Assembly: GCF_900107665.1 (NCBI RefSeq)
Contig: NZ_FNQT01000001.1
Span: 169,742 to 233,741, forward strand
From: Haloplanus vescus
GTDB taxonomy: Archaea; Halobacteriota; Halobacteria; Halobacteriales; Haloferacaceae
Direction: 5' to 3'
Length of the DNA stretch: 64,000 bases
Position numbers and translations under genes: made by a program. The notes under the pieces were generated by a model. It was not told where the DNA came from and did not search any database. It saw only the letters and a list, made by a program, of their open reading frames with translations. The first letter of the stretch is position 1. Each line of letters starts with the position of its first letter. Of this stretch, positions 1 to 64,000 are shown piece by piece.

Positions 1-1479
1 GGCGAGGAACCGTACACCCGCGGCGTCTACTCGACGATGCACCGCGGGCGCCTGTGGACGATGCGCCAGTACGCGGGCATGGGCACCGCTGCCGAGACCA
101 ACGAGCGCTTCAACTACCTGCTCGACGAGGGGCAGACCGGCCTGTCGATGGCCTTCGACCTGCCGACGCAGATGGGCTACGACTCCGACGCGACGATGGC
201 CGCGGGCGAAGTCGGGAAGTCCGGCGTCGCCATCGACTCGCTTCGGGACATGGAGACGGTGTTCGACGGCATTCCGCTCGACGAGGTGTCGACGAGCATG
301 ACAATCAACGCGCCGGCGGCCATCCTGCTGGCGATGTACGTCGCCATCGGTGACCAGCAGGGCGTGCCTCGCGACGAACTCCGGGGCACCATCCAGAACG
401 ACATCATGAAGGAGTACATCGCCCGCAATCTCTACATCTACCCACCTGAGCCATCGATGCGGCTCATCACCGATATCTTCGAGTTCTGTGCCACGGAGAT
501 ACCGAATTTCAACACCATCTCAATCTCGGGCTATCACATCCGCGAGGCGGGGTCGACGGCCGCTCAGGAGATTGCCTTCACCCTCGGCAACGGCATCGAG
601 TACGTGAACGCCGCGCTCGACGCCGGCCTCGCTGTCGATGACTTCGCCCCACAGCTCTCGTTTTTCTTCAACGCCCACAACAACATCTTCGAGGAGGTGG
701 CGAAGTTCCGGGCGGCCCGGCGGATGTGGGCCCAGATTATGGACGACCGCTTCGGCGCCGAGAACCCCAAATCCAAACAGCTCAAGTTCCACGCCCAAAC
801 CGGCGGGTCGACGCTCACCGCCCAACAGATAGACAACAACGTCGTCCGCGTCGCGTATCAGGCACTCGCGGCCGTCCTCGGCGGCACCCAGAGCCTCCAC
901 ACCAACGGCAAAGACGAGGCGCTGGCGCTGCCGACGGAACAGAGCGTTCGCACGGCGCTTCGCACCCAGCAGATTCTCGCGCACGAATCCGGCGCCGCCG
1001 ACACCATCGACCCGCTGGCCGGGAGTTACTACGTCGAATCGCTGACCGACGAGTTGGAGGCAGAGGCGTTCGACCTCTTGGACGAAATCGACCAGCGCGG
1101 CGGGATGCTCGACGCGGTGAAGTCCCAGTGGGTGCAGGGACAGATTCAGGACGTAGCGTTCGACCGCCAGCAGGAGATAGAAGAAGGCGAGCGCGTCATC
1201 GTCGGCGTCAACGAGTATCAGGTCGACGAGGACCCCGAAGTCGACTTGGAGGAGGTGACCGAGGAAGACGAGCGCCGACAGGTCGAGCGCTTGGAGACGG
1301 TGCGCGAGGAGCGCGACGACGAGGCCGTCGAGGCGGCGCTGGCGACCCTCCGCGAGACGGCACAGGGCGACGACAACCTCCTCCCGCCCATCGTTGACGC
1401 GGTCAAGGCGTACGCCACCGTCGGCGAGATATCGAACGTCCTCCGCGACGAGTTCGGCGAGTATCGGCCCGGTCGGTGA
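1..1479 (+). CDS. mcmA: Methylmalonyl-CoA mutase, large catalytic subunit (5' end outside window)
   Basis: Isomerises (R)-methylmalonyl-CoA to succinyl-CoA with adenosylcobalamin, the last step of propionyl-CoA assimilation. The frame is open from base 1, so the N-terminus lies upstream; 492 residues are visible. Family signatures are intact: [12 protein letters not shown] near residue 50, [11 protein letters not shown] near 178, and the [12 protein letters not shown]...[14 protein letters not shown] block near 260-315 that lines the acyl-CoA and cofactor site. The protein stops just after the catalytic barrel (ending FGEYRPGR), so the C-terminal B12-binding domain is absent. This is the archaeal split form, in which a separate subunit of about 140 residues binds cobalamin; that partner is not in the window. 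The epimerase lies at 5428 and the carboxylase at 58.5-60.3 kb. The gene converges on the usp gene, 9 bases away. Confidence 0.95.
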
Positions 1480-1488
1480 CGCCCGCAG

Positions 1489-1929
1489 TCACTCGTCCGC
1501 GGCGCTCGGGTGGACGGTCAACACGGGCACGTCGAGCGTTCGGACGACGCGTTCGGTGACGCTCCCGAGGATGGCGTGTTCGACGCCCGTCCGTCCGTGG
1601 GTGCCCATCACCACGAGGTCGGCATCGACCTCCTCGGCGTACGCTCGGATGCACTCGTCGGGGACGCCGAGGCGGACGGCTTCGACGGCGGGGACGCCGG
1701 CGCGCTCCGCTCGGTCGAGGACCGCCGCGGTCGGGTCCACGTCGGATTCCTCGACCAGTGCGACCGCCTCGTCGTGGTCCATGTCGCTGTCGACGGGACT
1801 CATCCGCACGTCGACGACGTAGAGGGCGTGTACGGTCGCACCGTGTGTCGCCGCGAGGTTAACGGCGTGGGCCGCCGCAGCGACCGACCCCTCGCTGCCG
1901 TCGGTCGGCACCAGAATCGTCTCGTACAT
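1489..1929 (-). CDS. Universal stress protein UspA family
   Basis: Single-domain Usp protein of 146 residues. It opens with the family start YETILVPTDGS, whose Asp binds nucleotide. It closes with the ATP-binding signature GTHGRTGVEHAILGS near residues 110-125 and the final strand VPVLTVHP. Such proteins are soluble dimers of the HUP alpha/beta fold. The haloarchaeal genome usually carries many copies, and the role of any one of them is rarely known. It stands alone, convergent with the mutase gene and followed upstream by the flavin monooxygenase on the same strand across a 60-base gap. Confidence 0.92.
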   Translation of the reverse strand: MYETILVPTDGSEGSVAAAAHAVNLAATHGATVHALYVVDVRMSPVDSDMDHDEAVALVEESDVDPTAAVLDRAERAGVPAVEAVRLGVPDECIRAYAEEVDADLVVMGTHGRTGVEHAILGSVTERVVRTLDVPVLTVHPSAADE

Positions 1930-1989
1930 GTCTCGTCCCGACGCGGGGGGCGGCCTTGAAGGTGAATGGTGGGTCGCTGCGGCCGTCGC

Positions 1990-3339
1990 TCAGTCCCGTT
2001 CGCCCACCGTTGCCGCCGGGTGCGTGTCCGCAACCGTGGCGTCACCTCCGAAGAGCCGTTCTCGAAGCGTCTGTCCCGGTTCGACCGTCTCCGGATACAG
2101 GCCGCGTTCGCGCAGCTCCGGAATCAGGTAGTCGGCGACGTCGACGAACTGCCGCGGCACCAGCGGCGCCATGACGACGAACCCGTCGGCCCCGGCTTCG
2201 CCCCACTTCTCGAGTTCGTCCGCGACGGTCGACGGCGTGCCGACCAGTTCCACCGTCGGGTAGCGCGCGTAGCGTATCGCGGCTTCCCGGACTGTCCACG
2301 TCTGGTCGTCGTCGACGAAGGCGTTCAGCACGCCTCGAATCCCGTCGACTTCGATATCTTCGAGCGGCGAGTCCAGATCGTACTGGGAGTAATCGTGGTT
2401 CAGGTGGTTCGAGAGCCGAACCAGACCGGTTTCCGGGTCGATGCCGTCGAGGACTCGCTCGTAGCACTCGCGTGCCTCCGTCTCGGTCGGCGCGACGTAC
2501 GGGGTGATCGCGGGGTAGACGTTGAGCGCGTCGGGGTCTCGTCCCGCCGCCACGGCCCGTTCGGTGAGGTCCTCGACGTACGACTCAAACCCCGCCCGAG
2601 AGAGGTGAAAGGAGAAGGTCGCCTCGGCGTGTTGGGCGGCGAACGCGCGACCCCGGTCGGACTGCCCCGCCTGAAAGACGACCGGCGTTCGCTGCGGCGT
2701 GGGCGCGCACATGTGTGGTCCCGGCACGTCGAAGTAGTCGCCCTCGTGGTCGACGAACGACACCCGGTCGGGGTCGGCGTAGGTGCCCGTTTCCTCGTCC
2801 CGCCGCACGGCGTCGGCCGCCCAGCTCCGCTCCCAGAGTTTGTAACACACCTCGAGATACTCGTCGGCGCGGTCGTAGCGTTCGTCGTGGTCGATGTAGT
2901 CGCCGACGACGTTCTCGAACTCGAGGTCACCGACGGACGTGACGACGTTCCAGCCGAGGCGTCCGTCGGTCAGGTCGTCGATGGTCGAGAGTTTCTTCGC
3001 GAGGAGATAGGGCGGGTAGAACGACGTCGAGGCCGTCGCCACCAGACCCAGTCGGTCCGTCGCGCCGGCGAGAGCCGAGAGGAGCGGCAGCGGGTCGTTC
3101 TCGGGGAACTGCTCGCCGCGGCGGACCGTCGGGTCGATGCGCCCGCGGTACTGGTTGGCGACGTTGTACGCGTCTGCGAAAAAGAGCGCGGTGAACCCAC
3201 CGCGTTCGAGACGCGTCGCGAGGTCCGTCCAGAACCCGAGGTCCGTGTATCCGTCTGCCTGCCCGTGGCTCGGCATCTGCCACGCGTCCTCGACGACCGG
3301 CGAGTGACTGCAGTTCGTGTACGCGATGAGGTCGAACAT
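1990..3339 (-). CDS. LLM-class FMN-dependent monooxygenase (NtaA/SnaA/DszA/DmoA type)
   Basis: Flavin-dependent TIM-barrel monooxygenase of 449 residues, the usual length for the NtaA/DmoA branch of the bacterial-luciferase superfamily. It needs FMNH2 from a separate reductase. Visible family blocks are GFTALFFADAYN near residue 48, TASTSFYPPYLLAKKLSTIDDLTDGR near 100-128 (with the conserved GRLGWNVVTS stretch following), the HDERYDRADEY block near 150, and PVVFQAGQSDRGRAFAA near 220. The substrate cannot be read from sequence; characterised members oxidise aminocarboxylates, dibenzothiophene sulfone or dimethyl sulfide. It is divergent from a BCCT carrier across a short AT-rich control region, which suggests the carrier brings in its substrate or a precursor. 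No FMN reductase is adjacent. Confidence 0.85.
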   Translation of the reverse strand: MFDLIAYTNCSHSPVVEDAWQMPSHGQADGYTDLGFWTDLATRLERGGFTALFFADAYNVANQYRGRIDPTVRRGEQFPENDPLPLLSALAGATDRLGLVATASTSFYPPYLLAKKLSTIDDLTDGRLGWNVVTSVGDLEFENVVGDYIDHDERYDRADEYLEVCYKLWERSWAADAVRRDEETGTYADPDRVSFVDHEGDYFDVPGPHMCAPTPQRTPVVFQAGQSDRGRAFAAQHAEATFSFHLSRAGFESYVEDLTERAVAAGRDPDALNVYPAITPYVAPTETEARECYERVLDGIDPETGLVRLSNHLNHDYSQYDLDSPLEDIEVDGIRGVLNAFVDDDQTWTVREAAIRYARYPTVELVGTPSTVADELEKWGEAGADGFVVMAPLVPRQFVDVADYLIPELRERGLYPETVEPGQTLRERLFGGDATVADTHPAATVGERD

Positions 3340-3462
3340 GTGTGAATGTCTCGTACGCGACTTCGGCTTTCGGTACGCACTATTGTAGGAGATATCTCTT
3401 CAATATTTCCTATTAGAAAGTATTATTCGTCAGTAGTCGCAACGAACGGCGACACGTCTAGC
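3340..3462. promoter_or_regulatory. Divergent control region between flavin monooxygenase and BCCT transporter
   Basis: This 123-base gap is strikingly AT-rich against its surroundings. It holds the perfect 10-bp palindrome GAGATATCTC at 3389-3398. An imperfect inverted repeat, AATATTTC...GAAAGTATT, spans about 3402-3424. TATA-like runs sit in both orientations. The AT-rich block would lie inside the transporter gene if translation began at 3346, which argues for the ATG at 3463 as the real start. A bound regulator could control both genes; none is encoded next to them. Confidence 0.55.
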
Positions 3463-4965
3463 ATGAAATGGTCGACCCCTGTCGGTCTCGACGACGCGTC
3501 GCGTGGCGAACTCGCGCTGTTCGTGTTGGTGGCGGCGTTCAGCGTGGCGTTGGCGATTGCGGGTATCCGCTATCCGGAGCAAGTCGGCGGCGTCTTCAGC
3601 AGTAGCTTCGACTTCGTCCTCGTCTACTTCGGGTGGTGGTTCATCCTGTTGAGCTTCCTCCTGACGGTCGGCCTGACCGTCTTCTGTCTCTCCCGGTACG
3701 GCCACGTCCGTATCGGTGGCCCGGACGCCGACCCCGAGTTCGGTCGCCTGTCGTGGCTCGCGATGGTGTTTACCGTCGGCTACTCGATTTCGGTGCTCTT
3801 CTGGGGCGTCGCCGAACCGCTGTGGATAGTCTCGAACCCGCCCTCGCCGGCGCCGATACGCGGTCCCCCCATCGAGTCGTTGGCGCTCGCGTTCGTCTTC
3901 CTCCACGACATCCTGCCGGGGCTCATCGCCTGGTATCTCCCGTTTGGACTCGCGTTCGGACTCGTCGTCTGGCGGACGGAGTCGTGGAAAGTGAGTAGCG
4001 TGCTCCGACCGCTCCTCGACCCCGACCGGTTTCGAGCCGTCTACTGGCTCGTGGACTTCGTCTCCCTCGTCGCAATCGTCGGTGGCTTGGCCACCTCGCT
4101 CGGGTTCATCGGTCGCCAGCTCGGGTCCATCGTCAGCGTCGTCTACGGCGTCGACTCTCGACTCGTCACGCTGGGGCTGTTCGCACTCGTCGCCGCGCTC
4201 TTCGTCGTCGACGTGTGGCTGGGACTGCGTCGCGGCATCCGCAACGCTGCGCGAATCGCCGTCCTCGCGAACGTCCTGTTGACTGTCGTCCTCTTCGTGC
4301 TCGGGCCGTCGCTTTTCATCATCGAACTTGGACTGGACGCGATGGGCGTCTGGTTGGGGAACCTTCCCCAGTTGATGCTGTACACCGCGCCGATGTCGGA
4401 CGGCCACTGGCCGCAGAACTGGACGAGTTTCTGGTGGGCGTGGTGGGCCGCGTGGGGCGTCTTCGTCGGCAGTTTCGTCGCTCGCGTCTCGAAAGGCCGC
4501 ACCGTCCGCGAGGTCTTTTTGGGCCTCTGTGTCGCGCCGACCTCGCTTCTGCTCTTCCAGCACAGCGTCCTCGGCGGCATCGCGCTCGCGCCACCGTACC
4601 GCGAGACGATTCTGCAGGCGCTCCAACAGCGAGGCAACGCCGCGGCCCTGAGTGCGGCCCTCGAAGCCCTCCCCTACAGCGACGCCGTGGCCGCCCTGGC
4701 CGTCCTCGCCCTCGTCGGCTACATCCTGACCTCGCTTGACTCGGCCGTCTACATGCTGTCAGCGATCAACCTCGGCAACCGAGAGCCGAACGTCCGCAAT
4801 CGCGCCGCGTGGGGACTGCTCATGGTCGCCATCGGCGTGATGACGACGTACGTGGGCGGGGGAACGAGCGTCCTCGAATCGTTCTCGACGACGCTCGCAC
4901 TCCCCTTTACCGGGCTCTATCTCGTCGTGGGCTACGTCCTGTTCCAGCACGACCCCGACGGCTGA
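3463..4965 (+). CDS. BCCT-family secondary transporter (betaine/choline/carnitine type)
   Basis: Integral membrane carrier of 500 residues with about twelve hydrophobic segments. The family-defining tryptophan-rich block is present (WTSFWWAWWAAWGVFVG near residue 320, followed by the FVARVSKGRTVREV loop). An aromatic GVAEPLW motif near residue 120 contributes to the quaternary-ammonium cage in this family. Known members import compatible solutes (glycine betaine, choline, carnitine) or dimethylsulfoniopropionate with sodium or protons. Length fits the family, without a long C-terminal osmosensory tail. An upstream in-frame start at 3346 would add 39 residues encoded by the AT-rich promoter and is unlikely. 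It is divergent from the flavin monooxygenase, so the cargo may be catabolic rather than purely osmotic. Confidence 0.88.
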   Translation: MKWSTPVGLDDASRGELALFVLVAAFSVALAIAGIRYPEQVGGVFSSSFDFVLVYFGWWFILLSFLLTVGLTVFCLSRYGHVRIGGPDADPEFGRLSWLAMVFTVGYSISVLFWGVAEPLWIVSNPPSPAPIRGPPIESLALAFVFLHDILPGLIAWYLPFGLAFGLVVWRTESWKVSSVLRPLLDPDRFRAVYWLVDFVSLVAIVGGLATSLGFIGRQLGSIVSVVYGVDSRLVTLGLFALVAALFVVDVWLGLRRGIRNAARIAVLANVLLTVVLFVLGPSLFIIELGLDAMGVWLGNLPQLMLYTAPMSDGHWPQNWTSFWWAWWAAWGVFVGSFVARVSKGRTVREVFLGLCVAPTSLLLFQHSVLGGIALAPPYRETILQALQQRGNAAALSAALEALPYSDAVAALAVLALVGYILTSLDSAVYMLSAINLGNREPNVRNRAAWGLLMVAIGVMTTYVGGGTSVLESFSTTLALPFTGLYLVVGYVLFQHDPDG

Positions 4966-5085
4966 CGGCAGTTCCGATGCCGGTCGACACGAGGCGGTCG
5001 TAATCGACGACATGCCACCGATTCGGGGTCCACCGACGCCCGGGACGGGAACAACGTTTAGTTACCCCCGTCCATTCACCGGGTG

Positions 5086-5388
5086 ATGAGTCAGACCGAA
5101 CCCTCGGGCGACGAGCTCGACCGGGACACTATCACGGACAACACGATTGCGACGTGGCTGAACGAGCACGGCCCCGACTGGGTGCTCGAAATCGACCCGC
5201 TCGACGGCGAGACGGAGTATCTCGGCCTCGTCGACGGTCGTTTCCGAGCCTACAACGAACGCGGTATCAACTTCGTCGCGCTCGACTATCTGGACGACAT
5301 CGCGGAGCGCGCGCGAAAAATCTCCTACGTCTCGCTCGAAGACTCGCCGTTCGAACCCAGCGACGACGACGAAGACGACGACTCGTAG
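5086..5388 (+). CDS. Conserved-looking hypothetical acidic protein
   Basis: Protein of 100 residues that I do not recognise. Residues 1-85 look folded (alternating hydrophobics, for example DWVLEIDPLDGETEYLG and GINFVALDYLDDIAERA) and the last 15 residues are nearly all Asp and Glu. There is no signal peptide or membrane segment. The ATG at 5086 is preferred over the GTG one codon earlier; a TATA-like AACGTTTAGT lies about 30 bases before it, consistent with a leaderless message. It precedes the epimerase gene by 39 bases, but the epimerase has its own TATA box. Confidence 0.7.
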   Translation: MSQTEPSGDELDRDTITDNTIATWLNEHGPDWVLEIDPLDGETEYLGLVDGRFRAYNERGINFVALDYLDDIAERARKISYVSLEDSPFEPSDDDEDDDS

Positions 5389-5427
5389 TCGACCAGATAT
5401 ATGCCGCCGGCCCCCGGAGATGGGGGC

Positions 5428-5814
5428 ATGCGATTCGACCACGTCGGCATCGCGACGCGCGATGCCGCGACCCTCGCCGACCTGTTCGGCACGATGTTGG
5501 ACGCACCGGTCGCACACCGGGAGGCGTTCGACGGCCTCGACGTCACCTTTCTCGACGTGGGCGAGGGGTATCTCGAACTGCTCGAACCGCTCGACGACGA
5601 GGGGGCCATCCCTCGCTATCTCGACCGCGAGGGACCGGGACTTCACCACGTCGCGCTGGCGACGCCGGACGTGAGCGCGGCCCTTGAGACGGCTCGCGAG
5701 ATGGGCGTCGAACTCGTCGACGAGACGCCGCGGCCCGGTGCGTGGGGTCACGACGTTGCCTTCCTCCACCCCCAATCGACCGGCGGCGTCCTCGTCGAGT
5801 TCGTGGAGCGATGA
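5428..5814 (+). CDS. mce: Methylmalonyl-CoA epimerase
   Basis: Small VOC-fold metalloenzyme (128 residues) that converts (S)- to (R)-methylmalonyl-CoA, between propionyl-CoA carboxylase and the mutase. It starts MRFDHVGIAT, whose His is a metal ligand, and has LELLEPL, GPGLHHVALAT (second His) and a C-terminal GVLVEFVER with the Glu ligand: the two-repeat VOC layout. The ATG at 5428 is chosen because an upstream start at 5401 would fall inside the TATA-like AGATATAT at 5395-5402, which is correctly placed 28 bases before 5428. Its stop overlaps the start of menE (ATGATG), so the two are translationally coupled. The mutase gene lies 4 kb away, not in the same transcript. Confidence 0.92.
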   Translation: MRFDHVGIATRDAATLADLFGTMLDAPVAHREAFDGLDVTFLDVGEGYLELLEPLDDEGAIPRYLDREGPGLHHVALATPDVSAALETAREMGVELVDETPRPGAWGHDVAFLHPQSTGGVLVEFVER

Positions 5815-7292
5815 TGTACGGCCCGCTCACCCACCGGGCGGCGACGACGCCCGACGCGACGGCGCTGGTCGACGCCGACACCGACCGCGAGTGGTCGGTC
5901 GCGGACCTCGATTCGGCCGTCGAACGCGTCGCCGGCCGCCTCGCGGCGCTCGGCGTCCAGCCCGGCGACCGCCTCGGCGTCTTGCTCCCGACGCGCCCCG
6001 CCGCGGTCCGGATGATTCACGCCGCGATGCGACTGGGGGCGGTGCTCGTGCCGCTCGGCACGCGACTGTCGACCGCCGACCTCGTGACGCGACTCGACCG
6101 GGCCGAGGTGACGACGCTGGTCTGTGGGGCGACGACCGAAGCTGATGCCCTCGCGGCCGCGGACGCGGCGACGGCCGACGTGCCCGTCGTCTCCGTCGAC
6201 GACGCCGACGCGGCGACCGAACTCGCCGCCCGCTCACCCGACGCCGTCGTCCCCCACGACTGGTCGCTCGACGCGACGCTTCTCGTCCCCTTCACCTCGG
6301 GCACCACGGGGGTGCCGAAGGGCGTTCGCCTGACGCTCGGGAACGTCCTCGCGAGCGCCGCCGCCTCCGCGTTCCGACTGGGTCTCGACCGTGCCGAGAC
6401 GTGGCACGTCGCCCTCCCGCTTCACCACGTCGGCGGCCTCACGCCCGTCGTCCGCGGCCCGCTGTACGGCATGACCGTCGTCTGCCGGTCCGAGTTCGAC
6501 GCCGAGTCGGTCGCGGCGGATTTCGAGCGCTACGACGTGACGGCCACCTCGCTGGTGCCGACGACGCTCGACCGTCTCCTCGACGCGACGAGCGGCGACC
6601 TCGCGCCCTCGCTCCGGACGGTCCTCCTCGGCGGGGCGCCCGCCACCGAGGAATTACTGGAGCGGTGCCAGCGGCGGTCGGTCCCCGTGTTCCCCACCTA
6701 CGGCATGACCGAGGCGGCGTCACAGATTGCGACGGCGACGCCCGCGGAGGCGGCGGCCCACCCCGGAACCGTCGGCCGGCCGCTGTTCGGGACCGAGGTG
6801 TCCGTCCGCGCCGACGACGGGACCGAACGCTCGCCGGGCGAGGTGGGCGAACTCGTCGTCTCTGGCCCGACGGTGTCGCCGGGGTATCTCGACGCCGAGG
6901 CGACGGCCGCGGCGTTCGGCGATGACGGACTCCACACCGGCGACGTGGGCTATCGCGACGGCGACGGGCGACTGTGGGTGCTCGGCCGGACCGACGACAC
7001 GATTCTCACCGGCGGCGAGAACGTCGCGCCCGCGACGGTGGTTGAGGCGCTCCGGGACCACCCAGATGTAGACGACGCGGCGGTCGTCGGGGTCCCGGAC
7101 GAAGAGTGGGGTGAGCGCGTGGCGGCGCTGGTCGTGCCCGCGGACGCGTCGCTCTCGGCGGCGACGCTCACCGAGCACTGCCGTGACCGCCTCGCGGACT
7201 ACGCGGTGCCGAAGACGATTCGCTTCGCCGACGCGATTCCGCGGACCGACTCGGGGACGGTCGACCGCGACGCCGTCCGCGAGCGGTTCTAG
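5811..7292 (+). CDS. menE: 2-succinylbenzoate-CoA ligase (MenE-like AMP-forming ligase)
   Basis: AMP-forming acyl-CoA synthetase of 493 residues. It activates o-succinylbenzoate with ATP and CoA in menaquinone synthesis, the main respiratory quinone of haloarchaea. Motifs in order: the P-loop-like VPFTSGTTGVPKGV near residue 160, LPLHHVGGLTPVVRGPLYG near 203 (the short MenE-type loop), TYGMTEAASQI near 297, GELVVSGPTVSPGYL near 345, TGDVGYRDGDGRLWVLGR near 378 and the final catalytic Lys of YAVPKTIRFADAIPRTDSGTVDR. Length and the compact N-terminus fit MenE better than fatty acyl or acetyl-CoA synthetases. It is coupled to the epimerase by an ATGA-type overlap and is convergent with the MFS gene (4-base tail overlap). 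No other men gene is present, so the substrate is inferred from sequence. Confidence 0.8.
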   Translation: MMYGPLTHRAATTPDATALVDADTDREWSVADLDSAVERVAGRLAALGVQPGDRLGVLLPTRPAAVRMIHAAMRLGAVLVPLGTRLSTADLVTRLDRAEVTTLVCGATTEADALAAADAATADVPVVSVDDADAATELAARSPDAVVPHDWSLDATLLVPFTSGTTGVPKGVRLTLGNVLASAAASAFRLGLDRAETWHVALPLHHVGGLTPVVRGPLYGMTVVCRSEFDAESVAADFERYDVTATSLVPTTLDRLLDATSGDLAPSLRTVLLGGAPATEELLERCQRRSVPVFPTYGMTEAASQIATATPAEAAAHPGTVGRPLFGTEVSVRADDGTERSPGEVGELVVSGPTVSPGYLDAEATAAAFGDDGLHTGDVGYRDGDGRLWVLGRTDDTILTGGENVAPATVVEALRDHPDVDDAAVVGVPDEEWGERVAALVVPADASLSAATLTEHCRDRLADYAVPKTIRFADAIPRTDSGTVDRDAVRERF

Positions 7293-8542
7293 ATTCCGTT
7301 TTCGGCTGGCGTCACGCGCCGTTCGAGCGCGAAGAGGCCGACCGCCAGCCCGACACACCCGACGACGAGCGCCGGCCAGAGGAGGGCCGCGAAGCCGAAG
7401 TCGAAGAACGCACCGCCGAGCGCGGCGCCTAGCCCCATCCCGACGCGCTTGGCGATTTCGATGAGCGAGAGCCGAGAGCCGCGCCCGTCGGCGTGGCCGA
7501 GGTCACTCGCCAGCGACGTGACGAGCGGCGAGTGAAACACCTCGCCGACGGTCCGGAGGACGAGGAAGACGCCTATCAGGACGACGCCGACGAGGGTGGC
7601 GTCGACGCCGAACAGCGACGCGTCGCCGGCGACGACTTCGACGGCGGCGACGGCGAGGAAGCTCACGCCCCAGAACGCCGTCGAGGCGACGAGGCCGCGC
7701 GTGCGCCGCCAGTCGCTGATGGCGCCGAGGACGGGCATCTGGAAGACGACGAGGACGAGGGGGTTCAGGACGAACAGCGTCCCGATTTGGGCCGAACTCA
7801 GGCCGAGCGTCTCGCTGGCGACGACGGGCACCGTCGCCTGCATCTGGGCGTACATGACCGCGAAGCCGACGTTGAGGAGGGCGAGGGCGACGAGTCGGTG
7901 ACGCGAGATGGCGCGTCCCCAGTCGCCGACGCTCTCGGAGAGGGTGGCCGCGGGCCGCCCCTCGTGAACGCGGGGGAGGACCGCGAGGAGGACGACTGCG
8001 ACGATAGCGGAGGTAAGGCCATCGGCGACGAAAACGGCGACGCTCGCGAACTCGTAGAGAATCCCGCCGACGACGAACCCGGACCCGAAGCCGACGTTGC
8101 TCGCGACTTTCAGGAGGCCGTACCCCCGTTCGCGCTCTTCTGGGTTGGTGAGGTCGGCTATCATCGCCTGACTCGCCGGGGCGTACAGCCCCATGGTCAG
8201 GCCGGCGGCGGTGGCCACCGCGACGAACCCCGCACCGGTGGTGACGAGGGCGTAGGCCGCGAGCGTCACCGCCGACAGCGCCATGCTCCCGACCATCACC
8301 GGGCGGCGACCGTAGCGGTCCGCGAGGTAGCCGCCGACGGCGGTGCCCGTCGCGGTAGCGACGTTGTTGGCGAGTAAACCGAGGCCGACGATGGAGAGAG
8401 CGATGCCCACTTCGAGGTGGAAGTGGATGCTCGCGAACGGGTAGACCAGACCGGAGCCGAAGACGTTGATGAGTCGCCCCCCGGCGACGGCGTAGACCGG
8501 ACGCCGGAACCCCCTGACAGCGTCGAGCGTCGAGCCCAGCAC
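7289..8542 (-). CDS. Major facilitator superfamily transporter
   Basis: Twelve-helix MFS carrier of 417 residues. Conserved motif A appears between helices 2 and 3 (GGYLADRYGRRPVM), and a second cytoplasmic signature after helix 8 as ISDWRRTRG. The long central loop (LPRVHEGRPAA...) separates the two six-helix halves. Substrate unknown; the sequence resembles drug/proton antiporters in general layout. I chose the GTG at 8542 because further upstream starts would run into the promoter and first codons of the divergent lipoprotein gene at 8637. The residues they would add (CCLGHKSAGETRLG...) look non-coding. Confidence 0.82.
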   Translation of the reverse strand: MLGSTLDAVRGFRRPVYAVAGGRLINVFGSGLVYPFASIHFHLEVGIALSIVGLGLLANNVATATGTAVGGYLADRYGRRPVMVGSMALSAVTLAAYALVTTGAGFVAVATAAGLTMGLYAPASQAMIADLTNPEERERGYGLLKVASNVGFGSGFVVGGILYEFASVAVFVADGLTSAIVAVVLLAVLPRVHEGRPAATLSESVGDWGRAISRHRLVALALLNVGFAVMYAQMQATVPVVASETLGLSSAQIGTLFVLNPLVLVVFQMPVLGAISDWRRTRGLVASTAFWGVSFLAVAAVEVVAGDASLFGVDATLVGVVLIGVFLVLRTVGEVFHSPLVTSLASDLGHADGRGSRLSLIEIAKRVGMGLGAALGGAFFDFGFAALLWPALVVGCVGLAVGLFALERRVTPAENGI

Positions 8543-8636
8543 GCCGTGGAGTCGGGGTCGCCCCCACGTGAACGGTTCGTTTCCGAGTCGCGTCTCGCCG
8601 GCGGATTTATGTCCGAGACAGCACACGTCAGCGCCG

Positions 8637-9081
8637 ATGCCCTCCACGACTCGCCGCGCACTCCTCGGCACAGCTGGCGTCGCCCTCTGCGGCAGTCTCG
8701 CTGGCTGTGGGGCGGGCGACTCCCCGTCGAAGCTCGACCACCTTGCGGGTCACGAACCAAGATAGTCGCGCACACACCGTCCATGTCCTCCTGTTCGACG
8801 GCGACTCGCTGGCCCACTGGGCGAGCCAACAGGTCCCCGCGGCCGACGACGAGGGACTCGGAACTGCGACGTTCGAGGGGTATCCCCCGGACCTAGAGCC
8901 GACGCGCTTGCTCGCGCGACGCGACGAACAGACGTCCGCCGCGACGCAGTTCGACTTCACGGCCCACGACGCCGACTGTCTGGGGTTGCGGCTCGAAATC
9001 GGCGAGCAGCGGCCGGACCCGCACCTCGTCGTCTGGTACACCGGCGACCCGTGCGAAAACGAAACCGCGACGGCGGAGTGA
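8637..9081 (+). pseudogene. Frameshifted lipoprotein gene (Tat/lipobox signal split from its domain)
   Basis: The first frame starts at the ATG at 8637 and encodes a clear lipoprotein signal: MPSTTRRALLGTAG (twin Arg), a hydrophobic run and LAGCGAG with the lipobox Cys. That frame stops at 8763-8765. The +1 frame, open to 9081 without a credible start of its own, continues with a folded-looking extracellular domain (SSTTLRVTNQDSRAHTVHVLLFDGD... to VVWYTGDP). Joining the frames near 8733-8740 gives a sensible protein of about 147 residues. Either one base was gained (or two lost) in the genome, or the read is wrong. A TATA-like GGATTTATG at 8603-8611 is spaced for a leaderless start at 8637. 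The product would be an anchored cell-surface protein of unknown role, possibly a beta-sandwich. The gene converges on norB. Confidence 0.7.
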
Positions 9082-9090
9082 CCGCCGTGT

Positions 9091-11385
9091 TCAGTCGTCG
9101 TCTTCCGCGAAGATGCGGCTGGCGACGATGCTCGATTCACTCCCCGACGGCGCCGTCGTGTCGCGGATGGTGAACCGCTGTTTCACCGTGTCGTAGGCGA
9201 AGACGACGGTGCCGAGGATGAGCAGGGTGTCCCCGGGGAGACGCGCCCAGAACAGCAACTGAACGAGGTCGCTGTTGTAGAACGCGAGGCTCCGGGCGGC
9301 GTCGTAGCCGGCGGTGAAGGCCGTCTCCAGCTGCAGGAAGCCGACGGGCAGGACGGACACGAAGACCATCACTGCGAGGCCGACGTTCCAGAGCCAGAAC
9401 GACCACTTCAGGCGCCGGGGATTCCACTGCCCGGGACTGACCGAGATGCGGAGCATGTAGGTGACCATGCCGAGGGCGAGGAAGCCGAAGGCACCGAACA
9501 TGGCCGCGTGCGCGTGGCCGACGGTCAGGTAGGTTCCGTGCTCGTAGTAGTTGATGATGGGGAGGTTGATGAAGAATCCGAGGACGCCCGCGCCGACGAA
9601 GTTCCAGAAGCCCGACGCGATGATGAACGCGAAGGGCAGGGAGTAGGGGAACGACTCCCCGGCGGTGGCGAGCGCGCGGTACTCGTTGAGCGCCTCGAAC
9701 AGGATGAGCACGAGGGGGATGAGCTCGAGCGTCGAGAAGACGGAACCGAAGGGCAGCCACACGTCGGGTTGACCGATCCACCAGTAGTGGTGTGAGACGC
9801 CGATGACGCCCGACCCCATCACGAACAGCGCCTGGAACATGACCGCCTTCTCGGCGGAGCGCCGCTTGAGCAGGTTCATCGACACCAGCGTGATGCCGAC
9901 GATGGCGACGATGAAGAACTCGAACGCGCCCTCGACCCACATATGGACCACCCACCACCGCCAGAACTCCGTGACGACGATGTTGGTCTGAGGGGTGTAG
10001 AGCAGGCCCGCCGTGAACAGCAAGGCGATGGACCCACCCGCGTAGAGTATCATGTGCGCCAGTCCGTAGGGCTGTTCCCGGTCGAGGAGTGGCTTGAAGC
10101 CGCGGGCGACCAGCGCCGCCCAGCCGACGAAGCCTGCGAGGAGGCCGAGCTGCCACACCCGGCCGACTTCCAAGTATTCGAGGCCCTCGTTGCCGAGGAG
10201 CCACCAGAGCTGGCCATCGATGTAACCGTTGGTCCCGAGCCAGATACCCGCGAACCCGCCCACGACGACGACGAGCAAGGCGCCGATGAGCGTGTGGATG
10301 TATCGCGTCTGGTTTTTGGGCTCCGTCCCCGTCAGGAGCGGCGGCAGGAATAGGCCCGCGCCGAGCCACAGCGTCGCAATCCAGAGGATGCCGAGGTCGA
10401 GGTGGTACGTCTTGGCGAGCGCGAAGGGGAGGAGGCCGACGAAGTCGATGCCGAGGAGTTCCCCGAGTCCGAAGAAGCCGTCGCGCTCGATGTAGTAGTG
10501 TGCGAGCAGTCCCCCGAGCAACACCTGTGCGAGGAACAGGCCGGCTGCGACGGGTATGAACCGCGTCGCTGCCCGCTGACTCGGGAGGAGGTCGATGTCG
10601 TCGGGATGTGGCACCGAGACGCCGTGCGTTTCGGGTTCTGGCAACTCGACCGAGCGGTAGAGCCAGACGCCGATGCCCGCGCCGGCGACGAGCAACACCA
10701 TGGCGATGACGCTCCACGTCATCGTTCCCGCGGTGGGCTCGTTACCTGCGATGGGGGCGTACGGCCAGTCGTTCGTGTAGGTGTGGTCGCTGCCCGGCCG
10801 TTCGGTGTGCGAGAACCAGGCCGTCCAGAGCGCGAAGTCGGCGAACCGACGCGCGTCGTCGGCGGACTCGATGGTCCCTTCGGGGAGGCCGTGTTCCAGA
10901 CTCCCCTCGTGGTAGCGCTCGACGTAGTCCTCTCGCACCTGCTGGTGGGCGTACACTTCTGCGGCGGAGTATTCGACCGGGGCCGTGGTGTCCGTCGAAT
11001 CGAGGTCCTCCTCGACGACGCTGTCGACGGCCGCCTGTTCGGCGCTGTCGAGGCTATCGTACCCCGTTCCGTACCGCTCCTCGGCGTAGTACTCCCGCAT
11101 ATATCTCACTTTGCGGTCGAGCGTGTCTGCGGTGTAGTCGCTCCCGAAGTACGCCCCGTTGCCGAGGATGGACCCGTGATTCATCAGGCCGTCCGACTGG
11201 AAGACGGTCTTGCCTTCACGAATTTGTTCGCCCGTTACGACCGTGTCGCCGTCCGGGCCGGTGAACTCCTGTGGAATCGGCGGCGCCTGCTGGTACGAGT
11301 ACCAGGCACCGGCACCCATCACCACGAGGTTGCCCACGAAGACGACGAGCAACAACTTCGCCAGTGTTCGTCTACGTACCTGCAT
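9091..11385 (-). CDS. norB: Quinol-dependent nitric oxide reductase (single-chain qNOR)
   Basis: Membrane enzyme of 764 residues that reduces 2 NO to N2O with quinol electrons. An N-terminal membrane anchor is followed by a large extracytoplasmic segment (to about residue 220) fused to a 12-helix heme-copper-oxidase-like core, the qNOR layout. Visible ligands: YHLDLG His near 325 (low-spin heme), HMWVEGAFEFF near 480 (FeB His plus the Glu typical of NOR), SHHYWW near 531 (FeB His pair), and HAHAAMFG near 623 (heme His residues). There is no Tyr-His crosslink motif as in oxidases. It stands alone; no nir, nar or nos gene is in view, so it may serve NO detoxification or complete a pathway encoded elsewhere. 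A perfect palindrome lies 39 bases upstream. Confidence 0.93.
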   Translation of the reverse strand: MQVRRRTLAKLLLVVFVGNLVVMGAGAWYSYQQAPPIPQEFTGPDGDTVVTGEQIREGKTVFQSDGLMNHGSILGNGAYFGSDYTADTLDRKVRYMREYYAEERYGTGYDSLDSAEQAAVDSVVEEDLDSTDTTAPVEYSAAEVYAHQQVREDYVERYHEGSLEHGLPEGTIESADDARRFADFALWTAWFSHTERPGSDHTYTNDWPYAPIAGNEPTAGTMTWSVIAMVLLVAGAGIGVWLYRSVELPEPETHGVSVPHPDDIDLLPSQRAATRFIPVAAGLFLAQVLLGGLLAHYYIERDGFFGLGELLGIDFVGLLPFALAKTYHLDLGILWIATLWLGAGLFLPPLLTGTEPKNQTRYIHTLIGALLVVVVGGFAGIWLGTNGYIDGQLWWLLGNEGLEYLEVGRVWQLGLLAGFVGWAALVARGFKPLLDREQPYGLAHMILYAGGSIALLFTAGLLYTPQTNIVVTEFWRWWVVHMWVEGAFEFFIVAIVGITLVSMNLLKRRSAEKAVMFQALFVMGSGVIGVSHHYWWIGQPDVWLPFGSVFSTLELIPLVLILFEALNEYRALATAGESFPYSLPFAFIIASGFWNFVGAGVLGFFINLPIINYYEHGTYLTVGHAHAAMFGAFGFLALGMVTYMLRISVSPGQWNPRRLKWSFWLWNVGLAVMVFVSVLPVGFLQLETAFTAGYDAARSLAFYNSDLVQLLFWARLPGDTLLILGTVVFAYDTVKQRFTIRDTTAPSGSESSIVASRIFAEDDD

Positions 11386-11423
11386 AGATAGAGGTCACGT
11401 CGGAATCCCGTTGGGCTTTCGTC

Positions 11424-11435
11424 CGAACATGTTCG
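11424..11435. promoter_or_regulatory. Palindromic operator candidate CGAACATGTTCG upstream of norB
   Basis: This perfect 12-bp palindrome lies 39-50 bases before the norB ATG, just upstream of where the TATA/BRE should be. A further CGAAC copy follows at 11442-11446. From memory, inverted repeats built from CGAAC and GTTCG occur at haloarchaeal denitrification promoters controlled by the HTH regulator NarO. The published spacer may differ from the 2 bases here, so the assignment is tentative. Confidence 0.55.
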
Positions 11436-11479
11436 ACTCTCCGAACGCCCTTGTCATGGGTTGTCAACCCACAAAAATC

Positions 11480-11806
11480 TTAGAACGGGAGGAGACCGCG
11501 GAGGCGGCCGAGGAAGCCGCTACCCGACGAGACGCGGTACTCCTCGAAGACCGGATGGAGCGTATCGAGGAGTTCGGACTCCGAGTCGAAGGTTCGCTTC
11601 GGGAGTTGGTCGAGTGCTTCCGACACCGCGACGGTGTTGCTGGCGCCGTCGTACGGGATGGCCGGGTCGCCGAGTTCGTGCACGATTTCGTCGCTGGTGG
11701 CGGGGTACTCGATATCCGCGTGGTCGAGGTGGTCGACCAGCGCAGCGATACCGAACTCTATCGAGTCCGGCGACGACGTGTTCTGCTGTGGCGGCCTGGC
11801 TGCCAT
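11480..11806 (-). CDS. Conserved small haloarchaeal protein (DUF5789-like)
   Basis: Protein of 108 residues resembling a widespread haloarchaeal family that I recall as DUF5789, without known function. The body (IEFGIAALVDHLDHADIEYPATSDEIVHELGD) is predicted mixed alpha/beta, and the tail RGLLPF is typical. There is no signal or membrane segment. A TATA-like TTTTTTGTA (minus strand, about 11829-11837) sits 27 bases before the start. It is divergent from the ribbon-helix-helix gene at 11899 and follows norB's promoter on the same strand. Confidence 0.65.
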   Translation of the reverse strand: MAARPPQQNTSSPDSIEFGIAALVDHLDHADIEYPATSDEIVHELGDPAIPYDGASNTVAVSEALDQLPKRTFDSESELLDTLHPVFEEYRVSSGSGFLGRLRGLLPF

Positions 11807-11898
11807 TACCGGGCGTTGTCATCGATCTACAAAAAACGACCGCCACGCGCTCGCGCCGTCGCGGAGGGTATATCCGGCCGGCTCACCTCCGTACACCC

Positions 11899-12108
11899 AT
11901 GACCGAGTACACGACGGTCTCTATCCCGAAGGACCTCGGCGACCGCATCGAAGAGACCATCGAGGGGACCAGCTTCTCCAGCACGAGCGACCTCGTTCGC
12001 TTCCTCCTCCGCAGCATCGTCATCCAGCATCAGCGCCGCGGCGAGCTGACCGAATCGGAGTTCGAGGAGATTGCCGAGCAGTTGGCCGACCTCGGCTACC
12101 TCGACTGA
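11899..12108 (+). CDS. Small ribbon-helix-helix DNA-binding protein
   Basis: Protein of 69 residues with the RHH (CopG/Arc) pattern. It has a short beta strand, TTVSIPKDLGDRI, two helices with the tight turn SFSSTSDLVRFLLRSIV, and a C-terminal acidic helix. Such proteins bind DNA as dimers through the N-terminal strand. No toxin partner follows (the next gene is convergent folD), so an antitoxin role is not supported. TATA-like GGTATATCC at about 11868-11876 is 28 bases upstream, indicating a leaderless message. Confidence 0.82.
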   Translation: MTEYTTVSIPKDLGDRIEETIEGTSFSSTSDLVRFLLRSIVIQHQRRGELTESEFEEIAEQLADLGYLD

Positions 12109-12169
12109 GACGACTGTTTTCCGGTGGGTCGCCGACCCACCGACTCACGATACTGTACGACCGCGAGAC

Positions 12170-13045
12170 TCACCCGCCCGTCTCTTGTGGGGATGGCTCG
12201 CTGACCGCGACGAGATTTCGAAGCAGGAACGCCATCGTCAGCGGGCCAACGCCGCCCGGAACGGGCGTCATCGCCGCCGCCTTCTCCCCCACGCTTTCGG
12301 CGTCCACGTCGCCGACGACGTGCGACTCGCCATCTCGCTGGACGCGGTTGACGCTCACGTCGACGACGACGACCCCCTCCGAGACCATCGACCCGTCGAC
12401 GAGTTCCGGCACACCCGCCGCCGTGACGAGGAGGTCGGCGGCGCGCGTCTTCGCCGCGAGGTCCTGCGTCCGCGAGTGACAGACCGTCACCGTCGCGTCG
12501 CGCCGACAGAGCAGGTGGGCGATTGGCGTGCCGATGGCGGGGGTCCGCCCGACGACGACGGCGTCCCGCCCGGCCACGGCCACGTCGTGTGCCGAGAGGA
12601 GTCGGTCGACGGCGAGCTCCGTCACCGGTCGCACGCGGGGGGCACCCTGAACCAGTCGGCCGACGTTCGCGGGCGCGAAGCAGTCCACGTCCTTTTCGGA
12701 GGGAACGCGACGCCGGACTTCCGTCGCGTCGACGTGCGCCGGAAGCGGCACCTGGACGAACAACGCGGTGACGTCCGGGTCGGTCGCGAGGTCGGTGACC
12801 TTCTCGTACACCGTTTCTGCGGGGGTGTCGGCGGGGAGGTCCACCCGTTTGGTGTCGATGCCGGCGTCGGCACACGCCTCGTGCTTGTAGTCCATGAACC
12901 GGTGGGCGTCCGGGTCGTCGCCGACGAGGAGCGTCGCGAGACAGGGGTCGACGCCAGCCTCGCGACACGCTTCGAGGCGGTCGAGTGCGTCGCGTTCGAC
13001 CCGGTCGGCGGCGTCGCGGCCGCCGAGTCGTCGGGGTTCGGACAT
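12170..13045 (-). CDS. folD: FolD-family methylenetetrahydrofolate dehydrogenase/cyclohydrolase, divergent copy
   Basis: FolD family member of 291 residues: interconverts methylene-, methenyl- and formyl-tetrahydrofolate using NADP. The fold markers remain: VQVPLPAHVD near 96, EKDVDCFAPANVGRL near 119, VVVGRTPAIGTP near 160 (Rossmann loop), TVTVCHSRT near 184, and TPVPGGVGPLT near 260. The active-site motif normally YxxxK reads FMDYK here, so the catalytic Lys is kept but the Tyr is Phe. The usual PCTPxG strand is PVTELA, and the usual DVDGF is DVDCF. The canonical haloarchaeal FolD I remember keeps the Tyr, so this may be a second, specialised copy. The ATG at 13045 is preferred to an upstream TTG. 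It is the last gene of a five-gene minus-strand run. Confidence 0.82.
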   Translation of the reverse strand: MSEPRRLGGRDAADRVERDALDRLEACREAGVDPCLATLLVGDDPDAHRFMDYKHEACADAGIDTKRVDLPADTPAETVYEKVTDLATDPDVTALFVQVPLPAHVDATEVRRRVPSEKDVDCFAPANVGRLVQGAPRVRPVTELAVDRLLSAHDVAVAGRDAVVVGRTPAIGTPIAHLLCRRDATVTVCHSRTQDLAAKTRAADLLVTAAGVPELVDGSMVSEGVVVVDVSVNRVQRDGESHVVGDVDAESVGEKAAAMTPVPGGVGPLTMAFLLRNLVAVSEPSPQETGG

Positions 13046-13084
13046 GGGTTGGCGCTCGGACGGCGGCGTCAAAGGCGTTCGGCT

Positions 13085-13522
13085 CTACTCGGGCAGCGAC
13101 TCCGTGGGCGGTTCAGCGTCGAACACCGTCAGCGAGAGGCGTCGGCTCCGACGGTCGAAGGCCTGAATTTCCTCCCACGGCGGCACCGCGAGCAACACGA
13201 CGCCGGCCAGGTCGTCGCGCCGGGTCAGCGTCGCCGGTCCCTGCGGATGCGTGAGAAAGCGCGCTCGCCCCCGTCCGGCGGGGGTTCCGAGGTCGACGCC
13301 GAAGACGTCGCTGACAGCGCTCCCCGACGCGGGGAGGTAGACGTGACTCAACACGGGTGTCGACGGGTCGAGACCGAGGTCCGTCTCGAAGTCGGCGGCG
13401 GGCGTCGAATCGAGGACAGCGTTCACCTGCGACGGTTCGGCGGCCGCCGCGCGTTCGAGGAGTAAGTCGACGAGACCGCGGGTGGCGTAGACGGGCGCGG
13501 CCTCCTCGTCGGGCCGGCTCAC
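13085..13522 (-). CDS. Hypothetical protein coupled to MBL-like gene
   Basis: Protein of 145 residues that I do not recognise. It starts at a GTG that overlaps the stop of the upstream gene (GTGA), so translation is coupled. The sequence has an N-terminal helical part (TRGLVDLLLERAAAAEPSQVN) and then alternating strands (PVLSHVYLPAS, ARFLTHPQGP, AGVVLLAVPPW). No catalytic motif, cysteine pair, signal or membrane segment is visible. Coupling suggests it works with the preceding MBL-like protein; folD follows 39 bases later. Confidence 0.72.
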   Translation of the reverse strand: MSRPDEEAAPVYATRGLVDLLLERAAAAEPSQVNAVLDSTPAADFETDLGLDPSTPVLSHVYLPASGSAVSDVFGVDLGTPAGRGRARFLTHPQGPATLTRRDDLAGVVLLAVPPWEEIQAFDRRSRRLSLTVFDAEPPTESLPE

Positions 13523-14199
13523 CCCAGTAGCATCCCGCGGGCCATCTTCGCGTACGCGGCGGGGAGGCGGCGACGCGCGCCGTCGAGGGCGTCGTGGAGC
13601 GCGGGCGTCGCGTCCTCGAAGACGCCCTCGCCGTGGCCGACGAGGATGCGCTCGGGCGTGAAGTCGCCGAGTGCGTCCCGGGGCGGTATCGGGCGGAGCA
13701 TGGGGTGGACGCCGAGGCGTTCGTCGCCGGCGCAGAAGAACGAGACTGACCCCACCGCCTCGGCGACGAGGAGGGTGTCGTCCGGGCCGTAGAGGGCGGC
13801 CTCCTGCCACGGCGGGAACGAGGCGTCGCGGACGCGGTGGACCTCGTAGCCCGAGTTACCGAGTTCGTTGCCAACGCGCTCGACAGGGGCGTCGAGTTTC
13901 GGGGCGACGCCGTCCATCCAGCGAGGGATAGAGACGGGCACGTCGTGACGAGTGGCGACTGCCGCCGCGTCGCGCTTGTGTCGGTCGAGACAGAGGACGA
14001 CGCCGGCAACCTCGCCGAGGTCGGCGAGCAAGTCGTCGACGCCGGGGGCGTCCACCGGGTCGACGACCCACACGCCGTCGTCGGTGTCGAGGGCGTGACT
14101 CGCCCGTTGCATCTGCTCGTCCGGATAGGAAATCCAGCCGACTCCGCCGTCCCAGCGGTCGATTTCGCGGAGGTTCGCGCGGCCGCCCTTCAGAGCCAT
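13519..14199 (-). CDS. Metallo-beta-lactamase-fold-like protein without the usual metal motif
   Basis: Protein of 226 residues with an MBL-like outline: the start WISYPDEQMQ, a VWVVDPVDAPGVDDLLADL segment corresponding to the strand and helix before the metal site, LVAEAVGSV and a late ILVGHGEGVF. The HxHxDH metal signature is replaced by LDRHKRDA, so zinc hydrolase activity is doubtful. The assignment rests on overall pattern only. Its stop overlaps the GTG start of the next gene. Confidence 0.6.
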   Translation of the reverse strand: MALKGGRANLREIDRWDGGVGWISYPDEQMQRASHALDTDDGVWVVDPVDAPGVDDLLADLGEVAGVVLCLDRHKRDAAAVATRHDVPVSIPRWMDGVAPKLDAPVERVGNELGNSGYEVHRVRDASFPPWQEAALYGPDDTLLVAEAVGSVSFFCAGDERLGVHPMLRPIPPRDALGDFTPERILVGHGEGVFEDATPALHDALDGARRRLPAAYAKMARGMLLG

Positions 14200-14238
14200 A
14201 CCGGACCGTGGGACGGCACGCTCATAAACCCTCGATGC

Positions 14239-14532
14239 CTACGCGAGGCGGTCGGTGTCGATGCCGACGCCGGGCGGGGTCACGACGAGGAAGCCACGGA
14301 AGCGCATGAGCGTCCCGCCGGCGTCGCGGACCTCGCGGGCGAACCCGGCCGCCAGCCGATTGAGGTCGCCCTCGACGCTCAACACCAGTATCTTGCCGGC
14401 TTCGACGGCGCGTATCCACTCCGCCGGGTCGGTGCTGCCGTCGAGGACGCCCAGCACCACCTCCGAGTCGCCGTCCTCGACGTCCTCGAGTTGGGCCTCC
14501 GCGTTCCGGAGGTCGAGATCGAATTCGCTCAT
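14239..14532 (-). CDS. Conserved small haloarchaeal protein (DUF5779-like)
   Basis: Protein of 97 residues resembling a haloarchaeal family I recall as DUF5779. An acidic N-terminus leads into VVLGVLDGSTDPAEWIRAVEAGKILVLSVEGDLN and then FRGFLVVTPPGVGIDTDRL. It is predicted to be a compact soluble alpha/beta domain; function unknown. I chose the ATG at 14532 because the upstream frame is low-complexity read-through. Gaps of 39 and 44 bases to its neighbours put it in a minus-strand run from 14927 to 12170. Confidence 0.72.
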   Translation of the reverse strand: MSEFDLDLRNAEAQLEDVEDGDSEVVLGVLDGSTDPAEWIRAVEAGKILVLSVEGDLNRLAAGFAREVRDAGGTLMRFRGFLVVTPPGVGIDTDRLA

Positions 14533-14576
14533 GGCGGCAGGTCGCTCGGCCGAAAGAAAAGCGTTCGGGGCACCGC

Positions 14577-14927
14577 TCAGCGACTGTCTTGCACGGCGTC
14601 CATCTTGCACTGGACACAGCGGTCGTCGAAGACACAGCCGACGTTGTCGTGCGGGCAGACGTGTTCCTCGGTGTCGACCGAGAGACGACGCTTCTGCTGT
14701 CGCCACTCCACTTCCCACGCGTCGATAGACATCTCGCTGGAGGTGAAGACGATGTCGCCCTCGCGGTTCTCGATTTTCGCGACCCGTCCGGGTTCGAGCG
14801 CTTCTTTCACGAGGTCGATGGCGTCCTCGTAGGACCGACAGTCGCGTCGCTCCCGACCCGAATCGAGCAACACGACTGTAATCGCGCGGTCCGTCGTTTC
14901 GGCCGGTTCGTGGTCCGATGCCACCAT
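14577..14927 (-). CDS. Small zinc-binding-like conserved protein
   Basis: Protein of 116 residues. The N-terminal 75 residues form an alpha/beta domain (ITVVLLDSGRERRDCRSYEDAIDLVKEAL), and the C-terminus carries a likely zinc site, CPHDNVGC followed by CVQC near residues 90-110. The ATG at 14927 is chosen over a start eight codons upstream because a TATA-like CTTTATTG (minus strand, about 14950-14957) lies 27 bases before it. It heads the five-gene run that ends in folD. Function unknown. Confidence 0.7.
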   Translation of the reverse strand: MVASDHEPAETTDRAITVVLLDSGRERRDCRSYEDAIDLVKEALEPGRVAKIENREGDIVFTSSEMSIDAWEVEWRQQKRRLSVDTEEHVCPHDNVGCVFDDRCVQCKMDAVQDSR

Positions 14928-15264
14928 CAATTGCCGACGGTCGACGGACAATAAAGTCTCTCCCGAACGGACGGCGAGCGATGCGTCGACCCGTCACTCC
15001 GACCACGCGATACTGTTCGGGAGAGACGTTAGTTACTATCACACATAATTTGTTCAATATGATATCGAATCCGCGAGGAGCCGTCGCCCTCGTGGTCGCG
15101 GTGTGCACCCGACGAGCGCATCGGCCGGCGACCGTAGCCGGAAGATGTTCGCGCCAACGCTTTTGCTTCGTCTCCCCCGATTTCGATACGATGTATTTAG
15201 GCCAGCCTAAATCGAAACGGCGCACGGTCGTCGATTCGGACACCCCCCGAACGGAGGGGTCGGC
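14928..15264. other. 337-base intergenic region with divergent promoters and one iron box
   Basis: The left end holds the promoter of the minus-strand run. The middle (about 15030-15070) is AT-rich (ACATAATTTGTTCAATATGATATC) and has no gene that I can support; a possible frame from 15060 to the cupin start has no coding character. The right end carries an iron-box palindrome at 15196-15211, flanked by TTTCGAT (15181-15187) and ATCGAAA (15211-15217), and then a ribosome-binding sequence before the cupin. Confidence 0.6.
15196..15211. promoter_or_regulatory. Iron box 1 (TTTAGGCCAGCCTAAA), upstream of cupin gene
   Basis: Perfect 7-bp inverted repeat with a 2-base centre, overlapping a TATA-like TATTTAGG. 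It resembles DtxR/IdeR-type sites (TTAGGnnnnCCTAA core), which in haloarchaea are bound by Idr iron regulators. The three other copies in the window (53273, 54186, 54222) are identical except for the central two bases. A repressor bound here would cover the TATA element. A strong Shine-Dalgarno GGAGGGG at 15253-15259 shows that the message is leadered. Confidence 0.85.
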
Positions 15265-15645
15265 ATGACTGCGACCGACTTCGACGCGGAAGGCGAGTAC
15301 GACGACCAGACGTTCTCGGCGGTCGAGGTGTTCCGCAGCGACCGGATGAAGGTCGTCTGCGGCTACTTCGAACCCGGGCAGTTCATCCCCGTCCACGCGC
15401 CGTCGAGCGACGTGGCGATTCACGTCCAGAGCGGCGAGGGTGTCGTCCGAGACGGGGAGGAGGAACATCGCGTCGGCGCGGGTGACGTCGTCGTCGTCGA
15501 GGCCGATACCGACCGCGGCGTCAAGGCCGATGACGACTCGGCGCTGGAGGCCCTCCTCGTCACCGCGCCGCCGCCGACCGATGCGGAACACGAACCGGTG
15601 CGAACTGGGCTGAAACGCGGCGAGTTCGACCCCACGGAGTCGTGA
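15265..15645 (+). CDS. Cupin-domain protein under an iron box
   Basis: Single cupin of 126 residues. It has VVCGYFEPGQFIPVHAPSSDVAIHVQSGEGVVRDGEEE, in which the first cupin motif keeps one His (HAP), the PxGxxxxxH-type spacing is loose, and the glycine turn is GVVRDGE. The second motif is GAGDVVVVEADTDRGVKA. With few of the usual His ligands left, metal binding is uncertain. A Shine-Dalgarno GGAGG sits 7 bases before the ATG. The iron box at 15196 implies the gene is switched by iron like the 53-56 kb cluster. Candidate roles are small-ligand binding or sensing; no enzyme activity can be claimed. Confidence 0.8.
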   Translation: MTATDFDAEGEYDDQTFSAVEVFRSDRMKVVCGYFEPGQFIPVHAPSSDVAIHVQSGEGVVRDGEEEHRVGAGDVVVVEADTDRGVKADDDSALEALLVTAPPPTDAEHEPVRTGLKRGEFDPTES

Positions 15646-15735
15646 CGCCGGCCCGCAGTTTATGGGTTTGAGGGAGCGACTCCGAGGACGCGCTGCGGTT
15701 CGAACGGTCGATAGGCTGCGAGGCGGTCGGCCGCT

Positions 15736-15776
15736 TCGATCGATCGACGAGCGCGACAGAGACAGTTTTATATATC
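15736..15776 (+). promoter_or_regulatory. Promoter of the leu/ilv operon with upstream palindrome
   Basis: A strong TATA element, TTTTATATATC (15767-15777), lies about 30 bases before the ATG at 15801. It is preceded by the perfect palindrome TCGATCGATCGA at 15736-15747. The palindrome sits some 20 bases upstream of the TATA box, a normal position for an archaeal activator or Lrp-type regulator. The regulator is not known. Confidence 0.6.
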
Positions 15777-15861
15777 AGGGTGGACCTCTGGTAAGATACA
15801 ATGTCTAACGACATGGAGGATTCGTCGGACACCCCGGCGGATCGAGTTCTTCCAGGGCACG

Positions 15862-17022
15862 TTGGCCCGCACCGGCGAAATTGACGGTGTACGAATTTTC
15901 GATACGACGCTCCGAGACGGTGAGCAGTCGCCACGCACGTCGTTCAGTTACGACGAGAAGCGAGACATCGCCGCAGTCCTTGACGAGATGGGTACCCACG
16001 TCATCGAGGCGGGGTTCCCGGTCAACTCGGACGCGGAGTTCGAGGCCGTTCGAGACATCTCGAACGCCACCGACACGACGGTGTGTGGCCTCGCCCGCGT
16101 CGTCGACAAGGACGTGGAGGCGGCGCTCGACTCGGGCGTGGACCTGGTTCACGTCTTCGTGAGTACGAGCGACGTGCAGTTGCAAGACTCCATGCACGCC
16201 TCGCGCGAGGAGGCGGTCGACCGCGCCGTCGAAGCGGTCGAACGCGTCAAAGAGGCTGGCGTGGAGTGTATGTTCTCGCCGATGGACGCCACCCGAACCG
16301 ACGACGACTTCCTCGTCGACGTGGTGGAGGCCGTCAGCGAGGCGGGGACCGACTGGATCAACATCCCAGACACCTGCGGGGTTGCGACGCCCACGCGGTT
16401 CATGGACTTGGTTCAGATGGTCCGCGAGAACACCGACGCCAGGGTCGACGTGCACGCGCACGACGACTTCGGTCTGGCGACGGCCAACGCCATGGCTGGC
16501 TTCGAGGCTGGGGCGGCGCAGGCGCAGGTGTCGGTCAACGGCATCGGCGAACGCGCCGGCAACGCGGCCTTCGAGGAAGTCGTGATGGCGTCCGAAGCGC
16601 TGTACGACGTCGACACCGGTATCGACACGACCCGCATCACGGAACTGTCCCGGATGGTCGAGGAGTACAGCGACATTCCGAACCCGCCGAACAAGCCCGT
16701 CGTGGGACGCAACGCCTTCTCTCACGAGAGCGGCATCCACGCCGCGGGCGTCATCGAGAACTCGGACACGTTCGAGCCGGGTGTGATGACGCCTGAGATG
16801 GTGGGTGCGACCCGCGAGTTCGTCCTCGGGAAGCACACGGGGACCCACTCGGTGCGCAAGCGCCTCGAGGAAATCGGCTACGCGCCGACCGACTCCGAGG
16901 TGCGTGCCGTCACGCGCTTGGTCAAAGACTACGGCGCGGACAAGCAGCGCGTGACCATGGCCGACCTCCGACGCTTCGCCCGCGAGGAGAACGTCACTCG
17001 CGAGGAGGAGGTTCGCGCCTGA
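15862..17022 (+). CDS. leuA: 2-isopropylmalate synthase family (LeuA/CimA), 5' end apparently frameshifted
   Basis: Claisen-type synthase that condenses acetyl-CoA with a 2-oxoacid. Barrel motifs are intact: FDTTLRDGEQSP near residue 13, SPMDATRTD near 137, NIPDTCGVATP near 160, HAHDDFGLA (metal His) near 194, GIGERAGNAAFEE near 223 and HESGIHAAG near 285. It is 386 residues long and lacks the C-terminal LeuA regulatory dimer domain, like other short archaeal forms, so leucine feedback by that domain is not expected. A citramalate synthase role is possible. The coordinates given use a TTG start. The promoter and the ATG at 15801 (MSNDMEDSSDTPADR) are in another frame, while the family N-terminus EFFQGT is encoded in this frame just before the TTG. 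One base too many near 15838-15844 would explain this. It is first in the operon. Confidence 0.85.
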   Translation: MARTGEIDGVRIFDTTLRDGEQSPRTSFSYDEKRDIAAVLDEMGTHVIEAGFPVNSDAEFEAVRDISNATDTTVCGLARVVDKDVEAALDSGVDLVHVFVSTSDVQLQDSMHASREEAVDRAVEAVERVKEAGVECMFSPMDATRTDDDFLVDVVEAVSEAGTDWINIPDTCGVATPTRFMDLVQMVRENTDARVDVHAHDDFGLATANAMAGFEAGAAQAQVSVNGIGERAGNAAFEEVVMASEALYDVDTGIDTTRITELSRMVEEYSDIPNPPNKPVVGRNAFSHESGIHAAGVIENSDTFEPGVMTPEMVGATREFVLGKHTGTHSVRKRLEEIGYAPTDSEVRAVTRLVKDYGADKQRVTMADLRRFAREENVTREEEVRA

Positions 17023-17101
17023 GCCCGCCGGGCCGTATCGGGCCCGTCGCCGGGCCGCGACGGAAACAGTTATACGGCCGGCGAGGCACTCAACGGGTAC
17101 G

Positions 17102-17212
17102 ATGAGAGGGTTCGGTCACGCTCACGACGCCGTCGTGGGCGCCGATCACAGTGGTCGCCGGCGCGGACGCGGAGCCGTCGGTCGACTCGACCCAATTGTA
17201 GGGGCTGTATAG
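17102..17212 (+). CDS. Possible leader peptide ORF upstream of ilvB
   Basis: A 36-residue frame starts at an ATG correctly spaced behind a TATA-like box, so it would be read as a leaderless message. It contains Val five times, plus Leu and Ile, with the end reading RLDPIVGAV before the stop at 17210-17212. The hairpin AGGGGCT-GTAT-AGCCCCT (17200-17217) spans the stop codon. Its composition and position recall amino-acid-sensing leader peptides of bacterial ilv operons, but Arg and Gly are also frequent and no alternative pairing was established. It may be a chance frame. Confidence 0.35.
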   Translation: MRGFGHAHDAVVGADHSGRRRGRGAVGRLDPIVGAV

Positions 17213-17217
17213 CCCCT
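17200..17217 (+). other. Hairpin at the stop codon of the ilvB leader frame
   Basis: AGGGGCT and AGCCCCT form a perfect 7-bp stem with a GTAT loop, and the leader frame's TAG falls inside it. No T-run follows, so it is not a classical intrinsic terminator. It could pause polymerase or the ribosome. Confidence 0.5.
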
Positions 17218-17318
17218 CACACCACCTTCCTCGGACCCCGACCGTACCGTACATAGCCAGACGGCCACACGACCATGATCCAACCACATCGACAGCGACC
17301 GACGGACAGTTCACGACC

Positions 17319-19082
17319 ATGAGCGAGCGAACGACCAAACCACCGGAGGAAGAGGAGGCAGAGAGCGACGCGGACGCCGACACGACGCCGACGCCCGTGA
17401 CGTCGGGCGCCACCTCGACGGTGCGCGCCCTCGAAAATGCCGGCATCGAAGTCATGTTCGGCGTGCAGGGCGGGGCAATCATGCCGGTGTACGACGCCCT
17501 CTGGGACTCGGACCTCCGGCACGTCATGATGGCCCACGAACAGGGCGCGGCCCACGCCGCCGACGCGTACAACGTGGTGTCCGGCAAGCCGGGCGTCTGC
17601 CTGGCTACGTCAGGTCCCGGCGCGACCAACCTCGTGACGGGACTCGCCGACGCCAACATGGACTCCGACGCCGTGGTGGCGCTGACCGGCCAGGTGCCCC
17701 AGCACATGGTCGGCAGCGACGCCTTCCAGGAGACGGACACGACGGGCATCACCGCCCCCATCACGAAGAACAACTACTTCGCGAGCGACCCCGACACCGT
17801 CGGCGACACCGTCGGCGAGGCGGTGGCACTCGCACGGAGCGGTCGGCCCGGCCCCACGCTGGTCGACCTGCCGAAAGACGTGACCAACGCGGAGACGGAC
17901 CGCGAACCCGGTATGGCCCAGACGCCAGAGACGTACACGCCACAGGACGAGGCCGACCCCGAGTCGGTCGAGACGGTGGCTGACGCCATCGAAGCGGCGG
18001 AGAAACCGCTGCTCCTGTTCGGCGGCGGCGTCGTGAAGGCGAACGCCGCGGACGTGGCTCGCGAGTTCGCCATGGAGTACGAGCTGCCCGTCGTGACGAC
18101 CATGCCCGGCATCGGGACGATGCCCGAGGACCACGACCTCTGTCTCTCGTGGGCGGGCATGCACGGCACCGGCTACGCCAACATGGCGATCAACCACACG
18201 GACCTGCTGATCGCCGTCGGCACCCGGTTCGACGACCGCCTGACAGGCGGCATCGAGACGTTCGCGCCGAGCGCGGAAGTCGCGCACATCGACATCGACC
18301 CCGCCGAAATCAGCAAGAACATCCACGCGGACTACCCGCTCATCGGCGACGCGGGGCGCGTCCTCGAACAGCTGGACGACGCGCTGACTGGCGCCCCCGA
18401 CGTCGACGACTGGCGCGAGCAGTGTCAGACGTGGAAAGAGCAGTATCCGATGGATTACGCGGCGCCGGACGACGAACCGCTCAAACCGCAGTTCGTCGTC
18501 GAGGCACTCGACGAGGCCACGAGCGACGAGGCGGTCGTCACCTCGGGCGTCGGCCAGCATCAGATGTGGGCGTCCCAGTACTGGACGTTCCGCGAGCCGC
18601 GAAAGTGGATTTCCTCACACGGCCTCGGGACGATGGGCTACGGCCTGCCCGCGGCCATCGGGGCACGTCTCGCGGCCGACGACGACGAAGAGGTCGTCTG
18701 CGTCGACGGCGACGGCTCCTTCCTGATGACGGTCGAAGAGCTCTCGGTCGCAGTGCGTGAGAACCTCGACATCACGATAGCCATCCTGAACAACGAGTAC
18801 ATCGGGATGGTCCGGCAGTGGCAGGACGCCTTCTTCGACGGCCGACACATGGCCGCCGGCTACAGCTGGATTCCGGAGTTCGACAAACTCGCGGAGGCCT
18901 TTGGCGCTCGCGGCTGGCGCGTCGACGACTACGACGAAGTCGCCGACGCAGTCGAAGAGGCGCTGAACTACGACGGCCCGTCGGTCATCGATTTCCACAT
19001 CGACCCCGAGGAGAACGTCTACCCGATGGTGCCAAGTGGCGGCGCAAACGACAAATTCGCACTCTCGGAGGATCAACTATGA
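17319..19082 (+). CDS. ilvB: Acetolactate synthase large subunit
   Basis: Thiamine-diphosphate enzyme (587 residues) that makes acetolactate or acetohydroxybutyrate, first committed step to Val, Leu and Ile. An acidic, haloarchaea-typical N-terminal tail of about 35 residues precedes the domains. The PYR domain has GVQGGAIMPVYDAL near 48 and the activating Glu in MMAHEQGAAHAADAYN near 72. The central domain has GVGTRFDDR-type sequence near 300 (AVGTRFDDRLTGG). The ThDP/Mg domain has GDGSFLMTVEELSVAVRENL near 465 with NNEYIGMV. The final segment IDFHIDPEENVYPMVPSG matches AHAS rather than pyruvate oxidase. Its stop overlaps the ilvN start (ATGA). Confidence 0.95.
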   Translation: MSERTTKPPEEEEAESDADADTTPTPVTSGATSTVRALENAGIEVMFGVQGGAIMPVYDALWDSDLRHVMMAHEQGAAHAADAYNVVSGKPGVCLATSGPGATNLVTGLADANMDSDAVVALTGQVPQHMVGSDAFQETDTTGITAPITKNNYFASDPDTVGDTVGEAVALARSGRPGPTLVDLPKDVTNAETDREPGMAQTPETYTPQDEADPESVETVADAIEAAEKPLLLFGGGVVKANAADVAREFAMEYELPVVTTMPGIGTMPEDHDLCLSWAGMHGTGYANMAINHTDLLIAVGTRFDDRLTGGIETFAPSAEVAHIDIDPAEISKNIHADYPLIGDAGRVLEQLDDALTGAPDVDDWREQCQTWKEQYPMDYAAPDDEPLKPQFVVEALDEATSDEAVVTSGVGQHQMWASQYWTFREPRKWISSHGLGTMGYGLPAAIGARLAADDDEEVVCVDGDGSFLMTVEELSVAVRENLDITIAILNNEYIGMVRQWQDAFFDGRHMAAGYSWIPEFDKLAEAFGARGWRVDDYDEVADAVEEALNYDGPSVIDFHIDPEENVYPMVPSGGANDKFALSEDQL

Positions 19083-19669
19083 GCGGCGGACTGGACGGCC
19101 CGGAACCGGAGGAGCGAGCGACGCCCGAGGGCCGGCGCAACTCCCAAGGCATTCGTATCGACCCCGAAGTCGAGGCGGAACCGGAGCCCCAGCGGGCGGT
19201 TCTCTCGGCACTCGTGAAACACGAACCCGGTGTGCTGGCGAACGTCTCCGGGCTCTTCCGACGCCGGCAGTTCAACATCGAAAGCCTCACCGTGGGGCCG
19301 ACCACTGATCCGGACAGAGCGCGGATTACGCTCGAAATCAAAGAGCCCGAACCGGGCATCGAACAGGCCAAGAAACAACTTGAGAAGCTCGTCCCCGTCA
19401 TCTCGGTCACCGAACTCGAGTCTAACGCCATCCGGCGCGAACTCGCGCTGATCAAGGTGGACGGCAGCGACCCCGACCAAGTCGGGGCCGTCGCCGAGAT
19501 GTACGACGGCAAGACCGTCGACGTCTCTCAGCAGTCGGTGACGGTCGAAATCACGGGTAGCGAGCAGAAAATCGACGCTGCGGTCGAGACGTTCGGCCGG
19601 TTCGGCATCCACGAGATAGTCCGAACCGGGACGGCGGCTCTCGAACGCGGCACGCGGAAGACGACATAA
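19079..19669 (+). CDS. ilvN: Acetolactate synthase regulatory (small) subunit
   Basis: Protein of 196 residues that activates IlvB and gives it valine feedback. After an acidic tail of about 40 residues the ACT domain begins ([37 protein letters not shown]). The second half ([19 protein letters not shown]...[31 protein letters not shown]) is the ferredoxin-like C-terminal domain. It is translationally coupled to ilvB by a 4-base overlap and followed after 2 bases by ilvC. Confidence 0.94.
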
Positions 19670-19671
19670 CC

Positions 19672-20712
19672 ATGAGCGAAACCGAATTCACCGTTCCAGT
19701 GTACTACGACGACGACGCGGATAGTGACGCAATCGCCGGCAAGACCGTGGCCGTACTCGGCTACGGCAGTCAGGGCCACGCCCACGCCCAGAACCTCGCC
19801 GACAGCGGGGTCGACGTGGTCGTTGGTCTCCGGAAAGACTCGGATTCGTGGGCGCAGGCCGAAAACGACGGCCTGCGCGTCGCGACGCCGGACGACGCCG
19901 CCGCGGAGGCGGACATCGTCTCGATGCTCGTCCCCGACACCGTTCAGCCTGCGGTGTTCGAGGCCATCAGCGACGGTCTGGAGGCTGGCGACACCCTCCA
20001 GTTCGCGCACGGCTTCAACATCCACTACAACCAGATTCAGCCCCCCGAGGACGTCGACGTGACGATGGTCGCCCCGAAGACGCCGGGGCACCTCCTGCGA
20101 CGCAACTACGTCGAGGACACGGGGACGCCGGCGCTGCTGGCCGTCTACCAGAACGCGACGGACGAGGCCGACGAAGAGGCGCTCGCCTACGCGCAGGCCA
20201 TCGGCTGTACGCGCGCCGGCGTCGTCGAGACGACGTTCCAGGAAGAAGTCGAGACGGACCTCTTCGGCGAGCAGGCCGTCCTCTGTGGCGGCATCACGGC
20301 GCTCATCAAACACGCCTACGAGACGCTGGTCGACGCGGGCTACAGCCCCGAGATGGCCTACTTCGAGTGTCTCAACGAGATGAAGCTCATCGTCGACCTG
20401 ATGTACGAGGGCGGGATGGCGGAGATGTGGAACTCCGTCTCGGACACCGCCGAGTACGGTGGCCTGAAGGTCGGCCCCGAAATCGTCGACGAGGGCGTCC
20501 GCGAGAACATGGACGAAGCGCTCGAAGCCATCCAGAACGGCGAGTTCGCCCGTGACTGGGTCCTCGAGAACAAGGCCGGTCGCCCCGCGTACACGCAGCT
20601 CCACGAGGCCGACCGGAACCACGACATCGAGGACGTCGGCGCTCGACTGCGCGCGCTGTTCTCCTGGGCCGAGGAGTCCACGGAGGAAGCCGAGGCACCG
20701 GCCGATGACTGA
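19672..20712 (+). CDS. ilvC: Ketol-acid reductoisomerase (class I)
   Basis: NADPH- and Mg-dependent enzyme (346 residues) converting acetolactate to dihydroxyisovalerate. The Rossmann motif is [13 protein letters not shown] near residue 25. The helical knotted domain keeps the metal Glu/Asp positions ([12 protein letters not shown] near 198, [19 protein letters not shown] near 228). The usual PKGPGH loop reads PKTPGH here; haloarchaeal enzymes commonly differ at this Gly as far as I recall. A short acidic tail ends in EAEAPADD. The stop codon lies inside a 21-codon frame that bridges to leuC. Confidence 0.95.
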
Positions 20713-20770
20713 ACGCGCGGACGGCCCGGACCGCCGCGACACCGCCGAGCGACGGGTACGACCACGATGA
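20705..20770 (+). CDS. 21-residue bridging microORF between ilvC and leuC
   Basis: It begins at an ATG overlapping the last codons of ilvC and ends in a TGA that overlaps the leuC ATG (ATGA). Ribosomes finishing ilvC could therefore pass through it into leuC. The peptide is mostly charged ([21 protein letters not shown]) and unlikely to fold. Its exact fit to both neighbours supports a coupling role more than a product; conservation is unknown. Confidence 0.4.
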
Positions 20771-22185
20771 GCGAGGGAACGCTCTACGACAAGGTGTGGG
20801 ACCAGCACAAGGTGGCCGACCTGCCCAACGGGCAGGACCAGCTGTTCATCGGTCTCCACCTCATCCACGAGGTGACGAGTCCTCAGCCGTTCTCGGAACT
20901 GCGAGAGCGGGGCATCGAGGTTCCCTATCCCGAGCGCAACATCGCCACGGTGGACCACATCGTGCCGACGCGCCCGGAGGGTCGCGAGCGACCGCTGGCC
21001 GACGAATCGGCCGAGGGAATGCTCACGGCGCTCGAACGCAACACCTCGGAGACGGGCATCCAGTTCTACGGACTGGACTCGGACAAGCAGGGCATCACGC
21101 ACGTCGTCGCGCCCGAACTGGGTCTGACCCAACCGGGCATGACAGTCGTCTGTGGCGACTCCCACACCGCCACCCACGGCGCCTTCGGTTCCATCGCCTT
21201 CGGTATCGGCACGAGTCAGGTGCGCGACGTGCTGGCCTCCCAGTGTGTCGCCGCCGACAAGGCCGAAGTGCGACGTATCGAGGTGGACGGCACGCTCGAC
21301 GCAGGGGTCCACTCGAAGGACCTCATCCTGAAGATAATCGCCGAACTCGGCGTCGACGGCGGCGTCGGCTACGTCTACGAGTACGGCGGCGAAGCAGTCC
21401 ACGACCTGTCGATGGAAGAGCGCCTCGCGGTGTGTAACATGTCCATCGAGGGTGGCGCTCGCGCGGGCTACATCAACCCCGACGAGACCACCTACGAGTT
21501 CCTGCGCGGGCGGGAGTTCGCCCCCGAAGGCGACGCCTTCGAGGAGCGCAAGGAGTACTGGGAGTCCATCGCGAGCGACGACGACGCCGACTACGACGAC
21601 GTCGTCCACCTCGACGCCGACGACCTGGAACCGATGGTCACGTGGGGAACGAACCCCGGACAGGCCGTCGGTATCTCCGACCCCGTTCCGGCGCCGGAAG
21701 ACCTGCCGGAGGGCAAGCGAGACGCGGCCCGCACGGCACAGGAACACACCGGCGTCGAACCCGGCGAGACGATGGAAGGGTACGACATCGACGTGGCCTT
21801 CCTCGGGACGTGTACGAACGGCCGCGTGAGCGACTTCCGCGAGGCTGCGGCGGTTCTCGAAGGCCGCGAAGTCGACTCCGACGTGCGCGCCCTCGCCGTC
21901 CCCGGTTCGCAGACGGTGAAATCGAAGCTGGAAGCGGAAGGTATCGACCAAGTCTTCCGCGACGCCGGCTTCGAGTGGCGTGAAGCGGGCTGTTCGATGT
22001 GTCTGGCCATGAACGACGACTCCCTCGAAGGTGACGAGCGGTGTGCCTCCTCGTCGAACCGCAACTACGTGGGTCGACAGGGGAGCAAGGATGGCCGGAC
22101 GGTGCTGATGAGTCCCGCGATGGTCGCCGCCGCCGCCGTCGACGGCGCGGTGACCGACGTGCGCGACATGGAGGTGGACGCATGA
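20767..22185 (+). CDS. leuC: 3-isopropylmalate dehydratase large subunit
   Basis: Aconitase-family [4Fe-4S] enzyme subunit (472 residues) that isomerises 2- to 3-isopropylmalate, with LeuD. Signatures: the N-terminal LYDKVWDQHKV, GDSHTATHGAFGSIAFGIGTSQ near 130, and the three cluster cysteines in LGTCTNGRVSDF near 345 and CSMCLAMNDD near 408. RCASSSNRNYVGRQG near 426 is substrate-binding. The length matches bacterial-type LeuC rather than the shorter archaeal HacA form. Four-base overlaps join it to the microORF before it and leuD after it. Confidence 0.95.
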   Translation: MSEGTLYDKVWDQHKVADLPNGQDQLFIGLHLIHEVTSPQPFSELRERGIEVPYPERNIATVDHIVPTRPEGRERPLADESAEGMLTALERNTSETGIQFYGLDSDKQGITHVVAPELGLTQPGMTVVCGDSHTATHGAFGSIAFGIGTSQVRDVLASQCVAADKAEVRRIEVDGTLDAGVHSKDLILKIIAELGVDGGVGYVYEYGGEAVHDLSMEERLAVCNMSIEGGARAGYINPDETTYEFLRGREFAPEGDAFEERKEYWESIASDDDADYDDVVHLDADDLEPMVTWGTNPGQAVGISDPVPAPEDLPEGKRDAARTAQEHTGVEPGETMEGYDIDVAFLGTCTNGRVSDFREAAAVLEGREVDSDVRALAVPGSQTVKSKLEAEGIDQVFRDAGFEWREAGCSMCLAMNDDSLEGDERCASSSNRNYVGRQGSKDGRTVLMSPAMVAAAAVDGAVTDVRDMEVDA

Positions 22186-22796
22186 GTGACGTAGCCGTCG
22201 AGGAGATGAAAGTTCGACGCGTCGCCGGCACGGGCGTTCCGCTCCGCGGCGACGACATCGACACCGACCAGATAATCCCGGCTCGCTTCCTCAAGACCAC
22301 GACGTGGGAGGGCTTGGACGAGTACGCCTTCTACGACGCGCGTCGCGACGACGACGGCGAACTCAACGACCACCCCTTCAACGAGTACAAGGGAGCGAAC
22401 GTCCTCGTCGTCAACGACAACTTTGGCTGTGGCTCCTCGCGAGAGCACGCGCCGCGAGCAATCGCTCGCTGGGGCGTCGAAGCCATCATCGGCGAATCCT
22501 TCGCCGAAATCTTCGCTGACAACTGCAAGTCGCTCGGGATTCCGGCGGCGACGACGGACCCCGAGACGGTCGAAGAGCTGCAGACGTTCATCGAGGCGAA
22601 CCCCGAGGCGGGGGTCGAACTCGACGTCGTCGACGAGACGGTCACCTACGACGGCAAGACGGTCGACGTCGACATCAACGAGGCGATGCGCGGTGCGCTG
22701 GTGCAGGGCATCTGGGACACCGTCGCCTTGCTCCGGTCGAACATGGACGCCATCGACGAGACGGCGGCGGATCTGCCGTACGTCGACTCGAAATGA
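22182..22796 (+). CDS. leuD: 3-isopropylmalate dehydratase small subunit
   Basis: Swivelling domain partner of LeuC, 204 residues. It has [15 protein letters not shown] near residue 22 and the substrate loop [15 protein letters not shown] near 78. The C-terminal acidic part ([24 protein letters not shown]) is typical. It is coupled on both sides by ATGA overlaps (22182 with leuC, 22793 with leuB), so the three are made stoichiometrically. Confidence 0.95.
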
Positions 22797-23773
22797 ACGA
22801 GCGCATCGCAGTCCTGCCGGGCGACGGCATCGGTCACGAAGTCGTCCCCGCGACCCTTCGCGTCCTCGACGCCGTCGTGGACTTCGAGTACGACCACGTC
22901 GAAGCCGGCGACGCCGTCGCCGAACGGACGGGGGCGCCCCTGCCCGAAGAGACGCTGGAAGCCGTCTCGACGGCGGACGCGACGCTGTTCGGCGCGACTG
23001 GCGAAACGTCGGCAGACGTGATTCTCCCACTTCGGGAGGCCGTCGATTCGTTCGTCAACATTCGCCCCGCGCGGACTCACCCGGGTGTCGACGCTGTCCA
23101 GCCGGACACCGATATCGTCATCCTCCGCGAGAACACGGAGGGTGTCTACGCCGGTATCGAGGACCGACTGTCGGAGGACGTGTCGACGCTGACGCGACTG
23201 GTCACGCAGTCGGCCTCGCGTCGCCTCGGCGAGTTCGCGTGTGAGTACGTCGAGGCCAACGACCACGACGGGTTCACTATCGCCCACAAGAACAACGTGA
23301 TGCGCGTCACCGACGGCCTGTTCGTGGACACCATCGAGGAGGTGGCCACAGAGCACGGCGTCGACGTCGACGACGCGTACATGGACGCCATGGCGACGCA
23401 TCTCGCGATGGACCCGAGTCAGTACGACGTCATCGTCTGCCCCAACCTCGCGGGCGACGTGCTCTCGGACTTGGCGGCGGGGCTGGTCGGCGGCCTCGGC
23501 CTGCTTCCGAGCGCGAACGTCGGCTCCGACCGTGGTATCTTCGAACCCGTCCACGGCTGTGCGCCCGACATCGCGGGCGAGGGCGTCGCCAACCCGGCGG
23601 CGACGATGTTCTCGGCGGCGATGTTGCTCGAGTTCCTCGATTACGATTCGGAGGCGGACGCGGTGCGGAGCGCCGTCGAATCGACGCTCGAAGACGGGCC
23701 GCGGACGCCCGACCTCGGTGGGTCGGCGACGACCGACGATGTCGCCGACGCGGTCATCGACCGACTGCCCTGA
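22793..23773 (+). CDS. leuB: 3-isopropylmalate dehydrogenase
   Basis: Beta-decarboxylating dehydrogenase of 326 residues producing 2-oxoisocaproate. It has [20 protein letters not shown] at the N-terminus, [15 protein letters not shown] near 111, the catalytic Lys in [14 protein letters not shown] near 163, and [20 protein letters not shown] with metal Asp near 218. The C-terminus [26 protein letters not shown] is the cofactor loop. The serine-containing isopropylmalate signature is not obvious, so methylmalate or homoisocitrate activity cannot be excluded; the operon supports LeuB. Last gene of the operon. Confidence 0.93.
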
Positions 23774-23794
23774 CGGGCGTCGGGACCTGTTCTG

Positions 23795-24235
23795 CTAGGC
23801 TTCGTACTCGTCGCGCACGTCGTCCCACTTGCCTCGCTCTTCGAGGTGGTCTTGGAGGGCGGACGCGTACTCGTCGACGAGTCGCTCGGCGGCCTCCAGT
23901 TTCGCCTCGCTATCGTCGTCGCCGAGGCCGAGGGCGCCGCGCACGGCGTCGAGGACGCCGGTTCCGCTGTCGCGGCCCTGCTGTCCGCCGGCGGGGCCGC
24001 CCGCGCCCATCCCTTGCTGGACCTTCTCCAGTTCGGGGAGCATCTCCGGGAGGTTCTCCGTGTCGGCGACGACCCGCGCCCGGTCGGGGTCGTCGGCGTG
24101 TTCGATTTCGAAGTCAACGGCGGTCATGATGAGTCCCCACTCTTGATTCGAAAACTGGGAGTCTCTGACGCGCTCGCCGAACTCCTGATCGACGGCCATC
24201 CGGTCGCCGACGATGCTGTCGGTCCAGTTCGACAT
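23795..24235 (-). CDS. Conserved small haloarchaeal protein (DUF5799-like)
   Basis: Protein of 146 residues similar to a haloarchaeal family I recall as DUF5799. A conserved N-terminus (WTDSIVGDRMAVDQEF, FSNQEWGLIMTAVDFEIE) leads through PEMLPELEKVQQGM to a Gly-rich linker and a helical C-terminus (EAAERLVDEYASALQDHLE). Soluble; function unknown. It is convergent with leuB, separated by 21 bases. Confidence 0.72.
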   Translation of the reverse strand: MSNWTDSIVGDRMAVDQEFGERVRDSQFSNQEWGLIMTAVDFEIEHADDPDRARVVADTENLPEMLPELEKVQQGMGAGGPAGGQQGRDSGTGVLDAVRGALGLGDDDSEAKLEAAERLVDEYASALQDHLEERGKWDDVRDEYEA

Positions 24236-24478
24236 GGCCGCTCGTACGCCAAGCCGACGTATCAGGGTTTCCCACCGCGTACGCGCTCCGAATCGTACCC
24301 ATAACTTACGCGTCAGGGGGAGCGACGAAACGCCGAATATCGGTGTGGATGGCCCCGCGGTACGTCGTCACCGGCGCGACGATGGGGTGTCAGCACAATC
24401 GGCCGACAGCGCCGGGCTACCCCGACATATCGGTCAAGAAGACTTATATATAACCGTCGCGCCAGCACGGCTACGCAG

Positions 24479-24649
24479 ATGTTCGACTCACTGTCTCGTG
24501 CAGGCGCGTTCGCGGCGTATCAGCTCACCCTCGCGTTCGGTATCGCCCTGCTGCCGCTGGCGCTGTTCGCTCGCCAACTCGGCGTCACGATTCCGCTCGG
24601 TGACTTGGTGGCAGCGACCGGCGACGTTTACGACCGCGTGCGCCGATAG
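24479..24649 (+). CDS. Small single-span membrane protein upstream of psmB
   Basis: A 56-residue protein starts at an ATG placed about 30 bases after the clear TATA element CTTATATATAA (24442-24452), which supports leaderless transcription. Residues 10-31 (AFAAYQLTLAFGIALLPLALF) form one strong hydrophobic span, and the C-terminus is short and basic (VYDRVRR). The positive end suggests it faces the cytoplasm. No family recognised. It ends 45 bases before psmB, which has its own TATA-like box. Confidence 0.65.
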   Translation: MFDSLSRAGAFAAYQLTLAFGIALLPLALFARQLGVTIPLGDLVAATGDVYDRVRR

Positions 24650-24694
24650 CGTCGAAGGGTTGCATTTATCAGCGCGCCCCCGCAAGAATGGGTG

Positions 24695-25432
24695 ATGCGT
24701 ACCCCGACGAATCAGGACTTTTCACGGACCCAGGACGACCTCGACGGGAATGACCGGCCGGTGTTCGGACCGGAAATCGGTGAGTTCACCAACACTGACG
24801 AACGCCTCGCCGCCGCGGAAGGCGAGGACAAGGAGATGAAAACCGGCACGACGACCGTCGGCCTCTCGACGGAGAACGGCGTCGTGATGGCGACAGACAT
24901 GCGCGCCAGCGCCGGTCACATGGTCTCCAGCAAGGACGTCCAGAAGGTCGAACAGATTCACCCGAACGCCGCCCTCACCATCGCGGGGTCGGTGTCGGCC
25001 GCCCAGTCGCTCATCCGCCAACTCCGCTCGGAGACGAGTCTCTACGAGACGCGACGCGGCAAGGACATGAGCATGGAAGCGCTCTCGACGCTCACGAGCA
25101 ACTTCCTCCGCTCCGGTGCCTTCTTCATCGTCTCGCCGCTCCTCGGCGGCGTCGACGAGGACGGCGCTCACGTCTACAGCCTCGACCCCCTCGGCGGCAT
25201 GATGGAAGAGGACTACGCCGTCTCCGGGTCGGGCAGTCAGTACGCCCTCGGTGTCCTCGAACAGGAATACGACGACGACCTCTCGATGGACGAAGCGAAG
25301 TCGGTCGCCGCCCACGCCATCCAGAGCGCCGTCGAGCGCGACCTGGCGTCCGGCAACGGCATCAACGTCGCCGTCGTCACTGACGAGGGCGTCGAGATTA
25401 CGAAGTACAAAGACTTCGAGTCGCTGCTATAG
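24695..25432 (+). CDS. psmB: Proteasome beta subunit
   Basis: Catalytic subunit of the archaeal 20S proteasome, 245 residues as precursor. A propeptide of 51 residues ends in MKTG; self-cleavage before Thr52 (TTTVGL) would expose the N-terminal nucleophile. The catalytic Asp and Lys neighbours are in VVMATDMRAS near 68 and VQKVEQIHP near 85, with SGSGSQYALGVLEQEYDDDLSMDEA near 180. The ATG at 24695 is chosen over the adjacent GTG; TATA-like GCATTTATC is about 30 bases upstream. The alpha subunit and PAN ATPase are not in the window. Confidence 0.95.
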   Translation: MRTPTNQDFSRTQDDLDGNDRPVFGPEIGEFTNTDERLAAAEGEDKEMKTGTTTVGLSTENGVVMATDMRASAGHMVSSKDVQKVEQIHPNAALTIAGSVSAAQSLIRQLRSETSLYETRRGKDMSMEALSTLTSNFLRSGAFFIVSPLLGGVDEDGAHVYSLDPLGGMMEEDYAVSGSGSQYALGVLEQEYDDDLSMDEAKSVAAHAIQSAVERDLASGNGINVAVVTDEGVEITKYKDFESLL

Positions 25433-26962
25433 CCAGTCGGTGAAGTCGCCGTCGAGAAGTGTCTCGGTCTGATTGGCCACGTACGCCCGTTGCATCGCGG
25501 GTATTGCGGTTCCGAGCGGCTCACCGTTCTCGACACGTTCTCGAACGTGCTCGCGTTTCCACCCCGCGGGCGTGACCCCTGACTCGACGCGCGCCCGGAG
25601 CGGCGCGACGTAGCGTTTCGCGTGTTCAGCGGTGCAGCCGGCGTTTCGAAGCCCTGCCTCCGCGTGCGAGAACAGGTCGTCGTACAGGCGCGCGGTGTCG
25701 GTCGTCTCGACGCCGTCGTTGGTAATCCAGCGCTGGTCGCTCGCGAGGCCCTCGCGGGCCGCGTCGTAGAAGTTCTCGCGCGCCACGCGCCAGTCTTGGT
25801 CGATGACCGGGTGTTCGTTCTGCGGGAGATTCTCCATCAGGCCGGCGAACGTCGCCATGAACGACATGCTGTCCCGGACCGTCGGTTGGGCGGCGATGGG
25901 GCGGAACTCGATGCGGGCGTTCGCCGAGGAGCGGTCGGCGCCGTCGAAGACGGGTCGCACCCACCGCCAGAAGGTGCCGTGTTTGCGCCGGAGCGTCGCG
26001 AACTTGTCGTCGAAGCGGTCGCCGCCTTCGACGGGCATCGGGACGACGGTGGGGTCGTTGGCGACGCGGTCGACGGCCTCCTCCACGGTGTCGAGGTCCT
26101 CGGGGAAGCGAACCTTCCGTGCCTCCTCGCTGTTCAAGACGGATTCGAAGACGAAGACGCGGTTCTCGGCGCGGGCGTCGGCGACGACGGTTTCGGGGTC
26201 GACGCCGGATTCGTAGAGGTCTGGCGGGAAAAACGGCGAGTTGACGCCGAGGGCGAGCAAGGGTCCGGCGACCCGGAGGGCGTAGTTGTGGTAGGTCGGC
26301 AGGTCGGAGGCGTGGGGCACCTGATAGTGGGGCTGAATCGACGTGATGAGACTCTCGGGCATCACCGTGTCGGCCTCGAGGTCGACGTGCGGGGCGTCGA
26401 GGCGGAACGGCGAGGGCGTGTTCGGCCCGTTGGCCATGGCGTGATACCGCACCGCGTCGGTCATGTTGGTCGCGATGCGGACGCCGTCGTCGGAGATGCT
26501 GTCGGTGAGGTACTCCCGCGCCGTCTCGCCGGACGGCGGGATGGTCCACAGGCCGTCGCTCACGAGGCGCATTCCCTCGATTTGGGTCGTTTCGAGCGCC
26601 GAGAGAAGGTGTGACCGAACGCCCGCGGCCTGTGCTCTGAGCCCCTCGGCGTTCAGGGGTTGTGGGCTCGTCGTCAGTTCGGCGTTGTGAAGGCCGAGTT
26701 CCTTCTCGAAGCGGATGAGCTCGAGGAGGCGGCGAGGGACGCGGACGAGTTCCGACCCCGTCTCGCCGGCCTCCTGCCGCCAGCGCCCATCGGCGACGGC
26801 GTAGAACTCGTACTCAAGCCCGACGATTGAACGGTGGTTGTCGAAAGTCCCGTCCCTGAGTTCGTTCTTGACCACTTCGGCGTCGGCGCGCGCCTGCGCT
26901 CGGAACTCCGAGACGTCCACGTCGAGTACCGCACGGACCTGTGCCGCCAGGTCGCTGTCCAT
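25427..26962 (-). CDS. Glutamate-cysteine-ligase-like enzyme, unknown substrate
   Basis: Protein of 511 residues with a GCS2-type signature: IVGLEYEFYAV near residue 48 (compare GVEEEF in GshA/YbdK enzymes), HNAELTTSPQPL near 92, LVSDGLWTIPP near 132, SIQPHYQV near 205, and ARIEFRPIAAQPT near 365, which holds the late Glu/Arg of the active site. It is about 150 residues longer than the GshA of haloarchaea as I know it, with an extra C-terminal helical part. It probably joins an amine to a glutamate gamma-carboxyl using ATP. The product is unknown. It converges with psmB (6-base tail overlap) and is divergent from DNA ligase across 88 bases. Confidence 0.6.
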   Translation of the reverse strand: MDSDLAAQVRAVLDVDVSEFRAQARADAEVVKNELRDGTFDNHRSIVGLEYEFYAVADGRWRQEAGETGSELVRVPRRLLELIRFEKELGLHNAELTTSPQPLNAEGLRAQAAGVRSHLLSALETTQIEGMRLVSDGLWTIPPSGETAREYLTDSISDDGVRIATNMTDAVRYHAMANGPNTPSPFRLDAPHVDLEADTVMPESLITSIQPHYQVPHASDLPTYHNYALRVAGPLLALGVNSPFFPPDLYESGVDPETVVADARAENRVFVFESVLNSEEARKVRFPEDLDTVEEAVDRVANDPTVVPMPVEGGDRFDDKFATLRRKHGTFWRWVRPVFDGADRSSANARIEFRPIAAQPTVRDSMSFMATFAGLMENLPQNEHPVIDQDWRVARENFYDAAREGLASDQRWITNDGVETTDTARLYDDLFSHAEAGLRNAGCTAEHAKRYVAPLRARVESGVTPAGWKREHVRERVENGEPLGTAIPAMQRAYVANQTETLLDGDFTDWL

Positions 26963-27050
26963 ACCTCCCCCTGCACCACACAGCGTCTTCAATCCGATGC
27001 TCCCGCCGAACCCGTCGCTCTTATCCACGCCCCCGACCCATCTCGACGTA

Positions 27051-28724
27051 ATGGAGTTTGCCGACTTCGCCGACCGCGTCGCCACCATCGAGGAGGAGCC
27101 GGCCGACCTCGAAATCACGTCGCTCGTGGCGGACCTCTTCGTCGAGGCGGGCGCGGACCTGCCCGTCGTCGCCCGCCTGTTGCTCGGCCGCGTCGTCCCC
27201 GCGTGGGAGTCGACGACGCTTGACGTCGGCCCGAGCCTCTGTCACGCGGCACTGGCCCGCGCCGCCGGCCCGAACGTCACGCCAGACGACGTGGCCGACC
27301 GCCTCGCCGACGCGGGAGAAATCGGGACCGTCGCCGAATCGCTCGACCTCGACGGACAGCGTGGCTTGGCCGCGTTCGGAGACGCCGGCCCCGACTCGCT
27401 GACCGTCGCCGAAGTCGAGACGCAGCTGCGTGACCTCGCGACTGCCGAGGGGTCGGGCAGTCGCGATCACAAGGAGGACCTCCTTTTCGACCTGTTCAAC
27501 CGGGCGACGCCGCTCGGCGCGCGCTATCTTGCCCGCCTCGTCCTCTCCGAGATGCGAATCGGCGTCGGCGAGGGAACCGTCCGCGACGCCATCGCGTCCG
27601 CGTTCGACGTGCCCGTCGACGCCGTCGAACGCGCGCTACAGGTGACCAACGACTACGGCGCTATCGCGGTTCGGGCCCGCGACGAGGGGGAAGCGGGGCT
27701 GAACGCCGCGGAACTGGCGGTCGGCCGCCCGGTGCAGGCGATGCTCGCCCAGACAGGGACGGCCGCCGACGCCGTCGAGGCGTGGGGCCAAGTCGCCGTC
27801 GAGACCAAGTACGACGGCGCTCGGGTCCAAGTCCACCACGACCCCGCGGGCGAGACGCGTGTATTTTCCCGGAATCTGGAGGACGTGACCGAGGCGCTCC
27901 CCGAAATCGTCGAGTTCGCGGACGGCCTCGACGTCCCGGTCATCCTCGACGGTGAAGCGCTTGCCGTCGACGATGCGGGCGACCCACTCCCCTTCCAAGA
28001 GGTGCTTCGCCGCTTCCGCCGGAAACACGACGTGGCGCGGATGCGCGAGGCGGTCACCGTCGAGTTCCGGGCGTTCGACTGCCTCCACGCCGACGGGACG
28101 GACCTCCTCGACGCGCCGTTGCTCGACCGGCGCGAGCACCTGTCGCGCGTCCTCGACGGCGTCGACGACGAATCGGGTGGTCGGTCGCCGCTCACCCTCG
28201 CCGAGGACGTGGACGCCGTCGCCGAACACGAGACGACGGCGCTGGAGGCCGGCCACGAGGGCATCATGCTCAAGAATCCAGAGTCGACGTACACGCCGGG
28301 CAAGCGGGGACAGAACTGGCTGAAGCGCAAGCCGGACGTGGAGACGCTGGACCTCGTGGTGACGGGCGCCGAGTGGGGCGAGGGACGACGGGCCAACCAC
28401 CTCGGTACGTTCATGCTGTCGGTCCGCGTCGAAGACGGCGAGGATGACTTCGCGACCATCGGCAAGGTGGCGACGGGTATCACCGACGAGCGACTGGCCG
28501 ACCTGACCGAGCGTCTCGAACCCCTCGTTCGCGACCAGGACGGGACCGACGTGACCATCGCTCCCGAGGTGGTCTTCGAAGTCGGCTACGAGGAGATTCA
28601 GACCTCGCCGACCTACGAGTCGGGGTACGCGCTTCGCTTCCCGCGATTCGTCGCGGTTCGGGAGGACAAGACGCCGGAAGCGGCGGATTCGTTGGCGCGA
28701 GTGGAGCGCCTGACGGAGAAGTGA
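27051..28724 (+). CDS. lig: ATP-dependent DNA ligase
   Basis: Replicative-type archaeal ligase of 557 residues. The N-terminal DNA-binding domain (to about 210) is followed by the nucleotidyltransferase domain with the AMP-accepting Lys in VETKYDGARVQVH near 250. Further motifs are FSRNLEDVTEALPEI near 275, VILDGEALAVD near 302, VEFRAFDCLHADG near 340, GHEGIMLKNPES near 405 and NWLKRKPD near 425. The OB-fold follows, ending YALRFPRFVAVREDK. Length fits the family. It converges on top6A, 10 bases apart. Confidence 0.95.
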   Translation: MEFADFADRVATIEEEPADLEITSLVADLFVEAGADLPVVARLLLGRVVPAWESTTLDVGPSLCHAALARAAGPNVTPDDVADRLADAGEIGTVAESLDLDGQRGLAAFGDAGPDSLTVAEVETQLRDLATAEGSGSRDHKEDLLFDLFNRATPLGARYLARLVLSEMRIGVGEGTVRDAIASAFDVPVDAVERALQVTNDYGAIAVRARDEGEAGLNAAELAVGRPVQAMLAQTGTAADAVEAWGQVAVETKYDGARVQVHHDPAGETRVFSRNLEDVTEALPEIVEFADGLDVPVILDGEALAVDDAGDPLPFQEVLRRFRRKHDVARMREAVTVEFRAFDCLHADGTDLLDAPLLDRREHLSRVLDGVDDESGGRSPLTLAEDVDAVAEHETTALEAGHEGIMLKNPESTYTPGKRGQNWLKRKPDVETLDLVVTGAEWGEGRRANHLGTFMLSVRVEDGEDDFATIGKVATGITDERLADLTERLEPLVRDQDGTDVTIAPEVVFEVGYEEIQTSPTYESGYALRFPRFVAVREDKTPEAADSLARVERLTEK

Positions 28725-28734
28725 GACCGAGCCG

Positions 28735-29823
28735 TTACAGCACGCCCATCTCGTCCAGCCGCGTGGGCAGATATTCGTCGGTGACGAAGTCAAGCCCTCT
28801 GGAAGCGAGCGCCTGCTGTTCGGCTTTCTTCCCGATGTCGAGTTGGAGTTCGATTTGCTCCTCCCAGTAGTCGGTCATGAATCGCGGGTCGTCGAGTTCG
28901 GATTCGAGGGCGTTCACGTCGGAGTCGGCCAGCGGGTCGGTCGGTAGGTCGTACTCGACGATGTCTTCTGGTTGGATGCCGACGAAATCCGCCTCGGGCG
29001 TGGCGAGGTACTCGGAGAGGTGCGCGCTCTTGATGGAACCGTAGGCGACGGAGCCGTAGATGCGGTACGACCACGGGTCGCCGTCTGTGAAGACCACGAC
29101 GGGCAAGTCGAGTTCGTCGTGGAGGCGCTTCGTGATGCGCCGGGTCGCTCGCGCCGGCTGTCCCTTGAGGTGGACGATGAGGGCGTTGTAGTCGGTGTCG
29201 AAGCCGTTCTCGACCAGTCGGTCGCGCATCCCACCCGTCTCGACACAGAGGATGAAGTCGATGTCGTGGTCGAGGAAGTCGATGGTGTCGGGGTTGTTGG
29301 GAATCTGGTAGCCGCCCTCGCCAACGTCCTCCTGACAGTGAATCTCGCGCTCGCCGCGGCGGGTCTGCTCGCGCAACTCCAGCGGGCCCATCAGCGTCGC
29401 GCCCGACTCCTCGGGGCGCATGTGGAAGTCCTCGCGTGTGACCTCCGAGACGATTTCGAGGTCCTCGACCAACTGGTTGGACTCGTCCTGACTGGAGAAG
29501 GCCGCCTCGTCGGCGTCCCACGACTCCGAGAGGTAGTAGAGTTCTCGAAGCGTTGAGGAGCGGCCTTCCTCCAGCTGGCGGGCGAGGAAGTCGATGGTGT
29601 AGGTCGCCTTGAGGAGTTTGCGGGCGCCCTGCACCGAGTTGGCAGAGCGAGTCGAGGTGCGGTCGCCGTACACCCACACGCCGCTGTCTTCGTCGTACTC
29701 GATGTTGCTTTTCGTCCGCGTGGGGAGTGTCATCTCCGGGACTTCGCCGCTGGCGAACTGGTCGTAAAACTCCGCCGCGAGGTCTATCAACTGCTGTCGG
29801 GCGCGTTCGTCTTGTGTGCTCAT
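28735..29823 (-). CDS. top6A: DNA topoisomerase VI subunit A
   Basis: Spo11-related cleavage subunit of 362 residues, which cuts both strands through an active-site Tyr. The 5Y-CAP domain contains [13 protein letters not shown] near residue 95-107. The Toprim domain has the Glu of [13 protein letters not shown] near 195 and the DxD of [19 protein letters not shown] near 245, followed by the conserved [16 protein letters not shown] near 290. It is coupled to top6B by a 4-base overlap. Together they form the A2B2 enzyme that relaxes and decatenates DNA. Confidence 0.96.
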
Positions 29824-32216
29824 GCGTTCACCGTGAGTTTCTCGTCTTCGACGCCGTCCACGTCGACGTCGAACGTCGCGTCGCCGCCCACCTCGTAGGT
29901 GAGCGTCGCCGTTTCACCCGCCGACACCGACGGGGACCACTGCACGAACCACTCGTCGTCCAAGTCCACCACCGATCCGCCGTCGCTCACCGCCGTCGGT
30001 TCGACGCTGACGATATCGGTCACGTCGAGTGTCTCCTTCCGGTCGGAGTGATTCTGGACGGTGAGCGTCACTGTGCCGTCCTCGACGCGTCGTTCGACGA
30101 TGACGTTGTTCATGATGCGACCGAGGGCACCGTCGATGTTGGGTCGCTCCTGACCGGTCACGGCGGCGAGTTTGTCGGCCATCTGCGGGAGGATGCGGCC
30201 GAGGACGTCCTGTTTCTCCCGTCGCTTCTGGAGCGACTGCCGGCGGTTGATGTAGGATTTCATCTCGCGGGCCGCCTCCCGGATGGCGAGTTCGATTTCG
30301 TCCTCGATGGCCGGGACGTTCGCCACCGCGTCCTTCGATTCGCTGGTGAAGGGGACGTTCGTCGAAGCGACGTGGACGGTGATGACGGCGGGCCCCGAGG
30401 GGAGGCCGCTCCCACCGGGTTGGTCGAGGCCGTAGTTGCGCCAGCCGATGCCTTTCACCACGTCGGTGATGGCACACGCGCCGCGCTGATAGACGAGGGG
30501 GACGCGGTTGGCAAAGCGCATCACCTGGACGGAGCCGTTACTCTCCAACTCGCCGCCGTAGGCGATGCCCGCCTCGACGATGAACGGGTCGCCGCCGTGT
30601 ACCTCGGCGTCCCGCGTCGCTGCCGCGTAGAAGTCGGCGTCGAACTCCTTGCGGAGTCCCGCCTCCACGAGTTCGGCGGTGATGGGCGAGAGACAGTCCG
30701 TCGGCGGCGCGAGGATGTCCGTCTCGCGCATCGCCGTGAGGAGGTCCGAGGCGGTGTCCCGGTCGTCGGCGATGTCTTTCACCTTCGGCAGGTCGTCGGG
30801 CACCGTCTGCATCACCGACCAGACGGATTCGACGACGTTTTCGCGGGCCGTGTCGCCGAACGTCGCGTCCGTGGCGTCCTCCAGTCGGTCCGCCGAGCGG
30901 TCGACGTAGCCCGCGAGGGTGTCGCGGGTCGCGCGGTGTCGCGGGTCCTCCGCGTCGGCGAACTTCTCGGCCAGTCGCTCGGCGATGCCCTGCACCGTCG
31001 CGTCGTCTTTCTGCGTGCTGGTCGCGGCGTCGATCCGTTCGTACAGCGACGCCGTCAACCGTTCGTCGTCCGTGAGCGCCGCCCACGCCGACTCGACGGC
31101 GTTCTCGCGGACGGTGTCGCCGAACGTCTCGCCGTGTTCCTCGACCACCGCGTCCGCGAGGTTGTCGACGAGTTCGACGAGGTCGTGGTGGGCGAGTCGC
31201 TCCCGGTCACCGACCGTCTCGGCGACGCGTGCGGCAAACCACTCTGTCGCCGCCGCGCTCTTGTTGGCGACGGCGTCGGCCACGGCGGCCTCGATATCGT
31301 CGGTAGCGTCGGGCGTCGTCCACGCCATCTCTCGCCCGAAGTGGTTGTCGCGGAAGCGGTCGCACACCTTCGTCGCCGTCTTGTTACCGACGCGGGTGAA
31401 CTCGCCCTGCAGGAACCCGGAGACGGAGTACGACTCCGTCGCTTCGAGCATCTTCAGGAGCGTCCCGAGTTCGACCCCGTGGGGGTGGGGGCGGATTTCC
31501 TCCGTCTCAGCGGGCAACTGGTCGGTGCCGCGCTCGAACTTCAGCGGTTCGTCCAGCCCGGGTTCCCGGAGTTCGACGCGGGCGTGGGGGTTGACGACTG
31601 CGGTGTGTTTGATGTAGTCGTGGAGCTGGGCACGGGCCCGCATGTTCGCCTCCATCTCCAGTTCGATGCGCGTGCCGTGGGGGCGGTCCCACGACGTAGT
31701 CGCCTCGTTTCGAATTTCGGGTTCGTTGGTGTCGGTGTCGACGATGAGTTCGAAGTACTGGGCGTCGGCGCTGCCCTGCGTTCGGCTGGTGATTTTCGCG
31801 GGCTTGCCGGAGGTGAGCTGGGAGTAGAGGACGGCGGCAGAGATACCGATACCCTGCTGGCCGCGGCTCTGCTCGCGGGCGTGGAAGCGAGAGCCGTAGA
31901 GGAGTTTCCCGAACACGCGCGGAATCTGCTCTTTGGTGATGCCCGGTCCGTTGTCCTCGACGACGAGTTTGTAGTAGTCGCCCGCCTCGGTGATTTCGAC
32001 GTAGATGTCGGGTGCGATGCCGGCTTCCTCCGTCGCGTCGAGGGCGTTGTCCACCGCCTCCTTGACGGCGGTGACGAGCCCTCGGGCCCCGGAGTCGAAG
32101 CCGAGCATGTGCTTGTTCTTCTCGAAGAACTCGGCGATGGAGATGGCCCGCTGGTTCTCGGCCAGCTCCTCGGCGATTCCCCCATCTTCGCCGAGTGTCG
32201 ACTGGAACGATGTCAT
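29820..32216 (-). CDS. top6B: DNA topoisomerase VI subunit B, with haloarchaeal insertion
   Basis: ATPase subunit of 798 residues, long against the 530-615 residues of Sulfolobus or Methanosarcina enzymes. The GHKL domain has EAVDNALDA near 53, VVEDNGPGI near 83 and [16 protein letters not shown] near 115. After the start of the H2TH region there is a helical, acidic insertion (about 310-490) that contains a short duplicated motif, [15 protein letters not shown] near 365 and [15 protein letters not shown] near 452. The transducer domain with GNK-type Lys loop follows ([17 protein letters not shown] near 610). The last 80 residues ([18 protein letters not shown]...) look like an Ig-type beta domain. 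I chose the ATG at 32216 because upstream sequence is the shared promoter. Confidence 0.95.
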
Positions 32217-36859
<4,643 letters not shown>

Positions 36860-37741
36860 CTACAAGATTCGTTTTCCGAGTGCGCTCGCGGCGAGGCCGA
36901 CCGCCATCTCGGCGGTCCGATTGCGTTCGTCGAGAATCGGATTCACTTCTACGAGGTCGAGCGACCGCACCGTCGCCGCGTCGGCGACGCGTTCGAGCGC
37001 CGCGTGGGCCTCGCGGTAGGTGGCGCCGCCCCGGACTGGCGTCCCGACACCGGGCGCTTCGCTCGGGTCGAGCCAATCCAAATCGAAGCTGACGTGGACG
37101 CCGTCCGCGCCGCCGACCGTCTCGATGGCCTCGTCGACGACGCTCGTGACGCCGCGACGGTCGATGTCGTGCATGGAGTAGGTGGTGACGCCGTGGTCGC
37201 GAATCGCCTCCCGTTCGCCGGAATCGAGGTCACGGACGCCGACGAGGGCGACGTTCTCCGGCTCGATACCGGCGTCGGCCCACGTCGATTCGAACTCCCC
37301 GAGCCCGAGTGCCGCGGCAAGCGCCATCCCGTGGACGTTGCCGCTCGGCGTCGTCGCCGGCGTGTTCAGGTCGCCGTGGGCGTCGAACCAGAGGACGCCC
37401 ACGTCGGCGTCGCGTGCCGTTCCGACGACGCTGCCGGTGGCGACGGAGTGGTCGCCGCCGAGGACGAGTGGCGTCTGGCCGGCGGTGAGCGATTCGCTCA
37501 CTGCGTCGGCAAGGCGGGTACAGACCGTCTCGACGGCGCCGAGATACTTCGCGTCGGCACGGGCGGGGTCGTCCGTCCACGCTCGCGGGACCGAGCGGTC
37601 GCCGCTATCGGTGACGTCGAGGCCGAGGTCGGCCAGCGTCGCGGCGAGGTCGGCGTACCGAATCGCCGCGGGGCCCATGTTCACGCCGCGGCGGTTCGCG
37701 CCGTAGTCCGTCGGTGCGCCGACGATGCGGACGGAGTGCAT
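36860..37741 (-). CDS. rocF: Arginase
   Basis: Binuclear manganese ureohydrolase (293 residues) splitting arginine to ornithine and urea. Metal ligands appear in GGDHSVATG near 95, WFDAHGDLNTPATTPSGNVHGM near 117-138 and SFDLDWLDPSEAPGVGTPVRGG near 220. The start (IVGAPTDYGANRRGVNMGPAAIRYADL) and the SGNVHGM block are arginase-like rather than agmatinase-like. No transporter or ornithine enzyme is adjacent, and the gene appears monocistronic. Confidence 0.88.
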   Translation of the reverse strand: MHSVRIVGAPTDYGANRRGVNMGPAAIRYADLAATLADLGLDVTDSGDRSVPRAWTDDPARADAKYLGAVETVCTRLADAVSESLTAGQTPLVLGGDHSVATGSVVGTARDADVGVLWFDAHGDLNTPATTPSGNVHGMALAAALGLGEFESTWADAGIEPENVALVGVRDLDSGEREAIRDHGVTTYSMHDIDRRGVTSVVDEAIETVGGADGVHVSFDLDWLDPSEAPGVGTPVRGGATYREAHAALERVADAATVRSLDLVEVNPILDERNRTAEMAVGLAASALGKRIL

Positions 37742-37812
37742 GCTCGTCGGTTCGACGCCGGGCGGGAAAAGCGTGGTCGCGCTCTGCGTTACCGCTTACT
37801 CAGCCTTCTCCG

Positions 37813-38724
37813 TTACTTGTACTGCGCACACACTCGCGCGACGCCCTCCTCGAACCCCACGTCTGGCTCCCAGCCAGTCGCCTCGCGAAGTTTCGAGGCG
37901 TCGGCCATCGTGTCGTGGACGTACACCGGGAGCGGGTTCTCGACGTATTCGGGGTCGATGTCCGTCCCGAGTTCGTCGTTTATCATCTCGACCATCGTGT
38001 TGAAGGTGTAGCTCTCGCCAGTGCCGACGTTGTAGATGCCGTCGAGTTCGTGGTCGGCGGCGAGTTCGATGGCCCGGGCCACGTCGTCGACGTGGGTGAA
38101 GTCACGGGTCTGTGTGCCGTCGCCGAAGAGGACGGGCGACTCGCCGTTCGCGATTTTGTCAGCGAACTGGGCGATGGTGTTCGCGTACTCGCCTTTGTGT
38201 TCCTCGGCGCCGCCGTAGCCCTGATAGACCGAGAAAAAGCGCAGCCCGGCGAGGGTCATGTCGTAGTGGTTGCCGAAGTACTCCCCGTAGTTCTCGCGGG
38301 CGAGTTTCGAGGCTTCGTAGCAGGTGCGGGCTTCCACGTCCATGTCCTCGGGCGACGGGTCGGTCCGCGAGCCGTAGATAGAGGAGGTCGAGGCGTAGAC
38401 GACGGTGTCACAGCCGTCGTCGCGGGCCTGTTCGACCGTGTTGACGAACCCTTCGACGTTGACGCGCGTCGCCTCGCGTTTGTTCTCCTCGACCATCGTG
38501 TACGAAGAGTACGCAGCGAGGTGAAAGACCACGTCGACGTCGGTCGGTAAGTCATCGTCGAGGACGCTCCTGTTCACGAACTCCACGTCGTCCGAGAGGT
38601 TCTCGGGCGTGCCGAGGTGGCAGTCGTCGAGCGCGATTACCTCGTTGTCAGCGGCCAGACGATTCGCCAGATTCGAGCCGATGAAGCCCGCCCCGCCAGT
38701 GACGAGGACACGCTTGCCTTCCAT
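37813..38724 (-). CDS. NAD-dependent sugar-nucleotide epimerase/dehydratase (GalE-like)
   Basis: Extended short-chain dehydrogenase of 303 residues. The dinucleotide motif is TGGAGFIGSNLANRL near residue 8. The catalytic triad is the Ser/Thr of VYASTSSIYGS near 113 and YEASK near 138. LRFFSVYQGYG near 160 and RDFTHVDDVARAIELA near 213 are the usual sugar-nucleotide binding blocks. It could be a UDP-glucose 4-epimerase or UDP-glucuronate epimerase for surface glycans. Upstream start codons (to 38802) are rejected in favour of the ATG at 38724 with its MEGKRVLVTGG start. No glycosyltransferase is nearby. Confidence 0.85.
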   Translation of the reverse strand: MEGKRVLVTGGAGFIGSNLANRLAADNEVIALDDCHLGTPENLSDDVEFVNRSVLDDDLPTDVDVVFHLAAYSSYTMVEENKREATRVNVEGFVNTVEQARDDGCDTVVYASTSSIYGSRTDPSPEDMDVEARTCYEASKLARENYGEYFGNHYDMTLAGLRFFSVYQGYGGAEEHKGEYANTIAQFADKIANGESPVLFGDGTQTRDFTHVDDVARAIELAADHELDGIYNVGTGESYTFNTMVEMINDELGTDIDPEYVENPLPVYVHDTMADASKLREATGWEPDVGFEEGVARVCAQYK

Positions 38725-38840
38725 GCATCGGGCCACGATAGGCGGATGCAAAGCCGTATCGCTTTCACGTTGACACCTCGCATAGAACCTGATGTTCCAC
38801 ATCCATCGAATTTAATAACGCTAGTGACTAACCGTGAACT

Positions 38841-39374
38841 ATGTCATCAATCGAACTAACGTCGAGTCAGAAGACGATCCTGACTGCTCTTATCAATCTC
38901 CATCGCGAAACTGAGGACGCGGTGAAGGGGGAGGACATCGCGGAGGAAGTCGACCGCAACCCCGGGACGATTCGCAATCAGATGCAGAGTCTGAAGGCGC
39001 TGCAGCTCGTCGAGGGGGTACCGGGGCCGAAGGGAGGATACAAGCCGACGGCAAACGCCTACGAAGCGCTCGACGTGGACCAGATGGACGAACCGGCCGC
39101 CGTGCCGCTGCTCCACAACGGCGAACCGGTCGACACCGCGAACGTCGGCGAAATCGACCTCTCGTCGGTCCATCACCCCGACCTGTGCCGCGCGGAGATT
39201 CACGTTCAGGGGTCGGTCCGCGAGTTCCACGAGGGCGACAGCGTTCGCGTCGGCCCGACGCCGCTCTCGAAACTCGTCATCGACGGCACCGTCGACGGCA
39301 AGGACGACACCGACAACGTGCTCATCCTCCGCATCGACGACATGCGCGCGCCCGCCGGCGAACCGGACCACTAG
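38841..39374 (+). CDS. Winged-helix transcription factor with unknown C-terminal domain
   Basis: Protein of 177 residues. The first 75 residues form a winged helix (TSSQKTILTALINLHRETEDAVKGEDIAEEVDRNPGTIRNQMQSLKALQLVEGVPGPKGGYKPT), in which helix 3 and the Gly-rich wing are recognisable. A second domain (residues 95-177: AEIHVQGSVREFHEGDSVRVGPTPLSKLVIDGTVDGKDD) is beta-rich and probably senses a ligand or mediates dimerisation. TATA-like GAATTTAATAAC is 30 bases before the ATG. It stands alone between unrelated convergent and divergent genes, so its targets are unknown. TrmB- or Rrf2-like labels are possible, but I cannot decide. Confidence 0.75.
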   Translation: MSSIELTSSQKTILTALINLHRETEDAVKGEDIAEEVDRNPGTIRNQMQSLKALQLVEGVPGPKGGYKPTANAYEALDVDQMDEPAAVPLLHNGEPVDTANVGEIDLSSVHHPDLCRAEIHVQGSVREFHEGDSVRVGPTPLSKLVIDGTVDGKDDTDNVLILRIDDMRAPAGEPDH

Positions 39375-39444
39375 GCGCTCTCTGCCCGTTCGACTCTCTG
39401 TTTCTGCACTCTCGAGGATAGTTGCTCGATACGAACAGCCCGGA

Positions 39445-40623
39445 CTACATGTCGGGCCAGGCGCTGATGGCCCGCCCCACGGAAGAGACGTCCGCAATCC
39501 AGCGAGCGGCGACGAGCTTTTTCAGCGTCTCGGCGCCGATACCGCCGAAAGTGTTGATGGGGAGAGCGTCGACGCCGTGTGCGACGGCCTCGTCGCCGAC
39601 GGAGACGAGCGTCCCCTTGTCGTCGTGGGTCCACGTCCGGAGTGACTCTCCGCGAACGGCGCGAGCGAGGTTCTCGCCGGCGACTTCCGCCGCCTGCCAC
39701 GCCGCCTGTGCCGTCGGCGGCGCCACCTCGTCCGGTCCTTGGTCGATGAGGGCGGTGTCGCCGATGGCGAAGACTCTCTCGTCGCTCGTCTGGAAGTCGC
39801 GGTCGGCGTAGACACGATGGCTCCGGTCGTCCTTGTCGACGTCTGCGTCCGCGAGTTCGTCCTGTCCCGTGATGCCGCCGGTCCAGAGGAACACGTCGTA
39901 GTCGAGTTCGGTCGGGTCCTCCTCCTCGCCGCCGCCGACGTAGATGGTGTCGTCGTCGACGCTGGAGACGAACTCACCGCACATAATCTCGACGTCGGCC
40001 GCTTCGAGGCGCTTGCGGAGCGCACCCTGGAGTTCGGTGTCCATTCCCGGCAGCACTTCGTCCAGCCCTTCGACGAGCGTCACGTCGATGGGTGCGCGGT
40101 GTTCGTCGCGGTAAGCGGCGATTTCACCGGCCGACTGGATGCCCGAGAGGCCGGCGCCGCCGACGACGACCTGTGCGGGATCGGAGCGAGTGGCGTCGGC
40201 CGCGGCGTCGGCCACGTCGCTGTGAATCTGTCGGGCGTCGTCGAGGCTCTTGAGCGTGTGCGCGTGCGTCTCAAGCCCTTCGATGCCGTAAAACGCCGTC
40301 TGACTCCCGAGCGCCACGAGGAGGTAGTCGTAGTCGACGGGGTCGCCGTCCTCGCAGCGGACGGTCTGTTCGTCGACGTCGACGCCCGTAACACGGCCCT
40401 GTCGGAACGTCGTCTCCGGCGACTTGATGTCCTCGACCGGGATGGTGATTTTCGAGGCGACGCTCGTGTCGCGTATGACACGGTGGGACTCGTGGAGGAC
40501 GAGATGGTAATCGTGTTCGGATATCCACGTCAGTTCGGCACTCCCGTCGTTCGCCTTCTGAAACTGTTTTACTGCACCGGCACCTGCGTAACCAGCTCCG
40601 AGAACAACGACTTGAGTAGTCAT
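39445..40623 (-). CDS. ndh: Type II NADH dehydrogenase-like FAD oxidoreductase
   Basis: Membrane-associated flavoprotein family of 392 residues that passes NADH electrons to menaquinone without pumping protons. Two Rossmann motifs are visible: VVVLGAGYAGAGAVKQF at the N-terminus (FAD) and VVVGGAGLSGIQSAGEIA near 155 (NADH). YDYLLVALGSQTAFYG near 100 and VFAIGDTALI near 285 complete the FAD site. LHESHRVIRD near 44 and TAQAAWQAAEVAGENLARAVRG near 305 are NDH-2 features. A sulfide:quinone reductase role is unlikely because the conserved Cys pair is absent. Transcribed alone. Confidence 0.85.
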   Translation of the reverse strand: MTTQVVVLGAGYAGAGAVKQFQKANDGSAELTWISEHDYHLVLHESHRVIRDTSVASKITIPVEDIKSPETTFRQGRVTGVDVDEQTVRCEDGDPVDYDYLLVALGSQTAFYGIEGLETHAHTLKSLDDARQIHSDVADAAADATRSDPAQVVVGGAGLSGIQSAGEIAAYRDEHRAPIDVTLVEGLDEVLPGMDTELQGALRKRLEAADVEIMCGEFVSSVDDDTIYVGGGEEEDPTELDYDVFLWTGGITGQDELADADVDKDDRSHRVYADRDFQTSDERVFAIGDTALIDQGPDEVAPPTAQAAWQAAEVAGENLARAVRGESLRTWTHDDKGTLVSVGDEAVAHGVDALPINTFGGIGAETLKKLVAARWIADVSSVGRAISAWPDM

Positions 40624-40738
40624 ACCACACGGTCGTCGATGGATCGTTATAGACGTGTTGCATCAGCCGCGAGAGCGCCTCAAACGCCCGTTTGTCGATA
40701 ATGGGTGTCGACGTACGTCGATTAGTTACGACAATTGG

Positions 40739-41545
40739 TTACATCGAGAGGTCGGCGTGCCAACTGTTGGCTCCCTCGGCGTCCCGTCGCTCGTCCATCC
40801 GGTGGAGCAACGCCGCGGCGAGACTCCCCACCTCGACGGCGCGTCCCTCGCCCTCAGTGCGGAACTCGCCGGTGGTGCGGTTCGCGAAGACGGTACAGAC
40901 CGCGCCCGCCCGGCGTCCGTAGACGTTCGCGAGCGTGAGAATCGAACTCGCCTCCATCTCGACGTTTTTCACGTTCACGTCGCGGAGTTCGTCGAGGAGC
41001 GACTCGGTGCCCGCGGCCTCGAACCCGTCGACGCCGGGGCGGGCTTGGCCCGCGTAGAAGCTGTCGGTGCTCATCGTCACGCCGCAGTGGTAGTCGTAGC
41101 CGAGGCGTTCGGCGGCGGCGACGAGTGCCGAGACGACGGCGTGGTCGGCGACGGCGGGGTAGTCGCTGCGGACGTACTCCTCGCTTGTCCCCTCGCCTCT
41201 GACGGCGCCGGTGGTGATGACCAAGTCACCCACGTCGATATCGGGTTGGATGGCCCCGCACGACCCGACGCGGATGAACGTCTCCGTGCCGACGCGGGCG
41301 AGTTCCTCGACGGCAATGGCCGCCGACGGACTCCCGATGCCCGTCGAGGTGACCGAGACGGGCGCACCCTCGTACCGACCCGTCGCCGTGCGATACTCGC
41401 GGTGTTCGGCGACGACCGACGACTCCGCCCAGCGCTCGGTGGTGACGTCGACACGCTCCGGGTCGCCGGGGAGCAAGACGGTGTCGGCGACTTCGCCCGG
41501 GGCGACTTCGAGGTGGTACTGTCGGTCCGCCGCGTCGTCGGACAT
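40739..41545 (-). CDS. udp: Uridine phosphorylase family nucleoside phosphorylase
   Basis: Phosphorolysis of nucleosides to base and ribose-1-phosphate; 268 residues of the PNP/UDP family. It has LLPGDPERVDV near 24 (phosphate site), TGIGSPSAAIAVEEL near 69, IRVGSCGAIQPDIDVGDLVI near 91 and the nucleoside site NVEMEASSILTLANVYG near 205. The ATG at 41545 gives the typical N-terminus. The upstream zinc-ribbon gene and cdd are on the same strand, which fits pyrimidine nucleoside salvage with cytidine deaminase feeding uridine to this enzyme. Confidence 0.88.
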   Translation of the reverse strand: MSDDAADRQYHLEVAPGEVADTVLLPGDPERVDVTTERWAESSVVAEHREYRTATGRYEGAPVSVTSTGIGSPSAAIAVEELARVGTETFIRVGSCGAIQPDIDVGDLVITTGAVRGEGTSEEYVRSDYPAVADHAVVSALVAAAERLGYDYHCGVTMSTDSFYAGQARPGVDGFEAAGTESLLDELRDVNVKNVEMEASSILTLANVYGRRAGAVCTVFANRTTGEFRTEGEGRAVEVGSLAAALLHRMDERRDAEGANSWHADLSM

Positions 41546-41583
41546 AGGTCGCCCTACAGCGGGGACCGTGAAATATCGCCCGT

Positions 41584-41718
41584 CTATCGGTACTCCGCCG
41601 CCACCCAACTGCAGGCCGAACAGGTGTGAATCCCGTGGACGTTCAGCACGTCGCTCTCACAGGTCGGACACGCCACACAGGGGGGAGACGCCGCCGTGGA
41701 TTGGAACGGGAATGTCAT
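41584..41718 (-). CDS. 44-residue zinc-ribbon microprotein between cdd and udp
   Basis: The minus strand encodes a 44-residue protein from the ATG at 41718 to a TAG at 41584-41586. Two knuckles, CPTC (residues 17-20) and CSAC (33-36), flank a predicted hairpin (ESDVLNVHGIHT), a classic zinc ribbon. An additional Cys14 makes the first part CVACPTC. A TATA-like AAATTTTTG lies about 30 bases upstream (41748-41756). It sits 38 bases before udp and 86 bases after cdd on the same strand. Haloarchaea are known to have many such tiny zinc-finger proteins; the function of this one is unknown. Confidence 0.75.
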   Translation of the reverse strand: MTFPFQSTAASPPCVACPTCESDVLNVHGIHTCSACSWVAAEYR

Positions 41719-41804
41719 CGACGGGTAGAAAATATTATCGAATCAACAAAAATTTTGCTGCCGTCCGCTCCATCTATATGGTGGTATTGAGCGCTGGCAA
41801 TCCG

Positions 41805-42215
41805 TTATTCGTCCGTTCGACGCGCCGCGTCGAGCGTCTCCGGTCCCATGGTGTTGGGTAACAGTTCACCAAGCGTGTACTCTGTCGTCTCGTCGCCCTC
41901 GTCACAGACGATGGGAAGGTCGTCGTCACAGAACTCCGCGAGCGTCTGCCGGCACATGCCACAGGGGGTGATGCCGTCGCGAGCGCCGGAGGTGACGGCG
42001 AGGCGGTCGAACGTTCGGTGGCCGCGCTTGACCGCCTCCGCGATGGCGACTTCTTCGGCGTGGAGGCTGTTGCTGAAGTTGGCGTTCTCGATGTTACAGC
42101 CGGTGAAGACGGTGCCGTCGGCGGTGCGGAGCGCGGCGCCGACCGTGTACTCGGAGTACGGCACGTACGCGGCGTCGAGCGCCGCTCTGGCGCGTTCGAT
42201 GAGGTCGTCGGTCAC
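41805..42215 (-). CDS. cdd: Cytidine deaminase
   Basis: Zinc enzyme of 136 residues, the homotetrameric short type, that deaminates cytidine and deoxycytidine to uridine forms. It has YVPYSEYTVGAAL near 17, CNIENANFSNSLHAEEVAIAEA near 40-60 with the His zinc ligand and catalytic Glu in HAEE, and PCGMCRQTLAEF near 85 with the two zinc Cys residues. Short-type enzymes often have Cys where this has His, an accepted variation. It leads the minus-strand salvage group with the zinc ribbon and udp. Confidence 0.94.
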   Translation of the reverse strand: MTDDLIERARAALDAAYVPYSEYTVGAALRTADGTVFTGCNIENANFSNSLHAEEVAIAEAVKRGHRTFDRLAVTSGARDGITPCGMCRQTLAEFCDDDLPIVCDEGDETTEYTLGELLPNTMGPETLDAARRTDE

Positions 42216-42303
42216 GCTCGGGGCCTACGGCCCATCGGGTCATATAGTTCCGCCCGACGCCGTGACCCGAGGGGCTTTTGGTCGCTCCCGTTCCAGACGT
42301 AGT

Positions 42304-42510
42304 ATGGCACTCTCGCAGGACACACCCAACCGGCGGCGGGCACTCCTCGCGGTGACACCGTTCCTGTTGCTCGGCCTCGCAGACGTGCTCCTCTTGCTGG
42401 TTTGGGGTATCGAGCCACTCTGGGCGTTCGCCATCCTGCCGCCTATCCTCTTCAGTACGGTGCTGGCGTGGCTCGCGTTCAGCACCGACTTCCTCGACGA
42501 CCGGACTTAG
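42304..42510 (+). CDS. Small two-span membrane protein
   Basis: Protein of 68 residues with two hydrophobic helices (about 14-34, ALLAVTPFLLLGLADVLLLLV, and 41-60, FAILPPILFSTVLAWLAF) joined by a short loop (WGIEPLW). Its C-terminus is acidic (DFLDDRT). The layout resembles small DUF3311-type proteins that precede sodium:solute symporters, but no symporter follows. Instead the gene overlaps the convergent GNAT gene by 4 bases. Function unknown. Confidence 0.65.
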   Translation: MALSQDTPNRRRALLAVTPFLLLGLADVLLLLVWGIEPLWAFAILPPILFSTVLAWLAFSTDFLDDRT

Positions 42511-43088
42511 CGCCCGGTATCGTACTTGTAGGTCGCGCTGTCGGGGTCGATGCCGAAATCTTCTGCGTCCTCGACTTGGTCGTCCGTCTCGTCGTGCGGT
42601 GACGCGTTCTTGAACATCTCGCGGAACCGGTCCGGCATAGCGAATTCGTCGACGCCGACGCTCGTCGCGACGGCGTCCGGTTGGACTGTCTCTCGCTTGG
42701 TCGCCAAGCGCTCACGAATCTTCGCCGGGAGCGCGCTGGATTCGACCGGTTCGAAGCCGAACTGGCCCAGATACTCCGGCTGGTCGGTCAGCGAGTACAC
42801 TGTCTCGAACTCCTCGGCGCGCGCGGTGTCGACCAGTCGTTCGACGACGTGTGCGCCGACGCCCTGCCCGCGCCACGCGGGGAGGACGCCGATGCCGGTG
42901 AGTTCGCAGTAGTCGCCTTCGTCGGTCTTGTGGACGCGAATCCGACCGAAGCCTGCCCGGTCGTTCGACTCCTCATCGACTGCGATGACGTAGTCCCGGG
43001 ACCGGAAGGCGGCGTCGTCCAGCGCCATCTCCTCGATGTGGTCGAGCAACCAGGCCTCGTCTCGGTTCTTGGCGTCCCGGACGTACAT
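42507..43088 (-). CDS. GNAT-family N-acetyltransferase
   Basis: Protein of 193 residues. The acetyl-CoA binding motif A reads VLPAWRGQGVGAHVVERLVDTA near 75-95, preceded by strand 4 (YCELTGIGV). It is followed by the YLGQFGFEPV motif typical of small-molecule or peptide acetyltransferases near 118. An extra 50 acidic residues at the C-terminus (ASPHDETDDQVEDAEDF) are not part of the fold. Substrate unknown. Confidence 0.85.
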   Translation of the reverse strand: MYVRDAKNRDEAWLLDHIEEMALDDAAFRSRDYVIAVDEESNDRAGFGRIRVHKTDEGDYCELTGIGVLPAWRGQGVGAHVVERLVDTARAEEFETVYSLTDQPEYLGQFGFEPVESSALPAKIRERLATKRETVQPDAVATSVGVDEFAMPDRFREMFKNASPHDETDDQVEDAEDFGIDPDSATYKYDTGR

Positions 43089-43178
43089 GCACCGACGTAG
43101 AGAACGCGGCGTGAAAAGGATTTGCGGGCCCTCGTCGTCGGCGTGTCGCCGCCGGCCGACGACACGCCAGCCTCCCGC

Positions 43179-44579
43179 TCAGTACGGGAGGAAGTACAGA
43201 CCGAGCGCGAACACCGGCAACAGCACGAACATCACGATGATGGTGTAGCCCAGGATGTCGCGCGCTCGAATCTTCGTCAGCCCGAGGAGTGGAATCGCCC
43301 AGAACGGCTGGAACATGTTCGTCCACATGTCGCCAACGCCGTAGGCGACGATGGCCTTCCCCGGCGGGACGCCGAGTTCGACGGCTGCGCTCCCGACGAC
43401 GCCGCCGATGATACCCCACTCGCCCCCACCGCTCGGGACGAACAGGTTCATGACACCACCGAGGAGCCACGCGACGACCGGGAACGTCTGCGGCGTCGCC
43501 ACCGCGAGCAGCCCCTCCGCTATCAGGTCGGACAGCCCCGAATTACTGATGATGCCGAGAATGCCCGCGTAGAAGGGGAACTGCAGGATGATGCCCGCAG
43601 CGCCCTCCGTGGCGTCGCGAATCGTCTCCATGTACGCCGCGGGCGTCTTGTGCAAGAACAGGCCCAGCGCGATGAACGTGAAGTTGAACACGTTGAGGTC
43701 GAGGGCTTCGCCGATGCCGCCAGCGGTGACGAAGTACTGGATGACGTACACCATCATGCCGGTGCCGATGAGGTACGCGATGGCTCGGCTGTCGTTGATG
43801 CGGTCGGCGGGCGACCGAGACACCTCGGCCTGCGTCGCGCGCGTGTTGTCGTCGTCGATTGCCTCGTCCATCGACTCGCCTTTGAGCAGGCTGGGTGCGT
43901 ACTCGTCGATGCCCGTCGCGTCCTCCTCCTCCGGCGCGAGGAAGGCGAGGACGGGAATCACCGTCAGGAACACGAGGACGGCGATGCCGAACGCGTAGAC
44001 GGTGAAGACGCTCTCGTTCAGCGGGACGATGCCGATGGTGTCGACGAAGGGATGGCCCTCCGTCGCGGAGAGCAGTCCGGCGCTCGTCGACGGCCCGACG
44101 TGCCAGATGGTCTGACTCGTGTAACCGGCCGCACACAGAATCGGGTAGTGGAACGTCTTCCCACGTTCGTGGCCCGCCCGCGCCACGAAGATGGCGAAGA
44201 TGGCCCCGACGATGAGGCCGATGCCCCAGTGGAAGTACCCGAACAGGAGCGAGACGGCAGCGACCAGCGCCGCCGCCTGCGTGTTCGTGTCTGGCACCGA
44301 TGCGAGACGGTTTAGATAGCTACTCACGAAGTCGGAGTCGGCGACGGCGTACCCCGTGACCAGAATCAGCACCATCTGCATCGCGAAGGTCAGGAGGCTC
44401 CAGAACCCGTCGTACCAGTTCTGGATGTTCTGATACGGTCCGTCCGGCGTGAACACTATCGCGGCTACGTACGCGATGAGCGTCAGAATGACGGCGAACA
44501 GGAACGGACTCGGAACCCAGCGTTCCGACCAGTCCGCCATCGTCCGCCCGAACGATTGGACTCGCTCTCTGGCTGACAT
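43179..44579 (-). CDS. atoE: Short-chain fatty acid transporter (AtoE family)
   Basis: Integral membrane protein of 466 residues with about 11 hydrophobic segments. Family blocks include PSPFLFAVILTLIAYVAAIVF at the N-terminus, FGYFHWGIGLIVGAIFA near 112, and VPSGGGEWGIIGGVVG near 375, the best-known signature, plus WTNMFQPFWAIPLLG near 420. AtoE-type carriers import acetoacetate, butyrate and related acids. The adjacent partial acyl-CoA synthetase (next upstream on this strand) and the propionate genes elsewhere make an organic-acid role sensible, but the cargo is inferred. Confidence 0.9.
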   Translation of the reverse strand: MSARERVQSFGRTMADWSERWVPSPFLFAVILTLIAYVAAIVFTPDGPYQNIQNWYDGFWSLLTFAMQMVLILVTGYAVADSDFVSSYLNRLASVPDTNTQAAALVAAVSLLFGYFHWGIGLIVGAIFAIFVARAGHERGKTFHYPILCAAGYTSQTIWHVGPSTSAGLLSATEGHPFVDTIGIVPLNESVFTVYAFGIAVLVFLTVIPVLAFLAPEEEDATGIDEYAPSLLKGESMDEAIDDDNTRATQAEVSRSPADRINDSRAIAYLIGTGMMVYVIQYFVTAGGIGEALDLNVFNFTFIALGLFLHKTPAAYMETIRDATEGAAGIILQFPFYAGILGIISNSGLSDLIAEGLLAVATPQTFPVVAWLLGGVMNLFVPSGGGEWGIIGGVVGSAAVELGVPPGKAIVAYGVGDMWTNMFQPFWAIPLLGLTKIRARDILGYTIIVMFVLLPVFALGLYFLPY

Positions 44580-44645
44580 ACCTGTTCACACACCACATCA
44601 TTATCCGTCATAAACCTATGCCCGGTTCGAGGTTAACGAGACGCC

Positions 44646-45329
44646 TCAGGCGCCGAACGAAATATCAGAAAGATTAACTGTAGCGACCGGGTCGTCGGCG
44701 ACGACCACGTCCGCGTCCGCGTCGCCGACGACGACTGTCCCGCCGGCGACGAGTGGGGCGACGACGCCGGCGACGACTGCCCGCGGGTCGGCAAGCGACG
44801 CCCGCAGCGCCACCGCCGTCTCGGCATCGATGCCCGCTCGCTCGACGACGCGATTCGCCGCCGTCAGGACGTCGCGGTGCGTGAGCGACGCTCCATCGTC
44901 CGCCAGCACGGCTTCGTCCGCCGACCGCTCGCCCGGCGGGGCGACGGGGTTCTCGCTCCAGACGACGCGCTCCCAGTACGTCACGCTCGGGTCGTCGGGT
45001 GCGTCGCCGTAGACGACGCGCTTTCGACTGGGCCGGTCGGCCACCGCCTCGTCGACGGGCGTGAGGACGACGCGAGCCTCGGCGTCGGTGTCGAAGGTCA
45101 CGCACGCGCCGAGACACGCGGCGCCGAACAGCGTCGTCAACACGGGGAGCGACGCGTCGGGCGCGAGTGCGACCCGCGACCCCGCGTGGACGCCGAGGTG
45201 GCTGAGGGCGTGGCCTGCCTTCCACGCCGTCGTACAGAAGTCGCTGTAGCTGTCGGGCCGCCCGTCGAGACGAAGCGCTGTGCGGTCGGACCGGCGCTCG
45301 CGGCCGACCACGTCGCCGAGGACGCGCAT
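44646..45329 (-). CDS. Half-length AMP-binding (acyl-CoA synthetase-like) protein
   Basis: Protein of 227 residues resembling only the N-terminal part of an AMP-forming acyl-CoA synthetase: LRLDGRPDSYSDFCTTAWKAGHALSHLGVHAGSRVALAPDAS near the start and LGACVTFD near 78. The P-loop (SGTTGxPK), the adenylate-binding TGE-like motif and the C-terminal catalytic Lys are absent. The last 90 residues drift to a repeat-like segment that again mimics a synthetase start (ADEAVLADDGASLTHRDVLTAANRVVE). It cannot be a normal ligase. The ATG follows the dnaJ stop codon with no spacer, so it is probably co-expressed with the chaperones. It may be a decayed paralogue or a conserved non-enzymatic protein. Confidence 0.65.
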   Translation of the reverse strand: MRVLGDVVGRERRSDRTALRLDGRPDSYSDFCTTAWKAGHALSHLGVHAGSRVALAPDASLPVLTTLFGAACLGACVTFDTDAEARVVLTPVDEAVADRPSRKRVVYGDAPDDPSVTYWERVVWSENPVAPPGERSADEAVLADDGASLTHRDVLTAANRVVERAGIDAETAVALRASLADPRAVVAGVVAPLVAGGTVVVGDADADVVVADDPVATVNLSDISFGA

Positions 45330-46481
45330 CTAGAAGCTGCTCTTGATGCGCTCGAAGAAACCCTCGTTCACGTCGACTTCCTCGCCGCCAGCTTCGGCGA
45401 ACTGCTCGAGGGCCTCGCGCTGTTCGGCGTTCAGGCTGTCGGGCGTCACGACCTGCACCTGCACGTAGAGGTCGCCGCGGCCGCGGCGGCGGAGTCGCGG
45501 CATGCCCTTGTCCTTGAGTCGGAAGGTTTCGCCGCTCTGGGTTCCCGCGGGCACGTCCATCTCGACGGTGCCGTCGAGCGTCGACACCTCGACGGTGTCG
45601 CCAAAGGTCGCCTGCGGAAACGAGATAGGGTACTGGTGGTGGAGGTCGTCGCCCTCGCGGTCGAAGTCCGGGTGGTCGGCGACCGACACCTCGATGAGGA
45701 GGTCGCCGTTCGGGCCGCCGTTCGGCCCGGGCGCGCCCTCTCGCTCCATGCGGAGTGACTGTCCGTCGCGGATGCCGGCGGGGATGTCGACCGAGAGCGT
45801 CGACTCCTCGCGCACCTGCCCGTCGCCGCCACAGGTCGAACACGTCTCGCTGTAGAGGGTACCCTCGCCGCCACACCGGCGACACGCGCTCGTCTGTTGC
45901 ACCCGTCCGAGCGGCGTCTGCTGAACCTGCGTGACCTGCCCCTGCCCGTCGCAGTTGGGACACGTCTCGGCGTCGGCGTCGGGCGGGTGGCCGGCGCCGT
46001 CACAGTCGTCACACCGCGTCGGTCGCGTGACGCTGAACTCGCGTTCGACCCCCTCGAACGCCTCCTCCAGGTCCAGCTGGAGCGACGTGCGGAGGTCCTG
46101 TCCCTGTCGGGGTCGGTTACGGTTGCCGCCGCCGGCGCCGCCGCCGAAGAACTGTTCGAAGATGTCGCCGAAGCCACCGCCGCCCCCGCCGCCGAAGGGG
46201 TTGCCACGGGCGCCGCCGCCGGCACCACCGGCGCCGTCGAAGCCGCCGCGCTTCTCGGCCTGTTCGAACCGCTCGTGGCCCATCTGGTCGTACGCCTGCC
46301 GTTTCTCCTCGTCCGTGAGGACCTCCTTCGCCTTCTTGGCCTTCTTGAACTTCTCCTCGGCGTTGGGGTCGTCGCTCACGTCGGGGTGGTATTCGGAGGC
46401 TTTCTCGCGATACGCCTGCTGGATTTCGTCCTCGTCGGCGTCACGAGACACCCCGAGTACGTCGTAAAAGTCCTCTGTCAT
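45330..46481 (-). CDS. dnaJ: Chaperone DnaJ (Hsp40, class A)
   Basis: Co-chaperone of 383 residues that stimulates DnaK and delivers substrates. The J-domain carries YHPDVSDD (HPD loop near 32). A Gly/Phe-rich linker (GGGGGGFGDIFEQFFGG near 95) follows, then four CxxCxG zinc repeats (CDDCDGAG, CPNCDGQG, CRRCGGEG, CSTCGGDG; residues 155-220), then the C-terminal substrate and dimer domains. Full-length type I. It is transcribed after dnaK with a 49-base gap. Confidence 0.96.
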   Translation of the reverse strand: MTEDFYDVLGVSRDADEDEIQQAYREKASEYHPDVSDDPNAEEKFKKAKKAKEVLTDEEKRQAYDQMGHERFEQAEKRGGFDGAGGAGGGARGNPFGGGGGGGFGDIFEQFFGGGAGGGNRNRPRQGQDLRTSLQLDLEEAFEGVEREFSVTRPTRCDDCDGAGHPPDADAETCPNCDGQGQVTQVQQTPLGRVQQTSACRRCGGEGTLYSETCSTCGGDGQVREESTLSVDIPAGIRDGQSLRMEREGAPGPNGGPNGDLLIEVSVADHPDFDREGDDLHHQYPISFPQATFGDTVEVSTLDGTVEMDVPAGTQSGETFRLKDKGMPRLRRRGRGDLYVQVQVVTPDSLNAEQREALEQFAEAGGEEVDVNEGFFERIKSSF

Positions 46482-46530
46482 TTGTGTGGATTACTGTCGC
46501 GACCTATTTGAAAAACGCGGCTCGGCGTCG

Positions 46531-48453
46531 CTAGGCGTCGTCTTCGTCGTCTTTCTCTTCGAAGTCGGCGTCGACGTACTCCTCGCCGCCGGCATCGGGA
46601 CCGCCGGCGCCGCCGGGGCCGGCACCGCCCATACCGCCCATGCCGCCGGCACCGGCGCCTGCGCCGGCACCGCCCGCACCGGCCTGGGCTTGCTGGGCCT
46701 GGTCCTGGTACATCTGCTTGCCGATTTCCTGGAGTTCCTCGGAGAGGGCCTCGGTGGCCGACTGAATCTCCTCGGTGTCGGCGTCGTCGTCTTCGAGGAC
46801 TTCCTCAACGTCGGCGATAGCGTCCTCGATGGTCGCGACGAGGTCCTCGTCGACTTCCTCTTCGTTCTCTTCGAGGAGCGTCTCGGCGCGCTGGATGGCG
46901 CTCTCGGCCTCGTTGCGGGCCTCGATGCGCTCGCGGCGCTCTTGGTCCTCCTCGGCGTGTTTCTCGGCTTCCTCCTGCATCTGCTCGATTTCGTCGTCCG
47001 AGAGGCCGGCGCCGCCCTCGATGGTGATGGACTCGGCGTTGCCGGAGCCCTTGTCCTCGGCTTCGACGTTGACGATGCCGTTCTCGTCGATGTTGAACGA
47101 GACTTCGATCTGGGGCGTTCCGGCGGGCGCGGGCGGGATGCCCGTCAGCTGGAACTCACCGAGCAGTTCGTTCTCCTCGGCGATTTCGCGCTCGCCCTGG
47201 AAGACGCGCACCTGCACCGAGGTCTGGTTGTCCGCGGCGGTGGTGAAGACCTTCGACTCCTCGGTCGGGATGGTGGTGTTCTTGTCGATGAGGCGCTCGA
47301 ACAGGCCACCCTTGACCTCGATACCGAGCGAGAGCGGCGTCACGTCCAGCAGGACGATGTCGTCGACTTCGCCGCCGAGGACGCCACCCTGAATCGCCGC
47401 GCCGAGCGCGACGGCCTCGTCCGGGTTGACGTTCTTCTTCGGCTCCTTGCCGACGAGCTCTTCGACCTTCTCCTGGACCTGCGGCATCCGCGTCGACCCG
47501 CCGACGAGGATGACCTCGTCGATGTCGCCTTTCGAGTAGCCCGCGTCGGAGAGGGCCTGTTCGGTCGGCTCGACGGTCCGCTCCAGCAGGTCACTCGTCA
47601 GCGACTCGAACTTCGCGCGGGTGAGCGACGTTTCGAGGTGGATGGGGCCGCTGTCGGTCGCCGTGATGAACGGCAGGTTGATCTCCGTCTCCTTTCGGCT
47701 GCTCAGTTCGACCTTGGCTTCCTCGGCGGCGTCTTTCAGCCGCTGGAGCGCCTGTCGGTCCTCGCGGAGGTCGACGCCGTGGTCGCTCTCGAACTCCTCG
47801 GCGAGGTGGTCGATGATCGCCTGGTCCCAGTCGTCGCCGCCGAGGTCGTTGTCCCCGTTCGTGGCGACGACTTCGTAGACGCCGCCCCCGAGGTCGAGGA
47901 CCGACACGTCGAACGTGCCGCCCCCGAGGTCGAAGACGAGGACGGTCTGGTCGGACTCGTCGTCGAGGCCGTAGGCCATCGAGGCCGCGGTCGGCTCGTT
48001 GACGATGCGTTCGACCTCGAAGCCGGCGATTTCGCCGGCGTCTTTCGTCGCCTGACGCTGGCGGTCGTTGAAGTACGCCGGGACGGTGATGACGGCCTTC
48101 TCCACGTCGTCGCCGAGGTATTCCTCGGCGTCCCGCTTGATTTTCTGGAGGATCATCGCCGAAATCTGCTCCGGCGTGTAATCCTCGTCGTCGATGTCGA
48201 CGGTGTAGTCGTCCTCACCCATGTGGCGCTTGATGGACTGAATCGTGCGCTCGGGGTTCTGGACGGCCTGGTTTTTCGCCGGTTTACCGACGAGACGCTC
48301 GTCGTCGTCGGTGAACGCGACGACCGAGGGCGTTGTTCGGTCGCCCTCGCCGTTAACGATAATCTCCGGGTCGCCGCCCTCCATCACCGCGAACGCGCTG
48401 TTCGTGGTCCCGAGGTCGATTCCCAGAATTTTGTTACTCGCCATCTTGTCCAT
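46531..48453 (-). CDS. dnaK: Chaperone DnaK (Hsp70)
   Basis: ATP-driven foldase of 640 residues. The actin-like ATPase domain begins [17 protein letters not shown] near 9 and has [20 protein letters not shown] near 118, [13 protein letters not shown] near 150, [17 protein letters not shown] near 172 and [13 protein letters not shown] near 317. The inter-domain linker is [13 protein letters not shown]. The lid is acidic, and the C-terminus is a Gly/Ala-rich stretch followed by [17 protein letters not shown]. The ATG at 48453 is preferred over 48444 because a TATA-like CTTTAACC (minus strand, 48473-48480) is about 27 bases before it. Confidence 0.96.
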
Positions 48454-48472
48454 TGATACCGGCTTTTGTCGG

Positions 48473-48574
48473 TTAAAGGTTACTAGACCGGGTGAGTCCC
48501 CAGTCCCCACCACCCCGCTCACGTCTCCCGATTAGGAATCGTGCGAACGGCTCACATCATATACGTTTATATAG
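48473..48574 (-). promoter_or_regulatory. Two candidate TATA elements for dnaK
   Basis: On the minus strand a proximal CTTTAACC (48473-48480) fits a leaderless dnaK start at 48453. A stronger, very AT-rich TATATAAACGTATATGATG lies at about 48556-48574, roughly 110 bases upstream. The distal one could give a leadered, stress-induced transcript. The element lies downstream of grpE, so dnaK may be transcribed both with and without grpE. Confidence 0.45.
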
Positions 48575-48602
48575 AACTGCAATTCGGCTCGGGGCGTGGT
48601 CG

Positions 48603-49187
48603 CTATTCGCCCTCGCTCACCGTCACCTGCGCCTCTTGGATGACTTTCCCCGCCATCTCGTACCCGGGACGGTAGACGTCGGCGACGGTGCCCTCGGGGT
48701 GGTCGCTCTCGACGCGCATCATCACCTGATGGCGCGTCGGGTCGACTTCCTCGCCCGGCGCCGGCTGAATCGGCGTCACGTTCTCCTCTTCGAGGACGCG
48801 GTCGAACGTCTCCAGCGTCGACTCGACGCCGTCGCGGATGTCGACGCCCTCGTCTTGGTCTAAGGCGCGCACCAAGTCGTCGCGGACCGGCACGAGGCGG
48901 GTGACGAAGTCTTCGGTCGCCCGCTCTTTGATTTCCGCTTCGCGCTCCTTGGCGCGTTTCTTGTAGTTCTGGAAGTCGGCCTGCGTGCGCTTCAGCTTGG
49001 ATTCCATGTCGTCGGCGCGCGCTTCGGCCTCGGACAGGTCGGATTCGAGCGTCTCGACGCGCGCTTCGAGGTCCGCGACTGCCGAGCCGAGCTCCGCGTC
49101 GTACTCCGCGACCCGGTCGGCGAGGTCGGCCGTCTCGTCGTCCGCTTCGTCGTCGGCCGCCATCTCGTCGGCCGTCTCCTCGGTCAT
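48603..49187 (-). CDS. grpE: Nucleotide exchange factor GrpE
   Basis: Homodimeric ADP-release factor for DnaK, 194 residues. The acidic N-terminus and long coiled coil (about 25-85: YDAELGSAVADLEARVETLESDLSEAEARADDMESKLKR in part) lead to QADFQNYKKRAKEREAEIKERA, the family signature, and the beta domain VDPTRHQVMMRVESDHPEGTVADVYRPGYEMAGKVIQEAQVTVSEG. Full-length. It lies between the PAC2 gene and dnaK on the same strand. Confidence 0.95.
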   Translation of the reverse strand: MTEETADEMAADDEADDETADLADRVAEYDAELGSAVADLEARVETLESDLSEAEARADDMESKLKRTQADFQNYKKRAKEREAEIKERATEDFVTRLVPVRDDLVRALDQDEGVDIRDGVESTLETFDRVLEEENVTPIQPAPGEEVDPTRHQVMMRVESDHPEGTVADVYRPGYEMAGKVIQEAQVTVSEGE

Positions 49188-49232
49188 GCACGAGTGAAAC
49201 GCCTCGCCTCGCTTAAGGCTTGCAGAACGCGG

Positions 49233-49976
49233 TCACTGATACATTCCGAGGGGGCGGGCCTTCGAACTCTCCTCCTCGGCGCTCTGCATCTGCTTGGCCA
49301 GTCGGCGCTTGGTCTGTCGTATCTCTTGGGCGCGCTCCGTGAGCTCCTGCACCGGGACCGAGATGTCGAGCAGGGGTTCGATGCCGGCCTCCAGCAGATG
49401 CGCCGACGCCTGCGGGTCCGGGAACCGCTGGCTGGCCTCGACGACGAGGCCGAGCGCGGGGGTGTCCGTCTCGATGGCGTGACTCAACAGCGCCCCCGTC
49501 GGCCCCGACACCAGTCCGGCTTCCTCGGGCGGAGACACGTCGACGGCGTCCAGTCGGTCGCTCGCGCCGCCCGTGCTGACACCGTACAGCGCGGGCGTCT
49601 CGCCGTCTTCACGCTCGCGGCCGATGCCGCTGAGATAGACGGGCAACACGTCGTCGGCGACGGTCCACTCGCCCAGACACTCGGCGAACTCGAGCGCCGC
49701 GGGCGGGGCGACCGGCACGTCGCTGCGGAGGGCGAGCAGGTCCTTCTCCGGGTCGGCATACAGCCGGACCGGCGGCGACAGGTTGCGGTCGCCCTCCTCG
49801 TACATCGCTACCGGCGGCAGGCTGTCGCAGGTGACGTTCGCGTAGTGACACATGTCGAACGTCTCGACGAGGTGGTCGGTCGCGAGCTTGCCGACGAGTC
49901 CGACCCCCGGCAGCCCTTCGACGAGCGTCGGCTCGTCGAGCGACACGTCGTCTCTGAGGACGTCGATGTTGCTCAT
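49233..49976 (-). CDS. PAC2-family protein (proteasome assembly chaperone-like)
   Basis: Protein of 247 residues of the PAC2 family, found in archaea, actinobacteria and eukaryotic proteasome assembly chaperone 2. Signatures: [25 protein letters not shown] near 16-40, NLSPPVRLY near 63, [17 protein letters not shown] near 88 and [25 protein letters not shown] near 185-208. The C-terminal 35 residues are a helical coiled-coil. In archaea the role is not settled. It heads the grpE-dnaK-dnaJ group (45-base gap to grpE) and is divergent from cofD. Confidence 0.88.
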
Positions 49977-50056
49977 ACGGCCGCGTCACGTCGGCGCACC
50001 TAAAGAAGCGGTGCCTATCCCCAAAGGCACAAATCCAGGGGGGTGTTACGCGGTCC

Positions 50057-51049
50057 ATGGTTACGTTCCTCGCCGGCGGGACGGGCACCCCGAAACTGCT
50101 CGACGGGGCCGACGCGGCGTTCGACCCCGAGGAACTCACCGTCGTCGCCAACACCGGCGACGACGTGGAACTCGGCGGCCACCTCGTCTGCCCGGACCTC
50201 GACACCGTCCTCTTTCGCGGCGGTGACGTCCTCGACCGGGAGACGTGGTGGGGACTCGCGGACGACACGACGGCGACCCACGACGAACTGCGCCGACTGG
50301 CGGACGCCGCCGGCCTCGATACCGGCCCGCGCTATCTCGATTCGGACCGACAGACTGCGGGCCGCCGCCTCGCTCGCTGGCGTCGCTTCTCCGGCGTCGC
50401 GGAGTTCATGGAAATCGGCGACCGCGACCGAGCGGTCCACATCACTCGCACCAGTCTCCTCGACGAGGGCCACTCGCTCACCGAGGTGACACACCGGTTG
50501 GCGACGGCCTTCGACCTTGACGTTGACCTCCTCCCCATGAGCGACGACCCCGTGGCGACCATCGTCCACACGGACGCGGGCGCGATGCACTTTCAGGAGT
50601 ACTGGGTCGCTCGTCGCGCGGACCCGGCGGTCGAGGACGTGGAGTTCCGCGGTTCGCAGACCGCCGAGCCGACCGACGCGGTGCTCGACGCCCTCTCGGA
50701 CCCGGTCGTCATCGGCCCCTCGAACCCCGTGACGAGCATCGGCCCCATCCGCGCGCTCCCGGGCGTCGAGGACGCCCTCGCCGACACGCCCGTCGTCGCC
50801 GTCTCCCCCTTCGTCGAGGACGAGGTGTTCTCCGGGCCCGCGGCCGAACTCATGGCGGGGACGGGACGTGAGCCGTCGACAGCCGGCGTCGCCGCCGCCT
50901 ACCCCTTCGTCGACGCCTTCGTCCTCGACGACGCCGACGGCACCGACCTCGACCGCCCGACCGTCCGCACCGACACCCGAATCGACACGCCGGCGGACGC
51001 ACGGCGGGTGATTCGCGCCGTCGCCGACGCGCTGGCGGAGGTGACGTGA
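50057..51049 (+). CDS. cofD: 2-phospho-L-lactate transferase (coenzyme F420 synthesis)
   Basis: CofD family of 330 residues. Joins the lactyl-phospho-guanosine donor to the deazaflavin Fo to make F420-0. Family motifs: [14 protein letters not shown] at the N-terminus, [25 protein letters not shown] near 28-52, [12 protein letters not shown] near 162 and [17 protein letters not shown] near 222, which bind GDP and phosphate. F420 is used by some haloarchaeal oxidoreductases. It is the first gene of a coupled four-gene set (overlaps at 51046-51049, 51795, 52646). Confidence 0.95.
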
Positions 51050-51798
51050 TGCTCGCTCTCGCCAGCCTCAGCGGGGAGTCCGACGCCGAGTGGGCGCGTG
51101 CCGGCGCCGCCCACGCCGACCTCGCCTTCCTCGGCGGCGTCGCCGTCGACGACGCGTCACGCGAGGCGGCCCGCCAACTCGTCGCGCGGGGGCGCGAGGA
51201 GTTTCTCCCCGAGGACCCCATCGCCTTCGTCGACCGCCAACTCACCGCCCTCGACGACGCGCCGATTCGCGCCGGCGTGAACGTCCGCAGCGCGACTCTC
51301 GACCCGATTCGTGCGGTCGCCGCCCGCTGTGCGGCACACGACGCGGTGATCGAAATCAACGCCCACTGCCGACAGGACGAACTCTGTGCCGTGGGCTGTG
51401 GCGAACGGCTTCTCCGCGACACCGACCGCCTCGCCGACTACGTCGCCGCCGCCAGCGAGACGGGCGCGACGGTGAGCGTGAAGGTGCGCGCGGAGGTAGC
51501 GGGCGTCGACCTGCCCGCCACCGCCCGACGCCTCGACGACGCGGGCGCCGACATCGTCCACGTCGACGCCATGGACTCGGAACCGCGCGTCGCGGACGTG
51601 GCCGCCGTCACCGACGCCGCCGTCCTCGCCAACAACGGCGTCCGCGACCGGGCGACGGCGTGGGAGTACCTCGCCTACGGCGCCGACGGCGTCAGCGTCG
51701 GGCGTCCCAGCGACGACCCGGCGGTGCTCCAGCGCGTCGCCCGCGCCGTCGACGACTGGACGCGCCGCGACACCGGCGAGCGGGGGGCGTTCGGATGA
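51049..51798 (+). CDS. Dihydrouridine-synthase-like TIM-barrel protein
   Basis: Protein of 249 residues resembling the archaeal Dus/nifR3-related family. A TIM-barrel pattern ends with ADIVHVDAMDSEP, VLANNGVRDRATAWEYLAYGADGVSVGRPS, the phosphate-binding FMN loop. INAHCRQDELCAVGCGERLLRD near residue 100 corresponds to the Dus NxxCPxxxxxxxxxG region, with three Cys residues instead of one. It is shorter than true tRNA-Dus enzymes and lacks the C-terminal helical RNA-binding domain, so tRNA may not be its substrate. The ATG at 51049 is taken, though a GTG one codon earlier is possible. It is coupled to cofD and the CitG-like gene. Confidence 0.7.
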   Translation: MLALASLSGESDAEWARAGAAHADLAFLGGVAVDDASREAARQLVARGREEFLPEDPIAFVDRQLTALDDAPIRAGVNVRSATLDPIRAVAARCAAHDAVIEINAHCRQDELCAVGCGERLLRDTDRLADYVAAASETGATVSVKVRAEVAGVDLPATARRLDDAGADIVHVDAMDSEPRVADVAAVTDAAVLANNGVRDRATAWEYLAYGADGVSVGRPSDDPAVLQRVARAVDDWTRRDTGERGAFG

Positions 51799-52649
51799 GC
51801 GACCACCCGCGACCCGAGCTGTCGCCCGCCGACCACGCCGAACTCGCCCTCCTGTTGGAGGTGGCGGCCACGCCGAAACCGGGGAACGTCGACCGGCGGC
51901 GCGACCACGACGACCTGCGCTTCGAACACTTCCTGACCGGCGCCGTGGGGTCGCGTCCGGGACTCGAACGCGCTGCGGGGAACGGCCCTCTCGGTGACGC
52001 CTTCGAGCGCGGCGTCCGGGGCATGAGCCAGCAGTCGGGCGGGAACACGCAGTTCGGCTGTCTCCTCCTCCTCGTCCCACTCGTTCGCGCGGCGGCGACG
52101 GACCGCCTGTCGCCGGACGGCGTGGCGGCCGTCGTCTCGGAGACGACCGTCGACGACGCCGCCGCCTTCTACCGGGCGTTCGAACACGTCGACGTCGCCG
52201 TCGGCGACCCGCCCGCAGACGCGCCGGCACTCGACGTGCGCCGCGGTGCCGACGCGGTGCCCACGCTCCGCGAACGCGGACTGACGCTCGAAGACGTGAT
52301 GGCACGAGGCGCCGACCACGACGGCAACGCCGCCGAGTGGACGAGCGGGTTCGAACGCACCTTTGCCGCTGCGGACGGCGTCCTCGACGACGAGGGCCCG
52401 GTCACCGACCGCCTCGCCCGCGCCTTCCTCGAGTTGCTCGCCGAGCGACCGGACACGCTCGTCGCGGTCGAACACGGCGAGGAGCGAGCGAGGGAGGTCA
52501 GTCGTCGCGCCGCGGAGGTCCGCGGAAATCCAGACGCCGCCGAGACCCTCGCCGAGGAGTTCGTCGACGACGGAATCAACCCCGGGACGACCGCCGACCT
52601 CACCGCCGCGACGGCGTTTATCGTCCTCGAACGGGGGGTGTCGCTGTGA
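51795..52649 (+). CDS. Triphosphoribosyl-dephospho-CoA synthase-like protein (CitG/MdcB family)
   Basis: Protein of 284 residues of the CitG family, which in bacteria builds the prosthetic-group precursor of citrate lyase and malonate decarboxylase. Signatures: EVAATPKPGNVDRRRDHDD near 22-40, MSQQSGGNTQFGCLLLLVPL near 77-96 and NPGTTADLTAATAFIVLERG near 258-278. No citrate lyase or malonate decarboxylase is nearby. Archaeal and methylotroph relatives occur beside C1-carrier (methanopterin) and F420 genes, so the substrate here is probably different. ATGA overlap with the gene before it, GTGA overlap with the next. Confidence 0.78.
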   Translation: MSDHPRPELSPADHAELALLLEVAATPKPGNVDRRRDHDDLRFEHFLTGAVGSRPGLERAAGNGPLGDAFERGVRGMSQQSGGNTQFGCLLLLVPLVRAAATDRLSPDGVAAVVSETTVDDAAAFYRAFEHVDVAVGDPPADAPALDVRRGADAVPTLRERGLTLEDVMARGADHDGNAAEWTSGFERTFAAADGVLDDEGPVTDRLARAFLELLAERPDTLVAVEHGEERAREVSRRAAEVRGNPDAAETLAEEFVDDGINPGTTADLTAATAFIVLERGVSL

Positions 52650-53245
52650 GCGACGCGTGGCCCGTCGCCCTCCGCGGCGTGACCGAGAGCATCGTGGCGA
52701 CGCTCGGGCCGAACGACCGCTGGAATCAGGCGGCCTTGGGTCTGCACGCGCCCGAGAGCGATGGCGACCCCGTGACCGCCGTGACGTGGGGGCAGACGCG
52801 CACTCGTGGCAACTTCGAGCGCCGGGGCGAGGGCGTCGTCCAGTTCACGACCGACCCACGCGAGTTCGTCGACGCCGCTCTTGACGTGACGGAGACGGAC
52901 GAACCGGTCCGGGACGGCGCTGCCGCGTGGGTCGAGGTGGAGGCCCGTCGCCTCGATTCGGGCACCGAGGGCGACACCGAGTGGGTGCGCTGGATGCTCA
53001 CGCCCACGGCGTCGGAGGTCCGTGAGCGGACGGTGCCGACGATAAATCGCGGGTTCTACGCCGTTATCGACGCGACGGTGGCCGCCTCGCGCCTCGACGT
53101 GCCGGCCTACGACACCGAGGCCCTCCTTGACCGCCTCGACTACTTCGCCGACACCGTCGAGCGGTGTGGCGGCCCCGCGGAGCGTGAGGCGTTCGCCCGC
53201 ATCGACGAGTACACCGACTGGCGACAGCGTCGGCCCGACGAATAA
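52646..53245 (+). CDS. DUF447-family protein (flavin-reductase-like split barrel)
   Basis: Protein of 199 residues of the DUF447 family, starting at a GTG that overlaps the preceding stop. Recognisable stretches are LRGVTESIVATLGPNDRWNQAALGLHAPES, WGQTRTRGNFERRGEGVVQFTTDPREFVDAAL, and AWVEVEARRLDSGTEGDTEWVRWMLTP. The first part looks like an FMN-binding split barrel. From memory, family members occur in the archaeal-like C1 gene clusters of methylotrophs. Last gene of the cofD set; an iron-box promoter follows 28 bases later. Confidence 0.8.
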   Translation: MSDAWPVALRGVTESIVATLGPNDRWNQAALGLHAPESDGDPVTAVTWGQTRTRGNFERRGEGVVQFTTDPREFVDAALDVTETDEPVRDGAAAWVEVEARRLDSGTEGDTEWVRWMLTPTASEVRERTVPTINRGFYAVIDATVAASRLDVPAYDTEALLDRLDYFADTVERCGGPAEREAFARIDEYTDWRQRRPDE

Positions 53246-53264
53246 CCGGTCGGACCGAAACCGA

Positions 53265-53288
53265 TTTATTGTTTTAGGCTAGCCTAAA
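53265..53288 (+). promoter_or_regulatory. TATA box and iron box 2 (TTTAGGCTAGCCTAAA) of the FAD-protein gene
   Basis: TATA-like TTTATT (53265-53270) is 27 bases before the ATG at 53293. The perfect palindrome at 53273-53288 fills the space between TATA and start codon, ending 4 bases before the ATG. A regulator bound here would block initiation directly. Same arms as boxes 1, 3 and 4. Confidence 0.88.
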
Positions 53289-53292
53289 TCCA

Positions 53293-54174
53293 ATGGTGAG
53301 TGACGCGACCGAGTACGACGTGGTCGTCGTCGGCGGCGGGCCGGCGGGATGTTCGGCGGGACTGTTCGCCGCGAGATACGGCCTCGACACCGTGATTTTC
53401 GACCGCGGGCGCTCCTCGATTCAGCGGTGTGCCTTCCTCGAAAACTACCTCGGCTTCCCCGGTGGCATCGACGTCGAAACGCTGTACGGACTGATGCACG
53501 ACCACGCCGAGTCGGTCGGCTATTCGGTCGTTGACGACCTCGTCGAAGCGGTCGAGCGCGACGGCGAGGGCTTCCGGGTCATGCCGCAGGCGGGCGACCC
53601 AGTCACGGCCCGGTGGGTCGTCGCGGCCACGCGCTACGACGGCGAGTACCTGCGCCCACTCGACGGCGAGGCGATGTTCACGACTCGCGGCGGCGAGGAG
53701 CGATTCGACCGCGACTACGCCGACGCCGACGGCGCGACGCCGGTGGACGGCCTGTTCGTCGCTTCCCCGTACGGCGACACGGGCTATCAGGCCAGCATGG
53801 CCGCCGGTCGCGGCGCGCGAGTCGGTATCAGCCTCGTGGAGGCCGTGCGGCGCTCCCGCGGGTATCCGGACTCGATGGCGAACTACTACGACTGGCGGCG
53901 CCGCGAGTCGGAACTCGACGACGCGTGGGCCGACCGTGACCGCTGGCGCGAGTGGTTCGACGACCGCCTGCCCGACGACTACGGACTCACCGAGGACCGA
54001 GTCGCCGAGTTGCGCGACCGCGACGTGACACGGCGCCTCGACACCTACCTCTCCGAGGCCGACATCGAGCGTCGGCGAGAACGGGCCCACGACCGACTCC
54101 TCGACCACGTCGACGACGACCGCATCCTCGCGGCGGCGCGCGACATCGAAGCCGAACGACGGGCGAACGAGTGA
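53293..54174 (+). CDS. Iron-box-controlled FAD protein (thioredoxin-reductase-like FAD domain only)
   Basis: Protein of 293 residues. The FAD motif is VVVVGGGPAGCSAGLFAARYG near residue 10, followed by FLENYLGFPGGIDVETLYGLM, which matches the ENxxGFP stretch of thioredoxin-reductase-like enzymes. The second FAD contact is VDGLFVASPYGDTGYQASMAAGRGARVGISLVEAV near 152. The central NADPH domain and the redox CxxC are missing. In their place a short linker and a C-terminal helical region of about 100 charged residues (YYDWRRRESELDDAW...) follow. It may use another electron partner, or bind FAD for a structural or sensing role. Its iron box suggests work on ferric chelates. Confidence 0.75.
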   Translation: MVSDATEYDVVVVGGGPAGCSAGLFAARYGLDTVIFDRGRSSIQRCAFLENYLGFPGGIDVETLYGLMHDHAESVGYSVVDDLVEAVERDGEGFRVMPQAGDPVTARWVVAATRYDGEYLRPLDGEAMFTTRGGEERFDRDYADADGATPVDGLFVASPYGDTGYQASMAAGRGARVGISLVEAVRRSRGYPDSMANYYDWRRRESELDDAWADRDRWREWFDDRLPDDYGLTEDRVAELRDRDVTRRLDTYLSEADIERRRERAHDRLLDHVDDDRILAAARDIEAERRANE

Positions 54175-54185
54175 GCGAGAAGTTA

Positions 54186-54201
54186 TTTAGGCAAGCCTAA
54201 A
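54186..54201. promoter_or_regulatory. Iron box 3 (TTTAGGCAAGCCTAAA)
   Basis: Perfect palindrome lying upstream of the TATA element of the first binding-protein gene, exactly 36 bases (start to start) before box 4. Two operators flanking the TATA box would allow cooperative or looped binding. Confidence 0.85.
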
Positions 54202-54212
54202 AACCGAAGTAG

Positions 54213-54237
54213 TTATATTTTTTTAGGCAGGCCTAAA
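54213..54237 (+). promoter_or_regulatory. TATA box and iron box 4 (TTTAGGCAGGCCTAAA) of the binding-protein operon
   Basis: TTATATTTT begins at 54213, 28 bases before the ATG at 54241, and the palindrome at 54222-54237 ends 3 bases before it. The geometry is nearly identical to box 2, which supports a shared repression mechanism and leaderless transcription. Confidence 0.88.
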
Positions 54238-54240
54238 TTC

Positions 54241-55404
54241 ATGGCGAGAGACGACGAGGTGCACGGAGCGTCGACGCGGCGACAGTACCTGTTGTGGGGC
54301 GGTACAGTCGCCGCTGGCGGCGTTCTGGCTGGCTGTACCGGCAGCGGCGAGCGCGAATCGACGCAGGCGTCCGCGGCGACCGACTCCTACTCGGTGTCGA
54401 TGGCGCCGGTCGGCGACGTCACGTTCGAATCGGTCCCGTCCACGTGGGCCGCCTACGACGGCGGATTCGCCGACATGGCGGTCGCTCTCGGACAGGCCGA
54501 CGGACTGACTGGTGTCGGCGACGGGGACCGCTACTACACGTCCGTCTACGACGACCTGCCCGGTGTGAGCGTCGACCGCGGGCAGATAGAGACCAATCCT
54601 GAAGTACGGACCAAAGAGCAGTTCTACCAACTCGACAGCGACGTGCATCTCTATGACCCGCAGATGCTCGTCAACTGGTTCGACTGGGACCCCGCGGACG
54701 TCGACGAAATCGCGACCAACGTCGCGCCGTTCGTCGGCAACCTCATCTTCCGGCGCTCCGACGAGTGGCACGACTACCAGTATTACACGCTCTACGAGGC
54801 GTTCGAGACGGTCGCCGAGGTCTTCCAAGCGCAGGCGCGCTACCGCGCCTTCGCCGACTTCCACGACGAGTTCATCACCGACGTACAGGAGCATCTCCCG
54901 CCCGAATCCGACCGCCCCGAGGTCTTTCTCACCTACGAGGGGACGGACGAACCGGAGACGTTCTCGCCGTACCGCCTCGACGACAAGGGCACGAGCAAGA
55001 AGCAGTGGCGTGACCTCGGCGTCACCGACGCCCTCGCGGGCACGGACGTGGAGAACCTCAGCACGAGCAACCGGGGCGAACTCGACTACGAGAACCTCCT
55101 CGAAATCGACCCCGACGTGATGCTCGTCCGGGGCCACGAGCGAAAGACGGCGACCGAGTTCCGCGACACCGTCCTCGCGTACATGCAGGACCACCCCGTG
55201 GGCGGTGAGTTGACCGCCGTCCAGAACGGGCGCGTCTACCGCGGCGGCTACCTCCATCAGGGCCCCATCCACAACCTGTTCCTGACCGAACGCGCCGCCA
55301 AGCAGCTGTATCCCGACGAATACGGGGCGGTGACGGACGACGCCGAACTGTTCGACCGGGAGCGCGTCGCGGACATCGTCACGGGTGCGTTCGACGATGC
55401 CTGA
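54241..55404 (+). CDS. Iron-regulated substrate-binding lipoprotein 1 (siderophore/iron ABC type)
   Basis: Protein of 387 residues. A Tat-type signal (STRRQYLLWGGTVAAGG) ends in the lipobox LAGCTG, so the mature protein is anchored outside the membrane by Cys near residue 33. The rest follows the class III binding-protein (FepB/FhuD-like) plan: a first lobe with FESVPSTWAAYDGGFADMAVALG, a helical backbone, and a second lobe with LLEIDPDVMLVRGHE near 283 and HPVGGELTAVQNGRVYRGGYLHQGP near 320. Ligand is probably a ferric siderophore or iron complex, supported by the iron boxes. No permease or ATPase is encoded in the window. Confidence 0.85.
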   Translation: MARDDEVHGASTRRQYLLWGGTVAAGGVLAGCTGSGERESTQASAATDSYSVSMAPVGDVTFESVPSTWAAYDGGFADMAVALGQADGLTGVGDGDRYYTSVYDDLPGVSVDRGQIETNPEVRTKEQFYQLDSDVHLYDPQMLVNWFDWDPADVDEIATNVAPFVGNLIFRRSDEWHDYQYYTLYEAFETVAEVFQAQARYRAFADFHDEFITDVQEHLPPESDRPEVFLTYEGTDEPETFSPYRLDDKGTSKKQWRDLGVTDALAGTDVENLSTSNRGELDYENLLEIDPDVMLVRGHERKTATEFRDTVLAYMQDHPVGGELTAVQNGRVYRGGYLHQGPIHNLFLTERAAKQLYPDEYGAVTDDAELFDRERVADIVTGAFDDA

Positions 55405-56548
55405 CGCCACGACGCGCCGGCGCTACCTGACCGCCGGCGGCGCCGTCGTCGCGGGCGCGTTCGCCGGCTGTACCGGTAGCGAGGCGAGCGACGAAACCAC
55501 CCCCGCGACGACCGGAACCCACTCGGCGACGATGGCGCCGATGGGGACCGTCGAGTTCGACGCCGTCCCCGAACGAATCTTCACCCGTCTCACACACCTC
55601 GCGGGGATGGCCTTCGCGCTCGGCCGGGGCAACGACGTGAATGCGATGCATGCGCCGGACTACTACGACGCGCTCTGGAACCAGTTCACCCCCCGACTCG
55701 ACGGCGTCTCCCTCGACTGGTCGGGGCTATACTCCTCGTGGAATCCACGCAAGGAGAAACTCTACGAACTCGATAGCGACGTCCACCTCGCCGACCCGGC
55801 GGGCATGGCCGCGCTCGACGGGTGGCAGTCCTCGGACATCGAGGAGATAGCCACGAACGTCGCCCCGTGGTTCGGCAACTACTACAGCGCTCGCCACGGC
55901 GACCCGCCGGCCGACTGGGCCGACCGCTACCGGTACTACGGCCTCTGGGAGATGTTCGAGAAGGTGTCGCAGGTGTTCCAAGCGCAGGAGCGGTACGCCG
56001 CCCTCGCCGAGATACACGACGAGTTGCTGGCGACGATTGCGGACCGCCTCCCGCCCGCAGACGCGCGCCCGAGCGCCGTGATGGCGCTCCCGCGGGATTT
56101 CGACACCATCTACGCGTACAAGGTGAACAACCCTGGCTATCTGACGGCGCACACGCGCCCGTTCGGCTTGACCGAGGCGTTCCCCGATATCTCGTCCGGC
56201 GACACCGTCGACATGGAGGCGATGCTGGAAGCCGACCCGGACGTCCTCCTCGGCCTCGGGGGCATGCACCCGGACACGGACCTTCCGGCCGCCCGCGAGC
56301 GACTCCGCACCCACCCCGTCGGTCGGCAGCTCTCCGCCGTCGAGAACGAACGCGTCTACGCGCAGGGGGCGCGATTCCAGGGGCCGATTCTGAACCTCTT
56401 CCAGTTGGAGATGACGGCCAAGCAGCTCTTCCCCGAGCAGTTCGGGGCGTGGCCCACCTACATCGACGGTCCGTACCCCGAGTTGCCCGCGGAGGAGCGA
56501 CTGTTCGACCGGGAGCGCGTCGCGTCGACAATCCGCGGCGAGGTGTGA
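55397..56548 (+). CDS. Iron-regulated substrate-binding lipoprotein 2 (paralogue of the previous gene)
   Basis: Protein of 383 residues, homologous to the preceding gene along its length: the same TRRRYLTAGGAVVAGAFAGCTGS signal with lipobox, SATMAPMGTVEFDAVPERIF, ELDSDVHLADP, EIATNVAPWFGNYYSARH, FQAQERYAALAEIHDELL and QGPILNLFQLEMTAKQLFPEQFG. The chosen ATG overlaps the end of gene 1 by 8 bases, so both are made from one message under boxes 3 and 4. Divergence in the ligand-facing segments (for example YKVNNPGYL against SPYRLDDKG) suggests different ligands. Confidence 0.85.
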   Translation: MPDATTRRRYLTAGGAVVAGAFAGCTGSEASDETTPATTGTHSATMAPMGTVEFDAVPERIFTRLTHLAGMAFALGRGNDVNAMHAPDYYDALWNQFTPRLDGVSLDWSGLYSSWNPRKEKLYELDSDVHLADPAGMAALDGWQSSDIEEIATNVAPWFGNYYSARHGDPPADWADRYRYYGLWEMFEKVSQVFQAQERYAALAEIHDELLATIADRLPPADARPSAVMALPRDFDTIYAYKVNNPGYLTAHTRPFGLTEAFPDISSGDTVDMEAMLEADPDVLLGLGGMHPDTDLPAARERLRTHPVGRQLSAVENERVYAQGARFQGPILNLFQLEMTAKQLFPEQFGAWPTYIDGPYPELPAEERLFDRERVASTIRGEV

Positions 56549-56620
56549 CGGACGGTAGCACGGGTGAGGCGCTGCTGCGAAGACGAAACTTTACTAAACG
56601 CGCCGCGTAGATTGATGCAT

Positions 56621-56815
56621 ATGGCCATCAAACCCAAATACGTCAAACAGCTCGGTGGGATCCTGCTGGAGCGCTACCCGGAGGCGTTCAACACCGACTT
56701 CGAGACCAACAAGGACAGCGTATCTCAGCTGACGAACGTCGAGTCCAAGGGCGTTCGAAACCGCATCGCGGGTTACATCACGCGCAAGAAGGCGAGCGCA
56801 GCGGCCAACGCCTGA
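56621..56815 (+). CDS. rps17e: 30S ribosomal protein S17e
   Basis: Small archaeal/eukaryotic ribosomal protein of 64 residues: MAIKPKYVKQLGGILLERYPEAF, FETNKDSVSQLTNVESKGVRNRIAGYITRK. The start at 56621 matches the family; an in-frame ATG two codons earlier is possible. A TATA-like ACTTTACTAAAC lies about 25-33 bases upstream. Transcribed alone. Confidence 0.96.
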   Translation: MAIKPKYVKQLGGILLERYPEAFNTDFETNKDSVSQLTNVESKGVRNRIAGYITRKKASAAANA

Positions 56816-56901
56816 TCGGAACCACTTTTCCGTACTCTCACCGCGGCCAGCCGCGGCTTAAGGCGATTCTCGCAGCCATCGTCAGATGTTGACTGCCGCC
56901 G

Positions 56902-58458
56902 TCAGTTCGGCGCCTCGGCGCGCCGGAGTTCGACGCTGAAGACGGTCCCCCTCGGCTCGTTTGCCTCGGCCCACACGTCGCCGTCGTACTCGTGGACGAG
57001 TGCCTGCACGATAGAGAGACCGAAGCCGCCCCAAGAACGCGTGTGCGTGAACTCCTCGTCGTCGAACAGTCGCGCGAGGCGAGCGGGCGCCATCCCGTCG
57101 CCGTCGTCAGCGACGGTGACGGTGACCGTCTCGTCGTCGACGGTCACGTTCACGGTCACCGTCACGTCCTCCGGGTCGTTGTGCTGGACTGCGTTCGTGA
57201 GGAGGTTGTCGAACACCGTCTCGACCATGCCGTCGGCGTGGACCCACGTCGGCGTCTCGGGACAGTCACACGTCACGGTCGCATCGGGATAGGCCGAACG
57301 CACCGATTCGACGGCATCACGGAGCGGGTCACGCACGTTAATCGTCTGCTCGCTGAGTCCTTCCGTCACGTCCGTCGCCAGCCGGCGGGCCGTCTGCACC
57401 AAGTCGACGATTTCGTCGCTCCGGTGGCGAGCTGTCTCCAGGTCGTCGCGGCTGTCATCGGGCACCGCGGATTCGAGCTGGTCGAGCTTCGCCAGCACGA
57501 GGTTCATGCCGTTGAGGACGTTGTGCCGGAGGAGGCGATTGAGGAACTCGACGCGGGCGCGCTCTCGGCTGAGCGCCGCCTCGCGTTCGGCTCGTTCGGT
57601 CACGTCCCGAATCGCCGAGAGGTGGCGACCGGGGAGGACGTTCGCCGTCATAGCGAACGCGACGGTCCGTTGCTCGCCGTCCGCGCGAATGACGTCGATT
57701 TCGCCGCGGGCCTCGCCGGCTTCGAGGAACGCATCCCACCGGGCGTCGATGGGCTCCGACTCGACGGCGAGCTCGCCGACGCGCCGGCCGATAAGCTCCG
57801 ACCGTTCCACGCCGAACAGGTCGGCGGCGGCGGGGTTCGCAGCGACGTAGCGTCGCTCGTCGTCGACGATGACGAGAGCGTCGAGCGTCCCCTCGAACAC
57901 CGCGTGAAGCTGGCGTTCGCGCTGTCTCAATCGCTCGTGTTGGCGGCGCGTACGTAGGTCGTAGCGGCTGATGACGAGCCCGCCCATCACACCCATCGCC
58001 GCGATGTCGTAGACCAGAAACCACAGCGCGTCGATGCTGTGGCCGTGCGAGATGTGGAGGGTGAGAACGTACGTCCCGACGGCGGTGGCGACGAGCCCGC
58101 CTGCTGCGACCCAGAACGCAGATACGAGCGCGCCCACGTCGTCGTCGCTCCCCCAGACGAACCAGAGCCCGACGCCGAACAGGATGAGCCCGAACACGAG
58201 CGGCAGGGCGTCGCCGGCGACGGCGTCGACGGTTATCGCGTGCTGATCGAGGTGATAGATCGGAATGACGAGCAAAAGGAGACTGACTCCGGTGACGACG
58301 CCACCACCTATTCGACGCCGCCACGGGGGCTCGATGGCGTCGATTGCGACCTGCAGCCAGCCGGTCAGGCCGGGGGTCTCTGTCCCCTCGTCGAGGAGCG
58401 TGATGGAGTCGTATCCGTCCCCGACCCCCCGACTAGATTCCCCACGTTCTCCGCTCAC
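56902..58458 (-). CDS. Membrane sensor histidine kinase with PAS domain
   Basis: Protein of 518 residues beginning at a GTG. Four or five membrane helices occur between about 48 and 165 (GGVVTGVSLLLLVIPIYHL, LPLVFGLILFGVGLWFVW, AFWVAAGGLVATAVGTYVLTL, LWFLVYDIAAMGVMGGLVI). A PAS domain follows (QLHAVFEGTLDALVIVDDERRYVAANPAAADLFGVERSELIGR, about 188-300). The phosphoacceptor region is FLNRLLRHNVLNGMNLVLAKLDQL near 313, and the ATPase domain has DNLLTNAVQHND near 425, VADDGDGMAPARL and GGFGLSIVQALVHEYDG. No response regulator is adjacent, as is usual in haloarchaea. The signal is unknown. A degenerate half iron box precedes it. Confidence 0.9.
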   Translation of the reverse strand: MSGERGESSRGVGDGYDSITLLDEGTETPGLTGWLQVAIDAIEPPWRRRIGGGVVTGVSLLLLVIPIYHLDQHAITVDAVAGDALPLVFGLILFGVGLWFVWGSDDDVGALVSAFWVAAGGLVATAVGTYVLTLHISHGHSIDALWFLVYDIAAMGVMGGLVISRYDLRTRRQHERLRQRERQLHAVFEGTLDALVIVDDERRYVAANPAAADLFGVERSELIGRRVGELAVESEPIDARWDAFLEAGEARGEIDVIRADGEQRTVAFAMTANVLPGRHLSAIRDVTERAEREAALSRERARVEFLNRLLRHNVLNGMNLVLAKLDQLESAVPDDSRDDLETARHRSDEIVDLVQTARRLATDVTEGLSEQTINVRDPLRDAVESVRSAYPDATVTCDCPETPTWVHADGMVETVFDNLLTNAVQHNDPEDVTVTVNVTVDDETVTVTVADDGDGMAPARLARLFDDEEFTHTRSWGGFGLSIVQALVHEYDGDVWAEANEPRGTVFSVELRRAEAPN

Positions 58459-58519
58459 AACGCCGATTTAGGGCTAGCGGACGTATATGCCTGCTGATGT
58501 GATATCGGGCCGACAGTCG

Positions 58520-58771
58520 TCAAAAGCGGTCGGTGCGACCCGCCGCCGTCCAGGAGTCCGTCGGCGTCGAATCCGTGACGCGGGCCGCGCGTCCCTGCAC
58601 GCTGTCGAGGCGGCCAGCGAACGCCCACTTCCGGTCAGTCCACGTCTCGTCGTCGCTCGTCGTGGCCGCGGCAGCCGCGGCGCGCGAACGGTCGTTGAGG
58701 TACGCGCCGACGGCCGCGGCGATGGCCGCCGCCTCGTCGTCGTCGGCGTCGTCTGGCACGTCGAGATTCAT
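58520..58771 (-). CDS. pccX: Small subunit of the propionyl-CoA/acetyl-CoA carboxylase (PccX-like)
   Basis: Protein of 83 residues starting at an ATG that overlaps the pccB stop. The N-terminus [28 protein letters not shown] matches the small acc-operon proteins of haloarchaea as I recall them, where a third subunit PccX is needed for propionyl-CoA carboxylase in Haloferax. The C-terminal part ([30 protein letters not shown]) has regularly spaced Trp residues. The tight coupling to pccB is the main evidence. It could equally be an assembly factor. Confidence 0.65.
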
Positions 58772-60318
58772 ATCGGGATGTTGCCGTGTTTCTTGTCGGG
58801 CGTCTCCTCGCGTTTCGTCTTGAGCATGTGCAGGTCGTCGACGAGTCGCGCGCGGGTGTCCTGCGGTTCGATGATGTCGTCGATGAACCCGCGGTCCGCG
58901 GCGGTGTAGGGGTTAGCGAACTCTTCGCGGTACTCCTCGACGAGAGCGGTCCGGCGGGCGTCCGGGTCCTCGGCCGCGTCGAGTTCGTCGCTGTAGAGGA
59001 CGTTCACCGCACCCTCCGGCCCCATGACGGCGAGTTCGGCGGTCGGCCACGCGTAGTTCACGTCGGCGCCGAGGTGTTTCGACGCCATGACGCAGTAGGC
59101 GCCGCCATAGGCCTTCCGGGTGATGACCGTCAGAAGCGGTACCGTCGCCTCGGAGTAGGCGTACAGTAGTTTCGCACCGTGGCGGATGATGCCGCGGTGT
59201 TCTTGGTCGGTGCCGGGCATGTAGCCGGGCACGTCGACGAAGGTGAGGATGGGGACGTTGAACGCGTCACAGAAGCGGACGAACCGCGAGGCCTTCATGC
59301 TCGCGTCGACGGTCAGCGTCCCGGCGTTCGACCGGGGTTGGTTGGCGACGACGCCTACCGAGTGACCGTCGAGGCGGCCGAAGCCGACGACGATGTTCGT
59401 CGCCCAGTTGTCGTGAATCTCGAAGAAGGAGCCCTCGTCGACGACGCCGCCGATGACGTCCGTCATGTCGTAGGGCTTCTGTGGCTGGTCGGGGACGATG
59501 CTCGTGAGTTCGTCCGCCGAGCGCTCGGGGTCGTCCCACGGGTCGACGCGGGGCGGGTCTTCGACGTTGTTCTGCGGGAGATACGAGAGGAGTCGGCGGA
59601 TGTTGTCGAGGGCGGCTTCCTCGTCCTCGAAGGCGCGGTGGGCGACGCCGGTCCGCGAGGAGTGGGTGCCGGCACCGCCCAGTTCCTCGAAGGTCACCTC
59701 CTCGCCCGTGACCGTCTTGATGACGTCCGGGCCGGTGATGAACATGTGGCTCGTGTCCTCGACCATGAAGACGAAGTCGGTGATGGCGGGAGAGTAGACG
59801 GCACCGCCGGCACACGGACCCATGATGCCAGAAATCTGTGGGACGACGCCGCTGGCTTGCTGGTTGCGGTGGAAGATGTCGGTGAAGCCAGCGAGACTGC
59901 GGACGCCCTCCTGAATGCGGGCGCCGGCCGAGTCGTTGAGGCCGACGATGGGCGCGCCCACGTCCATCGCCTTGTCCATCACCTTGCAGATTTTCTCCGA
60001 CATTACTTCGCCGAGCGAGCCACCGAAGACCGTGAAGTCGTGCGCGAAGACGAACGTCTTGCGGCCGTTGACTTCGCCGTATCCGGTCACCACGCCGTCG
60101 CCGGGCAGCTTTCGCTCCTCCATACCGAACTTGTTGGTTCGGTGAGTGCGAAACTGGTCGAACTCGCGGAACGTGCCGTCGTCGAGGAAGTAATCGATGC
60201 GTTCACGGGCGGTCTTTTTGCCCTTCGAGTGCTGGGATTCGATTCGGTCCTCGCCCCCGCCGAGGAGCGCCCGTTCCCGCTTCTCGCGGAGCTCCTCGAT
60301 ACGGTCCTCCATGGTCAT
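58768..60318 (-). CDS. pccB: Propionyl-CoA carboxylase beta (carboxyltransferase) subunit
   Basis: Carboxyltransferase of 516 residues that moves CO2 from biotin to propionyl-CoA (possibly also acetyl-CoA), giving (S)-methylmalonyl-CoA for Mce and the mutase. N- and C-domains of the crotonase fold are complete: [21 protein letters not shown] near 30, [18 protein letters not shown] near 115, [19 protein letters not shown] near 145, [22 protein letters not shown] near 172, [51 protein letters not shown] near 365-415. The ATG at 60318 ([10 protein letters not shown]) is chosen. The biotin carboxylase/carrier subunit is not in the window. Confidence 0.93.
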
Positions 60319-60384
60319 GGCCGACCACCTGTCATCGTCCCCTAACAAGGTTCGAGGACTGGCAAAAGGATTCCGCCCCTCGGA

Positions 60385-61809
60385 CTATCGCCAGACACCG
60401 CGCCACGAGGCGTTGCGCGTCAGGCCGAAGAGGACGGCGCCGACGAGAACGGCCGCCGCGGCCACCGTGGGCCAGACGCCGATTCGAGCGTCGAGGCCGG
60501 CCGTCGTCAACAGCGTGAACACGAGGAAGATGGGGATGACGACGCCGATGGCGAACAGCCACGGCGTCGCGAATCGGGCGCCGAGTGCGCCCGCGCCGGC
60601 GACGTACTCCTCGATGGAGTCGGGGCCGAGCACCCATCCCGCGAACAGGAGGAAGGCGAGGAGGCCGCCCGTGAGCAACAGGTCGGCGAGCGTGCCGGCG
60701 ACGAAGTCGAACAGCGCCGGGTTGAGCGCCGTCACCGTGCCGGTCAGGGCGGTGAGTGCGAGCAACACGCCGACTGCGGTCCCGCGCGACCAGCCACCCT
60801 CGTCGACGAGGACGGCCACCGGGATTTCGAGCATGCTAATCGAACTCGAGAGGGCGGCGAGGGCGACGACGCCGAAGAAGACGATGGCGAGGAGGTCACC
60901 GCCGGGCAGCGCCGCGAACGCGCCCGCGATGCTGACGAACAGGGCGCCCGGGCCGCCCGTGCCCGGGTCGACGCCCTGCGAGAACAGGAGTGGGAACACC
61001 ACGAGTCCCGCGAGGACGCCGACGCCGGTGTTGAGCAACGCAATGACCGCGCCGTCGAAGGGGAGCGAGCGGTCCTCGCCGAGATACGAGGCGTAGGTGA
61101 CCATCGTCCCGGCGCCGACGGAGAGCGTGAAGAGCGCCTGTCCTGCCGCCGGCGCGATGACGCTCGCAGCGTTCGCCTGCAGCGTCGCGAGGTCGAATTC
61201 GAGGAAGAACTGATAGCCTGCGGCGGCACCGGGTTGGGTGACGACCCAACTGGCCATCCCGACCAAGAGCACGAGGACGGCGGGCACCATCACCTTCGTC
61301 CCGAGTTCGATACCGCGGCGGACGCCGCCGAAGACGATGCCGCCCGTCACGGCGAGAAAGCCGAGATGGAAGAGCGCGGCCTCCACGCCAAAGGAGATGC
61401 TATCGAAGTACGGACCGGGGGACGCGAGATACGGTGCACCGCCGGTGACGGGGCCGACTATCGATACCAGTAGATAGCGCAGAATCCACCCGCCGACGAC
61501 GCTGTAAAACGAGAGCAGGGCGACACCGGTCACGGCCGAGACGGCGCCGATGGCGCCCCAGTAGCGCGACCCCGAAAGGTCGCGCAGGGCGCCCATCGGG
61601 TTGCGCCGCGCACGCCGTCCGATGACGAACTCGCCCAGGAGGCCGGGGACGCCGACGCCCAGTACGACGAGCAAGTAGACGGCCAGAAAGGCGCTGCCGC
61701 CGTTGTCTGCGGTCATCCACGGGAATCGCCAGATGTTGCCGAGGCCGACGGCGCTCCCCGCAGCAGCGAGAATGAATCCCGTCCGTGTCGCCCACGTCTC
61801 TCGTGCCAT
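60385..61809 (-). CDS. Sodium-dependent transporter of the NSS (SNF) family, copy 1
   Basis: Sodium-coupled symporter of 474 residues, LeuT-like fold. It begins WATRTGFILAAAGSAVGLGNIWRFPWMTADNGG, the helix-1 sodium/substrate site, and has FYSVVGGWILRYLL near 105 (helix 3), FTLSVGAGTMVTYASYLGED near 230 (helix 6), ALSSSISMLEIPVAVLVDEGGWSRG near 322 (helix 8, sodium site) and about 12 hydrophobic segments in all. Substrates of the family are amino acids and related amines. It follows copy 2 on the same strand with a 115-base gap. Confidence 0.9.
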   Translation of the reverse strand: MARETWATRTGFILAAAGSAVGLGNIWRFPWMTADNGGSAFLAVYLLVVLGVGVPGLLGEFVIGRRARRNPMGALRDLSGSRYWGAIGAVSAVTGVALLSFYSVVGGWILRYLLVSIVGPVTGGAPYLASPGPYFDSISFGVEAALFHLGFLAVTGGIVFGGVRRGIELGTKVMVPAVLVLLVGMASWVVTQPGAAAGYQFFLEFDLATLQANAASVIAPAAGQALFTLSVGAGTMVTYASYLGEDRSLPFDGAVIALLNTGVGVLAGLVVFPLLFSQGVDPGTGGPGALFVSIAGAFAALPGGDLLAIVFFGVVALAALSSSISMLEIPVAVLVDEGGWSRGTAVGVLLALTALTGTVTALNPALFDFVAGTLADLLLTGGLLAFLLFAGWVLGPDSIEEYVAGAGALGARFATPWLFAIGVVIPIFLVFTLLTTAGLDARIGVWPTVAAAAVLVGAVLFGLTRNASWRGVWR

Positions 61810-61924
61810 GCCTCCGGGTCAGCGCACGCGGCCCAAGTGGGTTTCGGGTCGCAGTCGCCGTCGTGACTGTCAGGCGTCAGTTCGGCGCGTACCGAACCGT
61901 ACGGCGACGCGCCGAGAACCCCTC

Positions 61925-63268
61925 TCAGACGACCGGGTTGGCCAGCAGGCCTGCATCGACGGCGAGGGTCTGCAGGCCGAGGAGGAGCGTCACCAGCACG
62001 CCGAGGGGGACGATAGTCCGGACGAACCAGAGCCACGCGAGGGCGCTGGACTCGCTCAACCCCGTCCCGCGGCGGAGTTCGGTGACCGCATCGCCGGCGT
62101 CGACCCACCCCACGAACAGGAGCAGGCAGAGCACCGACAGAGGGAGCAGGAGGTTGTACGCGATGGCGTTGTACCAGCCGAGAATCGACAGTCCGAACGC
62201 GCTCGGAATTCCGAGGGCGAAGATGGCCGCCCCGAGACCGACGGCGATGCGCGGGCGCGAGACATCGGTGTTGTCGGCGAGATACGACGTGACGACTTCC
62301 AGCAGGCTGATTGCCGAGGACAGCGCCGCGAGCAAGAGCACGACGAAGAAGGCGACGCCGAGGATTCGCCCGCCGGGCAGCTGTGCGAACGCACCGGCGA
62401 GCGTGATGAACGCCGCACCCAGTCCGCCGCTGCCCGGTTCGACGCCCAGCGAGAAGAGGATGGGGAAGACCACCAGTCCTGCGAGCAGGCCGACCAGCGT
62501 GTTGAGGACGACGATGGTCGCGCCGTCCGCCGGCAGCGAGTCGTCACGGCCGAGATAGGACGCGTAGGTAATCATCGCGCCCATCCCGAGCGAGAGGGTG
62601 AAGAAGGCCTGGCCCACCGCCGCCGGGAGGATGGTCCAGATGTTGGCCCGGAGCGCACTCACGTCGGGCGAGAGGTAGTAGACGTATCCCGCGGCGCCGC
62701 CGTCGAGCGTGCTCGCCCAGACGGCCAGCCCGCCGAGGAGGAGGACGATGCTCGGCACCATGAGCTTCGTCGAGCGCTCGATACCGCCGCTGATGCCGAA
62801 GGCGACGACGCCGATGACCAGCGCCATGAAGACGGCGTGGAAGAAGATAGCCTCCGGGCCGGCCGAGATGGACCCGAAGTACGCTTCAGAGCCGCTGAAA
62901 TACGAGCCACGGGCGCTGCCGAGGATGTAGCGAATCACCCAGCCGCCGACGACGCTGTAAAAGGAGAGAATCCAGAACGCGGATATCGTCCCGAGCACGC
63001 CGACGATTCGCCAGTTGCGATGCCCGAGTCTGACGAAGGCGTCGATTGGGTTGCGTTCGGCCCGTCGCCCGACGACGAACTCCGCGAGCATCGCGGGGAA
63101 GCCGATGAGGAAGACGGCGACCAGGTAGACGACGATGAACGCGGCGCCACCGTTCGCCCCCGTCTGGAACGGGAACTGCCAGACGTTACCGAGGCCGACC
63201 GCACTCCCCACGGCCGCGAGGATGAACCCCACGCGAGTCGTCCAGGTGTCTCGTTGCGTTTGTGACAT
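61925..63268 (-). CDS. Sodium-dependent transporter of the NSS (SNF) family, copy 2
   Basis: Paralogue of the preceding entry, 447 residues, sharing WTTRVGFILAAVGSAVGLGNVWQFPFQTGANGG in helix 1 (Gln and Phe in place of Arg and Trp in copy 1), FYSVVGGWVIRYIL, FTLSLGMGAMITYASYLGRDD and ALSSAISLLEVVTSYLADN. Differences around the helix-1 unwound segment suggest different substrates. It lies 70 bases after the partial sensor kinase on the same strand. Confidence 0.9.
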   Translation of the reverse strand: MSQTQRDTWTTRVGFILAAVGSAVGLGNVWQFPFQTGANGGAAFIVVYLVAVFLIGFPAMLAEFVVGRRAERNPIDAFVRLGHRNWRIVGVLGTISAFWILSFYSVVGGWVIRYILGSARGSYFSGSEAYFGSISAGPEAIFFHAVFMALVIGVVAFGISGGIERSTKLMVPSIVLLLGGLAVWASTLDGGAAGYVYYLSPDVSALRANIWTILPAAVGQAFFTLSLGMGAMITYASYLGRDDSLPADGATIVVLNTLVGLLAGLVVFPILFSLGVEPGSGGLGAAFITLAGAFAQLPGGRILGVAFFVVLLLAALSSAISLLEVVTSYLADNTDVSRPRIAVGLGAAIFALGIPSAFGLSILGWYNAIAYNLLLPLSVLCLLLFVGWVDAGDAVTELRRGTGLSESSALAWLWFVRTIVPLGVLVTLLLGLQTLAVDAGLLANPVV

Positions 63269-63338
63269 GGCTTAAGCCATCATCCGTATACGAAAAAAGG
63301 CTCACGGTCCGATTTAGGAGAAGCGACCCCTGCCAGCG

Positions 63339-64000
63339 TCAGTCGAACCGCCGATAGAGTTCGATGCGAATCTGTGGGTCCCCCGACTCCGGGAACTCGA
63401 GGCGACCGTGTCCGTTCTCGACGATCCATTTTGCCAGCCACAGCCCCAACCCGCGGCAGTGTTGGAGCTGCGTCTCGGAACCGCTCGTGAGCACGTCGCG
63501 GTCGTTCTTGGGAACCGGCGGTCCCGGGTAGCTGATGTCGATTCGGACCCGCTCCGGCGGGTGGTCGGACACGTCGAGCGTGAGACTCGGCGTGTCTGCT
63601 TCCTGTCGCTCCAGCGCGTATTCGAGCAGTTCGCCGAGCGCGGTGTCGAAGTTCGTGTCCGTCACCACCGACACGTCGTCGTCGCCCCTGACCGTCAGCG
63701 TCGCGTCCGGGCGCGTCTCCTCGGCGCGTTCGATGGCGTCCGCGACGAACGGTGCGAGCGTCGTCCGCTCCATCTGTGACGTGCTTATCGTCCGCTCGAC
63801 GTACCGGGCCTTGTCGGCTATCTCCACGATGTCTTCGATGTGGTCTATCGCTGTGTCGAGCCATCGGGCCGCCCCCGGCGACTCGCTACTGTCCAGCGAG
63901 GACAGAATCCCGCTGACGACGTTCAGATCGTTGCGGATGTTGTGCCGGAGGATGCGGTTGACGACCGACAGGCGCTGTTCGTGGCGCTCGATTTGATTTC
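63339..64000 (-). CDS. Sensor histidine kinase, C-terminal part (5' end beyond window)
   Basis: The reading frame enters from the window edge. It shows NQIERHEQRLSVVN, then RILRHNIRNDLNVVSGIL with the phosphoacceptor His, then a dimerisation helix (SPGAARWLDTAIDHIEDIVEIADKARYV) and an ATPase domain: a weakened N-box (TALGELLEYALERQE), a degenerate G1 region (IDISYPGPPVPKND) and GLGLWLAKWIVENGHGRLEF. Input domains lie outside the window. The usual Asn of the N-box and the DxGxG of G1 are not recognisable, so ATP binding may be impaired or the kinase divergent. About 220 residues visible. Confidence 0.85.
   Translation of the reverse strand, partial: NQIERHEQRLSVVNRILRHNIRNDLNVVSGILSSLDSSESPGAARWLDTAIDHIEDIVEIADKARYVERTISTSQMERTTLAPFVADAIERAEETRPDATLTVRGDDDVSVVTDTNFDTALGELLEYALERQEADTPSLTLDVSDHPPERVRIDISYPGPPVPKNDRDVLTSGSETQLQHCRGLGLWLAKWIVENGHGRLEFPESGDPQIRIELYRRFD

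Follow-up and report, generated by a model that had tools for sequence, protein, structure and literature searches.

A cofD-dus and citG-DUF447 gene cluster in Haloplanus vescus and its possible links to coenzyme F420 and a methanopterin-type carrier

Genes and proteins of the locus

The window analyzed here is a 64,000-nucleotide stretch of the Haloplanus vescus genome (contig NZ_FNQT01000001.1). Open reading frame and profile checks identify four real, overlapping genes at positions 50057-53245 of it, and all four family assignments scored far above chance in profile searches:

50057..51049, + strand: cofD, 330 aa, encoding the 2-phospho-L-lactate (or enolpyruvyl) transferase that acts in the synthesis of coenzyme F420 (384.4 bits against a TIGR01819 equivalog cut-off of 257.45; PF01933, 149.8 bits)
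51046..51798, + strand: Dus-like FMN-type TIM-barrel reductase, 250 aa (PF01207, 27 bits, cut-off 20.4)
51795..52649, + strand: CitG-like protein, 284 aa (PF01874, 225 bits, cut-off 27), with a 4-nt overlap with the Dus-like gene
52646..53245, + strand: DUF447 protein, FMN split-barrel, 199 aa (PF04289, 72.6 bits, cut-off 24; PF20766, 66.7 bits, cut-off 24.8)

The few-base overlaps in the original prediction are borne out. The DUF447 frame opens with GTG and overlaps the CitG-like gene by 4 nt, and the Dus-like gene overlaps cofD by 4 nt if it starts at GTG 51046 or by 1 nt if it starts at ATG 51049. The assignment of CofD to F420 synthesis likewise holds, as the protein passes its equivalog model.

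The AlphaFold2 model of the Dus-like protein (pLDDT 96.5) best matches DusC in the PDB (4yco; Z 23.5, rmsd 2.5 over 212 residues), and the protein thus shares with bacterial DusB/DusC an FMN-type TIM barrel and the catalytic Cys position. Across 19 sequences, C108, K146, R148, H172, and N196-N197 are invariant. As for the extra Cys residues predicted earlier, C95, C114, and C118 are present in the window but vary among relatives, leaving C108 as the only invariant one. Unlike DusB/DusC, this 250-aa protein aligns with residues 1-241 only of E. coli DusC, so the C-terminal RNA-binding domain of a tRNA dihydrouridine synthase is missing, as had been predicted. It scores 20.6 bits against a DusB cut-off of 293, and its 139.6 bits for TIGR00736 (the MJ0144 family) fall below the cut-off of 218.7. 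Dihydrouridine is reported as absent from Haloferax volcanii tRNA in the available text of PMC2584109, and the published deletion of the Dus-like gene slows growth in defined medium only; together these rule out a tRNA enzyme in this setting.

The Dus-like protein, with this fold and its coupling to cofD, is instead a candidate dehydro-F420-0 reductase, an enzyme as yet missing in archaea. The hypothetical archaeal CofX, as described in sections of PMC6450877, would be expected to carry out just such an FMNH2-dependent C=C reduction right after CofD. There are differences, in that the Dus-like protein has a Dus/DHODH-type barrel rather than a nitroreductase fold, and the archaeal CofC/CofD pairs tested so far favor 2-phospholactate (PMC8764529, in the portion available).

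The CitG-like protein belongs to PF01874, as do the CitG/MdcB triphosphoribosyl-dephospho-CoA synthases, carries a PKPGNVD-type motif, and has a solved homologue (3h9p). CitG itself makes an alpha-ribosyl O-glycoside from ATP with release of adenine. However, the protein fails the CitG/MdcB equivalogs, with 29.1 bits against 272.3 (TIGR03125) and 34.7 against 282.35 (TIGR03132) for citrate lyase CitG, and 28.2 against 280 for a third model. Its context is pterin and F420 rather than citrate or malonate. A citrate-lyase CitG identity was rejected on these scores. The AlphaFold2 model of the DUF447 protein (pLDDT 95.4) matches FMN-bound 2iml, which is the A. fulgidus DUF447 protein (Z 22.7, rmsd 2.2 over 182), as well as 2nr4 (Z 22.5) and 2ptf (Z 15.6).

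Conserved linkage and joint loss in haloarchaea

We compared 21 haloarchaeal loci, the window and 20 others, in a non-random set picked by the position of Dus or CitG/DUF447 hits. Thirteen of the 21 carry the four genes as one unbroken block, cofD and dus are adjacent in all 18 loci having cofD, and citG and DUF447 are adjacent in all 18 having citG. In three high-quality genomes the cofD-dus pair stays, and the conserved gene that otherwise lies beyond DUF447 comes next after dus, with a clean loss of citG-DUF447 from the interval. The operon is therefore made up, in relatives, of two rigid pairs that are separable and separately lost. This linkage contrasts with the scattered locations that would have spoken against coupling, although the claim that all four genes act together is not supported as put, since the pairs come apart and each can be lost alone.

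Loss was surveyed in 293 haloarchaeal genomes, 255 of them of high quality, for DUF447, for mptG, whose product is homologous to the enzyme that opens the methanopterin-specific pathway, and for mer, which encodes the F420-dependent methylene-pterin reductase. DUF447 is present in 285 (absent from 8), mptG in 283 (absent from 10), and mer in 283 (absent from 10). mer is absent from 7 of 8 genomes without DUF447 versus 3 of 285 with it (Fisher P = 2.8e-11) and, among the high-quality genomes, from 4 of 4 versus 1 of 251 (P = 2.9e-8), and the co-absence of mptG and DUF447 in this high-quality set gives P = 1.5e-5, all of these values ignoring relatedness. mptG, although unlinked to citG-DUF447, is codistributed with the pair: mptG and DUF447 are jointly absent from 5 of the 293 genomes, and the absences of CitG, DUF447, and mptG coincide in three haloarchaea of a 196-genome phylum sample. 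There are exceptions, all multicontig drafts. mptG is absent with DUF447 and mer kept in the high-quality genomes G418 and G263 and in the poorer G208, G295, and G313, and mer is absent with DUF447 kept in G210, G334, and G432.

The loss is specific. In a set of 36 genomes hand-picked to take in the main losers, all 36 have mch and 35 have a PF00809 protein, and the high-quality losers retain Mch, dihydropteroate synthase (FolCP), cofD, and dus. On a FolCP tree, on which G130 has lost the genes and its sister G154 retains them, the pattern needs three changes, of which at least two are forced, and independent losses number only two to three.

Haloarchaeal MptG passes the broader subfamily model TIGR00144 (163.7 against 113.5) but stays under the cut-off of the RFAP-synthase equivalog NF040726 (173.8 against 328). 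Residues are numbered here as in Methanothermobacter thermautotrophicus (in the accessible part of PMC6787355), with positions matched through other methanogen MptG rows in the alignment and row L102, which held a wrong ORF, left out. The R26 equivalent, the glycine loop, and the second glycine motif are retained in 18/18 haloarchaeal-type rows, while the D19 position is N in 18/18 and a T-to-R substitution occurs at another position. The same source reports that the Methanothermobacter D19N variant keeps some activity, and the available text of PMC8305020 rates HVO_2628, the mptG homologue of Haloferax volcanii, as an unlikely MptG.

The neighbors of mptG include a KaiC/FlaH-like ATPase, a coiled-coil protein, transcription factor S, and presumably an ilvD-like dehydratase, and were rejected as uninformative for the pathway. 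Haloarchaeal Mer passes the NF002619 equivalog (471.7 against 276 bits for the G320 protein at locus L240), whereas none of the 293 genomes reaches the TIGR03555 (Mer) cut-off. mer adjoins cofE. A second dihydropteroate synthase (folP2) with its MptE-like neighbor was considered as a pterin-coupling pair and set aside, as its distribution tracks the module only partly: folP2 is kept in the losers G130, G215, and G339 and absent from the holder G145.

The citG-DUF447 pair in methanogens and bacteria

A search of genome contigs with the CitG alignment gave 561 loci, the best 80 of which all belong to methanogen/ANME relatives. Among these 80, DUF447 lies directly 3' of citG in 58 of the 74 loci with room downstream, 25 of 67 have a dihydromethanopterin reductase (TIGR02700) no more than 3 kb away, and cofD is present in 2 of 80 named loci. 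The two genes overlap in methanogens and are adjacent in A. fulgidus, which has the characterized MptG AF2089. S. acidocaldarius, included as a control, matches the DUF447, CitG, and MptG searches.

In bacteria, the DUF447 and CitG-like families each occur in 35 plasmid records, with identical genus counts, and plasmids of Azospirillum, Rhizobium, and Phyllobacterium carry both with mptG. One Phyllobacterium plasmid cluster holds mptG, methylene-H4MPT dehydrogenase, mch, fae, the CitG-like gene, and DUF447, so that the occurrence of these two families in methylotroph-type methanopterin clusters, as given in the original prediction, is seen directly. We take orf5 and orf7 of the methylotroph C1 clusters to be their likely counterparts. 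The motifs GRGxRSG and GQSSWGP are common to haloarchaeal MptG and the MptG of the bacterial cluster.

The haloarchaeal system thus resembles tetrahydromethanopterin (H4MPT) side-chain biosynthesis of methanogens and methylotrophs (the MptG/RFAP synthase branch) in having the same three families and an adjacent, overlapping citG-DUF447 pair, which in those organisms goes together with mptG, mch, and a dihydromethanopterin reductase. It differs in that haloarchaea also make folate, their MptG is divergent (N at D19, GRGGRSG), and their pair is coupled to cofD-dus, with no adjacent dihydromethanopterin reductase gene (dmrX) in any of the 21 loci.

A possible methanopterin-type carrier

Taken together, we think it probable that the CitG-like protein, DUF447, and the unlinked MptG build the side chain for a C1 carrier of the tetrahydromethanopterin type, which haloarchaea would make besides folate, with cofD and the Dus-like reductase serving F420 synthesis, as we propose. 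What points to arylribitol-ribose side-chain enzymes is the co-loss of citG-DUF447 with mptG and mer, while mch, folP, cofD, and dus are retained, together with the methanogen and bacterial methanopterin gene contexts; the gene families, the two-pair architecture, and its conserved linkage are part of the same basis. The side-chain product, each catalytic step, and the use of the carrier by Mer are what we infer from it. MptG would join an aryl acid and PRPP to a C-riboside, DUF447, as the proposed FMN-dependent reductase, would draw on FMNH2 to convert the ribofuranose ring into an open-chain deoxyribitol, and the CitG-like protein, as the proposed alpha-ribosyl(-phosphate) transferase, would form the alpha-O-ribosyl-5-phosphate bond. 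Mer, needing both F420H2 and the pterin, would use the carrier to supply methyl groups. In this form the original idea that one cofactor operon links F420 to a folate-like compound is supported, and its premise of folate use in haloarchaea is correct but seems to give only part of the picture. A bolder version, in which haloarchaea make this second carrier and the operon completes both Mer cofactors, the Dus-like protein being CofX and the CitG-like protein and DUF447 finishing the side chain, is doubtful as a whole.

Counting against a methanopterin-type carrier, tetrahydrofolates are reported from haloarchaea (PMC3261824, in the part accessible). It is conceivable, if unlikely, that haloarchaeal Mer and Mch act on folate and that MptG, the CitG-like protein, and DUF447 make or modify another ribosylated metabolite that happens to be needed alongside Mer, such as an acceptor of methyl groups or a folate with a variant side chain. 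Folate use by both enzymes is argued in the available text of PMC8305020, Mch is independent of the module in being kept in all losers, and haloarchaeal MptG is altered at D19 and at the T-to-R position. This fits poorly with the co-clustering of all three families with methanopterin genes in bacteria, the proximity of two of them to dihydromethanopterin reductase among the best 80 of 561 loci, and the NF002619 score of haloarchaeal Mer.

Less probable again is a coincidence of lifestyle and genome reduction, by which dispensable ancestral methanogen genes were dropped independently of any shared pathway. The independent losses are few and most losers have small genomes, with 1.7-2.4 Mb in g7 and G130, but G145 (1.9 Mb) and G278 (2.2 Mb) keep everything, losers retain mch, folP, cofD, and dus, and the lost genes are otherwise near universal. 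We regard it as highly improbable that all four genes act on F420, with the CitG-like protein and DUF447 modifying it or a precursor. The contiguity with cofD in 13 of the 21 haloarchaeal loci speaks for such a role, but it is at odds with the scarcity of cofD in the best methanogen loci and with the mptG-bearing bacterial plasmids, and the part of the original prediction in which the partners modify F420 is unsupported because loss of citG-DUF447 leaves cofD-dus in place.

A literature search, with most subscription papers outside its reach, found no published assignment of DUF447 or CitG-like proteins to methanopterin. The present analysis puts forward candidates for methanopterin steps that have no enzyme assigned; a 2011 review (PMC3087415, in the portion available) counts at least nine non-pterin steps, with about seven unknown proteins. 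The side-chain reading would challenge the view, given in the available text of PMC8305020, that haloarchaea lack methanopterin-specific enzymes. The Dus-like part, if it holds, would supply the reduction left open in the archaeal route to F420. Both cofactor questions can be addressed in Haloferax volcanii, an aerobe amenable to genetics, rather than in methanogens.

Two gene pairs in the operon

Judging by the gene families present and by kinship searches, the window belongs to a haloarchaeal genome. The four genes lie where the original prediction placed them, at window positions 50057-53245, and the open reading frames overlap by 1 to 4, 4, and 4 bases. Their products match the following families:

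CofD: TIGR01819, 384 bits
Dus-like protein: PF01207, 27 bits; TIGR00736, 139.6 bits, below the TIGR00736 cutoff
CitG-like protein: PF01874, 225 bits; CitG and MdcB equivalog cutoffs missed by far
DUF447 protein: both DUF447 domains matched

Neighborhoods were compared across 20 haloarchaeal and 20 non-haloarchaeal fetched loci, scored with profiles made from these loci. Among the 21 haloarchaeal loci (window included), cofD and dus were adjacent in 18/18 holding cofD, citG and DUF447 in 18/18 holding citG, and all four genes were contiguous in 13. Rather than the single unit that had been proposed, the genes form two pairs, cofD-dus and citG-DUF447, the break point of split groups falling between dus and citG (loci L051, L056, L057, and L062); one locus, L049, has dus-citG-DUF447 but no cofD. 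Outside the haloarchaea (20 loci), citG and DUF447 were adjacent in all 19 with citG and dus-citG in 14, and the order cofD-dus-citG-DUF447-dmrX (dmrX, dihydromethanopterin reductase) occurred once (L080). A methanogen/ANME sample comprised 80 named citG loci, the best 80 of 561 relatives. There, DUF447 directly followed or overlapped citG in 58 of the 74 loci with at least 700 bases downstream, a Dus-like gene lay upstream of citG in 39/69, and a TIGR02700-type dihydromethanopterin reductase lay within 3 kb in 25/67 (family checked on the L067 protein, 410.6 bits versus 251).

Just upstream of the next gene, at window positions 53273-53288, is a perfect palindrome, TTTAGGCTAGCCTAAA, which we take to resemble a DtxR/IdeR-type iron box. 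That gene (53293-54174) appears by eye to encode an NAD/FAD-type oxidoreductase and is followed by two similar 387-aa proteins (54241-55404 and 55385-56548) that look like substrate-binding proteins. The palindrome's resemblance suggests that the 53293-56548 genes may be a separate iron-regulated unit.

The Dus-like protein and F420

The modeled Dus-like protein has a barrel fold of the Dus/DHODH type (Z 23.5 against DusC), and C108, K146, R148, H172, N196, and N197 are invariant in the 19 sequences compared. The methanogen protein of L067 has an extra C-terminal methanogenesis-marker-9 domain (TIGR03277, 176.5 bits), which the haloarchaeal protein lacks. By alignment, an extra cysteine-rich C-terminal region is present in the Dus-like genes of L065, L067, L069, L070, L072, L075, and L080; marker 9 was scored in L067 only.

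Haloferax volcanii tRNA is described as lacking dihydrouridine (PMC2584109). Deletion of HVO_2478 (COG0042) is reported to leave growth unchanged in rich medium (0.0243 versus 0.0227 for wild type) and to slow it in defined medium (0.0075 versus 0.0133) (PMC3017900); HVO_2478 is taken to be the H. volcanii Dus-like gene because of its COG and because its number adjoins that of cofD (HVO_2479). An archaeal dehydro-F420-0 reductase, CofX, is described as expected but not yet identified (PMC6450877), and a C=C-reducing, Dus-like flavoprotein whose translation is tied to that of CofD makes a good candidate for it. Against this role, archaeal CofC/CofD pairs are reported to be specific for 2-phospholactate, so that no such reductase would be needed, in a passage that does not mention haloarchaeal pairs (PMC8764529). 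Haloarchaeal CofE is a single-domain protein of 253 aa. In several haloarchaea (L232, L233, L236, L237, and L240), cofE lies beside mer, the gene for F420-dependent methylene-pterin reductase, so that F420 and C1-reduction genes are neighbors at two places.

Loss of citG-DUF447 across haloarchaea

In a 196-genome sample of the phylum, DUF447 is missing from three haloarchaea, G019, G071, and G130, all of which also lack CitG and the MptG homolog (TIGR00144) and keep the Dus-like gene. In their syntenic loci (L043, L044, and L045), cofD-dus is followed by other conserved genes, and citG-DUF447 is gone. Absences among 293 haloarchaea are listed below.

Haloarchaeal genomes lacking each gene, and exceptions that keep the other two
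mptG: 10/293 (G418, G208, G019, G215, G071, G130, G263, G295, G313, G359); exceptions G418, G263, G208, G295, G313. G225 was scored positive on a match of only E 1e-4
DUF447: 8/293 (G019, G215, G225, G071, G234, G130, G339, G359); exception G234, 58% complete
mer (threshold E 1e-50): 10/293 (G210, G019, G215, G225, G071, G130, G334, G339, G359, G432); exceptions G210, G334, G432

The exceptional genomes are all multicontig drafts, so these absences may be gaps or real counterexamples. Fisher tests, which ignore shared ancestry, gave 2.8e-11 for DUF447-mer, 7.8e-7 for mptG-DUF447, and 3.4e-6 for mptG-mer in the 293 genomes, and 2.9e-8, 1.5e-5, and 3.6e-5, respectively, in the 255 of high quality. 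On a 20-genome tree of FolCP, the long FolC-FolP-type dihydropteroate synthase, genomes without the module (citG-DUF447 plus the unlinked mptG homolog) represent three changes, at least two of them forced by well-supported branches; one such genome, G130, has as its neighbor on the tree G154, in which the genes are retained.

All 36 hand-picked haloarchaeal genomes carry mch, and 35 of them carry a PF00809 (dihydropteroate synthase-type) protein. Each of the 28 module holders, as well as G418, has a Mer of ortholog strength (276 to 333 bits), and all seven genomes without the module lack one. Mch and folate synthesis are therefore independent of the module, and Mer accompanies it.

Haloarchaea also have a second dihydropteroate synthase gene, besides FolCP, adjoining an MptE-like diphosphokinase gene (L223, 1383-2642 and 2715-3434; about 574 kb on the window's contig). 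In module-less genomes of one genus, g7 (L224 to L226), it is replaced by a methyltetrahydrofolate:corrinoid methyltransferase-like protein (NF005719, 249.9 bits; cutoff, 259) adjoining a corrinoid protein (TIGR02370, below cutoff), hinting at another methyl-group route.

A putative methanopterin-type side chain

Haloarchaeal MptG homologs average 31% identity to Archaeoglobus fulgidus MptG (L103), the value also seen for the MptG of one bacterial methanopterin cluster. By alignment, the R26 position and the GLGSGTQ loop are conserved in the haloarchaeal homologs, which have GRGxRSG and GQSSWGP in common with that bacterial protein. We took genome G128 as A. fulgidus because its DUF447 differs from the 2iml sequence only at residue 1; AF2089 is listed as a characterized RFAP synthase (PMC8305020). 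One haloarchaeon carries a second, methanogen-type MptG (LIDLS...NRVDGG, GRGGTSG; 288 bits; L101, G394:C1:131130-131960) besides the haloarchaeal type.

By Pfam, 11 kb of a Phyllobacterium plasmid encode 4a-hydroxytetrahydrobiopterin dehydratase, MptG, methylene-H4MPT dehydrogenase, Mch, a RimK-type ligase, a CitG-like protein, Fae, DUF447, and a DUF6513 protein. Plasmid records matching these cluster proteins numbered 35 each for DUF447 and CitG-like, with identical genus counts (best 30 of 35 listed for each), and 40 for MptG (best 30 of 40 listed). We presume that orf5 and orf7 of a methanotroph island are CitG-like and DUF447; mch-orf5-orf7-fae is given as a methanopterin gene island in a methanotroph transcriptome (PMC3615186).

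The DUF447 model (pLDDT 95.4) matches the FMN-bound structures 2iml, 2nr4 (MM1853), and 2ptf, and flavin reductases at Z of about 13 and below; DUF447 is therefore very probably an FMN protein. Methanopterin has an aryl-deoxyribitol joined to alpha-ribofuranosyl 5-phosphate, and CitG uses ATP to form an alpha-ribosyl O-glycoside. Conversion of the MptG product to the methanopterin side chain would require a reduction opening the ribofuranose and a ribosyl transfer yielding an alpha O-glycoside; DUF447 as the reductase and the CitG-like protein as the transferase would be a natural division of labor.

Published views differ: haloarchaea are described as lacking methanopterin-specific enzymes, with Mch and Mer reassigned to folate (PMC8305020), and the Mer of Halobacteriales is listed as a methanopterin enzyme (PMC8498797). 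A literature search that covered only a minority of subscription journals turned up no published proposal for the citG-DUF447 pair of haloarchaea. Precedents for both coenzymes together are reported in methylotrophic bacteria and Methanosarcina barkeri (PMC9012536 and PMC3261824). Comparative genomics predicts a methanopterin-type compound in haloarchaea, whose side chain the citG-DUF447 pair may serve.
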